Part shown: piece after piece, positions 1 to 49,387 of the stretch
How the letters are laid out: each line of letters begins with the position of its first letter
Numbering within the stretch: position 1 is the first letter of the stretch
Assembly (NCBI GenBank): GCA_024641785.1
Contig: JAHECK010000008.1
Location: 1 to 49,387, forward strand
From: Flavobacteriales bacterium
GTDB taxonomy: Bacteria; Bacteroidota; Bacteroidia; Flavobacteriales_D; JAHECK01
DNA: 49,387 bases
Direction of reading: 5' to 3'
The notes under the pieces: generated by a model
The model's input: only the letters and a program-made list of their open reading frames with translations
What the model was told of the DNA's origin: nothing
Database searches by the model: none
Translations under genes and position numbers: made by a program

Positions 1-402
1 CTCTCATTGAAAAAAAACATAATGATCTTAGCCGGTCATTACAAAGGAGTGGATGAACGCGTTCGAGAAATGTATATCACTCAGGAAATTTCGATCGGAG
101 ACTATGTATTGACCGGAGGTGAATTACCTGCTGCAATTTTAGCTGATGCAATCATCCGTGTGATACCGGGGGTTATCGGTGATGAAATGTCCGCCTTACT
201 GGATTCTTTTCAGGATGGATTGCTATCTCCGCCTGTTTATACAAGACCAGCAGATTATAAAGGTCATAAAATTCCTGAAATTTTGATTTCCGGAGATGGA
301 AAAAAAGTAGATGAATGGAGACATGAACAAGCCTTGAAAAGAACAAAAGAACGAAGACCCGATCTTTTTGAAAAATGGAAAGACGAAGAAAATAGAGACT
401 AA
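1..402 (+). CDS. trmD: tRNA (guanine-N1)-methyltransferase TrmD, C-terminal part (5' end outside window)
   Basis: [33 protein letters not shown]...[49 protein letters not shown] is TrmD-typical; reading frame is open to the window edge; directly upstream of rplS. Confidence 0.95.
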
Positions 403-486
403 AAATAAATTGTATTTTGTCTATTGTTTAACAAATAATATTTGTAATATTGCACCCCAATTTTAGAGCATTTTAAATAATTTGTC

Positions 487-846
487 ATGGATATCGTTAA
501 AGACATACAGAATGAAATCACCGAAAAGGTAACCTTTCCAAAGTTTGGACCTGGTGATACTATTTCATTACATTATAAGATAAAAGAAGGTAATAAAGAG
601 CGTATCCAGGTATTCCAAGGCGTTGTAATTCAACGAAGAGGTAATGGATTTACTGAGACTTTCACAATTAGAAAAATTTCAAATGGTGTTGGAGTAGAAA
701 GAATTATTCCATTATACTCACCTAATATTGATAAAATTGAAGTTAATAAAGAAGGTAGAGTTAGAAGAGCTCGTATATTTTACTTACGTGAACTTAAAGG
801 AAAAGCAGCTCGTATTAAAGAGAAAAAGCATTTCAAATCGAAATAA
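487..846 (+). CDS. rplS: 50S ribosomal protein L19
   Basis: [35 protein letters not shown]...[28 protein letters not shown]; follows trmD. Confidence 0.97.
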
Positions 847-865
847 AAAATATTTTTATATTGAG

Positions 866-894
866 TCCCGATCTTATAGATCGGGATTTTTTTT
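866..894 (+). terminator. Rho-independent terminator after rplS
   Basis: TCCCGATCT-TAT-AGATCGGGA perfect 9-bp stem followed by a T-run. Confidence 0.85.
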
Positions 895-895
895 G

Positions 896-1750
896 TCAAA
901 TAAATTGATAAATAACAATCAGAGCGTGTAGCCCTATCATGCCATCAAAATAAGCAGAATAAAAGAATTCACTTCTTTTGTCAGAACTCAACAGCACACT
1001 TACGATCATTAATAAATAAAGGATCGCCATCATTAAAACTCCTTCTAAAGACGGTGTTATTTTATAATAAAAATAAAACCCGATACATAATGAAAGAATA
1101 GCCCAGCTTTTTGTCAATTTGATCCCAATAAGCTTAGGTATGGTATGCAGATCGTCAGGGTCGCTTTTTAAATCACGTATATCGAACATCAGTGTAATTG
1201 GGAAAATAAATAGAAAACGTTCTGCTATTAATGGAAGCCATGAATAATAATCCGATAACAAACCATGGTCAATAATCTGTGGCAGGGTAGTGATCATTGC
1301 CCAAATCGAACTTACAATAAAGGTTTTAGCATAAGGGATATTTCGTATTGAAAAACGCTTATTCGCAATTGAGAAATCGTGAATAACATAGATAAAACTT
1401 ATGATCGATAAAATAGAAATAATGACTTGTGCTTGAATCGAAAAAGAATAAAATAGGTAAAGAACAAAAATTAAGGAGACCAATATGGAGAAAACCCAGT
1501 AAGTCATGTGTTTTTTCAACCATTCAGCTTGATCTCTTTGTGCTTTTTCATAAAACAAAACCGTTTTATAATAGCCCAGATTATAAATAAACAAGGTGCT
1601 AAAAAAGACAAATAATGGACTTTTATAATCTGAAGGAATACCCAAAAAGTAATTACTTTCCATTGAGATCAAAAAAGCAATCAAAGCAATATGTAAATTG
1701 CTGTACACCCATATTTTGATCCCCTTTTTCAAATTACTGTACAAGTTCAT
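896..1750 (-). CDS. UbiA-like prenyltransferase family membrane protein
   Basis: Multi-TM protein with NLGYYKTVLFYEKAQRD and FDIRDLKSDPDD (second UbiA aspartate motif-like). Confidence 0.6.
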   Translation of the reverse strand: MNLYSNLKKGIKIWVYSNLHIALIAFLISMESNYFLGIPSDYKSPLFVFFSTLFIYNLGYYKTVLFYEKAQRDQAEWLKKHMTYWVFSILVSLIFVLYLFYSFSIQAQVIISILSIISFIYVIHDFSIANKRFSIRNIPYAKTFIVSSIWAMITTLPQIIDHGLLSDYYSWLPLIAERFLFIFPITLMFDIRDLKSDPDDLHTIPKLIGIKLTKSWAILSLCIGFYFYYKITPSLEGVLMMAILYLLMIVSVLLSSDKRSEFFYSAYFDGMIGLHALIVIYQFI

Positions 1751-2336
1751 AAACTAACAAGCCTGATAAAACCCCAACTACACTTGACAAAAGTGCGTGT
1801 TTTGTTCTTTTCATTCTTGCAGTTCGATTATATCCTTCTGCATAAAAACCATTTCCAATAAAATCAGGTGAGGAAATACTTTCTTTTTGAATCTTAATTA
1901 ATGGAATTTGAACGATGCCGGTATAGGCGATTGGAACAAGGAGGGTGAAAATACTACCCTCCATAAGAATTGCTGAAGCTGCTCCAACCGCGAAGCCCAC
2001 AGGCAATACCCATTTTGTTTTAAACTGATAAAGCGCATCTTTTCGTCCATTGACAAGCATTCGCATATTGTCAATAGTATACTCTTCAAAATAATATAGG
2101 TCAGGATAGAAAAATACTTTTTCCTGTAGATCAAAATTGATAGAAAAAACTTCATCTCTATAAAATGACTTAGTTTTTATTTTATTATTGTCTTTAATTA
2201 TATTGAAAATAACTTTTACTCCGGCAGTGTCAATAGCCATCCCTTTAAAGTTTTTTCCATTCATAAGAAGAATTTCTTCTTGAGAATTTGAAAGAAGAGC
2301 AATCCACATAAAAAGAAAAAAGAAAAAAAATCTCAT
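1734..2336 (-). CDS. Hypothetical exported/membrane protein
   Basis: N-terminal signal-like MRFFFFFLFMWIALLSNSQ; 17-nt overlap with the downstream UbiA-like gene suggests coupling. Confidence 0.6.
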   Translation of the reverse strand: MRFFFFFLFMWIALLSNSQEEILLMNGKNFKGMAIDTAGVKVIFNIIKDNNKIKTKSFYRDEVFSINFDLQEKVFFYPDLYYFEEYTIDNMRMLVNGRKDALYQFKTKWVLPVGFAVGAASAILMEGSIFTLLVPIAYTGIVQIPLIKIQKESISSPDFIGNGFYAEGYNRTARMKRTKHALLSSVVGVLSGLLVYELVQ

Positions 2337-2458
2337 AACGATGTATTTGTTAGTTGTAAATGTAGTATTTCGAAACTTATTTATCCTTCAATTAATATTG
2401 ACTTTTATATTATAATACTCCGTTTCTACTTTGTAAATTGCGCCGCAAATTTTTATTT

Positions 2459-5320
2459 ATGAGATCATCATTTTTATATAATCATTTAGGGCCTCGAATG
2501 AGTGAGAGAGCGCAAATGCTCAAAGTAATCGGGGTTGAATCTGAAGAAGATTTAATTTTTAAAACTATTCCGGATGATATCCGGTTGAAGAAAGAACTGG
2601 AACTGGCTCATCCTTTAAGCGAAGATGAGTATTTGGAACATATCCAATCGCTTGGTTCGAAGAATAAACTTTTCAGAAGTTTTATAGGATATGGTTATTA
2701 CCCGAATTTGGTTCCATCCGTTATCCTGCGTAATATATTTGAAAATCCGGGATGGTATACTGCCTATACTCCTTATCAGGCTGAAATAGCTCAAGGTCGA
2801 TTGGAAGCCTTGTTAAACTACCAGACTATGGTAACGGATATGACTGGATTAGAGATGGCAAATGCATCTTTATTAGATGAAGGGACTGCAGCAGCTGAAT
2901 CAATGATCATGTTTTACAATGCCCGAAGCAGAGCGATGGTGAAGGATAACATTAGAAAGATCTTTATCGATAATAATATCTATCCGCAAACCATAGATAT
3001 TATAAAAACTCATGCGACACCAAAAGACATTGAATTGGTTTTTGGTGATTATAAAACTATAGCTCTTGATGAGACCTTTTTCGGCGCTATTGTTCAATTC
3101 CCGGCTGCCGATGGTTCTGTAAATGATTATAGATCATTTGTGTCAAAAGCTGAAGAAAAAGGGATAAAAGTTGCTGTAGGTTCTGACTTAATGAGTCTTG
3201 CCTTGTTGAGCCCTCCGGGTGAATGGGGAGCTACAGTTGTTTTTGGAAATTCACAACGTTTTGGTGTACCAATGGGATATGGTGGTCCACATGCAGGTTT
3301 CTTTGCTTGTACTGATGAATACAAACGCTATTTGCCGGGTCGGATCATTGGAGTTACAAATGATAAACAAGGTAACCGCGCTTACCGGATGGCACTTCAG
3401 ACCAGAGAGCAACATATAAAAAGAGAAAAGGCCACTTCAAATATTTGTACCGCTCAGGCTTTATTAGCGATAATGGCAGGTATGTATGCTGTTTTTCACG
3501 GACCTGATATGATAAAGAGCATTGCACAATCTATTCATAATGATACCGTTCGTTTATCTAATTCACTAGAAAAGCTAGGTTTTAAAAATGAGAATACTTC
3601 TTATTTTGACACGATTAAAATAAGAATAGCAGATGCTACAACTGTAAAAGAGATTAGAAAAATTGCAGAAGGAGAAAAAATTAATTTCAATTATTTTAAT
3701 GCAGGATTTATTGGGATTTCTTTAGATGAAGCAACAACTGACGCTGATTTAGAGAAAATCATTTCCATCTTTGCAAAAGCAGCGAAAAAACAATCAATAG
3801 CTATTGAAAAAGGAGAAAATGTACTCCCTTCAGGATTATTACGCAAAAGTTCTTTTTTAAGTCATGATGTATTTAACAAATACAGATCAGAGACTGCAAT
3901 GATGCGTTATATTAAAAAACTTGAAAATAAAGATTTCAGTTTGGTACATGGAATGATCCCATTAGGATCATGTACGATGAAATTAAACGCAGCTACTGAA
4001 TTGATGCCGCTTTCTTCATCATCATGGAATAATATTCATCCGTTTGTTCCAAAAGATCAAACGCTTGGATATCAGGAAATGTTTAAAGAATTAGAAAGTG
4101 ATCTTAGTATTATTACCGGATTTGATGCGGTTTCGCTTCAACCTAATTCAGGAGCACAGGGTGAGTTTGCCGGATTGATGGTCATTAGAGCTTATCATGT
4201 AAACAACGGAGATCATCATCGAAATATCGTTCTTATTCCTTCTTCAGCCCATGGCACCAATCCTGCATCTGCAGTGATGGCCGGAATGGAAGTGGTGATC
4301 GTTGAATGCGATGAAAAAGGAAATATTAAACTTGATGATCTAAAAGCAAAAGCAGAAGCGCATAAAGAAAATTTAAGCGCATTTATGGTTACTTATCCGT
4401 CTACACATGGAGTGTATGAAAAAGACATTAAGACCATGACGAAGATCATACATGACAATGGTGGTCAGGTTTATATGGATGGTGCCAATATGAATGCTCA
4501 AGTAGGTTTAACAAATCCCGGAAATATCAATGCCGATGTTTGTCACCTTAATTTACATAAGACCTTTGCTATTCCACATGGAGGTGGTGGACCAGGTGTG
4601 GGACCAATTGGTGTTGCGAAACATCTTACGCCCTTTTTACCGGGAAACCCATTAATCCAAACCGGCGGAGATAAAGCGATCACCGCGATCTCTTCGGCCC
4701 CTTGGGGAAGTGCTTTAGTTACTTTAATTTCTTACGCTTATATTAAAATGTTAGGTGCAAAAGGAATTAAAGAAAGCTCAATTCAAGCAATTATCAATGC
4801 AAATTATTTAAAAGCCAAATTAGAAGGAACTTATTCTATTCTATATAAAGGTGAATTAAATATGGTTGCTCATGAGATGATTGTTGACTTCAGATCTTTC
4901 AAAGCTACCTCAGGTATAGAAGTTTCTGATGTTGCAAAACGTTTAGCTGATTACGGATTTCATGCTCCTACTGTTTCGTTTCCGGTTGCCGGAACGCTGA
5001 TGATCGAACCGACAGAAAGTGAGCCACTGGACGAGTTAGATCGTTTTGTAGAAGCGATGATAGCTATTCGTGAAGAAATTAGAGAAATTGAAGATGGAAA
5101 AGCAGATAGAGAGGATAATGTATTAAAAAATGCACCTCATACTCAGCAGCATGTTATTTCTGATGACTGGAGTCATGCTTACTCAAGAGAAAAGGCCGCT
5201 TATCCATTAGCTTCTTTAAAAGAAAATAAATTCTGGCCAAAAGCTGCCAGAGTAGATGATGCTTATGGAGATAGGAATCTGGTTTGTACTTGTCCACCGA
5301 TCGAACATTATATGAATTAA
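2459..5320 (+). CDS. gcvP: Glycine dehydrogenase (decarboxylating), GcvP; start refined from TTG 2438 to ATG 2459
   Basis: Full-length P-protein; YYPNLVPSVILRNIFENPGWYTAYTPYQAEIAQGRLEALLNYQTM; PLP region HLNLHKTFAIPHGGGGPG. Confidence 0.96.
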   Translation: MRSSFLYNHLGPRMSERAQMLKVIGVESEEDLIFKTIPDDIRLKKELELAHPLSEDEYLEHIQSLGSKNKLFRSFIGYGYYPNLVPSVILRNIFENPGWYTAYTPYQAEIAQGRLEALLNYQTMVTDMTGLEMANASLLDEGTAAAESMIMFYNARSRAMVKDNIRKIFIDNNIYPQTIDIIKTHATPKDIELVFGDYKTIALDETFFGAIVQFPAADGSVNDYRSFVSKAEEKGIKVAVGSDLMSLALLSPPGEWGATVVFGNSQRFGVPMGYGGPHAGFFACTDEYKRYLPGRIIGVTNDKQGNRAYRMALQTREQHIKREKATSNICTAQALLAIMAGMYAVFHGPDMIKSIAQSIHNDTVRLSNSLEKLGFKNENTSYFDTIKIRIADATTVKEIRKIAEGEKINFNYFNAGFIGISLDEATTDADLEKIISIFAKAAKKQSIAIEKGENVLPSGLLRKSSFLSHDVFNKYRSETAMMRYIKKLENKDFSLVHGMIPLGSCTMKLNAATELMPLSSSSWNNIHPFVPKDQTLGYQEMFKELESDLSIITGFDAVSLQPNSGAQGEFAGLMVIRAYHVNNGDHHRNIVLIPSSAHGTNPASAVMAGMEVVIVECDEKGNIKLDDLKAKAEAHKENLSAFMVTYPSTHGVYEKDIKTMTKIIHDNGGQVYMDGANMNAQVGLTNPGNINADVCHLNLHKTFAIPHGGGGPGVGPIGVAKHLTPFLPGNPLIQTGGDKAITAISSAPWGSALVTLISYAYIKMLGAKGIKESSIQAIINANYLKAKLEGTYSILYKGELNMVAHEMIVDFRSFKATSGIEVSDVAKRLADYGFHAPTVSFPVAGTLMIEPTESEPLDELDRFVEAMIAIREEIREIEDGKADREDNVLKNAPHTQQHVISDDWSHAYSREKAAYPLASLKENKFWPKAARVDDAYGDRNLVCTCPPIEHYMN

Positions 5321-5340
5321 AAAAATAGGTCATAAAAAAA

Positions 5341-5371
5341 GCGGCTGAAAGTAGATTTCAGCCGCTTTTTT
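5341..5371. terminator. Bidirectional terminator between convergent gcvP and fumC
   Basis: GCGGCTGAAA-GTAGA-TTTCAGCCGC with A-run on the left and T-run on the right. Confidence 0.85.
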
Positions 5372-5393
5372 ATTTCTATTAATTAGACTTCGA

Positions 5394-6788
5394 TTATAGT
5401 GAACCAATCATTTTTGAAGGATCGACCCAAAGATCAAAATCAGAAGCACTAACATAGCCCAAATTTATAGCTTCCTCTTTCAAAGTACTTCCATTTTCGT
5501 AGGCCGTTTTAGCAATTTTAGCCGCTTTTTCATAGCCAATATGAGTATTAAGAGCGGTTACAAGCATTAATGAATTATTGACATGTTCTTTAATTTTCAC
5601 TTCATTTGCCTTGATTCCGTCTGTAGCATGCTCTGCGAATGATACACATGCATCACCAATTAAGCGACCTGATTGTAAAAAATTAGCAGCCATGATCGGT
5701 TTGAATACGTTTAGTTCGAAATGTCCCTGCATCCCTCCTACACCGATTGCAACATCATTACCCATCACCTGTGCACAAACCATTGTAAGCGCTTCTGCCT
5801 GAGTTGGATTTACTTTTCCGGGCATTATGGATGAACCTGGTTCATTAGCAGGTAAAATGATCTCTCCAATTCCTGATCTTGGTCCTGAAGCCAGCAAACG
5901 AATATCATTTGCAATTTTATTAAGCGATACTGCCAACTGTTTTAAAGCTCCGTGCGATTCAACAATAGCATCATGAGCTGCTAATGCTTCAAATTTATTT
6001 TCAGCTGTTACAAATGGTAAACCTGTAAATTTAGCAATGAATCCGGCCACGTTTTCTGAATAACCCTTTGGGGTATTGATTCCTGTTCCAACGGCAGTTC
6101 CTCCCAAAGCAAGTTCTGCAAGATGAGGCAGAGTGTTTTTTAAGGCTTTTAAACCATGATTTAATTGCGAAACATATCCGGAAAATTCCTGCCCTAGAGT
6201 TAAAGGTGTTGCATCCATTAAATGCGTCCTTCCGATTTTAACGAAGCTGTTCAATTCCTGAGATTTCTTTTGCAAAGAATCTCTTAATCTTTCGACGCCC
6301 GGAATCGTGGTTTCAACAACCATTTTATAGCAAGCGATATGCATTCCGGTAGGAAAGGTATCATTAGAAGATTGTGATTTATTTACATCATCATTCGGAT
6401 GAATTTCCGATTTACCTTCTCCCAGCTTATTTCCATTTAATACATGTGCTCTATTTGAGATCACTTCATTTAGATTCATGTTCGATTGTGTACCTGAACC
6501 AGTTTGCCAAATCACCAAAGGAAACTGATCATCCAGTTTTCCTTCTAAAATTTCATCACAAACTTTAGCAATCAGATCTCGCTTAGAAGCATCAAGTACC
6601 CCCAGTTCGCAATTGCTATATGCTGCTGCTTTTTTCAAATAAGCAAAAGCATGAACAATTTCAATTGGCATTGAAGCAGGTGCTCCAATTTTAAAATTGT
6701 TCCTTGATCTTTCGGTCTGTGCTCCCCAATATTTAGTAGAAGGAACTTTCACCTCACCCATGGTGTCTTTTTCTATTCGATATTCCAT
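5394..6788 (-). CDS. fumC: Class II fumarate hydratase
   Basis: [35 protein letters not shown]; signature [11 protein letters not shown]. Confidence 0.96.
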
Positions 6789-6858
6789 TAGAAATTATTT
6801 AGTTTTTTCAATTTGATTGTTTAATATTGTCATCATTAAATCACTATAAGGAACCATT

Positions 6859-7011
6859 ATGACAATCGTTGGAGTATTATTTTTCTTTTTTGTAGCCATG
6901 TCAGCTTTTTTCGTTTTAATTTTTCTTTCGAGCTTTATTCCTTATTGGATTTATTTAGGTATTAAAGAAAAAATCAGCCCTAGCGAAAAGCCTGAAAACG
7001 AAATATCCTAG
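6859..7011 (+). CDS. Putative 50-aa single-pass membrane small protein, absent from the supplied ORF track
   Basis: ATG..TAG frame MTIVGVLFFFFVAMSAFFVLIFLSSFIPYWIYLGIKEKISPSEKPENEIS; hydrophobic helix plus charged tail; fills the gap between fumC and the ArsC-like gene; AAGGAA shortly upstream. Confidence 0.45.
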   Translation: MTIVGVLFFFFVAMSAFFVLIFLSSFIPYWIYLGIKEKISPSEKPENEIS

Positions 7012-7042
7012 TTTTTTTATTCCCATTAGAAAATCTGTTTTT

Positions 7043-7387
7043 TTATAATAAATCGTCAATATTTTCTATTGGCCTTGCAATAACTGCTTTATTATTATGA
7101 ATAATGATAGGCCGTTCAATTAGCTTTGGAAATTTCACCATTGCTTTTATCCAATCGGCATCGCTTAACTTTTTATTTTTAAAATGTTCTTTATACTCGG
7201 GTTCATTCTTTCTGATCAATTCTTCGGGTTTGATACCAAGTTGCTGAATTACTTTTTCAAGTTCCTTTTCAGTGATAGCTTCCTTTAAATACTCTTTGAT
7301 AATAGGATCGATTCCCTTTTCCCCAAGATAAGCTAAGCCCTGTCGGCTTTTACTACATCTTGGATTATGATAAACAAGGTAGGACAT
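7043..7387 (-). CDS. ArsC/Spx-family thioredoxin-fold protein (arsenate reductase-like)
   Basis: YHNPRCSKSRQGLAYL active-site region and RPIIIHNNKAVIARP C-terminal motif. Confidence 0.8.
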   Translation of the reverse strand: MSYLVYHNPRCSKSRQGLAYLGEKGIDPIIKEYLKEAITEKELEKVIQQLGIKPEELIRKNEPEYKEHFKNKKLSDADWIKAMVKFPKLIERPIIIHNNKAVIARPIENIDDLL

Positions 7388-7394
7388 GTCTATT

Positions 7395-8484
7395 TTATTT
7401 ATTACTGTTTTCCATTAAATAAGCTTTTAAAAATGAATCGAGCCCGCCATTTAATACATTGTCGACATTCGACGTTTCATGACCGGTTCGGACATCTTTA
7501 ATTAATTTATAAGGATGAAGCACATAATTCCGAATTTGCGAACCCCATTCAATTTTCTTTTTTCCTGCTTCAATTTCGCTTCTTTTTTCCATTTTTTTCT
7601 CAATCTCAATTTCGTATAACTGAGATTTTAAAAGCTGGAGTGCTTTTTCCTTATTTCCTAATTGAGATCGAGTTTCGGTATTTTCAATTACTATACCGGT
7701 AGGTTTATGATGCAATCTCACTCCTGTTTCTACTTTATTCACATTTTGACCTCCTGCTCCCCCAGAGCGGAAAGTATCCCAGGTTATTTCAGAAGGATTG
7801 ATATCTATTTCGATCGTATCATCTACTAGGGGATAAACATAAACGGAAGCAAAGGATGTATGTCGTTTTGCATTACTATCAAAAGGAGAAATACGCACTA
7901 AACGATGCACCCCATTCTCACCTTTTAAATAACCAAAAGCAAATTCGCCATCAATTTCAATCGTAACGGTTTTGATACCTGCTACATCACCTTCCTGCAA
8001 GTTCAATTCTCGTACTTTAAACTTTTGATTTTCGGCATACATTAAATACATACGCATGAGCATCGCCGCCCAATCGCAAGATTCGGTTCCACCTGCTCCT
8101 GCAGTTATTTGCAAGACAGCACTTAAGCTGTCTTCTTCGAGCTGAAGCATGTTTTTAAACTCGAGATCGTCGATTAATTTAATGGTTTTATCGTACTGCC
8201 TCACAACATCTTTCTCAGTAGCCTCGTCTTCCTTAAAGAAATCATATAGAATCTGCAGATCATCAGATGCCTCTTCAACTTCGGCAAAACCTTCGGTCCA
8301 GGTCTTAAGAATCCTGATCTTTTTTAAAATTTGTTCCGCTCTTTTAGGGTCTTCCCAGAAAGAAGGATCACCGGTATGCTTTTCTTCTTCGGCTATTTGC
8401 TCCTTTTTTGCAGCAACGTCAAAGATACCCCCTTAACGCTTCCAAGCGTCCTACAATACTCTGAATTTGATCGTATGTTACCAT
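7395..8484 (-). CDS. prfB: Peptide chain release factor 2, expressed through +1 programmed frameshift
   Basis: [21 protein letters not shown] then in-frame TGA; the +1 frame continues [25 protein letters not shown]... to [23 protein letters not shown]...[10 protein letters not shown]. Confidence 0.95.
8418..8433 (-). promoter_or_regulatory. RF2 autoregulatory frameshift site
   Basis: AGGGGGTATCTTTGAC: SD-like AGGGGG, slippery CTT, stop TGA followed by C. Confidence 0.95.
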
Positions 8485-8570
8485 ATTGCAAATGTACTAA
8501 AGCACAGGGTTAAGATGTAAAGTATTTGGTTATTTTTTTTAAGCTTTTATAATAAATTCAAGTAAAAAGG

Positions 8571-9494
8571 CTAGTACTTGTCTAACCAGGAAAATACCTT
8601 TTCAAAAGCATCCTTTCTTACCAAATCTGCTGACAGAAAAATATCATGTTTAGCCTCTTTTATTTCTTCAACAGTAACATTGACACCTAAGTGATGTGCT
8701 TGTTTTTTCATGTCTTCAATATTTAAAACAACATCAGCACTATGAATGTTTTCGCTCCATTTTTTTGGCAGAAAAGAATGACTCGAATGCAATAGAAGAA
8801 TTGGCTGAGTACTTCCTAATCCTTTCTTAACGGCATCTTGCCCTCCCTTAATCGCCAAGAGCCATTGAAAAAAAGCAGGAAAACCCTTAATCGGTTTAAA
8901 ATCTAAATTAAAATCCCATACACCTTGATGATCTTTATGTAAACTTTTAGGATAAAGTGGAGATAAAGCATTTGGAATATTAGCATAGGAATTGATCATT
9001 ACTCCTAGTTTTAGAAATGGGATACTTAATTTACGAATGAGAAAAGGAGCATTGATTTCTAAAAAGGGAGAATTTAAGACCATAGAAGAAATAAGATCTT
9101 TTTTATTCCCGTGATCCAAATAGAGTGAACTTATTAAACCTCCTGTAGAATGGCCCAGTAAGGTGATTTTATTATGATCAAGGTTATGAATTTTATCAAT
9201 AACAATGTCTAATTCTTCAAAATACTCCTCTAAATTTTTACAATAATTTGGATGCTGATGAGGAAGTAATGAATGACCATATTTTCTTAATTCAACGGCA
9301 TAAAAATTAAAACCATGATCATGAAACTGATCAGCTAAATGGGGATGAAAAAAATAATCTACAAATCCATGAATATATAGAAAGGACTTTTGTCCCGGCA
9401 AATTTTTATTTGACTGGATAAAAGTGGCAATAACCTCTCCTTCATAGTCATCTTTCAGATCAATTTTCTCGTATTTGAAGTTCATTAAAGGCAT
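8571..9494 (-). CDS. Alpha/beta hydrolase (serine aminopeptidase S33-like)
   Basis: YIHGFVDYFFH, nucleophile elbow LLGHSTGGLISSLY, C-terminal EAKHDIFL. Confidence 0.85.
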   Translation of the reverse strand: MPLMNFKYEKIDLKDDYEGEVIATFIQSNKNLPGQKSFLYIHGFVDYFFHPHLADQFHDHGFNFYAVELRKYGHSLLPHQHPNYCKNLEEYFEELDIVIDKIHNLDHNKITLLGHSTGGLISSLYLDHGNKKDLISSMVLNSPFLEINAPFLIRKLSIPFLKLGVMINSYANIPNALSPLYPKSLHKDHQGVWDFNLDFKPIKGFPAFFQWLLAIKGGQDAVKKGLGSTQPILLLHSSHSFLPKKWSENIHSADVVLNIEDMKKQAHHLGVNVTVEEIKEAKHDIFLSADLVRKDAFEKVFSWLDKY

Positions 9495-9526
9495 AGAGAA
9501 TTCTTAAGTAACCCAAACATATAAAA

Positions 9527-9549
9527 AAAGGGGGCACAAAGCCCCCTTT
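9527..9549 (-). terminator. Rho-independent terminator of the cytochrome c peroxidase gene
   Basis: AAAGGGGGC-ACAAA-GCCCCCTTT; on the minus strand the hairpin is followed by a T-run. Confidence 0.8.
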
Positions 9550-9569
9550 CAAATTTCATATATTGATTA

Positions 9570-10805
9570 TTATTGAATATTTCCTCCAACGGTTAATCCA
9601 CTTGGTACCGAAGTGGGAACAATTTGATCAAAATTTTCATCTGTAAGACTTTCAAGAAAAGCTACAATTTGATTGATCTCTGTCTCGGTTAGACCAAGAG
9701 GAGTCATATCTGAAGCTAGCATATCAGGTGTTACATTCGAATTTCCAGAAACACCAGCATTCATATATTCTACGATATCTTTAAGATTTTCTAACATCCC
9801 ATTATGCATGTAAGGACCTGTTAGTGTCGCATTTCTAAGGGTTGGTGTTCTAAATTTAAACTCCTTATACTTACCTGAATCAGCAGGAAATAGCGGGCTC
9901 GCAGGGTTCTCAGGTATTCCTAAGGCATGAAAATCATAATCTGAAAGCATTGGTCCATAATGACAGTTTGAGCATCTCGCTTTTCCATTGAAAAGGATCA
10001 ATCCATTTTTTTGATCACTTGAAAGAGCAGTCAAATCTCCTGCTAAATATTGATCATAAGGACTATTCGTACTTACAATTGTTCTTTCGAAAGTAGCTAC
10101 AGCTTTCGCATAGTTTTCAACTGTAACAGGATTTGTTCCTCCGAATACGTCTGTAAATAACTGTACATATTCCGGAATCGCTGCCAATCTTAAAGCAATA
10201 CTATCCATTGCATCGACATCTGCATATGCGTCCCCTCTCATTTCACTTCGAGAAGTGGGTGGTTTTTGACATTGGGTTTCCAGAGAATTGAATCGACTAT
10301 CCCAAAACATTGGAGATTGTAAAGGATCATAGCCATTATTAGATGTGAGTCCATTATAAGCACTATTCAAAATAGTAGGTGCATTTCTAGGAACACGTGC
10401 AATAGGCATAGAAAGAATTAAACCACCAGTATTTTCTGTTCTATCGGGTCCTAAACCACTTCCATTAACTCCAATTGCTAAATCAATTCCGTCACCATAG
10501 CCTAAACCAGGGTGGTGACATGTAACACAAGCCATGTCTTTTTCACCACCAACAATTGGATCCCAAAATAATAATCTTCCTAATTCTGCTTTTTCTGTAG
10601 TAATAGGATTATTTAAAGGATAAGAAACCGGGGGCAAAGATTGAAGATCTAATAAGCTGATCATTCCATCCAATGGGTCTGTAACAGGCGGATCTTCGCA
10701 ATCATCTTTTTTACAAGAACTTGTAAATAGAAGTGCTGAGGTAGCAATAAGGAATAAAGAAAGTCTAAAATGATTTCTCCATTTTTTGGTAACAATTGAA
10801 TCCAT
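9570..10805 (-). CDS. Cytochrome c peroxidase / MauG-family di-heme lipoprotein
   Basis: Two CxxCH motifs (CVTCHHPG, CSNCHYGP); lipobox LFTSSC; TPTLRNATLTGPYMHNG. Confidence 0.9.
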   Translation of the reverse strand: MDSIVTKKWRNHFRLSLFLIATSALLFTSSCKKDDCEDPPVTDPLDGMISLLDLQSLPPVSYPLNNPITTEKAELGRLLFWDPIVGGEKDMACVTCHHPGLGYGDGIDLAIGVNGSGLGPDRTENTGGLILSMPIARVPRNAPTILNSAYNGLTSNNGYDPLQSPMFWDSRFNSLETQCQKPPTSRSEMRGDAYADVDAMDSIALRLAAIPEYVQLFTDVFGGTNPVTVENYAKAVATFERTIVSTNSPYDQYLAGDLTALSSDQKNGLILFNGKARCSNCHYGPMLSDYDFHALGIPENPASPLFPADSGKYKEFKFRTPTLRNATLTGPYMHNGMLENLKDIVEYMNAGVSGNSNVTPDMLASDMTPLGLTETEINQIVAFLESLTDENFDQIVPTSVPSGLTVGGNIQ

Positions 10806-10881
10806 TATTTTGTTTTCAGTTAGTAAAATAATAATAAATGAGGAGTGTTAATATTGATTTTCAAATTCAGCAATATTAGTG

Positions 10882-10911
10882 GTACAATTTACTTTTATTT
10901 TTTAATTGTAC
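10882..10911. promoter_or_regulatory. Inverted repeat upstream of the cytochrome c peroxidase gene
   Basis: GTACAATT (10882-10889) / AATTGTAC (10904-10911), 14-nt spacer. Confidence 0.35.
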
Positions 10912-11222
10912 AACTATTAAAAAATACACTACTTATCTTTAGTCTACAATTATACTTGATTCATCGATATAATGAGTCCGCTTGTTTGTTTTTTAACAAA
11001 TATTTAACACCTGCTCTTAAATAATTATCAAGTTTGATTAGTAAATTCTACGAAATAAATTATGAATGGGTTTTAATCTCAATAAGAAAAAGAATCTCAA
11101 ATAGGAATTTATTTTTTTTCTTCCCGACGATATAGCCCATTGTGAATTCAGAAAATCGGTCGAATTGTTTAATAATATGGGTTCAAAATATATCCGTTAG
11201 CAATGATAATCAATGAAATAGC

Positions 11223-11260
11223 ATGATTAATATCATTGGATTTGCTAATTAATATTAGCA
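11223..11260. promoter_or_regulatory. Two inverted repeats with identical TAAT centres upstream of the NfnA-like gene
   Basis: ATGAT-TAAT-ATCAT (11223-11236) and TGCTAAT-TAAT-ATTAGCA (11243-11260); centres 22 bp apart. Confidence 0.4.
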
Positions 11261-11382
11261 TTTTAGGTTAAATAATCTTCAGGATATGAGTTTAATTAAT
11301 TATCCGAATGCTTTTAGCACCGCATCAAAAGGAATTTCTTCCTTAAATAAGCTCTTCCACTATTCATTTAAACACATTAATC

Positions 11383-13020
11383 ATGACAGATAGAATAAAT
11401 AGTATCATAAAGTATTTTGATATGGAAAGTGCTGATATGATCGCTAAAGCAATCGATTTGATCGAGAATTTAAATGATTTAAGTTTAGAAGAGAAAGTAA
11501 ATCTTAGCGAAGCATTGACATCCATTTTTTACTATCATGATTTTAATGGGAGTAATGAAATGGAAAAAATCGCTACTAAAAGCATTAAAATAATCGGTAG
11601 TTTTGGTAAGGATGTTTTACCCTTTTTAACGGAAGAACTGATCAATGCTGATGCAGAATCTGCAGTTTATCTTGGTAAGTGCATCGCTTTTAACAAAGAG
11701 GAGGGCGTTGAGATCATTCTTGATACCTGGGAAAAACACGCAGAAGATGATTTTGCTATTATCAACATAATACAAGCCTTATCCTCTTTTCGGATGGCTG
11801 AAGTTGAAAATGCTATTCCTAAGCTCATTCATGCTACTCGATCTAATAATTCACATATAAAATCGATGGCTTTGTCTACCCTTGGTACTATTTCACTAAA
11901 TAATTCAATCGAAAATATTGATGATAGGGTAAGAAAATCGATGTTCAATGCTGTATATTCTTTATTGAGCGACAGGAAACCTTTAGTTAGAAAGAATGCT
12001 GTTTCCACACTCGGTAAGATGCATAAAAAAGCCATTCTAAATCGAGAACAAGAAGGGAAAGTTCACTCTGCTTTTATGTCGATGTTAGGTAAAGATGGTA
12101 AACATGATTGGGATCGTGAATTTATTGTCAGGCATGAGATCGAGCACTTTATTCAGTTATTTACTGCAAAAGAAACCTTAGCAGATCGCTACAGACAATC
12201 ATTTAGAATATTGAATAAAAAAGAGCTCTGTCATAATACTTTTCATTATGAAATAGAGGCTCCACTTATAGCTAGTAAAATTAAAGCAGGGCAATTTATT
12301 ATTGTTAGACATAACGAAACCAGTGAAAGAATTCCACTTTCAGTTTGCGGTTGGGATCGTGAAAAAGGAAGTATTCAAATTATTGTTAATTCAGTAGGCA
12401 AAACATCAACAGAAATTAATCATCTCAATCCTGGCAATAATTTTACAGATATTGTAGGACCTCTTGGAGTAAGATCACGGGTAACCAAATACAATGGAAC
12501 TTGTGTAGTGATTGGAGGTGGATATGGAGCAGGAGCAATTATTCCTACAGCCCATGATCTAAAAGCCATTGGAAATAGAGTTGTTGGAATTATAGGAGCT
12601 CGTACGAAAAACCTTCTATTAATGGTAGAAGAACTTAAAAAAGCATGTGATGAAGTAATCATTACTACAAATGATGGTTCTGAAGGGATGACTGGCTTTG
12701 TTACAACTGCATTAGAAGATATTCTTAATAGGGAAAAAGTTGAGCATGTGCTCGCTGTCGGTCCTGTACCTATGATGGAAGCGATCAGCAATATGACCCG
12801 CCCGAAAAAAATAGAAACTTATGTGTCATTGAATGCTATTATGGTTGATGGAACAGGAATGTGTGGAGCATGCAGGGTTTCAATTGGAAATAAAGTAAAA
12901 TTTGCATGCATTGATGGCCCTGATTTCAATGGTCATCTTGTTGATTTTAATGAATTGATCAAGCGACAAAAGATGTTTGTGAAACATGAAAAAGAAGCCT
13001 TAATAGCAATAGAAAATTAA
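11383..13020 (+). CDS. HEAT-repeat-like N-terminus fused to an NfnA/sulfide dehydrogenase-like FAD/NAD(P) oxidoreductase with [2Fe-2S] motif
   Basis: N-terminal ~270 aa helical repeats (IPKLIHATRSNNSHIKSMALSTLGTI, LLSDRKPLVRKNAVSTLGKM); C-terminal VIGGGYGAGAIIPTAHDL and DGTGMCGACRVSIGNKVKFACIDGPDFNGHLVDF. Confidence 0.85.
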   Translation: MTDRINSIIKYFDMESADMIAKAIDLIENLNDLSLEEKVNLSEALTSIFYYHDFNGSNEMEKIATKSIKIIGSFGKDVLPFLTEELINADAESAVYLGKCIAFNKEEGVEIILDTWEKHAEDDFAIINIIQALSSFRMAEVENAIPKLIHATRSNNSHIKSMALSTLGTISLNNSIENIDDRVRKSMFNAVYSLLSDRKPLVRKNAVSTLGKMHKKAILNREQEGKVHSAFMSMLGKDGKHDWDREFIVRHEIEHFIQLFTAKETLADRYRQSFRILNKKELCHNTFHYEIEAPLIASKIKAGQFIIVRHNETSERIPLSVCGWDREKGSIQIIVNSVGKTSTEINHLNPGNNFTDIVGPLGVRSRVTKYNGTCVVIGGGYGAGAIIPTAHDLKAIGNRVVGIIGARTKNLLLMVEELKKACDEVIITTNDGSEGMTGFVTTALEDILNREKVEHVLAVGPVPMMEAISNMTRPKKIETYVSLNAIMVDGTGMCGACRVSIGNKVKFACIDGPDFNGHLVDFNELIKRQKMFVKHEKEALIAIEN

Positions 13021-13029
13021 GTTTGGATT

Positions 13030-14493
13030 ATGAGAGAACAAAGAACATTAAACCTGACCAATAAGGAACGAATGAATCTTCCTCATCAGGAAATGCTTTT
13101 GGTCAATCCAGAAGAGCGAATTTGTAATTTTGAAGAAGTTCCTATTGGATATAGTCATGATCAGGCTATTATGGAAGCCAGCAGATGCCTTCAATGCCGA
13201 AAACCAGAATGCATAAAAGCATGTCCTGTAGGTATTGATATTCCGGCTTTTATCCGATTAATAGAAGATAATAAACCCGCTGAAGCGGCTAAAAAAATAA
13301 GAGAAACCAATTTTTTACCGGCAGCTTGTGGCAGGGTTTGTCCGCAGGATAAACAATGTCAGGCAGTTTGTGTTGTTGGAAGAAGAAACCTCCCAGTTGG
13401 TATTGGAGATCTTGAAAGATATGCAGCTGACTATGAGCGTAAATATAAAACCTTGGAATACCCGGATATTCCTGAAGATACCGGTAAAAAAGTAGCGATC
13501 GTAGGATCAGGTCCTGCAGGATTATCTGCTGCTTATGAACTAAGAATAAAAGGGCATCAAGTTGTAATATTTGAAGCTTTTCATAGAGCCGGAGGAGTTT
13601 TGATCTATGGAATACCAAGGTTTAGACTCCCAATGGATATCATTGAACAGGATATAAAATTTCTGGAAAACATAGGTGTTGAATTTGTTTATAATATGAT
13701 CATTGGGAAAATTTTAAGCTTAGATGATCTTTTAGGAAAAGAAGGATTTGACTCTGTGTTTATTGGTACCGGAGCAGGATTACCACGTTTATTAGACATC
13801 CCTGGGGCTAATGCCAACGGAGTTTATTCGGCAAATGAGTATTTGACCCGTATCTATTTAATGGATGCTGATAAATTCCCAAGATTTGCTACCCCTTTAT
13901 ATCAGGGGAAAAAAGTTGCTGTTATCGGTGCAGGAAACACAGCGATGGACGCAATGAGAACAGCTAAACGCTTAGGTGGAGATGTAACCTGCTATTATAG
14001 AAGATCTGAAGAAGAAGCCCCTGCCCGTTCTGAAGAATTAAAACATGCACAACAGGAAATGATCAATTGGAAATGGTTATCAAATCCGGTTGAATTTATT
14101 GTCAATGAAGATAATTTCATTACTCATATTAAATGTGAAAAGATGACGCTCTCTGAACCTGATGAATCGGGAAGAAGAGTTCCTGTATCCAGCGGGGAAT
14201 TTTTTACAGATGAATGTGATACCGTTATTATGTCGCTTGGATGCAGTGTAAATCCAATTCTACCTGCTACAGATAGTGAGATTAAAATAAACAACTGGGG
14301 AGTAATAACGGTTGATGGAGAATCTTGTGAAACGAGTAAAAAAGGTGTTTTTGCAGGAGGTGATGCAATAACAGGAGGATCGACTGTAATTCTAGCAATG
14401 GGACAAGCAAAAATTGCTGCTGCATCGATTCATAAGTATTTAATGGGAGAATCGATTAAAAAAGTTGAGTCGGAAGAGGTTTTGGCAGAATAA
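13030..14493 (+). CDS. NfnB / glutamate synthase small subunit-like NAD(P)-binding Fe-S oxidoreductase
   Basis: CLQCRKPECIKACPVGIDIPAFI, CGRVCPQDKQCQAVC, GSGPAGLSAAYELRIKGHQV, GAGNTAMDAMRTAKRLG. Confidence 0.92.
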   Translation: MREQRTLNLTNKERMNLPHQEMLLVNPEERICNFEEVPIGYSHDQAIMEASRCLQCRKPECIKACPVGIDIPAFIRLIEDNKPAEAAKKIRETNFLPAACGRVCPQDKQCQAVCVVGRRNLPVGIGDLERYAADYERKYKTLEYPDIPEDTGKKVAIVGSGPAGLSAAYELRIKGHQVVIFEAFHRAGGVLIYGIPRFRLPMDIIEQDIKFLENIGVEFVYNMIIGKILSLDDLLGKEGFDSVFIGTGAGLPRLLDIPGANANGVYSANEYLTRIYLMDADKFPRFATPLYQGKKVAVIGAGNTAMDAMRTAKRLGGDVTCYYRRSEEEAPARSEELKHAQQEMINWKWLSNPVEFIVNEDNFITHIKCEKMTLSEPDESGRRVPVSSGEFFTDECDTVIMSLGCSVNPILPATDSEIKINNWGVITVDGESCETSKKGVFAGGDAITGGSTVILAMGQAKIAAASIHKYLMGESIKKVESEEVLAE

Positions 14494-14511
14494 AAAATAA
14501 ATTGAATTCAG

Positions 14512-15024
14512 TTAATTAACTTTTCTGGAAAATTTAGAAATACTAAAAGAGAAAGTGTTTTTTTCGTCTGCTTCAAAATGTTCGATTGATTCTTCGATCC
14601 AGTTATTCATTTCAAAATCGGGGAAAAAAGTATCTGCATCAAAGTTTGCATGAACTTTTGTGATATACATTTTATCTATTAAGTCTAAACGGAGAGCTTC
14701 GCTATAGATCTGACCTCCTCCTATGATAAATACTTCCGTATCTCCCTTAGCTCTGGCCAGTTCAATTCCTTCTTCAATTGTAGAGACAACGATCGCACCT
14801 TCTAATTCCAAATTCATTTTTCTACTTACTACAACATTATCTCGACCTGATAATGGGCGATATTTTAATGGAATACTGTCCCAATTTTTTCTTCCCATTA
14901 TAACATAGTGACCTTTAGTAGTTTGAGTAAAGAAGCGCATATCTTTAGGCAAATGCCATAATAGGTCATTATTTTTTCCTATCTCAAAATTTTCGCCGAC
15001 TGCAACGATCAAACTAACTTTCAT
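14512..15024 (-). CDS. folA: Dihydrofolate reductase
   Basis: MKVSLIVAVGENFEIGKNNDLLWHLPKDMRFFTQTTKGHYVIMGRKNWDSIP; EVFIIGGGQIYSEAL. Confidence 0.96.
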   Translation of the reverse strand: MKVSLIVAVGENFEIGKNNDLLWHLPKDMRFFTQTTKGHYVIMGRKNWDSIPLKYRPLSGRDNVVVSRKMNLELEGAIVVSTIEEGIELARAKGDTEVFIIGGGQIYSEALRLDLIDKMYITKVHANFDADTFFPDFEMNNWIEESIEHFEADEKNTFSFSISKFSRKVN

Positions 15025-15046
15025 TTTTACCTTTTATAATGGTTTA

Positions 15047-15841
15047 TTATACAGAGACGTTTGCTTTTATATGAGCCTGAGCATGATAATTTATCAATTC
15101 AAAATCATCTCCTGTAAATGAGAATATATCTTTCACATCAGGGTTTATTTTCATAGTCGGTAAAGGCCCAGGAGTGCGGGTTAATTGCAATTTCGCTTGT
15201 TCGATATGGTCATTATACAAATGAACATCCCCGAAAGAATGTATGAATTCTCCGGGTTTCAGATCACAAACCTGAGCCATCATTAAAGTCAATAATGCAT
15301 AGGAAGCGATATTAAAAGGAACTCCTAAAAATGTATCGGCAGAGCGCTGATATAACTGACATGAAAGTTTTCCGTCGGCTACATAAAACTGAAACATGGT
15401 ATGACAGGGAGGTAAAGCCATATCATCTACAAAACTTGGATTCCATGCCGAAACAATATGTCTCCTTGAATTTGGATTGTTTTTAATACTATCAACCAGC
15501 TTAGTTATCTGATCAACACTTGATCCATCCGGATTTGGCCAGGATCGCCATTGAAATCCATATACAGGACCTAACTCTCCATTTTCATCTGCCCATTCAT
15601 CCCAGATTCGTACTCCATTATCCTTTAAGTATTTAATATTGGTCTCGCCTTTCAAGAACCATAATAATTCATGAATGATCGATCTTAAATGAAGTTTTTT
15701 AGTAGTTAAAACTGGAAATCCTTCGGCTAAATCGAATCGCATTTGATAACCAAAAGTACTTATCGTTCCTGTACCTGTTCTATCTCCTTTTTGGGTTCCG
15801 TTTTGGAGAATATGATCTAACAGTTTTAAGTATTGTTTCAT
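15047..15841 (-). CDS. thyA: Thymidylate synthase
   Basis: [62 protein letters not shown]. Confidence 0.97.
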
Positions 15842-15957
15842 GATGAAAATTTAAAACAAAGGAAGCTTATACTTCGCTTAAATTAAAGGCCTTTTGCGAA
15901 TTGCTTTACACAACTTTTTCACATATTTAAATAACAAAAAAAAGAATGATCAAAAGC

Positions 15958-17151
15958 CTAATAGCCATAGGTTTGGTATGGGTAACGAATAGAATGAATT
16001 TTCTTCACTTCCTGAAAAAGCAATTCTTTAAATTCATCGATATTTTGTTTTTTTTCTGCACTAATAAACAATGTTGATCCATTTGAATTATTTGCCATCC
16101 AGGAACTTTTCAATTCCTCTAAGGAAATATTCTCTCTTTCGACAGGGGTAAGATCAAATTCCTCTTTTTCTACAAAAGTGAAAGCATCGATTTTATTAAA
16201 AACAAGAATCACATTCTTATCGGCTGCCCCAATTTCCTTGAGCGTTTCATTTACTACAGTAATATGCTCCTCAAAATGAGGATGCGTTATATCGACAATA
16301 TGCAATAGAATATCGGCTTCTCTAACCTCATCAAGGGTTGACTTGAAAGATTCGACCAATTGATGGGGTAATTTTCTAATAAAACCTACTGTATCAGAAA
16401 GTAAAAAAGGAATGCTTTGCAGTACTACTTTCCGAACTGTAGTATCCAAAGTTGCAAAAAGTTTGTTCTCTGCAAATACATCCGACTTACTTATCAGATT
16501 CATTACCGTTGATTTGCCGGCATTTGTATAACCTACTAAGGCCACTCTTACTAACTGCCCTCGATTTCCGCGTTGGGTAGCCATTTGTTTGTCGATCGTC
16601 TCCAGTTTTTTCTTTAAAAGGGAGATTTTATCTCGAATAATCCTTCGGTCGGTCTCAATCTCAGTTTCTCCAGGCCCTTTCATTCCGATACCCCCCTTTT
16701 GTTTTTGAAGGTGAGTCCACATACGAGTAAGACGAGGCAATAAATACTGATATTGCGCCAATTCTACCTGTGTTTTAGCATGGGCTGTTTGTGCACGAGA
16801 AGCAAAAATATCAAGAATTAAATTCGATCGATCTAAAATTTTACATTCCAACACTTTTTCGATATTCCGAAGTTGAGAAGGAGTCAAATCATCATCAAAA
16901 ATGACCATATCTACATCATACTCTTTGATGTAGGCTGAAATTTCTTCCATTTTCCCGGAACCAACAAAAGTCTTTGAATCGGGTCGGTCTAATTTTTGAA
17001 CGAATTTTTGTAATGTTTTAGCTCCGGCAGTTTCCGCTAAAAATTCAAGTTCATCCAGGTACTCCATGGACTGTTCTTTCGACTGATCTTTTGTAATTAC
17101 ACCGATCAGAACAGCTGTTTCTTGTATTTTTTTTGTCTCGTATAATCCCAT
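15958..17151 (-). CDS. hflX: GTPase HflX
   Basis: KTFVGSGKMEEI; RLTRMWTHLQKQKGGIGMKGPGETEIETDRR; VALVGYTNAGKST. Confidence 0.96.
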   Translation of the reverse strand: MGLYETKKIQETAVLIGVITKDQSKEQSMEYLDELEFLAETAGAKTLQKFVQKLDRPDSKTFVGSGKMEEISAYIKEYDVDMVIFDDDLTPSQLRNIEKVLECKILDRSNLILDIFASRAQTAHAKTQVELAQYQYLLPRLTRMWTHLQKQKGGIGMKGPGETEIETDRRIIRDKISLLKKKLETIDKQMATQRGNRGQLVRVALVGYTNAGKSTVMNLISKSDVFAENKLFATLDTTVRKVVLQSIPFLLSDTVGFIRKLPHQLVESFKSTLDEVREADILLHIVDITHPHFEEHITVVNETLKEIGAADKNVILVFNKIDAFTFVEKEEFDLTPVERENISLEELKSSWMANNSNGSTLFISAEKKQNIDEFKELLFQEVKKIHSIRYPYQTYGY

Positions 17152-17154
17152 AAA

Positions 17155-17589
17155 TTAAAGGGTCCAGCTATACATTGGAATCCTGGAAAGGATCAATAAA
17201 GTACCTATACCATAATAAATAAGAACTGTTTTACCATATAAAGCTCTATCGGTGATTGTTTTTAACTTCATATAACCAAGCGTAATTAAAATTATTCCAA
17301 TCAACATTAGCAATGGATGCTCAATCAAAGCTAATCTTAGTGCAGGGTCTTTCATTGCCATTCCCATATCACCCAATGCAAGTTCAATTTTGTGGCTGAC
17401 AAAAAATAATCCTAAACCGATCAACAATTGAAGATGGACCGATATTAATGAATAAAGTTCTGTTTTTCTACTTTTTATCTCCTGGCCTTTATGCTTTAGA
17501 TCTATAATTGCTTTAACAATACTTATTAAAAGTAAGATCAATGCAATATATCGAAGCCAGTGATGTGCGTGTAATAATCCTGTATACAT
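17155..17589 (-). CDS. Conserved multi-TM membrane protein of unknown function
   Basis: MYTGLLHAHHWLRYIALILLLISIVKAIIDL... four hydrophobic helices. Confidence 0.7.
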   Translation of the reverse strand: MYTGLLHAHHWLRYIALILLLISIVKAIIDLKHKGQEIKSRKTELYSLISVHLQLLIGLGLFFVSHKIELALGDMGMAMKDPALRLALIEHPLLMLIGIILITLGYMKLKTITDRALYGKTVLIYYGIGTLLILSRIPMYSWTL

Positions 17590-17610
17590 AGTTATCGTTT
17601 TAGTTTTAAA

Positions 17611-19368
17611 TTATTTTTTTACGAAAGGAAGAACATTTAAATAAAGTTCGTCCAATTGCTCTTTTGCTATAAAAGCGGGTGCATCTATCATCACATCTCT
17701 TCCCGCATTATTTTTTGGGAAAGCGATAAAGTCGCGAATTGAATCTTTCCCTCCAAACATTGAAGATAATCGGTCGAAACCAAGCGCAATCCCTCCATGA
17801 GGTGGAGCTCCATATTCGAAAGCACTCAATAAAAAGCCAAATTGATTTTCTGCTTCTTCTTTAGTGAATCCAAGTAGATCGAACATTCTTTCTTGAATTT
17901 TTCTATCATGGATCCGAATGGACCCTCCTCCGATCTCGACTCCATTGATTACAAGATCATAAGCATTCGCGCGAACGGCTCCCGGATCACTTTCCATTTT
18001 TTCAAAATCTTCTTTTTTAGGAGAGGTGAATGGATGATGCATTGCATGAAAACGTTCTGTTTCTTCATCCCACTCCAACAAAGGAAAATCTACAACCCAA
18101 AGCGGTTTGTAAACAGCAGGATTTCTGAGACTTAACTGCTCACCTAAATAAAGTCTTAATTCACTTAATTGTTTTTGCGTTTTTGTTTTAACACCTGATA
18201 ATAATAAAATTAAATCTCCTTTTTCTGCTCCACAGTGATTTGCCCAATCCAAAAGGTCATTTTCTGTATAGAATTTATCTACGCTCGATTTCAAGCTTCC
18301 ATCAGCATTATATTTAACATAGACCATCCCTTTGGCGCCAATTTGTTCTCTTCGAACATAATCAGTTAAATGATCTAATTGCTTACGTGTGTATTCTGCT
18401 TGCCCTTTAGCGACAATTGCTAATACCGCTTCGGCTTCATCAAATATTTTAAATCCTTTATTTTGAGTTAGACCGGTAAGGTCATTAAATGTCATTTCAA
18501 AACGTATATCCGGCTTGTCGGAACCGTATTTTTCCATCGCTTCATCATAGGTCATTCGAGGAATTACATCCATTTTATGCCCTTTAATTTTTTGAAACAG
18601 GTGACGAACCATCCCTTCGAAAGTATTTAGAATGTCCTCTTGTTCTACAAAAGCCATTTCACAATCGATCTGAGTAAATTCCGGTTGTCTATCAGCTCTT
18701 AGATCTTCATCTCTAAAACATTTAACAATTTGAAAATATTTATCAAAACCTGAAACCATCAATAGTTGCTTAAAGGTTTGAGGAGATTGAGGCAAGGCAT
18801 AAAACTGACCTGGATTCATTCGTGAAGGAACAACAAAGTCTCTTGCCCCTTCGGGAGTAGATTTAATTAAACAAGGTGTTTCAACTTCAAGAAAACCGTT
18901 TTGAGATAAATAATTTCTTGTTTCCATCGAGAGTTGATGGCGAAGCATTAAGTTATTTTTTACAGGGTTCCTTCTTAAATCGAGGTAGCGGTATCGCATT
19001 CTAAGATCATCTCCTCCATCACTTTCATCTTCTATCGTAAAAGGAGGAGTTTTAGAGCCATTTAAAATGACCAGTTTTTCCACTTCTACTTCAATTTCAC
19101 CGGTAGGAATTTGATTATTTTTATTTGATCGTTCAATTACATTCCCGATGATCTGAATAACAAATTCCCTCCCGAGTTTTCGAGCGCTCATACAAAGTGC
19201 CTCTTCCTTTTGTAAATCAAATACAAGTTGGGTAATTCCATATCGATCTCTTAGATCGACGAAAGTCATTCCGCCTAGGTCTCTGGATCTTTGTACCCAT
19301 CCACTTAGGGTTACTTTAGTATCCTTGTTTTCTAACCTTAATTCACCACAAGTGTGTGTACGATACAT
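17611..19368 (-). CDS. aspS: Aspartyl-tRNA synthetase
   Basis: [76 protein letters not shown]. Confidence 0.98.
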
Positions 19369-19443
19369 TCTGCAAAATTTAAGCTGCGAAGGTAATAATA
19401 ATGGATGATGAGAAATAACTTAAAAGTGGAATATTCTTAAAAA

Positions 19444-22400
19444 TTACTTTAAGAGGGTGACTGAACCGGTGATCACTTTCTTCTCAAGTGTATTCATCGT
19501 TTTATAGCTTAAGATATAAGCATAAACTCCTGCCTCGGCATAATATTCGCTATTATTTACCGATCCATTCCACTTTTCGTTAATATCGTTGCCTTCAAAA
19601 ACTAAAGTACCCCATCGATCGTAGATTTTCAAGGAAAATTCGGAAGGATCTATTGCAATTCCTTTTGCATAGAAATAGTCATTTTTCCCATCACCATTAG
19701 GAGAAAATGAATTTGGAATATATAAAGTCAGATCTTCATTCACGATTAACAACTGCGTAACAGAATTCTCACATCCAAAAACATTATAGGCAAAAAGTTT
19801 TATATAATATTCATCCGGGAGTTGATCCGGAAAGACAAAGAGTGGATTCTCTTCATAGGATTCTCCAATATTATTGATCGTATCAAATATCCAATAATAG
19901 TTTATCGCACCATTTGATTGATTTTCAAATTGAATATCAGTATTTGTGAGTGTGGTAATTTGAGGATCCATCACAAAAAATGGAAAAGGGATAGGATGAA
20001 TTGTTATAGCATTAATTGCCAAAGTATCGAATTCACATCCATCCGGAGTCACAATACTTAATCCGACATTATAATTTCCGGATTGAGTGTAGATATGACT
20101 TGCTGTATTCAAACTTTGCGCTTCAACACCATCACCAAAATACCAGTGTACTGAACTTAATTCTAAAGGGTCTGTTGTATTTGTAAAATTAACGAGATAA
20201 GGAGGGCATGCTGCTGTATCAGAATCTATCGTAAATGAAACAGGAACATTAAGTGTTGGTGAAATAACAATACAACTATCTACATCCGGTGTTTCGCATT
20301 GGTCGGAAACATAAACACAGTAGCTTGTAGGAATATCTGGCTGAACGATCGCTTCATTTCCGGGAATGATGATCCCATTCCCTAGATCCCAAGAAACATC
20401 ATATACAGAATTAATTCCCCCAATTATATTATCAACAGTTAATAGCAATTCGGTATTAACACATACGATCTGTGAAGGACTCATATCAAAGCTAATCAAA
20501 TCGGAAACAGTAACATTATAAGCAATCGAGTCAGAATAGCAGCCAAGATCATCCTGGGCATAAACAATGTAAGTAAGGTCATCGGTAAGAACACCGGTAG
20601 ATTGAAATTGACCGGGATTTGTAGTTGAAGTATTTATACCATCGGACCAATATATTGTAAAAGGGGAACCTGTTCCTCCACTTACCCATGCGGCAACTGA
20701 GGCTTGACCGTTATAACATATCGTAGTATCATTAATGCTACTAATGATAATAGGATCTGGATCTCCCACGATAATTTCCTGCAGATCAGAACAAGGACTT
20801 AGTCCAGAAAGATCAGTGATGTTTATGAAATAACTTCCTACTTCTAAATTATTTGCATTAAAGTAATCGGTATTGGAAGCGTTTAAAATCGTGGTTCCGC
20901 TTGTATCGGTCAATTGATATTGCCAGGGACCATAACCCGGTCCGCCGGAAGTGAAAATTTCAATGCTTCCATCTCCACCTAAACAGGACACGTTTGAAAC
21001 GATAATATCATTTTCCATAAATGAGTTTGAAGAAGGGATCTCAATGAAAAAAGTAGCTTCACATCCGGCATTATCATAAACATTTACCGTTTGTGTTCCT
21101 TCAAGAAGATTCTCAAATAAGAAAACATCAACATCATAATCATATTGGGTACCAAGTTCAACATAATAAGGAGCAAAACCTCCTATAACAATAATTTCTG
21201 CAGAACCGTTTGGAATTGTTCCGGCGCAATCAGATGGAGTTAAAACCGTTTCAATGGTAAGTGAAGCAGAAGTAAGGAATGCAAAACTCTCTCCGATATT
21301 AGCGTTACCGCAAATATCACTAACCCCACCATCAGCATTCGTGAGTGATAAAACATAGTCTTCATTTTCAAGCATTACCCCATCGAGGAATAGATCAATA
21401 GTTAGCGTTCCGTCTAAACCAGCATTACACCAATCTGATGAAAATCCAGTTACATTATAATTACCATTAGCTCCAACAACCTGAAAATCGAGTTCACCGA
21501 TGCTGGTACAATCTACCAGTTCAGAAAAAGCTACAGAGACTTCGTTGTTTGCACAAGAGGGCACAACTTCGACTATTACCGGTTCAACATTATCATAAAT
21601 ATCTGCTGTCGATGCTCCAAAATCTATTTCAAATCCGGCTGTAGCTCCACAACAATTGGAAATCACTAGTGCATAAGTTTCGCCGCTTACAACATTCACA
21701 TCCTGATTAAAAGCCGGTCCATTGATATCTCCGGGACCATTTGCATTTCCTGTTCCACCGAGCGCAGTGCTTATCCCGGTAGGGACATTTCCACTTCCCG
21801 TAAACAAGCCATAGGTATTACAACTTACTGAAGTAGCTGAGGAAATATTATCGCATGATATACCGGTAATATCATAAAGTGCCCAATCATAATCTCCATT
21901 TGTTTGTGGATCTGCATCCAATGAAAAATTAAATATTCCATCGCTTCCTATATCAAAAATATACCAAAGAACTTCGATCTCGGGCATTCCACATGCATTA
22001 CCGGGGAGTTCATTTGAAACATTCCCATCACCATCATTAGGAGTTGCTTCGTTTTGAATAGCAGAACAAATAGGAAGAGCTCCTAAACAGTCGGCAATAG
22101 AAGGAACGGGTTCTGGAGCGCAATCCCCACAAGATATGTTTGCAATCCATCCATCATAATTATTAATAATGAAATCGGAATCGAAATAAAAAGTAAGGCA
22201 GGTTCCGGAAGCAACAATTGAACCTGGAGAATTTGTTCCTGTAAAGATCCCTATAACTGGTGAATTTATACTAGGGCCATCATAGATATAAAGATAATCC
22301 CAAAAATTTTCGGTACTAAATTGAGTAAAGGCAGCTTGTAGACAATAAGAAGGATTAGGGTTATCAGAACAAATAGTGATCGTACTTGATTCATTATTTT

Positions 22401-23046
22401 GATAATCACCTGTAATTCCTCCACTATCGGTAAAAACAGATTGGCAGGTATTCACTGTACCTCCATCTGCAATATTTATTGGTTCAGGACATGGAGAACA
22501 AATACCTCCACAATCTATCCCGGTTTCCATTCCATTTTCTATACCATCAAAACAGGTTGCACAAGAAGAATAACAGCTTATAATTGCTTCCCAACCAGAA
22601 CCGGTGTTAATATCTCCGTCGGAGTCAAAAAAGAAAGTAAAACAACCACTTGTTGACTGAATTCCGTTTGGATAAAGAGTAGAAAGGTTATTGGTATTAT
22701 TTCCGAAAGGATTATTATATTTTCCAACATACGTACCTGAAATGGTATCAGAACCGTCCCATATGTAAAGCCAATCCTGGGAATCTGGAATATTCATACT
22801 AGTAAAATCCAGCGCGATGCATTCACCTGGTTGATCAGAACAAAAAGTAACGAGGTAGGCTTCGTTATTTATATAGAAATTATCTGAAAATGCATCCGAA
22901 TCCGTAAAAATCCCACTACAGGTATTAATGGTATTTCCGTTTTCATCTGCTATATTATAGATTTGAGAATGAAGGTCTTCCAAAAAGAAAAGCAAAACCA
23001 AAAAAGTACTTATAAGTATTTTAAAATGATGCTTTTTTAATCCCAT
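19444..23046 (-). CDS. Secreted 1200-aa CUB/PKD protein with T9SS type-B (CHU_C-like) C-terminal domain (paralog 3)
   Basis: Signal peptide; two CUB-like modules (WLYIWDGSDTISGTYVG..., LYIYDGPSINSPVIG...); CFDGIENGMETGIDCGGICSPCPEP; PKD WYFGDG; C-terminal LYIPNSFSPNGDGKNDYF...IYDRWGTLVFEG...KWNGSVN. Confidence 0.9.
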   Translation of the reverse strand: MGLKKHHFKILISTFLVLLFFLEDLHSQIYNIADENGNTINTCSGIFTDSDAFSDNFYINNEAYLVTFCSDQPGECIALDFTSMNIPDSQDWLYIWDGSDTISGTYVGKYNNPFGNNTNNLSTLYPNGIQSTSGCFTFFFDSDGDINTGSGWEAIISCYSSCATCFDGIENGMETGIDCGGICSPCPEPINIADGGTVNTCQSVFTDSGGITGDYQNNESSTITICSDNPNPSYCLQAAFTQFSTENFWDYLYIYDGPSINSPVIGIFTGTNSPGSIVASGTCLTFYFDSDFIINNYDGWIANISCGDCAPEPVPSIADCLGALPICSAIQNEATPNDGDGNVSNELPGNACGMPEIEVLWYIFDIGSDGIFNFSLDADPQTNGDYDWALYDITGISCDNISSATSVSCNTYGLFTGSGNVPTGISTALGGTGNANGPGDINGPAFNQDVNVVSGETYALVISNCCGATAGFEIDFGASTADIYDNVEPVIVEVVPSCANNEVSVAFSELVDCTSIGELDFQVVGANGNYNVTGFSSDWCNAGLDGTLTIDLFLDGVMLENEDYVLSLTNADGGVSDICGNANIGESFAFLTSASLTIETVLTPSDCAGTIPNGSAEIIVIGGFAPYYVELGTQYDYDVDVFLFENLLEGTQTVNVYDNAGCEATFFIEIPSSNSFMENDIIVSNVSCLGGDGSIEIFTSGGPGYGPWQYQLTDTSGTTILNASNTDYFNANNLEVGSYFINITDLSGLSPCSDLQEIIVGDPDPIIISSINDTTICYNGQASVAAWVSGGTGSPFTIYWSDGINTSTTNPGQFQSTGVLTDDLTYIVYAQDDLGCYSDSIAYNVTVSDLISFDMSPSQIVCVNTELLLTVDNIIGGINSVYDVSWDLGNGIIIPGNEAIVQPDIPTSYCVYVSDQCETPDVDSCIVISPTLNVPVSFTIDSDTAACPPYLVNFTNTTDPLELSSVHWYFGDGVEAQSLNTASHIYTQSGNYNVGLSIVTPDGCEFDTLAINAITIHPIPFPFFVMDPQITTLTNTDIQFENQSNGAINYYWIFDTINNIGESYEENPLFVFPDQLPDEYYIKLFAYNVFGCENSVTQLLIVNEDLTLYIPNSFSPNGDGKNDYFYAKGIAIDPSEFSLKIYDRWGTLVFEGNDINEKWNGSVNNSEYYAEAGVYAYILSYKTMNTLEKKVITGSVTLLK

Positions 23047-23181
23047 TGAATCAATTTTTGTAAAAAATACAAATTATCTCCGATAACTTGGCTTTCTATA
23101 AATTTAATTTCCTTACCGGTAATAAATTCTTAAATCAACGATAAAATCTATAAATCTTCTTTTTATGAATTTGAAAAATAG

Positions 23182-26100
23182 TTATTTAATCAATGTAACT
23201 GTCCCTATAACTTCTACTTTTTCAGTGCTTTGGCTAATTTTATAGGCTAAAGTATATACGAATACTCCGGGTTGAGAGTAATACTCGCTACCATTAACAG
23301 AGCCATTCCATTTTTCATTAATATTATTCGTCGAGAATACTGTATTTCCCCAACGATCAAAAATAGTTAGTTGGAAAAAGACCGGATCCAGTTCTTTAGC
23401 TTTTATGAAGAAATAATCATTTTTTCCATCCCCATTAGGTGAAAAAGAATTTGGTGCATAGAGTGTAAGATCTTCTTCGATCACTAACATTTTTGTAATG
23501 AAATCAGAACATCCATATTCATTGATTACTGTTAATCGATTAAAATATTCATCGGGGTTTTGATCAGGAAAAACAAAGAAAGGATTTTCCACATGTGCCT
23601 CACCTAATTGATTGATTGTATCGAAAAGCCAATAAGATTCTTCAAATCCAATTGATTCATTATTAAACTGAACAGTAGAATTGATCAGGGTAGGAATAGC
23701 AGGATTTGTAGAGAACTCTGCAAGCGGCTCTGGAAACATCGTAATTACATCTATGATCGTAGTGTCAAAAACACAACCATCAGGATCGGTAACCGATAAA
23801 GAAACATCATAATTACCACTTTCATAATAAATATGATCTACTGTATTTATTCCTGTTGAAATGCCTCCGTCACCAAAATTCCAGCTGGCAGATGCTACAC
23901 TCGCCGGATTTGTAGTATTAACAAAGCTTGCTAAATATGGAGGGCAACTTGCAGTATCAGAAGTAACCGAAAATGAAACCGGTACATATAAGGTTGGTGA
24001 TATTGTAATACAAGAATCAACAAATGGTGTTTCACACTGATCATTTACATGGACACAATAAACCGAAGGCTCAGATGGAATTACTATAATACTATCCTGA
24101 TCGATAATTAATCCATCTCCAATATCCCAGTATACATCATATCCAAAACCTTCTCCACCAATAATATTTTCTACTCCGATCATTAATTGTGAACCCGCAC
24201 ATATTATTTGATCGGGATCCATATCAAAGCTTATTAAATCACGAACTGAGACAAGAACCTGTTCTGTTTCCGAAACACATCCTAAATTATCTTGGGCATA
24301 AACCGAAAACACCGTATTGGTTATCAAACTATCTTTTGTTATGAATTGATTTGGTCCGGTGGTAAAATTATTAATTCCATCAGTCCAATACATGGTAAAA
24401 GGAGAACCCGTACCACCTTCAACAGATGCTGAAAGATAGGTTTCTCCAAAATAACAAATGGTTGAATCATTTACTGTTGTTACAAGAATAGAATCCGGGA
24501 CATCTACATAGACCACTTGAAGGTCAGGACAAGGACTCAATCCCGATAGGTCTTCAATCGAAATATTATATTCTCCTACATCTAAATTATTCAAAACAAC
24601 ATAATCTGAATTATTTACGATAGCCAGTACTGTTCCATTTGTATCTGAAATAATGTATTTCCATGGACCATAACCGATATCACCTTGAGTGGAAATTTCA
24701 ATAAAACCATCACCTCCAACACATGAAACGTTTCCAATAACAATATCATTTTGCATATTCGAATTTGAAGTAGGGATATCGATTAGAAAAACAGCGTGAC
24801 ATCCAGAATCATCATATACATCGACTTGTTGAATTCCTGCTGAAAGATTTCCAAATACAAAAATAGAATCATCATAAGCGTATTGATTTCCAACTTCGAT
24901 ATAAATTGGTTCTATACCGCCAATAACCTGAATAGCCATCTCACCTGTAGGCTGGGTATCTGCACAATCGGATGGGCTTATATCAATATCCAGACTCATC
25001 GCCAATCCTGTAACAAATGAGAAAGATTGCAAAGAATTTACATTTCCACAAAGGTCTTGTATACCACCATCAGAACCATTTAGACTTAATACATAAGATT
25101 GGTTTTCGAGCATTACTCCATCTAATAACATGTTGAAGGTAACTCCACCACCAAGTCCGGCATCGCACCAAGTACTTGAAGCACTAATAATATTTAATGT
25201 ACCACTAGCTCCTACAACTGTAAAATCAAGTTCTGAAAGAGAGGCACATGAAATTTGTTCTGAAAACGTTACCAGAACTTCATTATTTGCACAACTTGGA
25301 ACTACTGACTGAATTACTGGATTAGCATTGTCATTAATAGAAGCTGTTGATGCACTAAAATCGAGAGAAAAACCGGTTGTAGCAGATGCTTTTGAAATAA
25401 CCAAAGCATAAGTTTCGCCTGCAAGAACAGGCAGATCAGCATTATAAGGAATCAAATTTTCAATATTATTAATCCCTCCATTTGCAGTACTTATACCTGT
25501 GGGACCATTTCCCCAAAAACCATTACAGCTTGCAGTTGTAGCAGATGATAAAGTGGAGCAATCCAGTCCTGTAATATCGAGTAAAGACCAATTATAGTTG
25601 TTTGTTAATGGAGTTGAATTCAAATTGAAATTTAAATTTCCACTTGTGGTAACATCGAATACATACCATACAGAATTATTATCGATGACATTACATGCAC
25701 TAGCCGGAAATATATCCGTATAATTTCCGGATCCAGAAGGCGCAATAGTTTGAAGGTCATTAATGCCACAGATCGGCAAGGCCCCTAAACAATCTGCAAT
25801 TGTTGGAACGGGTTCTGAAGCACATTCCTGGCAATCGATCGTGGCCAACCATCCACTTGCTTCACTCCATCCATCGGAGGTGAATTTAAATGTTAAACAT
25901 TGATCAGAAGCCAGAACGGATCCAGGTCCAACCCCATTTCCATAAGTTCCGATAAGAGGATAAGCAGTAGAAGGACCATCATAAATTTTTAGATTATCTC
26001 CCCAAGTCACATCAAATTGAACAAAGTTGACAAATAAGCAATAGTTTGGATTCGGATTATCGGAGCATATTGTGGTAGTATAATTCTCTCCATTTTCATA

Positions 26101-26742
26101 ATTATCTCCTATATCTCCACTATCTACAAAAATATTACCACAGGTATTTACAGTCCCTCCGTTTGCAATATTTACCGGTTCCGGACAAGGAGTACAAATT
26201 CCACCGCAATCTACATCCAGTTCCATTCCATTTTCAATCCCATCATAACAAGTAGGACAAGGACCTCCACAAGTTACAATTGCGCTCCAACCATTACCTG
26301 TATTTAAGTTACCATTTGAAATAAAAACAAAAGTCAAACATCCCGAAGTCGACTGGATTCCGTTAGGATACAAAACCATTAAATTATTAACATTTGAACC
26401 AAAAGGATTATTGTACCTTCCAATATAGGTTCCACTGGTTGTATCAGCTCCATCCCATATATAAAGCCAATCTTGTCCATCCGGAATACTAAATTGGGTA
26501 AACTCCAATTGTATACATTGGCCCACCGTACTCGAACATAAGGTAACCATATAGGACTCATTATTTATGTAGAACTGATTATTATATGCATCAGAATCTG
26601 TAAAAGTTCCGCCACAGGTATTAATTGTATTGCCATCTTCAGTAGCAATATTATACACCTGGGCATATAAAGTCTGCATTCCAAATAGTATGCTAAGTAT
26701 AGTTGTTATCGTAATTCTCATTCTTTTTCTCTTAAAATCCAT
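23182..26742 (-). CDS. Secreted 1186-aa CUB/PKD protein with T9SS type-B C-terminal domain (paralog 2)
   Basis: Collinear with the 19444-23046 protein along its length; C-terminal LYAPNSFSPNGDGKNDYFF...IFDRWGNTVFST...KWNGSVNGSEYY. Confidence 0.9.
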   Translation of the reverse strand: MDFKRKRMRITITTILSILFGMQTLYAQVYNIATEDGNTINTCGGTFTDSDAYNNQFYINNESYMVTLCSSTVGQCIQLEFTQFSIPDGQDWLYIWDGADTTSGTYIGRYNNPFGSNVNNLMVLYPNGIQSTSGCLTFVFISNGNLNTGNGWSAIVTCGGPCPTCYDGIENGMELDVDCGGICTPCPEPVNIANGGTVNTCGNIFVDSGDIGDNYENGENYTTTICSDNPNPNYCLFVNFVQFDVTWGDNLKIYDGPSTAYPLIGTYGNGVGPGSVLASDQCLTFKFTSDGWSEASGWLATIDCQECASEPVPTIADCLGALPICGINDLQTIAPSGSGNYTDIFPASACNVIDNNSVWYVFDVTTSGNLNFNLNSTPLTNNYNWSLLDITGLDCSTLSSATTASCNGFWGNGPTGISTANGGINNIENLIPYNADLPVLAGETYALVISKASATTGFSLDFSASTASINDNANPVIQSVVPSCANNEVLVTFSEQISCASLSELDFTVVGASGTLNIISASSTWCDAGLGGGVTFNMLLDGVMLENQSYVLSLNGSDGGIQDLCGNVNSLQSFSFVTGLAMSLDIDISPSDCADTQPTGEMAIQVIGGIEPIYIEVGNQYAYDDSIFVFGNLSAGIQQVDVYDDSGCHAVFLIDIPTSNSNMQNDIVIGNVSCVGGDGFIEISTQGDIGYGPWKYIISDTNGTVLAIVNNSDYVVLNNLDVGEYNISIEDLSGLSPCPDLQVVYVDVPDSILVTTVNDSTICYFGETYLSASVEGGTGSPFTMYWTDGINNFTTGPNQFITKDSLITNTVFSVYAQDNLGCVSETEQVLVSVRDLISFDMDPDQIICAGSQLMIGVENIIGGEGFGYDVYWDIGDGLIIDQDSIIVIPSEPSVYCVHVNDQCETPFVDSCITISPTLYVPVSFSVTSDTASCPPYLASFVNTTNPASVASASWNFGDGGISTGINTVDHIYYESGNYDVSLSVTDPDGCVFDTTIIDVITMFPEPLAEFSTNPAIPTLINSTVQFNNESIGFEESYWLFDTINQLGEAHVENPFFVFPDQNPDEYFNRLTVINEYGCSDFITKMLVIEEDLTLYAPNSFSPNGDGKNDYFFIKAKELDPVFFQLTIFDRWGNTVFSTNNINEKWNGSVNGSEYYSQPGVFVYTLAYKISQSTEKVEVIGTVTLIK

Positions 26743-26747
26743 TTCAA

Positions 26748-29700
26748 TTAACGAATTACTGTAATATTTCCAGTAATTTCTTTTTTCTCATAGGTAGTTG
26801 CAGATCTGACAACAATACGATAGACATAAACTCCTGATTGAACATAGTAATCAGAAGAAGCATCCGCTCCGCTCCACTTTTGATTTAAATCTCTTGTCTC
26901 AAATACCAATTTTCCCCATCGATCATATATTTGCATGGAATAATCGTTTGGATTTAAGTCAGTTCCCGTAGGTCCAAAATAATCATTGTAACCATCTCCA
27001 TCAGGTGTAAATGAATTAGGGAGATAAATTAAAAAGTCTTCAAATATTTCTATATACACAACGGTATCATGAATACAGTCGAAAATATTAGTGACTTGAA
27101 GATACACTGGATAGATTCCAGGAGTATTATCAGGAAAATAGAAGCTTGGATTCTCTTCTATTGAAGTTCCAATACTAGGATCACCTTCAAAGAACTCCCA
27201 ATAATTTTCGTTGTTATTCATACTAAGATTTATAAAAGAAACCTCTGAATTTAACATTGTTGGATGGCCCGGAGAATATTCAAAACTTGCAATAGGATAG
27301 CCATTTGATTGTATATAATTTGTTATCACGGTATCTTGGTAACAACCATCAGGTGAGACCACATTCAGAGATACTGTAAAATAACCCGGATTTTCATATA
27401 CATGATAAGGACTTATATCATTTGAATTATCACCGTCACCAAAAGTCCAGCTTGAACCTGCATTTAAATTAGGATCGGTCTGATTTATGAATTGAATTCC
27501 TGCAGGAAAACAACCACTTGTAGTATCACTGGTAAAAGAAGCATTCGGTTGCGTATAAAAATGAACATATATAGAATCCATTTTCATCGGAGTTGAACAA
27601 GTATCAATTACAGAAAGATAATACCAAGCTTCTTCAGTTGGAATTAAACCTAAACTATCTGCACTTCCATTAAGGGCATTTCCATCTTCATCAAACCAGA
27701 AGAAGGTATATACATCATATAAATTACCCGTAGTATATGACCCACCACTTACATTATTCGGATGAAGAATGAGAGGTGTATTGACACAGATCTGAGTATC
27801 TGCTGGCATATTAATAGAAATAGGAGGGAAAATATCCACTTTTGGATACTTTGGATTGGATAAACAACCATTTGAATCTTCCGTTATTACAATGTATACC
27901 GTTGGATCTAACGTTAAGGTATCTACAATAACCGTTTGGTAAGGATAGGTATCAAAAGTAGTACCCTGAGGAGTTGTCCAATGATGAATAAAACCTCCAT
28001 TACCTCCACTTGCATGTGCTCGCAATTCTGCGACACCATTAATACAAATACTTGTATCAGCAAAAGGCGTAGTTAAGATCGCAGGAGGCTCAGCTACTAC
28101 TATAGTGTCATATATCGGACAATAATTAGGTGCCGGAACACTTACTTGGATTTGATAGATTCCGGCAGGTAAATTAAAGATTGTATCAGGCACTAGATCA
28201 TCCAATGGAGGAAGTGTACTTTGATTATTTAATGGGTCAATAAAAATAAAATCAAATGGTCCGGGATTACCTAGTCCATCTACCCAAACTTCAATATATC
28301 CATCAGAATATCCTGCACAAGATGCCGGTAAAGTATCATTATACAAATCGAATGAACAACAAGCCGCTGTTCCGATCGGGCTTATATTCACCTCTAATTC
28401 GGCTGTTTTAGTACAACCGGTGGCAGGATTTGTAATTGTATAATAAAAAGTTTCGTCTATTTCAAGAATAGGATCAAAACTGGTTACCACATCTCCAATA
28501 TAATTGGTCCAAACACCACCGGCATCTGGAGTTCCATTCAATAAAGCTTCATCTAAAGTGATAATCCCTTCATTCCAGCAAGGATTATAAACAGCATCAT
28601 CTCCTGCATCGATCGAAGGATCTAGCATCACTGTTATTTGTGCTGTTGATGCACATCCGGGCAAACCAAGTGGATAAGCAGTAACGGTATACACTAAAGT
28701 ATCTTGAAACAAAGTAACATTTGTTGTTGCTTGACCAGGAGTACTCAATCCCGTAGTTGGTGACCATTGATATACGAAGAGACCTGGAGGACTTCCTACC
28801 ATTGAAGCCTGAAGTGTTCCGGTACCATCACATAGTACGGGATTACCTCCCACTACTATCGCTTGCACTTGATAATCAACTACTGTAACAGTAATTGTAG
28901 AATCGAAGGTACATCCAAAGTTATTCTCGACAACAAAAGTATAATCAAATTGACCTTGCGATTGTGGATCGATGGTAATCACATTTCCGTTTGCACTTGT
29001 ATTTACGATGTTTGCACCCGATGGATCCCAATAAGATGAATCAGAATTTGTCCCAATAATCGGCGTAAAAGAAACCAACTCCGGATATAGGTCAGGATCA
29101 AGATTGATAGACCATCCCGGAATAGAACCATCATCTGCTCCCCAAAGATCCGTGAATAATAAAGTCCAAACTCCGTTGATCGGGCAACCTTCCAAATCAC
29201 CTAAAAAATCTTCTACCGGAGCATAATCACCCTCGGGCAGGGTTCCAACAGAAGCACTTGCCTCCACCCAAGTTTGGGTTGCATCGGCAGTAAAACAATA
29301 ATGCCAAGGTTCTCCATAGGTATCCGGATTATCACAATCGATAGGATAATCTTCAGGAATACCCAGATAGGTACCTCCTCCTCCTTGTTGATGTAAAGTC
29401 AATATATTTCCATTCGGACATTGTACTTCCAGCACAAAATCTCCCATAAATGAATGCTCGATATCGATACAAATACTAACGATGTCAGATAAGTCATCAA
29501 TCACTTCTCCGGCTCCAAATCCACTAACAAACATTGGAGTTGTTTGTAAAACACCAAATGCATCTGTCATACAATTATCTTCCACATAAATTGAAAGTGG
29601 AGAATCTACCCAAGTTTGAGCATATTCATCAGGATAGGCATATAAACTGAATTGCCCGTTTAAAAGACACACGGTAGTATCACTAGAAAAAGGATCGAAA

Positions 29701-30518
29701 GAAGGATAAGTTGAAATGTAGACCTGTAAGCTGATCAGGTTAATATTATCACAACCATTATCATCGGTTGTAAACAATTCAACTACATAATGACCGGGTT
29801 GTGCATAGGCATGAGAAACAAGAGCACTATTGGTGTTATCGTCAATCCCATCTCCAAAATCCCAATATAAATTATCGATTGCAAATCCGGGTGCAGGCAA
29901 TCCATAACCTGAGAAGTCGATCATTTCACCAACACAAGCGGCGATACTGTCTCCCTGAATATTATCCGCATTTAAAATTTCACCTACGGCTGTTGGAGGA
30001 TCACATGGTGTAGCGCATGATATTTGTGCAGCAAAATTTCCTGTTCCAATCGAATTTGAAGTAAAATTAATCGTTAAACATCCGCTTGGATTTGCCGAAG
30101 TGGCTGAACCTGTTTGATTTGCTAATTGAGTACCTGTATAAGAACCTAAAGTTGGGGGACCAACCGCATCAGGTCCATCCCAAATTGATAAATAATCAAC
30201 ATTAGATTGATTTGGGTTCGGGTCATCATCAGTTAAATTTAAACTAAAGAGCGTAAAATTTAATGTGATCAACTCACCTGGTGTATCAGGACAGATAGTT
30301 ACTGTGATGTTTTCATCATTACTATAATCATTTGGTCCATTACCCCCACTATCGATAAGCCCTCCCTCACAACCAGTAAAGGTTTGTCCGTTCGACCCTG
30401 CATCCATTATTACCTGAATTTGCGCATAGGAAATACTACTCGCTAACATTAAGATTAAAAGGGTGAATAAGACGGGTAATTTCCTTGAAGTGCTCATTGG
30501 GTTAACATTGATTTTCAT
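26748..30518 (-). CDS. Secreted 1256-aa protein: CUB, PKD, proprotein-convertase P-domain-like module, PKD, T9SS type-B C-terminal domain
   Basis: CUB-like VDYLSIWDGPDAVGPPTLGSYTG; PKD LYWDFGDGIDD; P-domain-like VSICIDIEHSFMGDFVLEVQCPNGNILTLHQQGGGGTYLG...GVWTLLFTDLWGADDGSIPGWSINL; CHU_C LYLPNSFTPDGDGYNDYFGPTG...IYDRWGKLVFETRDLNQKWSG. Confidence 0.9.
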   Translation of the reverse strand: MKINVNPMSTSRKLPVLFTLLILMLASSISYAQIQVIMDAGSNGQTFTGCEGGLIDSGGNGPNDYSNDENITVTICPDTPGELITLNFTLFSLNLTDDDPNPNQSNVDYLSIWDGPDAVGPPTLGSYTGTQLANQTGSATSANPSGCLTINFTSNSIGTGNFAAQISCATPCDPPTAVGEILNADNIQGDSIAACVGEMIDFSGYGLPAPGFAIDNLYWDFGDGIDDNTNSALVSHAYAQPGHYVVELFTTDDNGCDNINLISLQVYISTYPSFDPFSSDTTVCLLNGQFSLYAYPDEYAQTWVDSPLSIYVEDNCMTDAFGVLQTTPMFVSGFGAGEVIDDLSDIVSICIDIEHSFMGDFVLEVQCPNGNILTLHQQGGGGTYLGIPEDYPIDCDNPDTYGEPWHYCFTADATQTWVEASASVGTLPEGDYAPVEDFLGDLEGCPINGVWTLLFTDLWGADDGSIPGWSINLDPDLYPELVSFTPIIGTNSDSSYWDPSGANIVNTSANGNVITIDPQSQGQFDYTFVVENNFGCTFDSTITVTVVDYQVQAIVVGGNPVLCDGTGTLQASMVGSPPGLFVYQWSPTTGLSTPGQATTNVTLFQDTLVYTVTAYPLGLPGCASTAQITVMLDPSIDAGDDAVYNPCWNEGIITLDEALLNGTPDAGGVWTNYIGDVVTSFDPILEIDETFYYTITNPATGCTKTAELEVNISPIGTAACCSFDLYNDTLPASCAGYSDGYIEVWVDGLGNPGPFDFIFIDPLNNQSTLPPLDDLVPDTIFNLPAGIYQIQVSVPAPNYCPIYDTIVVAEPPAILTTPFADTSICINGVAELRAHASGGNGGFIHHWTTPQGTTFDTYPYQTVIVDTLTLDPTVYIVITEDSNGCLSNPKYPKVDIFPPISINMPADTQICVNTPLILHPNNVSGGSYTTGNLYDVYTFFWFDEDGNALNGSADSLGLIPTEEAWYYLSVIDTCSTPMKMDSIYVHFYTQPNASFTSDTTSGCFPAGIQFINQTDPNLNAGSSWTFGDGDNSNDISPYHVYENPGYFTVSLNVVSPDGCYQDTVITNYIQSNGYPIASFEYSPGHPTMLNSEVSFINLSMNNNENYWEFFEGDPSIGTSIEENPSFYFPDNTPGIYPVYLQVTNIFDCIHDTVVYIEIFEDFLIYLPNSFTPDGDGYNDYFGPTGTDLNPNDYSMQIYDRWGKLVFETRDLNQKWSGADASSDYYVQSGVYVYRIVVRSATTYEKKEITGNITVIR

Positions 30519-30540
30519 ATATATGTAGGTCTTAAAGTAC

Positions 30541-31839
30541 TTATTTTGTTGTTATTAAAATGGTTCCTTTATAAACGGATCCATCTTCGGTTATGACTGA
30601 CCAGGCATAGGCCCCTTCATTCATTTTATTTCCATTATTCATAAATCTTCCATTCCATGGAAGTTCAAAATTACTCGTTTCAAATATCATTTGACCTGAT
30701 TTAGGATCATAGATCTTCAAAGTAAAACCTTGATTCAAATAAGGGATTGCTTGTGGAATGAAAGTGTCATTAATTCCATCACCATTTGGTGAAAACGCAT
30801 TTGGTGCAAGCAGATTAAAGTCATTTTCTATTATGAAATGAGTAAAGGCTGTATCGCTGCATTGAAATTGATTGAATACTACTAAGCCAACAGAGTAGCT
30901 TCCTTTCTTAGCGAAGATTTTTTCAACCACTTCTTTATTCTCAATTCTTTCATCATTAAAGATCCACTCCAAAGAAGAGGAATTCTCACTTTCTGAATTA
31001 AAAGTAACTTTTGGATTGGCGAGCATGTTATCTCCCATTTTCATATCGAATTCTGCCGATGGAATTGAATTCACTTGAATAGAATAGCTTTCGTTTAGAA
31101 TCCGATCTTCGTATAACACAGATTTAGCACTCAGCTTCAATAAGTAGTTTCCTGCCTCACTATAAACATGAACCGCAGTTGGTCCTTCAGCACTGCTTCC
31201 ATCACCGAAATCCCAATGGATCTCCACCGGCTCATTTGAATTCGCAAGGGATAGCATCAGCATTTCATTCAAACAGATAGTCTGCGCATTGATGTGAATA
31301 CCAATACTTAACTTTTCTGTTTCATCTTCCTTTTGAATTAAAATAAGCTCTTTTTCTTCCGCTTTAGTATTTTTATCTACTTTACTTCCTACTGCAGATC
31401 CATCGTTCAACTCTTTTGGAGCATTTGCTTCTTTTTCAACTACAGAAGTATTTTTTTCTTTTTCCTTATTGACAAGAGGAAGGATCACTTCATTCGTTTG
31501 ATCTTCCATTTCTAGATTATTGTGATCTTCTACATTCTCACTATTTTCATCTACTTCAATTGATGGATCAACTGGCGTGATCTCGACTGAGTTCTCTGGA
31601 GGAGTACTAACAGGAAGAGTGCTCATACCCGGATCATATGCAAAATAGGCTATGATAATAGCTGCGGCCACTGTAGCGGAAATAATTCCTATTCTCCAAT
31701 TTGTGAATGGAGAATTCGGTTTTACATTGATCTTACTTTCAATGTTTTTCCAGGCTGTGTCATCAAAAGGCACATCATACTTATTGATCGCTTCACGTAT
31801 CTTCTGATCAAATAGTTTTGGATTATCCATAAGTTTCAT
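30541..31839 (-). CDS. Single-pass membrane protein: anti-sigma-like cytoplasmic N-terminus, TM (~31639-31695), PKD + CHU_C-like extracytoplasmic region
   Basis: FDQKIREAINKYDVPFDDTAWKNIESKI; TM NWRIGIISATVAAAIIIAYFAY; PKD IHWDFGDGSSAEGPTAVHVYSEAGNYLLKLS; C-terminal NLLAPNAFSPNGDGINDTF...LKIYDPKSG...LPWNGRF; start overlaps the sigma gene stop by 17 nt. Confidence 0.8.
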   Translation of the reverse strand: MKLMDNPKLFDQKIREAINKYDVPFDDTAWKNIESKINVKPNSPFTNWRIGIISATVAAAIIIAYFAYDPGMSTLPVSTPPENSVEITPVDPSIEVDENSENVEDHNNLEMEDQTNEVILPLVNKEKEKNTSVVEKEANAPKELNDGSAVGSKVDKNTKAEEKELILIQKEDETEKLSIGIHINAQTICLNEMLMLSLANSNEPVEIHWDFGDGSSAEGPTAVHVYSEAGNYLLKLSAKSVLYEDRILNESYSIQVNSIPSAEFDMKMGDNMLANPKVTFNSESENSSSLEWIFNDERIENKEVVEKIFAKKGSYSVGLVVFNQFQCSDTAFTHFIIENDFNLLAPNAFSPNGDGINDTFIPQAIPYLNQGFTLKIYDPKSGQMIFETSNFELPWNGRFMNNGNKMNEGAYAWSVITEDGSVYKGTILITTK

Positions 31840-32407
31840 TGTATGCTTTATGCAAATATTTTCTTAAATTTTGTTTGGCTTTCGCCAGATTCGATTTTGA
31901 AGTTCCAACACTTATATTTAGCATTTCTGCTATCTCTTTATGTGAATATTCCTCTATAACATATAAACTAAATACGGCTTTATAAGCCGGAGTTAATTTT
32001 TGAATCGCATCCATTACCAGTTTTGGATCTAATTCACCTTCTACTTCGAAAGGGTCCATCTCCTTATCTGAAAAAGCATCCATTTTATCATCTTCACCTA
32101 AAAGAATATGATCTTTCTTTTTTCTACGAATATTATCAATGGCATTATTCACGAATATTCTTCTCATCCAACCTTCAAAAGAACCTTTGAACTCATATCG
32201 CTTCAAATTTTTGAAGACTTTAATAAAACCTTCCTGAACCATATCGTTTGCTTCTTCCCTATCCTTGGAATATCTTAAACAAACAACCGTCATGTTCTTA
32301 TAAAACATTTCGTATAACCGGTATTGAGCTTTTTGCTCATTTCGCAAACAGCCTTCAATTATCGGTTTTAGTTCTTCTTTTCTTATATTTTCGCTATATG
32401 AATTCAC
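31823..32407 (-). CDS. ECF-type RNA polymerase sigma-70 family factor (GTG start)
   Basis: YSKDREEANDMVQEGFIKVFKNLKRYEFKGSFEGWMRRIFVNNAIDNIRR (region 2); LTPAYKAVFSLYVIEEYSHKEIAEMLNISVGTSKSNLAKAKQNLR (region 4). Confidence 0.93.
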   Translation of the reverse strand: MNSYSENIRKEELKPIIEGCLRNEQKAQYRLYEMFYKNMTVVCLRYSKDREEANDMVQEGFIKVFKNLKRYEFKGSFEGWMRRIFVNNAIDNIRRKKKDHILLGEDDKMDAFSDKEMDPFEVEGELDPKLVMDAIQKLTPAYKAVFSLYVIEEYSHKEIAEMLNISVGTSKSNLAKAKQNLRKYLHKAYNETYG

Positions 32408-32612
32408 TTTGATAACGATACCTTTCTTTATAGGTTGCCAAGAGATTTAATTAGTTTGGCTAAATATACAATCCTAATTGAAAAAAAGGAGTGAAAGCCC
32501 TTTTAATTAAGACTTGTTTCACAAAAAATTACGCTTTCGTTATTCTATAAATTTTGACTTACAAAAAAGTGTCTTTGGTGATTAAAATCATGCCCATCGT
32601 ATTTTTTCTTTT

Positions 32613-32620
32613 TACCTTTG
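32613..32620 (+). promoter_or_regulatory. Candidate Bacteroidota sigma-A -7 box (TAnnTTTG) upstream of mdh
   Basis: TACCTTTG 31 nt before the mdh ATG; no convincing -33 TTG at standard spacing. Confidence 0.4.
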
Positions 32621-32629
32621 TGCAGCTAA

Positions 32630-33586
<957 letters not shown>

Positions 33587-33642
33587 AAAAGTCGGGTGTG
33601 GGATGCTTGGTACTTGATGTAAAAAGTACAAAGTAAAAGAAA

Positions 33643-33682
33643 CTAAAAAGCCGTCCTGATCGTTTTCAGGACGGCTTTTTAG
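33643..33682. terminator. Bidirectional terminator between mdh and the SPOR protein
   Basis: CTAAAAAGCCGTCCTGA / TCAGGACGGCTTTTTAG, 17-bp perfect arms, 6-nt loop. Confidence 0.88.
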
Positions 33683-33702
33683 TATTACTATTATTTAAAC
33701 AA

Positions 33703-35736
33703 TTACTTATCTAGAATTTCTTTTGCTTCTTCTACTGTGATGATCTTATCATTAAATGATCCAACCACAAATCCATCTAAACCATCTTTTAATAATTCTT
33801 TTTTCCTTTTCTCGGCTTCATCATAGGTCTTGTAATTTCCAACAAGGTATTTTGTTAAACCTTCCTGGCGTACCGTTTTAACATCCCCTATGGTGATTAA
33901 TTTATCCATAACATCAGCAGGGATATGGTCTTTATATGCTCCTACTTGGATTTTAAAGCTCACTTTCTCTTTATCCATACTATCCTGAGGAACATCTCCT
34001 ACTTTCTCAACTTTATGACCCGCTGTTTCCAAGCTAATTCTTTGTCCATTTCGATATGCAACAATGAATGATCCTTCAAATCCCTCCAATAAAACATCGA
34101 TCTTACGATTTGCTGCATCTTGAATATTACGGTAAGAACCTGTTAAATATCGAGTTAATCCATCATCTCCTTGCAATTCAATAAGATCATTTACCCCTTC
34201 GAAAACATTTTTAGAAATCGGATTTTTAAAGGCCCCTATTTGGACACGATAGATCACGTCTTTAGAGATCAGAGATTCGTTTCCACTAAATCCGCCTTCT
34301 AAACGGTAGGCATCTTCTATGGTTTGTGCTTCCGGACCTATGATCGTTTGCTTATCATCAACAATTGAGATAACTACTCCATCGATACCATCTACTTCAA
34401 GCAATATTTTTTGCTCGATTGCATCTTCCAACTCATCATATTTTCCAACCAAATAAAGTGTTTGATTTGAATCATTTCGGATCTCAACATTTGGAATACT
34501 AAGTATCTTTCCAATTTGCTCAATGCTTTGGTCTTCGGTTGAAGTCGCTACCTGAACGCTAAAATACTTTTCATGAGGACGTGGTGTATGCACCGTTCTT
34601 CTTCCACTTTCATTACTTGTATATACTGTTTTTATCACATTGAATTCTCCAATCGTATCAATATAAGTAAGATATAAATTATAAAAATCGTCGTCGGTAT
34701 ATGCCACTCCGCTTGTGTCAACAAAGCTTCCTGTTGGAGTATTCAATTCTAAGTCTTTATAATCAGGTACAAAATCACCATCTCCATCTAATGGGCATCC
34801 TTTTTCATCTACTACGACTCCTTCGGGTGTAAATGGACAATCATCACTTAGATCAGGGACACCATCTTGATCTTCATCTTCCAACAGGCTAAGTGATTCT
34901 TCAAGTTTCTTTTTTCTGTTCTCATTAAAGGCAGGAATATCATAACTCAAAGTAAGCGATGTATATAAATAACGATCATTAGCTCCTGAAGAAATATTAT
35001 CAATATTATCGGTGAAAGTAAAATTCATTATAGAGCTTAACTGAAGGGAGAAGCCATAGTCAAGGGTGATATCTGCACCAATTCCTACCGGTATTGCCAG
35101 TGAACTTAATTCGTAATTCCCAAGATCGTCGGTATTAAGAGAGCGAAGATCGGTTTCATAATAATTATCACGGATCAATAAAATAGCCTGATCTGCATTT
35201 GAACTGTTTTCAGGTAGATCTCTAATACTTCCATCCGACCAGTAATTATAAACCCTTCCTTTAGCGTCCATCAAATCTGTTTTCGAATTGAATTCAACAT
35301 TTGAGATACCCAGAATAAATAAGGGATGAACCTTTGGTGAATTTTTAAATAGATTATCGAAATTATAGCTAAATAAGAGTCCGCCTGAGAGGATCTCTGA
35401 TCTGAAGTTAGCATGACTGGTCAGAGTGTTTTCATTGAACGCGATCCAGCCACTATTAAAGAACAGGGATGCGTTTAAATAATCTGTAACATGAATACCT
35501 ATACCCAAATTCATCCCCATATTCCCCATCACTGCATTCGTTCCGGGATAACGATACATATCTCCATAATAGGTCATAGGCCCCCCGCCAAAACTTACGA
35601 AAGGACGAATATTTAATTCCTTTGTTTGTTCGGTCAACAGGATCTCATCTTCAACAATATCCAGACTATCCTGCTGAGCAAGAATAAGCTGAGTAAATGA
35701 AAAGAAAATGAATATGCTAAGTATCAGTCGTCTCAT
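33703..35736 (-). CDS. Outer-membrane-like beta-barrel + thrombospondin type-3-like linker + three SPOR-like repeats
   Basis: Signal peptide; RPFVSFGGGPMTYYGDMYRYPG; DQDGVPDLSDDCPFTPEGVVVDEKGCPLDGDGDFVPDYKD; YFSVQVATS / IYRVQIGAFKN / SFKIQVGAYKD repeats. Confidence 0.8.
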   Translation of the reverse strand: MRRLILSIFIFFSFTQLILAQQDSLDIVEDEILLTEQTKELNIRPFVSFGGGPMTYYGDMYRYPGTNAVMGNMGMNLGIGIHVTDYLNASLFFNSGWIAFNENTLTSHANFRSEILSGGLLFSYNFDNLFKNSPKVHPLFILGISNVEFNSKTDLMDAKGRVYNYWSDGSIRDLPENSSNADQAILLIRDNYYETDLRSLNTDDLGNYELSSLAIPVGIGADITLDYGFSLQLSSIMNFTFTDNIDNISSGANDRYLYTSLTLSYDIPAFNENRKKKLEESLSLLEDEDQDGVPDLSDDCPFTPEGVVVDEKGCPLDGDGDFVPDYKDLELNTPTGSFVDTSGVAYTDDDFYNLYLTYIDTIGEFNVIKTVYTSNESGRRTVHTPRPHEKYFSVQVATSTEDQSIEQIGKILSIPNVEIRNDSNQTLYLVGKYDELEDAIEQKILLEVDGIDGVVISIVDDKQTIIGPEAQTIEDAYRLEGGFSGNESLISKDVIYRVQIGAFKNPISKNVFEGVNDLIELQGDDGLTRYLTGSYRNIQDAANRKIDVLLEGFEGSFIVAYRNGQRISLETAGHKVEKVGDVPQDSMDKEKVSFKIQVGAYKDHIPADVMDKLITIGDVKTVRQEGLTKYLVGNYKTYDEAEKRKKELLKDGLDGFVVGSFNDKIITVEEAKEILDK

Positions 35737-35782
35737 GAATCGATAAACTATCGGTGAGTTAGTTGGTTTTACAATGGTATAC

Positions 35783-37093
35783 TCATTTTACCCATTTTTG
35801 TTTGCTAATTAATAAAGCTTCCTGAACTGTAATTCTCTCCCCTGAATTATAGGCAGTTACAAAAGGTCCTTTAAATTTATAGCCCGCTCTGATCTCTTCT
35901 CTTTTATTTCTTGCTTCTACATATTTATCGTAATTCCCGGTAGTATATTTATACCAACCCGCATGATTTTCGAGATAGATCTCTCCTCTAAAAAGAAATT
36001 TATTTTTAAAATAAGTGACTTTCACATTGTTTTTTGAAGCAGCGATTTGAACCCGATAGAAAATTCCTCCTTGTGGTCCTCTGTAATCTGTAGCAGGTTC
36101 TGCATCTATTTTCTTAGTATCTGCACTTAGATTAACCGCTACTTCTTCTTTTGGTTCTTCAACAACTACAGCAATTGGAACTTCAATAACTTCTTCTTTT
36201 ACGATAATCTCTTCTTCTCCCTCATCTTCGTTTACTTCTTCAACAAGTAAAACTTCAAGGTCTTCTTTGATCATTAAGTCTTCTTCAGGAAGATCAATAA
36301 ATCGTGCGTCGTCTTTGTAAATAAAGTTGAAGGTTCCTTTTAACCTTGCATTTGCGCTTTTTGGAGAGCTTGCTTTTAATAGATAACTCACTTCCAACTC
36401 GTTTGAAGAAGGAACATTGAACCAAATAAATTTTATTTTATTGTCAATGACTGAAAAAACACTTTCTCCATTCTTTAATAATTCTGCTGTATATCCTACC
36501 GGAAGTTCATCTTGTATTTTTGCAAATCCTTCTAATCCATCCTTTTCAATTCGAATATTTACTTCAAAGTCATTATTATTTAACGCTTTCACACTTCGAT
36601 GTCCTTTTATCATTTCAGGAACAAATGCTGCTTCGGTCTCTTGAACCGCTTGAGCAATACCTCCTTCATCACCAATCGTAATTGGATGATCTTTCATTCC
36701 AACAGAATATCGTTCATTATCTTTTATATAAACAAATTGCCCTTTTATGGTACCTGTACCTTGATAATTTGCACCAACTTCAAATTTATATTTCAAATTG
36801 ATCTCTGAATCATTTGGAATGGTCATCCAAATATTCTTGACGACTCCATCACTAAATGTAAAAGAGGAATTTTTAGCTTCTATCGATTTAACGTTAATCC
36901 CATCAGGAACTTCCATTTGGAACTTTGCAAAACCTTCAATATTTCCCTTTTGAATTGTTAGCTCAATATCATAAGTACCCCCTGCAATAAGGAAGTCAGG
37001 AATATTATGGTTGATATCTACATCCTCAAAATTCAATACATTTAACAACATAATTGTGGATGTACTGATGAGAAAGAATAGGTATTTAATCAT
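35783..37093 (-). CDS. Exported protein with duplicated beta-rich domain, acidic linker and C-terminal SPOR-like module
   Basis: Internal repeat LTIQKGNIEGFAKFQMEVPDGI...KNIWMTIPNDSEINLKYKFEV vs VNIRIEKDGLEGFAKIQDELPVGY...KFIWFNVPSSNELEVSYLLKA; C-terminal IFYRVQIAASKN...RITVQEAL. Confidence 0.75.
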   Translation of the reverse strand: MIKYLFFLISTSTIMLLNVLNFEDVDINHNIPDFLIAGGTYDIELTIQKGNIEGFAKFQMEVPDGINVKSIEAKNSSFTFSDGVVKNIWMTIPNDSEINLKYKFEVGANYQGTGTIKGQFVYIKDNERYSVGMKDHPITIGDEGGIAQAVQETEAAFVPEMIKGHRSVKALNNNDFEVNIRIEKDGLEGFAKIQDELPVGYTAELLKNGESVFSVIDNKIKFIWFNVPSSNELEVSYLLKASSPKSANARLKGTFNFIYKDDARFIDLPEEDLMIKEDLEVLLVEEVNEDEGEEEIIVKEEVIEVPIAVVVEEPKEEVAVNLSADTKKIDAEPATDYRGPQGGIFYRVQIAASKNNVKVTYFKNKFLFRGEIYLENHAGWYKYTTGNYDKYVEARNKREEIRAGYKFKGPFVTAYNSGERITVQEALLISKQKWVK

Positions 37094-37229
37094 ACTAGGT
37101 TAGATTTTGTCAATCACAAACATGACTTTAACAAATCTATCCGATTAAATAGAGAAATTCTTCGACCAACAACCTTACTTATAAACAGAAATTTGTTTAA
37201 AGTTGTTAATTATCCTTGCAAGCTAATAA

Positions 37230-37261
37230 GAATGCATAATTGCTTGAATGCGTAAATGCTT
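37230..37261. repeat. Two-copy tandem repeat, 16-bp unit
   Basis: GAATGCATAATTGCTT GAATGCGTAAATGCTT (14/16 identical). Confidence 0.6.
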
Positions 37262-37390
37262 AAATAAAAAAAGGGTTGTATTACAAAGGTTCGCAAAATT
37301 AAAAAGAGATTCGTTGAGGCTTGGGTCCAACCTGTTTTAGCTTCATCTTTTACATTTCAACTCTTGCTTTAAAAGCAATTTTACTTTCCA

Positions 37391-37453
37391 TGTCACCTTG
37401 AGTCTGTAGAAGGGCGTTAAACTACCCTTCTACAAGGTTTGGGTTCAGGATGA
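37391..37453. repeat. Degenerate REP-like intergenic palindrome
   Basis: TGTCACCTTGAGTCTGTAGAAGGG-CGTTAAACTA-CCCTTCTACAAGG..TTCAGGATGA; perfect 9-bp arms 37406-37414 / 37425-37433. Confidence 0.6.
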
Positions 37454-37484
37454 TATACACGATCGTCTTATATAAAAATACCCT

Positions 37485-38195
37485 TTAGAAATTCGGTTTA
37501 AGTGTATAGGTTTTATAGAAATCATTAATGATCTCTATTACTTCTTCCGGAGTATCCACGATTTTGAATAAAGTGAAATCTATTTCCGAAATAGTATGAA
37601 ACTTATCGCTTAATGTATTTTTGATCCAGTCCATCAATCCTGTCCAGAATTCAGTTCCTACTAATACAATTGGGAATTTCCCGATTTTATTCGTTTGGAT
37701 CAAGGTGATCGCTTCAAATAATTCATCCAAAGTTCCAAATCCACCCGGTAGTACTACAAAGGCTTGTGCATATTTTACAAACATTACTTTTCTGACAAAA
37801 AAGTAATCGAAATCGATATTTTTATCCGCATCGATATAAGGATTTGAAGATTGTTCATGGGGAAGGTCAATATTCAATCCTACAGAAGCTCCTTCCCCTC
37901 TTTCAGCACCTTTATTCCCAGCTTCCATAATACCTGGACCACCACCTGTAATTACACCATAGCCATTTCGAGTTAAATTATACGCTATTTCTTCTGCAAG
38001 AATATAATATTCATTATCAGGCTTGGTTCTGGCCGAACCAAAAATGGAAACGCAGGGTCCAATCCTCGACATTTTTTCAAAACCTTCTACGAATTCAGAC
38101 ATTATCTTAAAAATCGCCCAACTATCATTTGCTTTAACCTCATTCCAGCTTTTATGTCTGAACTTACTGATCATTTTTTTTTCTCCTTCTGTCAT
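37485..38195 (-). CDS. LOG-family protein (TIGR00730-type, lysine decarboxylase-like fold)
   Basis: GPCVSIFGSARTKPDNEYY; GVITGGGPGIMEAGNKGA; VVLPGGFGTLDELFEAITLIQT. Confidence 0.9.
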   Translation of the reverse strand: MTEGEKKMISKFRHKSWNEVKANDSWAIFKIMSEFVEGFEKMSRIGPCVSIFGSARTKPDNEYYILAEEIAYNLTRNGYGVITGGGPGIMEAGNKGAERGEGASVGLNIDLPHEQSSNPYIDADKNIDFDYFFVRKVMFVKYAQAFVVLPGGFGTLDELFEAITLIQTNKIGKFPIVLVGTEFWTGLMDWIKNTLSDKFHTISEIDFTLFKIVDTPEEVIEIINDFYKTYTLKPNF

Positions 38196-38205
38196 AATAA
38201 ATCTC

Positions 38206-41031
38206 TTATAATTCTTTCTTTAAATACTTAGCAGTATAGCTTTTTTTGTTAGTGATTATTTTCTCCGGTGTCCCCGTAGTCAATATCTCACCTCCGCTAT
38301 TCCCACCTTCCAATCCAATGTCAATTACATGATCTGCTACCTTAATAATATCCAAATTATGCTCAATGACCACTACGGTATTTCCTTGATTTACCAAACG
38401 GTTTAATACGTCAATTAAGTGTTTGATATCTTCAAAATGCAAACCTGTTGTAGGTTCATCTAAAATATAAAATGTTTTTCCAGTACTTCTTTTTGCTAAT
38501 TCACTTGCTAACTTTACCCTTTGAGCTTCTCCACCGGATAAGGTCGTAGATTGTTGCCCCAGAGTTACATAGCCTAACCCAACATCCTCTAAAGTTTTAA
38601 GCCGCTGATAAATTTTCGGAATATCTTTAAAAAATTCAACCCCTTGTTCTATGGTCATATCCAAAACATCCGAAATTGATTTTCCTTTAAACCGTACTTC
38701 AAGTGTTTCGCGATTATATCTTTTTCCCTGACAGGTTTCGCAATGGACATATACATCCGGAAGAAAATTCATTTCTATAACTCTTAATCCGGCACCCTTA
38801 CAGGTTTCGCATCGACCTCCTTTAACATTAAATGAAAATCTTCCGGCTTTATATCCCCTGATTTTAGACTCCGGTGTAATAGAAAATAGATCTCTTATTT
38901 CAGTGAACATCCCCGTATATGTAGCTGGATTAGATCTGGGAGTTCTTCCAATTGGAGATTGATCTATTTCAATCACTTTATCGATATGTTCGATCCCTTC
39001 AATTTTTTTATAGGGAAGGACTCTTCTGTTTGCTTTATAGAAGTGATTATGAAGTATTGGAAATAAGGTTTGATTGATCAGAGATGATTTTCCCGATCCT
39101 GAAACTCCGGTGACACAAATAAATTTCGCTAATGGAAATTCGACGAGTTGCCCTTTTAAATTATGACCTGTCGCTCCATGCAAACGAATTGACAAGCCAT
39201 TTCCTTCTCTTCTTTTTTTTGGGACTTCAATTCTTTTAACATTATGTATGTATTGTGCGGTAAGAGATGTCCCATCCAGTAATTCATCAGGTGGCCCTGC
39301 CGTGATTATTTCACCACCATGAATTCCTGCTCCGGGACCAAGATCAACTACAAAATCTGCAGCTTCGATCATATCTTTATCATGCTCTACCACAATAACT
39401 GAATTACCGGCATCCCTGATCTTTTTTAAACTGTCGATCAACTTTTCATTATCCCTTTGGTGCAATCCTATTGAAGGCTCATCTAATATATATAGCACTC
39501 CAACTAATTGAGAAGCGATCTGCGTTGCCAGTCGTATTCTTTGTGCTTCTCCACCGCTTAATGTGCGCGACGAACGTGATATTTGAAGGTAACTTAATCC
39601 AACCTCATCTAAAAACTGCAATCGATCATTGATCTCTTTGATTACTTCCTTACCGATAGTTAATTGTCGATCATTTAGTTTTGATGAAAGCAATTGAAAA
39701 AATTTAGCCAGATCTTCGATCGCCATTGAAGATAGCTCATGAATATTTTTATCTCCAATACGGAAAAACGAAGCTTGTTTTTTAAGTCTTGTCCCTTCAC
39801 ATTCAGGGCAGGTCACTTTATTTGAAAAGCCATCTAACCATTTTTGAGTCGAAGGACTTGGATTATCGAGGTATTGTTTCATCAAATACTCCACAACCCC
39901 CTCGAAAGGCATTGATAATTCTTTTACTCCAATATCACTATTTATAGAAATATATTCTTCGCTGCCATTGATCAGTATATGAATTAGATCTTCCGGTAAA
40001 TTTGAAATAGGTTCTTCTAAGCTGAATCCTTCTTTTTTAAGTAAAACTTCAATTTGCCTAAAGATTCGAGTGTTCTTATATTTTCCTAAAGGAACGATCC
40101 CTCCTTTTTTAATCGATTCCGATTTTTTTGGGATAATTCTGTCAATATCCAATTCACTAACTTCTCCTAATCCGTTGCAATTTGAACAAGAACCATAGGG
40201 TGAATTAAAAGAAAATAAATTAGGTTCCGGATCATCATAGGCAATTCCGGTTGTTGGGCACATTAGGTTTTTACTGTAATAATGAAGTTCCTCTGTATCC
40301 GCATCCAGGACCATAATAATACCTTTTCCTGTTTTTAGTCCGGTATCAATTGAATCTTTAAGCCTTTTTTCCGATTTGCTATTTACCTCGAGTCGGTCGA
40401 TCACAATCTCTATATCGTGTCTGCTATAGCGATCTAATTTATAGTTATCCAGTATTTCTACGATCTTTCCATCCACTCTTGCCCGAATAAATCCCTGGCG
40501 AAGAATTTGACGAAATAATTCCCGATAATGTCCTTTTCTTCCTTTAACAAGCGGAGATAAAATAATCGCTTTTTTTCCATCATATTCCGTTCTGATTCGA
40601 TCGAGGATCTGCTGACTGGTATATTTCACCATCTTTTCTCCTGTTTCATAAGAATAAGCAATGGCTACTCTACTGAAAAGGAGTCGCATAAAATCATAGA
40701 TCTCGGTGATCGTTCCCACAGTGGAACGAGGATTTCGAGAAATGGTTTTTTGATCGATGGAAACCACCGGACTTAATCCTTTTATCTGATCAACATCAGG
40801 TCGTTCTAATCCGCCTAAAAACTGACGTGCATAAGAAGAAAGTGTTTCCAAATACCTCCGCTGACCTTCTGCATAAATGGTATCAAAAGCTAATGATGAT
40901 TTTCCACTCCCACTCAAACCTGTAATGACAACAAGTTCATCGCGGGGGATATTTATATCAATATTCTTAAGATTATGCTCCCGCGCACCGGTGATCTCGA
41001 TTAATGAAGGTTCAAAAACGTCCTGCTTCAT
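38206..41031 (-). CDS. uvrA: Excinuclease ABC subunit A
   Basis: [61 protein letters not shown]; two ABC modules; C-terminal CETCKGAG...[10 protein letters not shown] zinc module. Confidence 0.97.
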
Positions 41032-41999
41032 TCCAATAATAAAAGTGAACTATCAACTTTGCTAAGGGAATAATACCCTTGCTTTGGAATCTTTATTTGA
41101 TAATTTTTTCCGGAAGTATTATGCAAATAATTTTGACGAAGCCATGGGTTCATCAATTTTAATATCTTGTAGTTTACACCTTGTTCAAATGCAAAATCTG
41201 CCATGTTCGTTATTTCGGTATTCATCTCGATAGTTCTAAACTCATCAGGAGGATAAAGATCTTGAGGTCTGAAGTAAAATCCATAATAAGCAGGGTTGGT
41301 CATGATCTGTTTTACCGCCATAATTCTGAAAACATATCTTCCTGTTTCTTCATTTAAGAGTAGATCATAATAATTATTGACTTGCTGACGGGTAATTTGA
41401 TTATTTAAACCGCCAATTCCCATATTATAGGATGCTGCCGCGAGTGTCCAGCTTCCGAATTTAGAATAAGCATCCAGCATGTATTTACAAAAAGCAGCTG
41501 TCGATTTTTCTAAATGATACCTTTCATCCACTTCATTATTCACTTCCAATCCGTATTCCTTTGCAGTTTCTTTTAAAAATTGCCAATATCCTGCTGCACC
41601 GGCCGGAGAAACGACATTACTCAAACCACTTTCAGTTAAAGCTAAATATTTGAAATCGTCAGGTACACCATATTCTTTTAGAATCGTTTCGATGCTAGGG
41701 AAAAATTTATTCGCTTTTTTAAAGAACAGAAGTGTTTGAGATTGCCAATACACATTAATCAGCATTTCTCTATCCAGTCTCTCAGCAATATCGACCATTG
41801 TTAAAGGCACTTCTTCATCAAGAAAAAAGAGAGAATCCGGCAACTCTAAAGCGAATACTTTATAATGCTGATTGACATAATTTTGATAGTGATTATCCTC
41901 TTTTTTCACTTCAGTAGAAAAAACAAAATATTTTAAGATGATGCTTCCGGATAGGATCACAAGTAAAAAAACAGCACTTCGAATTAAAATAGACTTCAT
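41028..41999 (-). CDS. Lytic transglycosylase (SLT domain, MltD-like)
   Basis: [71 protein letters not shown]. Confidence 0.88.
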
Positions 42000-42000
42000 A

Positions 42001-43080
42001 TTAATTTTGCGATTTCAGCAACAAACGATTCAAATATAAAAAGCTGAAGAATAGGATTAAAAATAAGCATACGATCCCTACTTCAAACATACTACTCAAT
42101 GCTTTTTCAACACTCATAATGTAAATAGTAGTAAATGAGAATAACATTGACAATACAGAAAACAAAATAGCTACCTGTCGATCGCTTAGACCCATATAAA
42201 CCATTGTATGAGTCGTATGGTCTTTACCTCCGATCATAGGCGATTGCTTTCTCAATATTCGATTTATGGTAACGATCGAAGTATCGATCAATGGCATTGC
42301 GAAAATAGCCATGATCAATATAAATTTATCGAGAATTGGATTTTCTAAGTTTAAAGACTCGGCATTCCAAAAGAATCGAATCCCAATAAAAGCTAGAAAA
42401 AGACCTAAAAACTGACTCCCGGTATCACCCATAAATAGACGGGAAGGATGCCAATTAAAATACAGAAACCCAAGTAATGAGGCCATAACCCCAATTAAAG
42501 TGAAAAAATAAATATTATAATAATTTCCACTTAGAAACATCAATAATAGGGTTGAAAATATAATTATGATGGAGATCAAGGAGGTAATGGCATCCATATT
42601 ATCGAGCATATTAATCGAATTCATCAGACCTACAACCCACAAAATGGTGATCAGATAATTAAGTTCTGCTGATGAAAATATCTCAATATACGTTCCGGTA
42701 GAAATAAGAATAATTGCGCTTAAAATTTGAACGGCTAATTTTAAAAGTGGTTTTGTATTAAAGGCATCATCCGCTAAACCCATTAAAAAAGAAATAGCGG
42801 TAGCAAATACTAATCCCAGCATTACATTATTAGGGAAATGACTATCAGATGCGAAAAAAATACTGAAAGATGAGAAGGATAATAAGAAAAGGATATAAAA
42901 TGAAATACCTCCAAAAGCAGGTTTTTGAATCGGACTCCATCGATTGCTGCTGTCAATTTTACCTCTCATTCCAAGGTTTTGGGCAAAGCGTAAAAAAATG
43001 AAATTGATAAGCACAGAAAACACAATTGACCCTATAAAATATAAGCCATAAACCAAGCCCAGGTAATTTACATTCTCCAT
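42001..43080 (-). CDS. MraY/WecA-like undecaprenyl-phosphate glycosyl-1-phosphate transferase
   Basis: MGLADDAFNTKPLLKLAVQI; MNSINMLDNMDAITS; NWHPSRLFMGDTGSQFLG; GGKDHTTH. Confidence 0.92.
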   Translation of the reverse strand: MENVNYLGLVYGLYFIGSIVFSVLINFIFLRFAQNLGMRGKIDSSNRWSPIQKPAFGGISFYILFLLSFSSFSIFFASDSHFPNNVMLGLVFATAISFLMGLADDAFNTKPLLKLAVQILSAIILISTGTYIEIFSSAELNYLITILWVVGLMNSINMLDNMDAITSLISIIIIFSTLLLMFLSGNYYNIYFFTLIGVMASLLGFLYFNWHPSRLFMGDTGSQFLGLFLAFIGIRFFWNAESLNLENPILDKFILIMAIFAMPLIDTSIVTINRILRKQSPMIGGKDHTTHTMVYMGLSDRQVAILFSVLSMLFSFTTIYIMSVEKALSSMFEVGIVCLFLILFFSFLYLNRLLLKSQN

Positions 43081-43126
43081 AAAACAAAAGTATAATAAGT
43101 CTTAAGTAATTTGATGTAGGATAATT

Positions 43127-45550
43127 CTATTTTTTTATTTTAAACTTCCTACTACTCTTTTCTCCGCTATCGTCATAATAACCATAGGTATAACCGTAAC
43201 CATATCCGTAACCATATCCATAATTATAACCGTAACGATTCCGGTTAATATCAACATTATTAAGTATTACGGTAAGTTTATGAAAATGATTCTCATTTTT
43301 TAAACGATCGGCATTTTGAATAAATTGTTTCTTTGAATAATCTGCTCTGAAAACATAAATAGGAATGTCTGCCTTTTGCATCATCACAATTCCGTCGGTG
43401 ACCAAACCTACCGGTGGATTATCAGCGATGATCACATCATATTTCTTTCGTAATTCTTCTATGACCTTATCTAACTCAGGGTTTAATAATAATTCTGAAG
43501 GATTTGGCGGAACGGGTCCTGCTGTGATATAATCGAGGTTTTCATTAGGACTGTGTCGGATACATTCTTCGAGTTTTGCTTTACCGATGAGTAAGGTACT
43601 CATTCCTTGCTTATTTTCGACATCGAAAGCCTTATGGATCTTAGGTTTTCGCATATCCAAATCCAGAATGATCACCTTTTTATTAGAAAATGAGATAATT
43701 CCGCCAAGGTTGATCGAAATAAATGTTTTTCCTTCACCTGAAATAGTGGAAGTGATACATATAAGTTTAGAACCTTCTGAACTATCTACAAATTGCAGAT
43801 TACTTCGGATTGATCGAAAAGACTCGGCTAAAACGGATTTTGGTTTTTTATCAACGAGCAACATCGATACTGGCATATCATTGTCGTAGTGCGGAACCAA
43901 TCCCAACACGCCCAAAGATGCATTTGACAGCTTCGTTATCTCATTTAAAGAAGTGATGTTATTATGAGTAAGATAACGAAGAATGATAAAGATCAAACTA
44001 ACAATTAAGGAAGCTATAAAGAATGAAATATAGGTGACTTTTGGCTTTGGAATAATGGGTGCAGACGGATAAGATGAAGCTTCTAATATTTGATTATTCG
44101 TTACAAAACCCTCTTTTGAAATTCGATATTCGATCTGCTTTTCAAGCAGCATGGTATAGTACTTTTCATTGATCTCATACAATCGCTGTAATCGTGTAAG
44201 TTCCATTTCCTGATTTGGCATTTCAAGAAATATTTGCTCAAATTCTTTCAATTTTGCCTTTAGAGAAAGTCTTCTGGAATTGAGACGGATCTTTAAGCTT
44301 TTGATGCTTTCGAAAAGCAAATTTCGTTGAATTTGTAATCGATAATCAATAGCGACGACACGTTCATTGTCTTTTGTTCCGGTAAAGAGATAATCGTCTC
44401 TTTCCATCATCAAATTATGCATCGAATTGATCATTGAACTGAGCAATGCTTCATATTCAGTTCCTGCCAAAAAAGGGATCAAATTATAAAGTTCAATCTC
44501 TTTATCGAGCTCACCGGATTTTTGTATTTCATTTAAAATACTTTCATCCATTTCTATTTTCAATAATTCCTCTTCGAGCTTATTGTAATTATCTACATAT
44601 ACATTTGAGATATTTTCAATATTAGATACTTTATGTTCCTTTTTAAAGGATTGCAGCATTGTTTCAGCTGTATTTAGCCTCATAAATACGGTATCTAACT
44701 GAACCCCAATAAATTTCAAAATATTTGCAGAACTACCACTTTTCTTTTCAAGATCATATAAGATATATTGAGACGATAATTCATTTACAAAATCCATCGC
44801 TAATCTTGCATTACTATATTTAAGTCCAACCACAATGGTTTGCGCATTTGGATTTAACACGCTAACATTCACTCCTTTATAAAATTTATTGACTAATGCA
44901 TCTATATCATTTATGATAAAAAAGTAGGCATTCGAAAAGCCTTTTTGATACAATGCTTCTCTGTTATCACATTTAATATAAAATGAGACCGACGGAGTCT
45001 CAACTAATTGACTGATATTGAATTCGTGTTCAGAATTATAATTTCCATATTCGATATTTAAAAATTGATCCTGCAGAAAGTCAATGATAATCGGCTTACC
45101 AATGATCGAAGAATCTTTTATTTCTATTAGGTCAATTTCATAGCTTGATGATTTGTACTTTTCGTCGTTAAGAATATCTCCTTTAACAAAGTAGCTAATC
45201 TCCAGGGGTAGTTTTTGAACTGCCTTTTTAATAAGGAATTTTGAACGTATAAGTTCGATCTCTCCAGCTAAACTTCCCTCATCATACATTTGACTTACAT
45301 CCAGTATTTTTTGAGCAGTGTTATTTTTGCTCATTTGGAGGATAGTATTTGCCTCGTAAATAGGAACGGTATATCGGATATAAAGAAAAGCGACGAAAAG
45401 AAACAGACTGATGATCATGACGATCCATATCAATGATCTCTTTAAAATATAAAGAAACAAACCAAACTCGAACTCCTGCGAAAAATTAGTTAATCGTTCT
45501 CGATAGCCTTCGAAATTTGAATTTTTGTCTGTGATATTATCGCCTATCAT
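43127..45550 (-). CDS. Wzc-like polysaccharide co-polymerase / BY-type tyrosine kinase
   Basis: Wzz-like N-terminus with two TM helices; Walker A ITSTISGEGKTFISINLGG; Walker A' VIILDLDMRKPK; Tyr-rich C-terminus RYGYNYGYGYGYGYGYTYGYYDD. Confidence 0.93.
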   Translation of the reverse strand: MIGDNITDKNSNFEGYRERLTNFSQEFEFGLFLYILKRSLIWIVMIISLFLFVAFLYIRYTVPIYEANTILQMSKNNTAQKILDVSQMYDEGSLAGEIELIRSKFLIKKAVQKLPLEISYFVKGDILNDEKYKSSSYEIDLIEIKDSSIIGKPIIIDFLQDQFLNIEYGNYNSEHEFNISQLVETPSVSFYIKCDNREALYQKGFSNAYFFIINDIDALVNKFYKGVNVSVLNPNAQTIVVGLKYSNARLAMDFVNELSSQYILYDLEKKSGSSANILKFIGVQLDTVFMRLNTAETMLQSFKKEHKVSNIENISNVYVDNYNKLEEELLKIEMDESILNEIQKSGELDKEIELYNLIPFLAGTEYEALLSSMINSMHNLMMERDDYLFTGTKDNERVVAIDYRLQIQRNLLFESIKSLKIRLNSRRLSLKAKLKEFEQIFLEMPNQEMELTRLQRLYEINEKYYTMLLEKQIEYRISKEGFVTNNQILEASSYPSAPIIPKPKVTYISFFIASLIVSLIFIILRYLTHNNITSLNEITKLSNASLGVLGLVPHYDNDMPVSMLLVDKKPKSVLAESFRSIRSNLQFVDSSEGSKLICITSTISGEGKTFISINLGGIISFSNKKVIILDLDMRKPKIHKAFDVENKQGMSTLLIGKAKLEECIRHSPNENLDYITAGPVPPNPSELLLNPELDKVIEELRKKYDVIIADNPPVGLVTDGIVMMQKADIPIYVFRADYSKKQFIQNADRLKNENHFHKLTVILNNVDINRNRYGYNYGYGYGYGYGYTYGYYDDSGEKSSRKFKIKK
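43174..43237 (-). repeat. Short-unit tandem repeat encoding the Tyr-Gly tail of the BY-kinase
   Basis: Direct repetition of CCGTAACCATAT-like 12-mers (two 6-nt GY units) on the plus strand. Confidence 0.7.
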
Positions 45551-45555
45551 TGCTT

Positions 45556-46329
45556 TTAATTTCCTATCGCTATTATTAAGGCATAAGCAGCGACTAGACT
45601 TGTGAAAATGGTGAGAACCGGCAATAGATCTTTAAGAACTTCTGATGCAATTTGTTTTGATGGTTCAACATAGATAATATCATTTGCTTGAACGACCATA
45701 TTAGCACTTTCAATCCCTTCTATTTTTGATAGATCAAACTTATAGACTTCAATTTTACCGTTAGTTTCTCTAATCAATTTAATTTCTTTTGCTTTACCTC
45801 TATCAACAATACCACCGCCGAGTGATAATGCCTCAATTAGACGAGTATTCGCATTATTAAGCTCCACAACCATAGACTTACCCCCTGCCCCTGTTGAAAC
45901 GATCACTCTCCTGTTTAATACCCTTAAAATAACAAAGGGATTGATGTAATCTTTAGAATATTCCTGTTCTAAAAAGGATTCCGCTTCATCGATGGTAAGA
46001 CCTCCAAGTTTAACTTCTCTTAAAGATGGTATCTTAACATATCCGTCATCTTCGATCAGGTATTTTACCTCAAAATTTGTATTAATTCTTGTGTTTCCAC
46101 CTTTAGCGCCATAACCACCCATCGACTGAAGATCGATGATCATAAAGCCATCATTCGTATATAGATAGAATGTGATGATGTCGTTTGGAGATAACTTATA
46201 ATTATTATCTGAAACCACTTCCGGCTGATCAAATTGATAATCCTTTGGAGTTCTAAACATCAAATCACTATTTACTGCACATGAAGAAAATAGAGTAGCG
46301 ATAATGATAAAAGCTAATAGTTTACGCAT
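45556..46329 (-). CDS. Wza-like polysaccharide export lipoprotein; start refined from 46374
   Basis: MRKLLAFIIIATLFSSCAVNS lipoprotein signal; YKLSPNDIITFYLYTNDGF; SLREVKLGGLTIDEAESFLEQEYSKDYINPFVILRV. Confidence 0.9.
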   Translation of the reverse strand: MRKLLAFIIIATLFSSCAVNSDLMFRTPKDYQFDQPEVVSDNNYKLSPNDIITFYLYTNDGFMIIDLQSMGGYGAKGGNTRINTNFEVKYLIEDDGYVKIPSLREVKLGGLTIDEAESFLEQEYSKDYINPFVILRVLNRRVIVSTGAGGKSMVVELNNANTRLIEALSLGGGIVDRGKAKEIKLIRETNGKIEVYKFDLSKIEGIESANMVVQANDIIYVEPSKQIASEVLKDLLPVLTIFTSLVAAYALIIAIGN

Positions 46330-46393
46330 CGTAGATTGGTCCTTTGCGGCAAAGGTATTAAAATTGAGTCTCAAGAATATTAAAAAGCAGAAT

Positions 46394-47584
46394 TTAATAA
46401 CTATTTTTCTTTTCTAAAAGCTCTTTGTACAGAAGATTCATGTCGCTTGCCAGTCGATTATAAGTGAATTTGTCTTTTACAAAAGCATATCCAATTTCCC
46501 CCATTTGCATTCTTCGCTTTTCATCATTGATCAAAGCGAGTAAATTATTACTCAGATCGTTCAAGTCGCCTTTCGGACTAATTAAAGCACTTTCCCCAGG
46601 TAAGATAATATCTCTTATTCCTCCTACATCGGTACTTACAATTGCTCTCTCCCCCGCCTGAGCTTCAATTAAACTAACAGGTGTTCCTTCATTATTAGAG
46701 GTCATAACGATAATGTCTAAACCAGCAATAGCTTCATCGATATTTTTTATCCATGAGGTGAATATCAGCGAATCATTTTCCTCGTAAGAATTAGAGATCA
46801 ATTGATAATTGAAAGCACTATTTTGAAGTTCCTGCATTAGCTCACCATCACCAATAATGAAAAATTTAAGTTTCTTATTTGTTTCATCTCTTACTTTTTT
46901 ACCCAGGCTTAAAAATAATTCATGATTCTTGATCTGAACTAGTCTTCCTATTATACCTATTGCTATACAGTCATCCTCAATTCCATATAATCTTCTAAAT
47001 TCATTTCTTTTAAGCTCTTGATTCTCTTTAAACTTCCTTAGATCAAAACCCAGAGGAATCACTTTTACTTTGTTTTCTTCCGCTATTGCGAATTGTTCAA
47101 CCAACTCTCTTTTTTGAAGTGGACTTATAGCGATAATAGCATCACTGTGCTGGGCCAATTTCCGTTCGATAGAAATGTAAGCCTGGGTTTTTACCTTATT
47201 GAAATAAGAATGAAAGACATGCCCATGAAAGGTATGTACAATAATTGGGGTCTTTTTTCTTATCGCCGCTAATCTTCCTAAAGCACCAGCCTTTGATGCA
47301 TGGGTATGAACAATATCCGGTTTATACCAGTCGATCAATTGAAGGATCTTCTTATAAGCCATATGATCCTCTTTCGGACTGATCTCTCTTTTCATTTCAG
47401 AAATGATGATCGGATCAAGGTTCAATTGTTTCGTTATGTGTAATGAATCCTCTTCCGATTCAGAATGCGCTCCACCAATGAGTAAGGTTTCATAATCATC
47501 AGACATAAATCGAGTAAGATAGGCAGCATTATAGGTAGGTCCACCCAAATTAAAACGATTTATAATTCGAAGAATTCGTGGCAT
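46394..47584 (-). CDS. Glycosyltransferase family 4
   Basis: IINRFNLGGPTYNAAYL; VHTHASKAGALGRLAA; IGRLVQIKNHELFL; SNNEGTPVSLIEAQAGERAIVSTDVGGIRDII. Confidence 0.93.
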   Translation of the reverse strand: MPRILRIINRFNLGGPTYNAAYLTRFMSDDYETLLIGGAHSESEEDSLHITKQLNLDPIIISEMKREISPKEDHMAYKKILQLIDWYKPDIVHTHASKAGALGRLAAIRKKTPIIVHTFHGHVFHSYFNKVKTQAYISIERKLAQHSDAIIAISPLQKRELVEQFAIAEENKVKVIPLGFDLRKFKENQELKRNEFRRLYGIEDDCIAIGIIGRLVQIKNHELFLSLGKKVRDETNKKLKFFIIGDGELMQELQNSAFNYQLISNSYEENDSLIFTSWIKNIDEAIAGLDIIVMTSNNEGTPVSLIEAQAGERAIVSTDVGGIRDIILPGESALISPKGDLNDLSNNLLALINDEKRRMQMGEIGYAFVKDKFTYNRLASDMNLLYKELLEKKNSY

Positions 47585-49387
47585 TAGCTAATAGGATTAT
47601 AATTGTTGACCCAGGTTTGAAAAACAAGCAGTGCCCATACTAAGTATGGTGCATCACCTGCATTTTTTCCACGTGATCTTTCTATAACTTTAATCACTTC
47701 ATCATAATTTAAAATTCCCTGATCCCGAATCGTTTCTTCATTTAGAACGTTAGCTACCTTATCTTTTAGTGGACCTTTTAACCATTCTTGTAAAGGAACT
47801 TCAAATCCCCTCTTTTTTCTATTCAGTAATTCGCTTGGGATATGATCCTTAAAAGTATCTTTTAATAAGGCCTTTCTTTTTCCATTTTTAAGCTTCCATT
47901 CGGAGGGGAGGGAAAATACTAAATTCACTAAATTATGATCTAAAAATGGCACTCTAACTTCTAATCCGTGCAACATACTGCTTCGATCCGCTTTATATAG
48001 CATGTCTCCAGGCAATAGCATTTTCATATCTTTTAAAAGAAAATCATTCATCGACTTTATTGTAAAATCTGCCTTATAGCTCTTGCTCTTATTATTTTTT
48101 ATTAAGGATGAAAGTTCCCTGTCCGAAAGCAAGGAGGCCCAATATACATACCTCTCTTCATTTGTAAGTCTACTTGCATGAGCGAGTTTAGCAATTTGTC
48201 TTTTATAATTTCCAAGAGTCGACTTTCTACTTCCGTTTGAGAGAGCTTCAAAGGAGCTAAATGAGCCCGCTAATTTTCGGAAAAGAGGCTTTTCACGAAG
48301 AAGCCATTCTGCTTTATGTTTCTGATACCCTCCAAATAACTCATCGGCTCCATCTCCTGATAAAACTACTTTTACTTCTTTCGAAACCTGCTTACTTAAA
48401 GCATGATAGGCAATTGCAGAGCTATCCGCAAAGGGTTCTGAGAATGCATTCAATAGCTCATCGACCGATTCGATCAATTCGCCTTGATTTAAATTTATGA
48501 TCGAATGATCGATGGAATTTTTCTCAGCCCATTGCTTAGCCATTTTTGATTCATCGAAATAGGGGAATTCGCTAAATCCGGCAGAATAAGAATGAATATG
48601 AGGTTTTTTTTGACTTGCAATTTTACTGATGATCGTAGAATCGATACCACTACTTAAAAAAGTTGCGACAGGTACATCTGCAAGTAATCTTCGTTCTACA
48701 CTTTGCTCGAGTTGCGCTTTAATTTCTTTAAGTGCTTCGGGATAACTAATATCTGCGGGACTTGTATCGATTGAATAATAGTGCTCTTCTTTAATTATAT
48801 TTTTATCTATCCGCAACCATTTCCCGGGCTCTAATTGAGAAACCCCTTCGATGATAGACTCATTATCCGGTATATAGGAAAATCTAAAATAGCTGGATAA
48901 GGCATTGTAATTCAATTTCCGTTCGATAGGAAAAGAGAGAATAGAATTTAATTCTGAGGCAAAGAAACAATGCTCTTCATTTAAGAAATAGTACAATGGT
49001 TTTATCCCAAATCGATCTCTGGCTATAAGGAGTTCTTTTGAAAGAGGATCATAAATAGCGATAGCGAACATTCCATTAAGTTTTTGGAAAAGATCACTTC
49101 CCCAAATCTTAAAACCTTGTAAAATCACTTCGCTGTCCGAGTCTGTTTTAAATTCAACTCCTTTTAATTGCAATTCGCTTCTTAATTCAATGTAATTGTA
49201 GATCTCTCCATTAAAAACCATATGAAGACCCTCTTCTTTGAGGAACATCGGTTGGTGTCCAGCAGAGCTTAGATCGATGATAGCCAATCTTGAATGCGCC
49301 AAGCCTGCTTGATCATCAGTCCAAACCCCATGATCATCCGGTCCACGGTAGGCTTGCTTTTCCCTTGATGAATCTAGTTCAACAGAA
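47584..49387 (-). CDS. asnB: Asparagine synthase (glutamine-hydrolysing), N-terminus outside window
   Basis: Frame stays open to the edge: SVELDSSREKQAYRGPDDHGVWTDDQAGLAHSRLAIIDLS...FNGEIYNYIELR...ATFLSSGIDSTII...VVLSGDGADELFGGY. Confidence 0.92.
   Translation of the reverse strand, partial: SVELDSSREKQAYRGPDDHGVWTDDQAGLAHSRLAIIDLSSAGHQPMFLKEEGLHMVFNGEIYNYIELRSELQLKGVEFKTDSDSEVILQGFKIWGSDLFQKLNGMFAIAIYDPLSKELLIARDRFGIKPLYYFLNEEHCFFASELNSILSFPIERKLNYNALSSYFRFSYIPDNESIIEGVSQLEPGKWLRIDKNIIKEEHYYSIDTSPADISYPEALKEIKAQLEQSVERRLLADVPVATFLSSGIDSTIISKIASQKKPHIHSYSAGFSEFPYFDESKMAKQWAEKNSIDHSIINLNQGELIESVDELLNAFSEPFADSSAIAYHALSKQVSKEVKVVLSGDGADELFGGYQKHKAEWLLREKPLFRKLAGSFSSFEALSNGSRKSTLGNYKRQIAKLAHASRLTNEERYVYWASLLSDRELSSLIKNNKSKSYKADFTIKSMNDFLLKDMKMLLPGDMLYKADRSSMLHGLEVRVPFLDHNLVNLVFSLPSEWKLKNGKRKALLKDTFKDHIPSELLNRKKRGFEVPLQEWLKGPLKDKVANVLNEETIRDQGILNYDEVIKVIERSRGKNAGDAPYLVWALLVFQTWVNNYNPIS

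Follow-up and report, generated by a model that had tools for sequence, protein, structure and literature searches.

The membrane protein encoded behind an ECF sigma factor gene in the window (the whole stretch of 49,387 nt analysed here) is, on balance, best explained as an anti-sigma factor that carries, at its periplasmic end, a T9SS type-B secretion signal in modified and retained form. The two genes open a locus of five ORFs, all on the minus strand, with successive overlap or gaps of -17, 22, 5 and 135 nt, exactly as given in the first-pass annotation. The first gene (31823..32407, 194 aa, GTG start) matches Sigma70_r2 (1e-14) and Sigma70_r4_2 (2e-16) in Pfam and scores above the cut-off of TIGR02937 in NCBIfam, and with only regions 2 and 4 of Sigma70 and a length of about 200 aa it has the composition of an ECF sigma factor. 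It is followed by the gene of the putative anti-sigma factor (30541..31839, 432 aa, hereafter the sensor), characterised by Pfam, an AlphaFold model and alignments, and by three genes encoding T9SS type-B cargo proteins of 1256 aa (26748..30518), 1186 aa (23182..26742) and 1200 aa (19444..23046). None of the intergenic gaps of the locus contains a terminator-like site, no Rfam matches were found for the locus, and in the 135-nt gap between the genes of the 1186-aa and 1200-aa proteins there is no GGCAAC-type site and hence no extra promoter of that type. Outside the system a malate dehydrogenase-like gene (32651..33586, plus strand, annotated by eye) is located divergently; it is the divergent upstream neighbour in 56 of the 92 loci with a known upstream gene and serves as a conserved landmark.

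The three large proteins had been described as giant CUB/PKD T9SS proteins, which is correct for PKD and CHU_C, found above cut-off in all three when using Pfam and NCBIfam, but for CUB in two cases only. The 1200-aa and 1186-aa proteins, tandem paralogues with 56% identity end to end, consist of a signal peptide, CUB (above the Pfam cut-off), PKD and CHU_C with the stretch IYDRWG and IFDRWG, respectively. The 1256-aa protein gave no CUB match in Pfam and consists of a signal peptide, PKD, a proprotein-convertase P-domain, PKD and CHU_C with IYDRWG; in another family, the same operon encodes relatives of it that align end to end with 29–34% identity. All three were assigned to type-B cargo on the basis of the signal-peptide-like N-terminus (judged by eye) and the CHU_C domain, the genome of the window encoding SprA and 12 PorP/SprF-like genes. 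They may be adhesins, a label taken from their domain content alone. The remFG-sprCDBF gliding operon in Flavobacterium likewise encodes giant type-B T9SS surface proteins and is read from alternative promoters; these are described as SM4 (sigma-54) and SM5, and no anti-sigma factor with CHU_C is described for that operon (PMC9723704). The related loci L060, L061, L063 and L053 prompted the idea that the window locus is the sprB operon, which was not supported: the window cargos lack SprB repeats in Pfam and no PorP/SprF gene, and so no adjacent sprF, is present in the operon. In L053 itself the last gene resembles porP/sprF.

The AlphaFold model of the sensor (mean pLDDT 76.9) shows two short helices, 7–19 and 27–37, making up a cytoplasmic module (aa 7–37), a membrane helix (aa 53–67 in the model, about 50–68 for the TM segment), a disordered tether of ~110 aa, covering about aa 71–170, most of which has a pLDDT below 50, and three well-predicted beta domains that fill the model from residue 180 to the end with a pLDDT above 90 nearly throughout 180–430. 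In Pfam these domains correspond to PKD (180–240), PKD (247–337) and CHU_C (345–429), with PKD and CHU_C above cut-off and CHU_C reaching 50.4 bits in Pfam and 38.0 bits with TIGR04131 (cut-off 35). The net charge is +1.9 before and -0.6 after the TM helix, which places the N-terminus inside, and among relatives the tether is 101–136 aa long (5–95%) and shows no conserved sequence. When an HMM of the cytoplasmic module alone was searched against the 2,799 proteins from all loci it found the sensors together with partners of the same sigma factor that are truncated or shorter, and the only further matches at E < 0.01 were L169, the partner of another ECF sigma factor in the window's own genome, and L123:5865-7172, located directly behind a second ECF sigma gene. 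In this set the module behaves as expected of an anti-sigma module. With a co-encoded membrane partner, a cytoplasmic N-terminus and conserved linkage, as in known ECF sigma/anti-sigma systems, the sigma factor and the 432-aa sensor almost certainly form such a pair, as far as their sequences tell. A small group of sigma relatives (L129, L133, L141 and L152) pairs with a short anti-sigma factor lacking PKD and CHU_C, which counts against the explanation favoured here.

Signalling of the FecI/FecR/FecA type relies on a sigma factor and a membrane anti-sigma factor with the signal coming from the outer envelope. The parallel with such cell-surface signalling anti-sigma factors, drawn already in the first-pass annotation, is supported. 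In the window, however, the sensing end resembles a secretion signal, and the sensor was rejected as a FecR-type anti-sigma factor because no FecR match was found in Pfam or NCBIfam and the operon contains no TonB-dependent receptor.

Analysis of the region upstream of the sigma gene revealed the ECF-type promoter motif GGCAAC-N15..17-CGT in 80 of the 105 loci, compared with 0.11 on average in dinucleotide shuffles. In 71 of these 80 promoters the spacer after GGCAAC is 16 nt, and in the relatives the promoter is usually situated about 42 nt 5' of the called sigma start. The window promoter (GGCAACC-N15-CGTT, 32414..32439, minus strand) is an exact match to the consensus, being both the sole site in the window with 0 mismatches and the sole GGCAACC-type site in the window's genome. 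The GTG start codon of the sigma gene lies 10 nt after CGTT, so the sigma mRNA is leaderless unless translation in fact begins at a more internal codon. A conserved promoter of its own type in front of the sigma gene, as in autoregulated ECF systems, supports the earlier proposal that the sigma factor regulates its own operon, which is very likely.

The pairing of the two genes is highly conserved; of 95 full-length sensor genes, 93 have a sigma gene immediately in front of them in the same orientation. The median gap is -4 nt, and the two genes overlap in 64 cases. A full-length sensor occurs in about half of 60 genomes related to that of the window, and every one inspected was situated behind a sigma gene. 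When the sigma alignment was used to scan a species collection, 80 named loci were obtained, the majority from Crocinitomicaceae, Cryomorphaceae and other Flavobacteriales genomes. Cryomorpha ignava and Brumimicrobium oceani are among the species with sigma-sensor pairs, whereas no named locus from Flavobacterium was returned. Further pairs appeared in other families in a class-wide sample, and a phylum-wide search with the whole sensor, which returned mostly cargo CHU_C proteins and scored four candidates per genome, has little bearing on absence of the sensor. Both the sigma factor and membrane sensor as a unit and a conserved neighbourhood in related genomes, as foreseen in the first-pass annotation, were thus borne out, the latter including a genome of the same genus with the identical five genes in identical order (L050).

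Variation lies in the giant cargo genes: one or more CHU_C proteins longer than 500 aa are encoded downstream in the same direction in 30 of the 74 evaluable loci, while in the other 44 no giant CHU_C protein follows the sensor. From these comparisons the conserved unit, an old one, is the sigma-sensor pair and not the five-gene locus. The 44 loci count against the sensor being an anti-sigma factor with a retained type-B signal, and they are what an ordinary operon might give, in which the sigma factor is unrelated, the shared strand reflects chance or simple co-expression, and the signal anchor of the 432-aa protein stays uncleaved on what is a surface protein. Such an operon is nevertheless very improbable, being contradicted by the almost invariable pairing with mostly overlapping genes, by a cytoplasmic module common to other sigma partners and by the conserved promoter.

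A regulon scan of 40 relatives gave 100 further GGCAAC-N16-CGTC sites, of which 70 lie outside ORFs compared with 2 out of 40 control sites with the reversed pattern. At 63 sites a gene start follows no more than 300 nt away; 14 of these sites stand before genes of complete CHU_C proteins (one of them, L297, chosen with its neighbour known) and 9 before sigma genes of the present family, the counts not being independent as the genomes are related. Other genes headed by a site encode Por_Secre_tail proteins, SprB-repeat proteins and one PorP/SprF protein, together with targets outside T9SS such as PqiA-like proteins and, recurrently, a small DUF5684 membrane protein beside an alaS-like gene. 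These sites make a T9SS-surface regulon of this sigma factor likely in the relatives. In the window's own genome no targets in trans were found at the exact consensus, and the exact promoter occurs only at the locus; this again weighs against the favoured explanation, and the system may there be a single self-contained operon. In the relatives the same promoter is found in front of T9SS surface genes at other genomic positions, and co-transcription therefore does not account for the whole regulon. The earlier suggestion of a dedicated ECF regulon with sensor and cargo co-transcribed is consequently supported in part, with cargo behind the pair in a minority of the loci and, in the relatives, further targets in trans.

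An ECF sigma factor serving T9SS is also known from the SigP/PorXY system in Porphyromonas gingivalis, where the CTD protein PorA feeds the pathway (PMC4800418, PMC7712824). However, SigP works with the response regulator PorX, with no anti-sigma factor described, it controls machinery genes and its reported motif is unlike GGCAAC-N16-CGTC (PMC4800418, PMC7712824), and on these grounds the window locus was rejected as a SigP/PorXY system. The SM6 promoters in F. psychrophilum, also with a CGT box at -10, have T9SS components and an ECF/anti-sigma pair among their targets (PMC9723704).

When comparing the sensor with the cargo proteins, its PKD-PKD-CHU_C module was found to be homologous to the last ~235 residues in the downstream type-B cargo, and its three best non-self matches in the window's genome are the three cargos of its own operon. 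This length equals the upper one reported for type-B signals, where up to 235 aa can be needed for efficient secretion, and in the type-B signal of SprB five conserved motifs within the last 100 residues are each required, mutation of any one blocking secretion (PMC12618676). The signature [IVL][YFW][DNS]xWG, perhaps one of these five motifs, is present in 58 of the 64 complete cargos and in none of the 95 sensors (0/95), and the window sensor carries IYDPKSG where the cargo has an IYDRWG-type stretch. The whole CHU_C domain is kept in sensors across many families and has the look of a sensor domain that resembles a secretion signal and is retained. The sensor was rejected as a plain type-B cargo, since CHU_C is located at its C-terminus but the WG signature is absent and there is no N-terminal signal peptide, the sole hydrophobic stretch beginning near residue 50 behind the cytoplasmic module.

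The closest layout is that of Dma, a recently named family of dual membrane-spanning anti-sigma factors with the ECF21 partners Das in Bacteroides thetaiotaomicron (PMC13088901). The likeness is one of layout: an anti-sigma factor adjoining its ECF sigma factor, with an N-terminal anti-sigma domain, one TM helix, a long disordered tether (in the sensor the low-pLDDT stretch) and a C-terminus reaching into the envelope. The C-terminus of Dma is, however, an outer-membrane beta-barrel where the window sensor has PKD-PKD-CHU_C, so the sensor was rejected as a member of the family, and the targets of the window-type sigma factor differ in being T9SS surface genes. By analogy the sensor may still work like a Dma protein.

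If the correspondence with Dma1/Dma2 (PMC13088901) extended to the outer-membrane domain, the C-terminal module would reach to or through the outer membrane, so that both membranes are spanned and an external ligand or surface contact is what the PKD domains read. In length the tether would suffice for this, PKD is a typical surface domain and the best fold matches of the sensor are fragments of the GhpA adhesin. We know of no precedent for exporting a protein while its inner-membrane anchor remains in place, and a surface-exposed sensor is unlikely given the absence of the WG signature from every sensor and the block in secretion when any of the five type-B motifs is mutated.

Equally doubtful is a general sensor of envelope stress or periplasmic folding, with PKD-PKD-CHU_C borrowed from abundant surface proteins and unlinked to T9SS status. 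Such domains are indeed common in the window's genome (38 PKD/CHU_C matches in 3.3 Mb, CHU_C genes thus making up ~1% of the genes if 3,000 genes are assumed), some targets, namely the DUF5684 and PqiA-like proteins, fall outside T9SS, and no co-variation between the sensor and the linked cargo sequences was detected across loci (p = 0.15). The targets are nonetheless strongly enriched in T9SS surface proteins, and retention of the entire CHU_C domain in many families also argues against a borrowed module. The missing co-variation counts against the retained type-B signal as well; it speaks for a general type-B/T9SS signal rather than for tuning of the sensor to the cargo of its own operon, and the idea of a self-reporting system in which the sensor reads its own cargo was not confirmed.

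For an anti-sigma factor with a retained type-B signal the following mechanism can be envisaged. The cytoplasmic two-helix module would bind the sigma factor and hold it at the inner membrane, while the tether would let the CHU_C-like end reach the T9SS or shuttle machinery at the outer membrane. There this end would compete with real cargo without being exported itself, as it has no WG signature. When export capacity is free, engagement of the sensor would pull on or cleave the anti-sigma factor and set the sigma factor free to transcribe its own operon, in the window including the three surface proteins, and in the relatives T9SS surface-protein and PorP/SprF genes. When the machinery is saturated by cargo the sensor would be unbound and the sigma factor held again. 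That the pair senses T9SS occupancy in this manner is a tentative reading of the sequences.

In the full-text literature searched, with most subscription papers outside the search, no paper describing an anti-sigma factor that carries a T9SS signal domain was found. The present analysis yields a defined sigma/anti-sigma pair together with its promoter sequence and predicted regulon, which may bear on how Bacteroidota other than Porphyromonas match the production of very large surface proteins to T9SS capacity. The pair occurs in many families of the class, and its sensor domain itself appears to be a modified secretion signal. Possibly, though with less than even confidence, this tethered and non-exportable mimic of a type-B signal lets the cell read its free export capacity and adjust transcription of surface proteins across much of one Bacteroidota class. 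The findings suggest a switch, widespread in one branch of Bacteroidota, by which the output of surface proteins may be set by reading the cell's own export machine.

In the window, the called GTG start of the ECF sigma gene (position 32407) lies just 10 nt past the -10 element, and this distance implies either that the sigma transcript is leaderless or that translation starts further in.

Among the loci fetched from related genomes, some sensors carry a tandem duplication of the cytoplasmic two-helix module (L061:16153-17574, L062:7010-8425, L067:2306-3724 and L068:16062-17471). At four other loci the partner of close sigma relatives is a short anti-sigma of 226–244 aa lacking PKD and CHU_C (L129:10536-11252, L133:1811-2491, L141:10539-11273 and L152:10542-11267); all four share a conserved C-terminal stretch around MGNEPVFGDM and retain the GGCAACC promoter. 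The Bacteroidota sigma-sensor locus, adjoining an mdh-like gene, was also present in CP034120.1 (L108), a record titled Glaciecola amylolytica; Glaciecola is a gammaproteobacterial genus, and the record is probably mislabelled.

The same ECF-type promoter recurs in relatives at the gene of a small DUF5684 membrane protein, adjoining an alaS-like gene (L247, L249, L250, L254, L262, L264, L275, L276, L278, L279, L282, L285 and L287). A doubled promoter motif, with copies ~80 bp apart, was seen around position 300–400 of the fetched stretches L277, L280, L281, L283 and L286, and is conserved inside one family of relatives.

The window's own genome encodes a second ECF sigma (L169, G000:C40, around 17276) with a long partner. 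The visible part of this partner gave no Pfam match; it has the same N-terminal module as the sensors, followed by a TM and a disordered stretch, and is possibly a protein resembling Dma, the dual membrane-spanning anti-sigma family of Bacteroides.

Follow-up and report, generated by a model that had tools for sequence, protein, structure and literature searches.

The type B C-terminal domain (CTD; CHU_C) is a Bacteroidota tag on proteins that are exported by the type IX secretion system (T9SS), and how cells sense the state of this system is, to our knowledge, an open question. The PorP/SprF proteins are binding partners of type B CTDs, and export of these CTDs has depended on them where tested (PMC9143113, PMC12618676); predicted complexes of cognate CTD-shuttle pairs are reported at ipTM values above about 0.8 (PMC12618676). 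In the PorXY-SigP system of P. gingivalis, control of the sigma factor runs through PorX, and the CTD protein PorA is located at the surface (PMC7712824). Class I anti-sigma domains have been reported near only 6% of Bacteroidetes ECF sigma factors (PMC7406223). The Dma (dual membrane-spanning anti-sigma) proteins, which are encoded beside a cognate ECF sigma factor of group ECF21, combine an N-terminal segment, a transmembrane (TM) helix, a long disordered tether and an outer-membrane barrel, and are reported to extend to the outer membrane from an anchor in the cytosol (PMC13088901); they are also the subject of Pardue et al. 2024, known here through its citation in PMC13088901.

The window considered here is the whole stretch of 49,387 nt of contig JAHECK010000008.1 from a Flavobacteriales bacterium (assembly GCA_024641785.1), in which an ECF sigma gene overlaps the gene of a 432-aa protein (Table 1). 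The sigma factor has only sigma-70 regions 2 and 4 (Pfam, NCBIfam), as is characteristic of the ECF group, and its complete orthologues are 41-79% identical. The original prediction described the two genes as a sigma/anti-sigma pair sharing 17 nt, the second protein having a PKD, PKD-like and CHU_C-like order outside the membrane; the overlap (31823-31839) and the domain order are borne out by the coordinates, Pfam/NCBIfam and AlphaFold2, and the pairing itself is supported by the overlap and by conserved adjacency.

Table 1. Features of the sigma/anti-sigma locus and its neighborhood (positions in the window)
Feature	Position	Strand	Evidence
ECF sigma factor, 194 aa, GTG start	31823..32407	-	Pfam Sigma70_r2 54 bits, r4_2 60 bits; TIGR02937 102 bits
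Proposed anti-sigma factor, 432 aa	30541..31839	-	17-nt sigma overlap; adjacency in relatives
Predicted cytoplasmic anti-sigma segment, residues 9-38, two helices, invariant W30	31726..31815	-	AlphaFold2, hhalign
Transmembrane helix, residues 48-67	31639..31698	-	Hydropathy, AlphaFold2 helix, charge bias, no cleavage site
Disordered tether, residues 68-178	31306..31638	-	pLDDT mostly <50
PKD domain 1, residues 179-257	31069..31305	-	PKD_4/PKD in 25/25 orthologues; pLDDT mostly >90
PKD-like domain 2, residues 258-337	30829..31068	-	Second PKD stretch
CHU_C-like (type B CTD-like) domain, residues 338-432	30544..30828	-	CHU_C, TIGR04131; one clade
Loop 378-382, DPKSG where cargo has (D/N)RWG	30694..30708	-	RWG comparison
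ECF-type promoter motif GGCAAC-N16-CGTT before sigma gene	32414..32439	-	Motif search
Type B cargo protein 1, 1256 aa	26748..30518	-	CHU_C 60 bits; 22 nt after anti-sigma gene
Type B cargo protein 2, 1186 aa (CUB, PKD, CHU_C)	23182..26742	-	5 nt gap
Type B cargo protein 3, 1200 aa	19444..23046	-	TIGR04131 46.9 bits, CHU_C 78 bits; 135 nt gap

The two-gene system is conserved across many Bacteroidia families. Full-length relatives of the 432-aa protein were found in several families of the order in a search of 59 relatives, and a sigma gene adjoins them in the examined loci, except for one that is ended by a contig edge. A survey of this adjacency had been suggested with the original prediction; a profile search of 390 genomes of the class, in which the profile was built from 25 orthologues and the first few matches are its own members, returned many full-length matches of ~400-475 aa from a dozen or more families. 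Among the best 30 full-length matches an ECF sigma gene lies directly upstream in all 30 (gap -29 to +75 nt), and the genes overlap or abut in 57 of 75 pairs, so that the pairing appears to be beyond chance. In a separate scan of named genomes with a sigma profile, 80 loci were detected, for instance in Cryomorpha ignava, Brumimicrobium, Fluviicola and metagenome-assembled genomes (MAGs) of Vicingaceae and Crocinitomicaceae, and the gene following the sigma gene encodes a CHU_C-domain protein in 50, another kind of protein in 29 and none called in one. One record, titled Glaciecola amylolytica (locus L071, CP034120.1), carries a sigma factor that groups with Flavobacteriales and is probably mislabeled, and the MAG titles Chryseobacterium gleum, Chitinophaga pinensis and Kuenenia look doubtful as well. 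Several of the trees were quick searches with long branches flagged; in the sigma tree all 76 CHU_C-type sigma factors form one clade (support 86), which joins seven PorP-type and two short-type sigma factors (support 97), and the sigma factor of the window is placed beside those of barrel-type pairs.

AlphaFold2 (25 orthologues) gave helices at residues 7-19 and 27-37 at low confidence (pLDDT about 48-63), a TM helix at 48-67, low confidence over 66-172 and a well-predicted part at 179-432. The N-terminal segment, with its invariant W30, is tandemly repeated in some relatives (L043, L044, L048, L049), and the tether, ~110 aa long here and about 100 aa across the family, is rich in N/E/S/T/K. 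The HxxxCxxC zinc (ZAS) motif, already noted as missing in this protein, was found in none of 75 orthologues, with no cysteine in residues 1-45; in addition, the Pfam anti-sigma models had no match in the 432-aa protein, and no FecR domain was matched in Pfam or NCBIfam at E<=0.1. Comparison of the N-terminal profiles of CHU_C-type, barrel-type and short-type partners by hhalign gave probabilities of about 96%, the E-values being those of a single comparison, and by these profiles the N-terminus is homologous to that of the barrel-ended sigma partners, which have the Dma plan. Thus the proposal of a different anti-sigma type holds for the lack of zinc ligands and fails for its novelty. Given the adjacency and overlap of the genes and this N-terminal homology, the 432-aa protein is very probably the cognate anti-sigma factor of the ECF sigma factor encoded by the overlapping gene.

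The relatives with a barrel contain an OMP_b-brl_2 domain in 13 of 16 proteins. For one of them (L115), AlphaFold2 predicted segment helices that run into the TM helix, followed by ~118 disordered residues and a barrel, and Foldseek matched this barrel to OmpA/OmpW-type structures. The genome of the window has a second sigma/anti-sigma pair (L147:3551-5804, G000:C40), the anti-sigma of which is a 561-aa protein with a similar N-terminus, a TM helix at 49 and a barrel-like end with a weak OMP_b-brl match (20 bits). Chitinophagales-type relatives of the sigma factor are followed by short TM proteins of ~190-330 aa with a related N-terminus (L105, L109, L112, L116, L119, L120, L122, L127, L131, L135, L136).

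The TM helix was originally predicted to remain uncleaved, and this is supported by two features of the sequences: an AXA/Q-type cleavage site is seen in two of 75 anti-sigma proteins vs 37 of 44 cargo proteins, and the net charge is +2.0 before the helix and -0.8 after it. By cleavage pattern and charge, the helix is therefore an uncleaved anchor. The same counts bear on the reading of the protein as T9SS cargo in which the n-region of the signal peptide is unusually long and whose gene merely shares a transcript with that of a sigma factor under some other control. Such cargo would have the CHU_C and PKD domains seen here and could share an operon with other cargo, but its N-terminus would not be expected to be homologous to that of barrel-type sigma partners or to be duplicated in some members, nor its gene to be strictly adjacent to those of one clade of sigma factors; the reading was rejected on the N-terminal homology and the cleavage-pattern counts, and we regard it as extremely improbable.

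The outer part of the protein resembles type B cargo by its domain matches, namely PKD_4 with 64 bits, CHU_C with 50 bits (cut-off 27) and TIGR04131 with 38 bits (cut-off 35), and CHU_C was matched in 20 of 25 orthologues. An RWG motif, a mark of cargo found in this analysis and not a published definition, is nevertheless absent from all 76 anti-sigma CHU_C domains vs present in 44 of 45 cargo domains at the same loci; as these sequences are related, a p-value computed from the counts overstates the contrast. Of the 29 other CHU_C domains in the genome of the window, 20 carry RWG and the remainder are mostly near-variants. All 76 anti-sigma domains, the truncated L057 copy counted among them, fall on one side of a branch of the CHU_C tree with support 90, and the same split has support 95 when cargo and lipoproteins of the window's own genome are added; these trees rest on a short alignment and did not resolve which group is sister to the anti-sigma clade. 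From its own clade and the loss of RWG, it appears that the anti-sigma CHU_C domain has left the cargo lineage, which agrees with the original view of a CHU_C-like domain set apart from cargo on a non-cleaved membrane anchor. The PNGDG motif is degraded as well in some lineages, and the domain therefore need not bind the same partner everywhere.

The further claim that an inner-membrane-anchored protein cannot be exported by the T9SS is not established, as Dma proteins with a cytosolic anchor are reported to extend to the outer membrane, and a tether of ~110 aa could span that distance too. Nor is the loss of RWG alone a proof of lost export, because CHU_C domains without RWG are also found in small PorP-linked lipoproteins. 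It is conceivable that CHU_C is a working T9SS signal, the C-terminus being threaded through or held at the translocon, so that the protein would cross both membranes with PKD-CHU_C on the surface, where an external ligand or force would free the sigma factor. The reported span of Dma from outer membrane to cytosol (PMC13088901), a tether long enough by length alone, and the CHU_C fold with several motifs kept and scores above the cut-offs in the 432-aa protein are all in line with such threading. However, RWG is missing from every one of the 76 anti-sigma domains although nearly all cargo domains of these loci have it, and in F. johnsoniae mutation of any of five conserved type B motifs, of which RWG may be one, stopped export (PMC12618676); a threaded, working signal is accordingly improbable.

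A connection with the T9SS beyond shared domain names, as first proposed, is supported by the sister clade of the sigma factors (seven sequences, support 100), in which the anti-sigma proteins combine several N-terminal repeat matches and a TM helix with a PorP/SprF barrel, and by the type B cargo in the operon. The fusions occur in genomes G172, G144, G069, G220, G109, G240 and G261, the copy in G197 is interrupted by masked sequence, and a further PorP fusion (L286, G326) lies on a long branch among barrel-type sigma factors; Pfam matches to PorP/SprF were 46-114 bits in six tested fusions, L286 included. In the four cases tested, the product of the gene after the fusion is small, begins like a lipoprotein and contains CHU_C. 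We consider it fairly likely that the anti-sigma factor has a T9SS-linked input, with which the presence of SprA in 58 of 59 genomes that encode the full-length protein is in line. The PorP/SprF-fusion loci beside sigma genes are L280-L288 (e.g. L282:1471-3366, minus strand), and small CHU_C-like proteins without RWG adjoin PorP/SprF genes in L280, L281, L282, L284, L285, L286, L289, L290 and L291. Elsewhere in the window, positions 33703-35736 encode a protein of 677 aa, in which a weak PorG-like match and repeats resembling SPOR domains were seen.

For the control of the locus, 60 of 75 sigma genes are preceded by the motif GCAAC-N16-CGTY, which lies 6-41 nt ahead of the start of sigma homology and has only 11 matches elsewhere in 1.02 Mb of loci. 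It also precedes the sigma genes of L077, L082 and L088; no copy was seen before barrel-type sigma genes. This promoter-like motif before the sigma gene suggests autoregulation. A genome-wide regulon was rejected, as the counts were hardly above the reversed control (two matches vs two in the window's own genome, and 83 vs 70 in 25 relatives). Some intergenic matches precede large secreted proteins, one of them with SprB repeats; these regions were hand-picked and are suggestive only. In four genomes of a single family, L239, L240, L241 and L242 have two copies of the motif ~80 nt apart, one of them inside the end of an ORF, L243 has one copy, and no clear target gene was seen for the doubled motif of L239-L242. 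Divergently upstream of the sigma gene lies a malate dehydrogenase-like gene (32651-33586 in the window), also in many families, and other families have an mnmA-like gene upstream of it, both neighbors being named from sequence starts only.

The three downstream proteins were described as ending in CHU_C, and Pfam/NCBIfam agree. With gaps of 22, 5 and 135 nt, the sigma pair and these three type B cargo genes are likely to form one operon. The downstream run varies among the 75 loci: CHU_C cargo follows in 18, another long gene in 22 (some ended by a contig edge and some mutL-like), none in 26 and other genes in three, and six loci are too short. Cargo genes are therefore not a universal target: in 26 of the 69 loci that are long enough to judge, no gene on the same strand follows within 300 nt, and in some loci a mutL-like gene comes next. 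Downstream genes of 605-615 aa were considered as T9SS parts and rejected, their N-termini looking like mutL. In these operons, a family of proteins of ~140 aa with signal peptide-like starts is encoded ahead of the cargo genes or in between them (L039:11831-12247, L041:11835-12245, L053:11687-12139, L051:4367-4798, L057:1210-1638), with no NCBIfam match in the two tested.

These data may also be read as an ordinary membrane anti-sigma factor that uses a cargo-derived Ig/PKD-like sensor for an unrelated envelope signal and has no T9SS role today. The loss of RWG, and of the PNGDG loop in some lineages, the separate clade of the CHU_C domain and the downstream genes that are not always cargo would all suit such a sensor. 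So would the poor separation by T9SS presence of genomes with and without the pair: SprA occurs not only in the genomes having the full-length protein but also in most others, and its presence is uninformative as a discriminator; most genomes without the pair have a T9SS too. However, an unrelated signal would leave two coincidences, the fusion of PorP/SprF to this N-terminus among partners of the sister sigma clade, where a CHU_C gene adjoins it, and the occurrence of type B cargo in the operons of 18 of 75 loci, and we judge this reading to be unlikely.

We favor, with a probability of roughly 0.6, a Dma-like trans-envelope anti-sigma factor whose outer end is a retired type B signal and which controls cargo by secretion status. 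The tether would let the CHU_C-like end reach the outer membrane, where a PorP/SprF-type shuttle or the T9SS itself may serve as its docking site on the periplasmic side; to docking on a PorP/SprF-type barrel we give slightly less than even odds. A build-up of type B cargo or a changed state of the machine might then alter the docking, upon which the N-terminus would free the sigma factor by proteolysis or force. The freed sigma factor would transcribe its own operon from GGCAAC-N16-CGTY, including the three type B cargo genes here. Sigma binding, the docking partner, the signal and the release are steps that we infer. The original interpretation stands in part, namely for the pair, the non-zinc N-terminus, the anchor, the departure of CHU_C and the T9SS link, and needs qualifying for an N-terminus of novel type and for the exclusion of export.

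Tentatively, and with somewhat more doubt than confidence, we propose a trans-envelope anti-sigma class with a built-in CHU_C or PorP/SprF domain, in which docking is the input and a gauge of type B traffic sets cargo expression. The cell may in this way read the T9SS or its cargo directly into gene expression. As the system points to a concrete sensor, to PorP/SprF as its probable partner family, to target genes and to a promoter motif, a feedback from secretion to cargo expression is directly testable, and if true the Dma idea would be widened to take in a secretion signal and its shuttle besides the outer-membrane barrel. A literature search found no description of a PKD-CHU_C anti-sigma system, although the 2024 Dma paper may mention such variants.

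With regard to known systems, the protein shares with T9SS type B cargo (CHU_C, TIGR04131; SprB type) a PKD and CHU_C C-terminus above the curated cut-offs, and differs from it by the lack of a cleavable Sec signal peptide and of RWG, by its own clade and by its place beside a sigma gene. PorXY-SigP/PorA likewise brings together an ECF sigma factor and a CTD-bearing protein in T9SS regulation, but PorA is not a membrane anti-sigma factor, SigP being compared by description only. The class I anti-sigma factors (RseA, RskA, ChrR, RsiW; PMC7406223) similarly have a short helical N-terminus, often before a TM helix, whereas the 432-aa protein has neither a Pfam anti-sigma match nor a zinc motif. 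The likeness is greatest in plan to Dma, with a cognate ECF sigma factor beside the gene, an N-terminal segment predicted to bind it, a TM helix and a long disordered tether; this comparison rests on the published architecture and on the barrel-ended pairs found here. The protein ends in PKD-PKD-CHU_C and has no C-terminal outer-membrane beta-barrel, and it is therefore not filed as Dma but is a variant on the Dma plan, with PKD-PKD-CHU_C in the place of the barrel.
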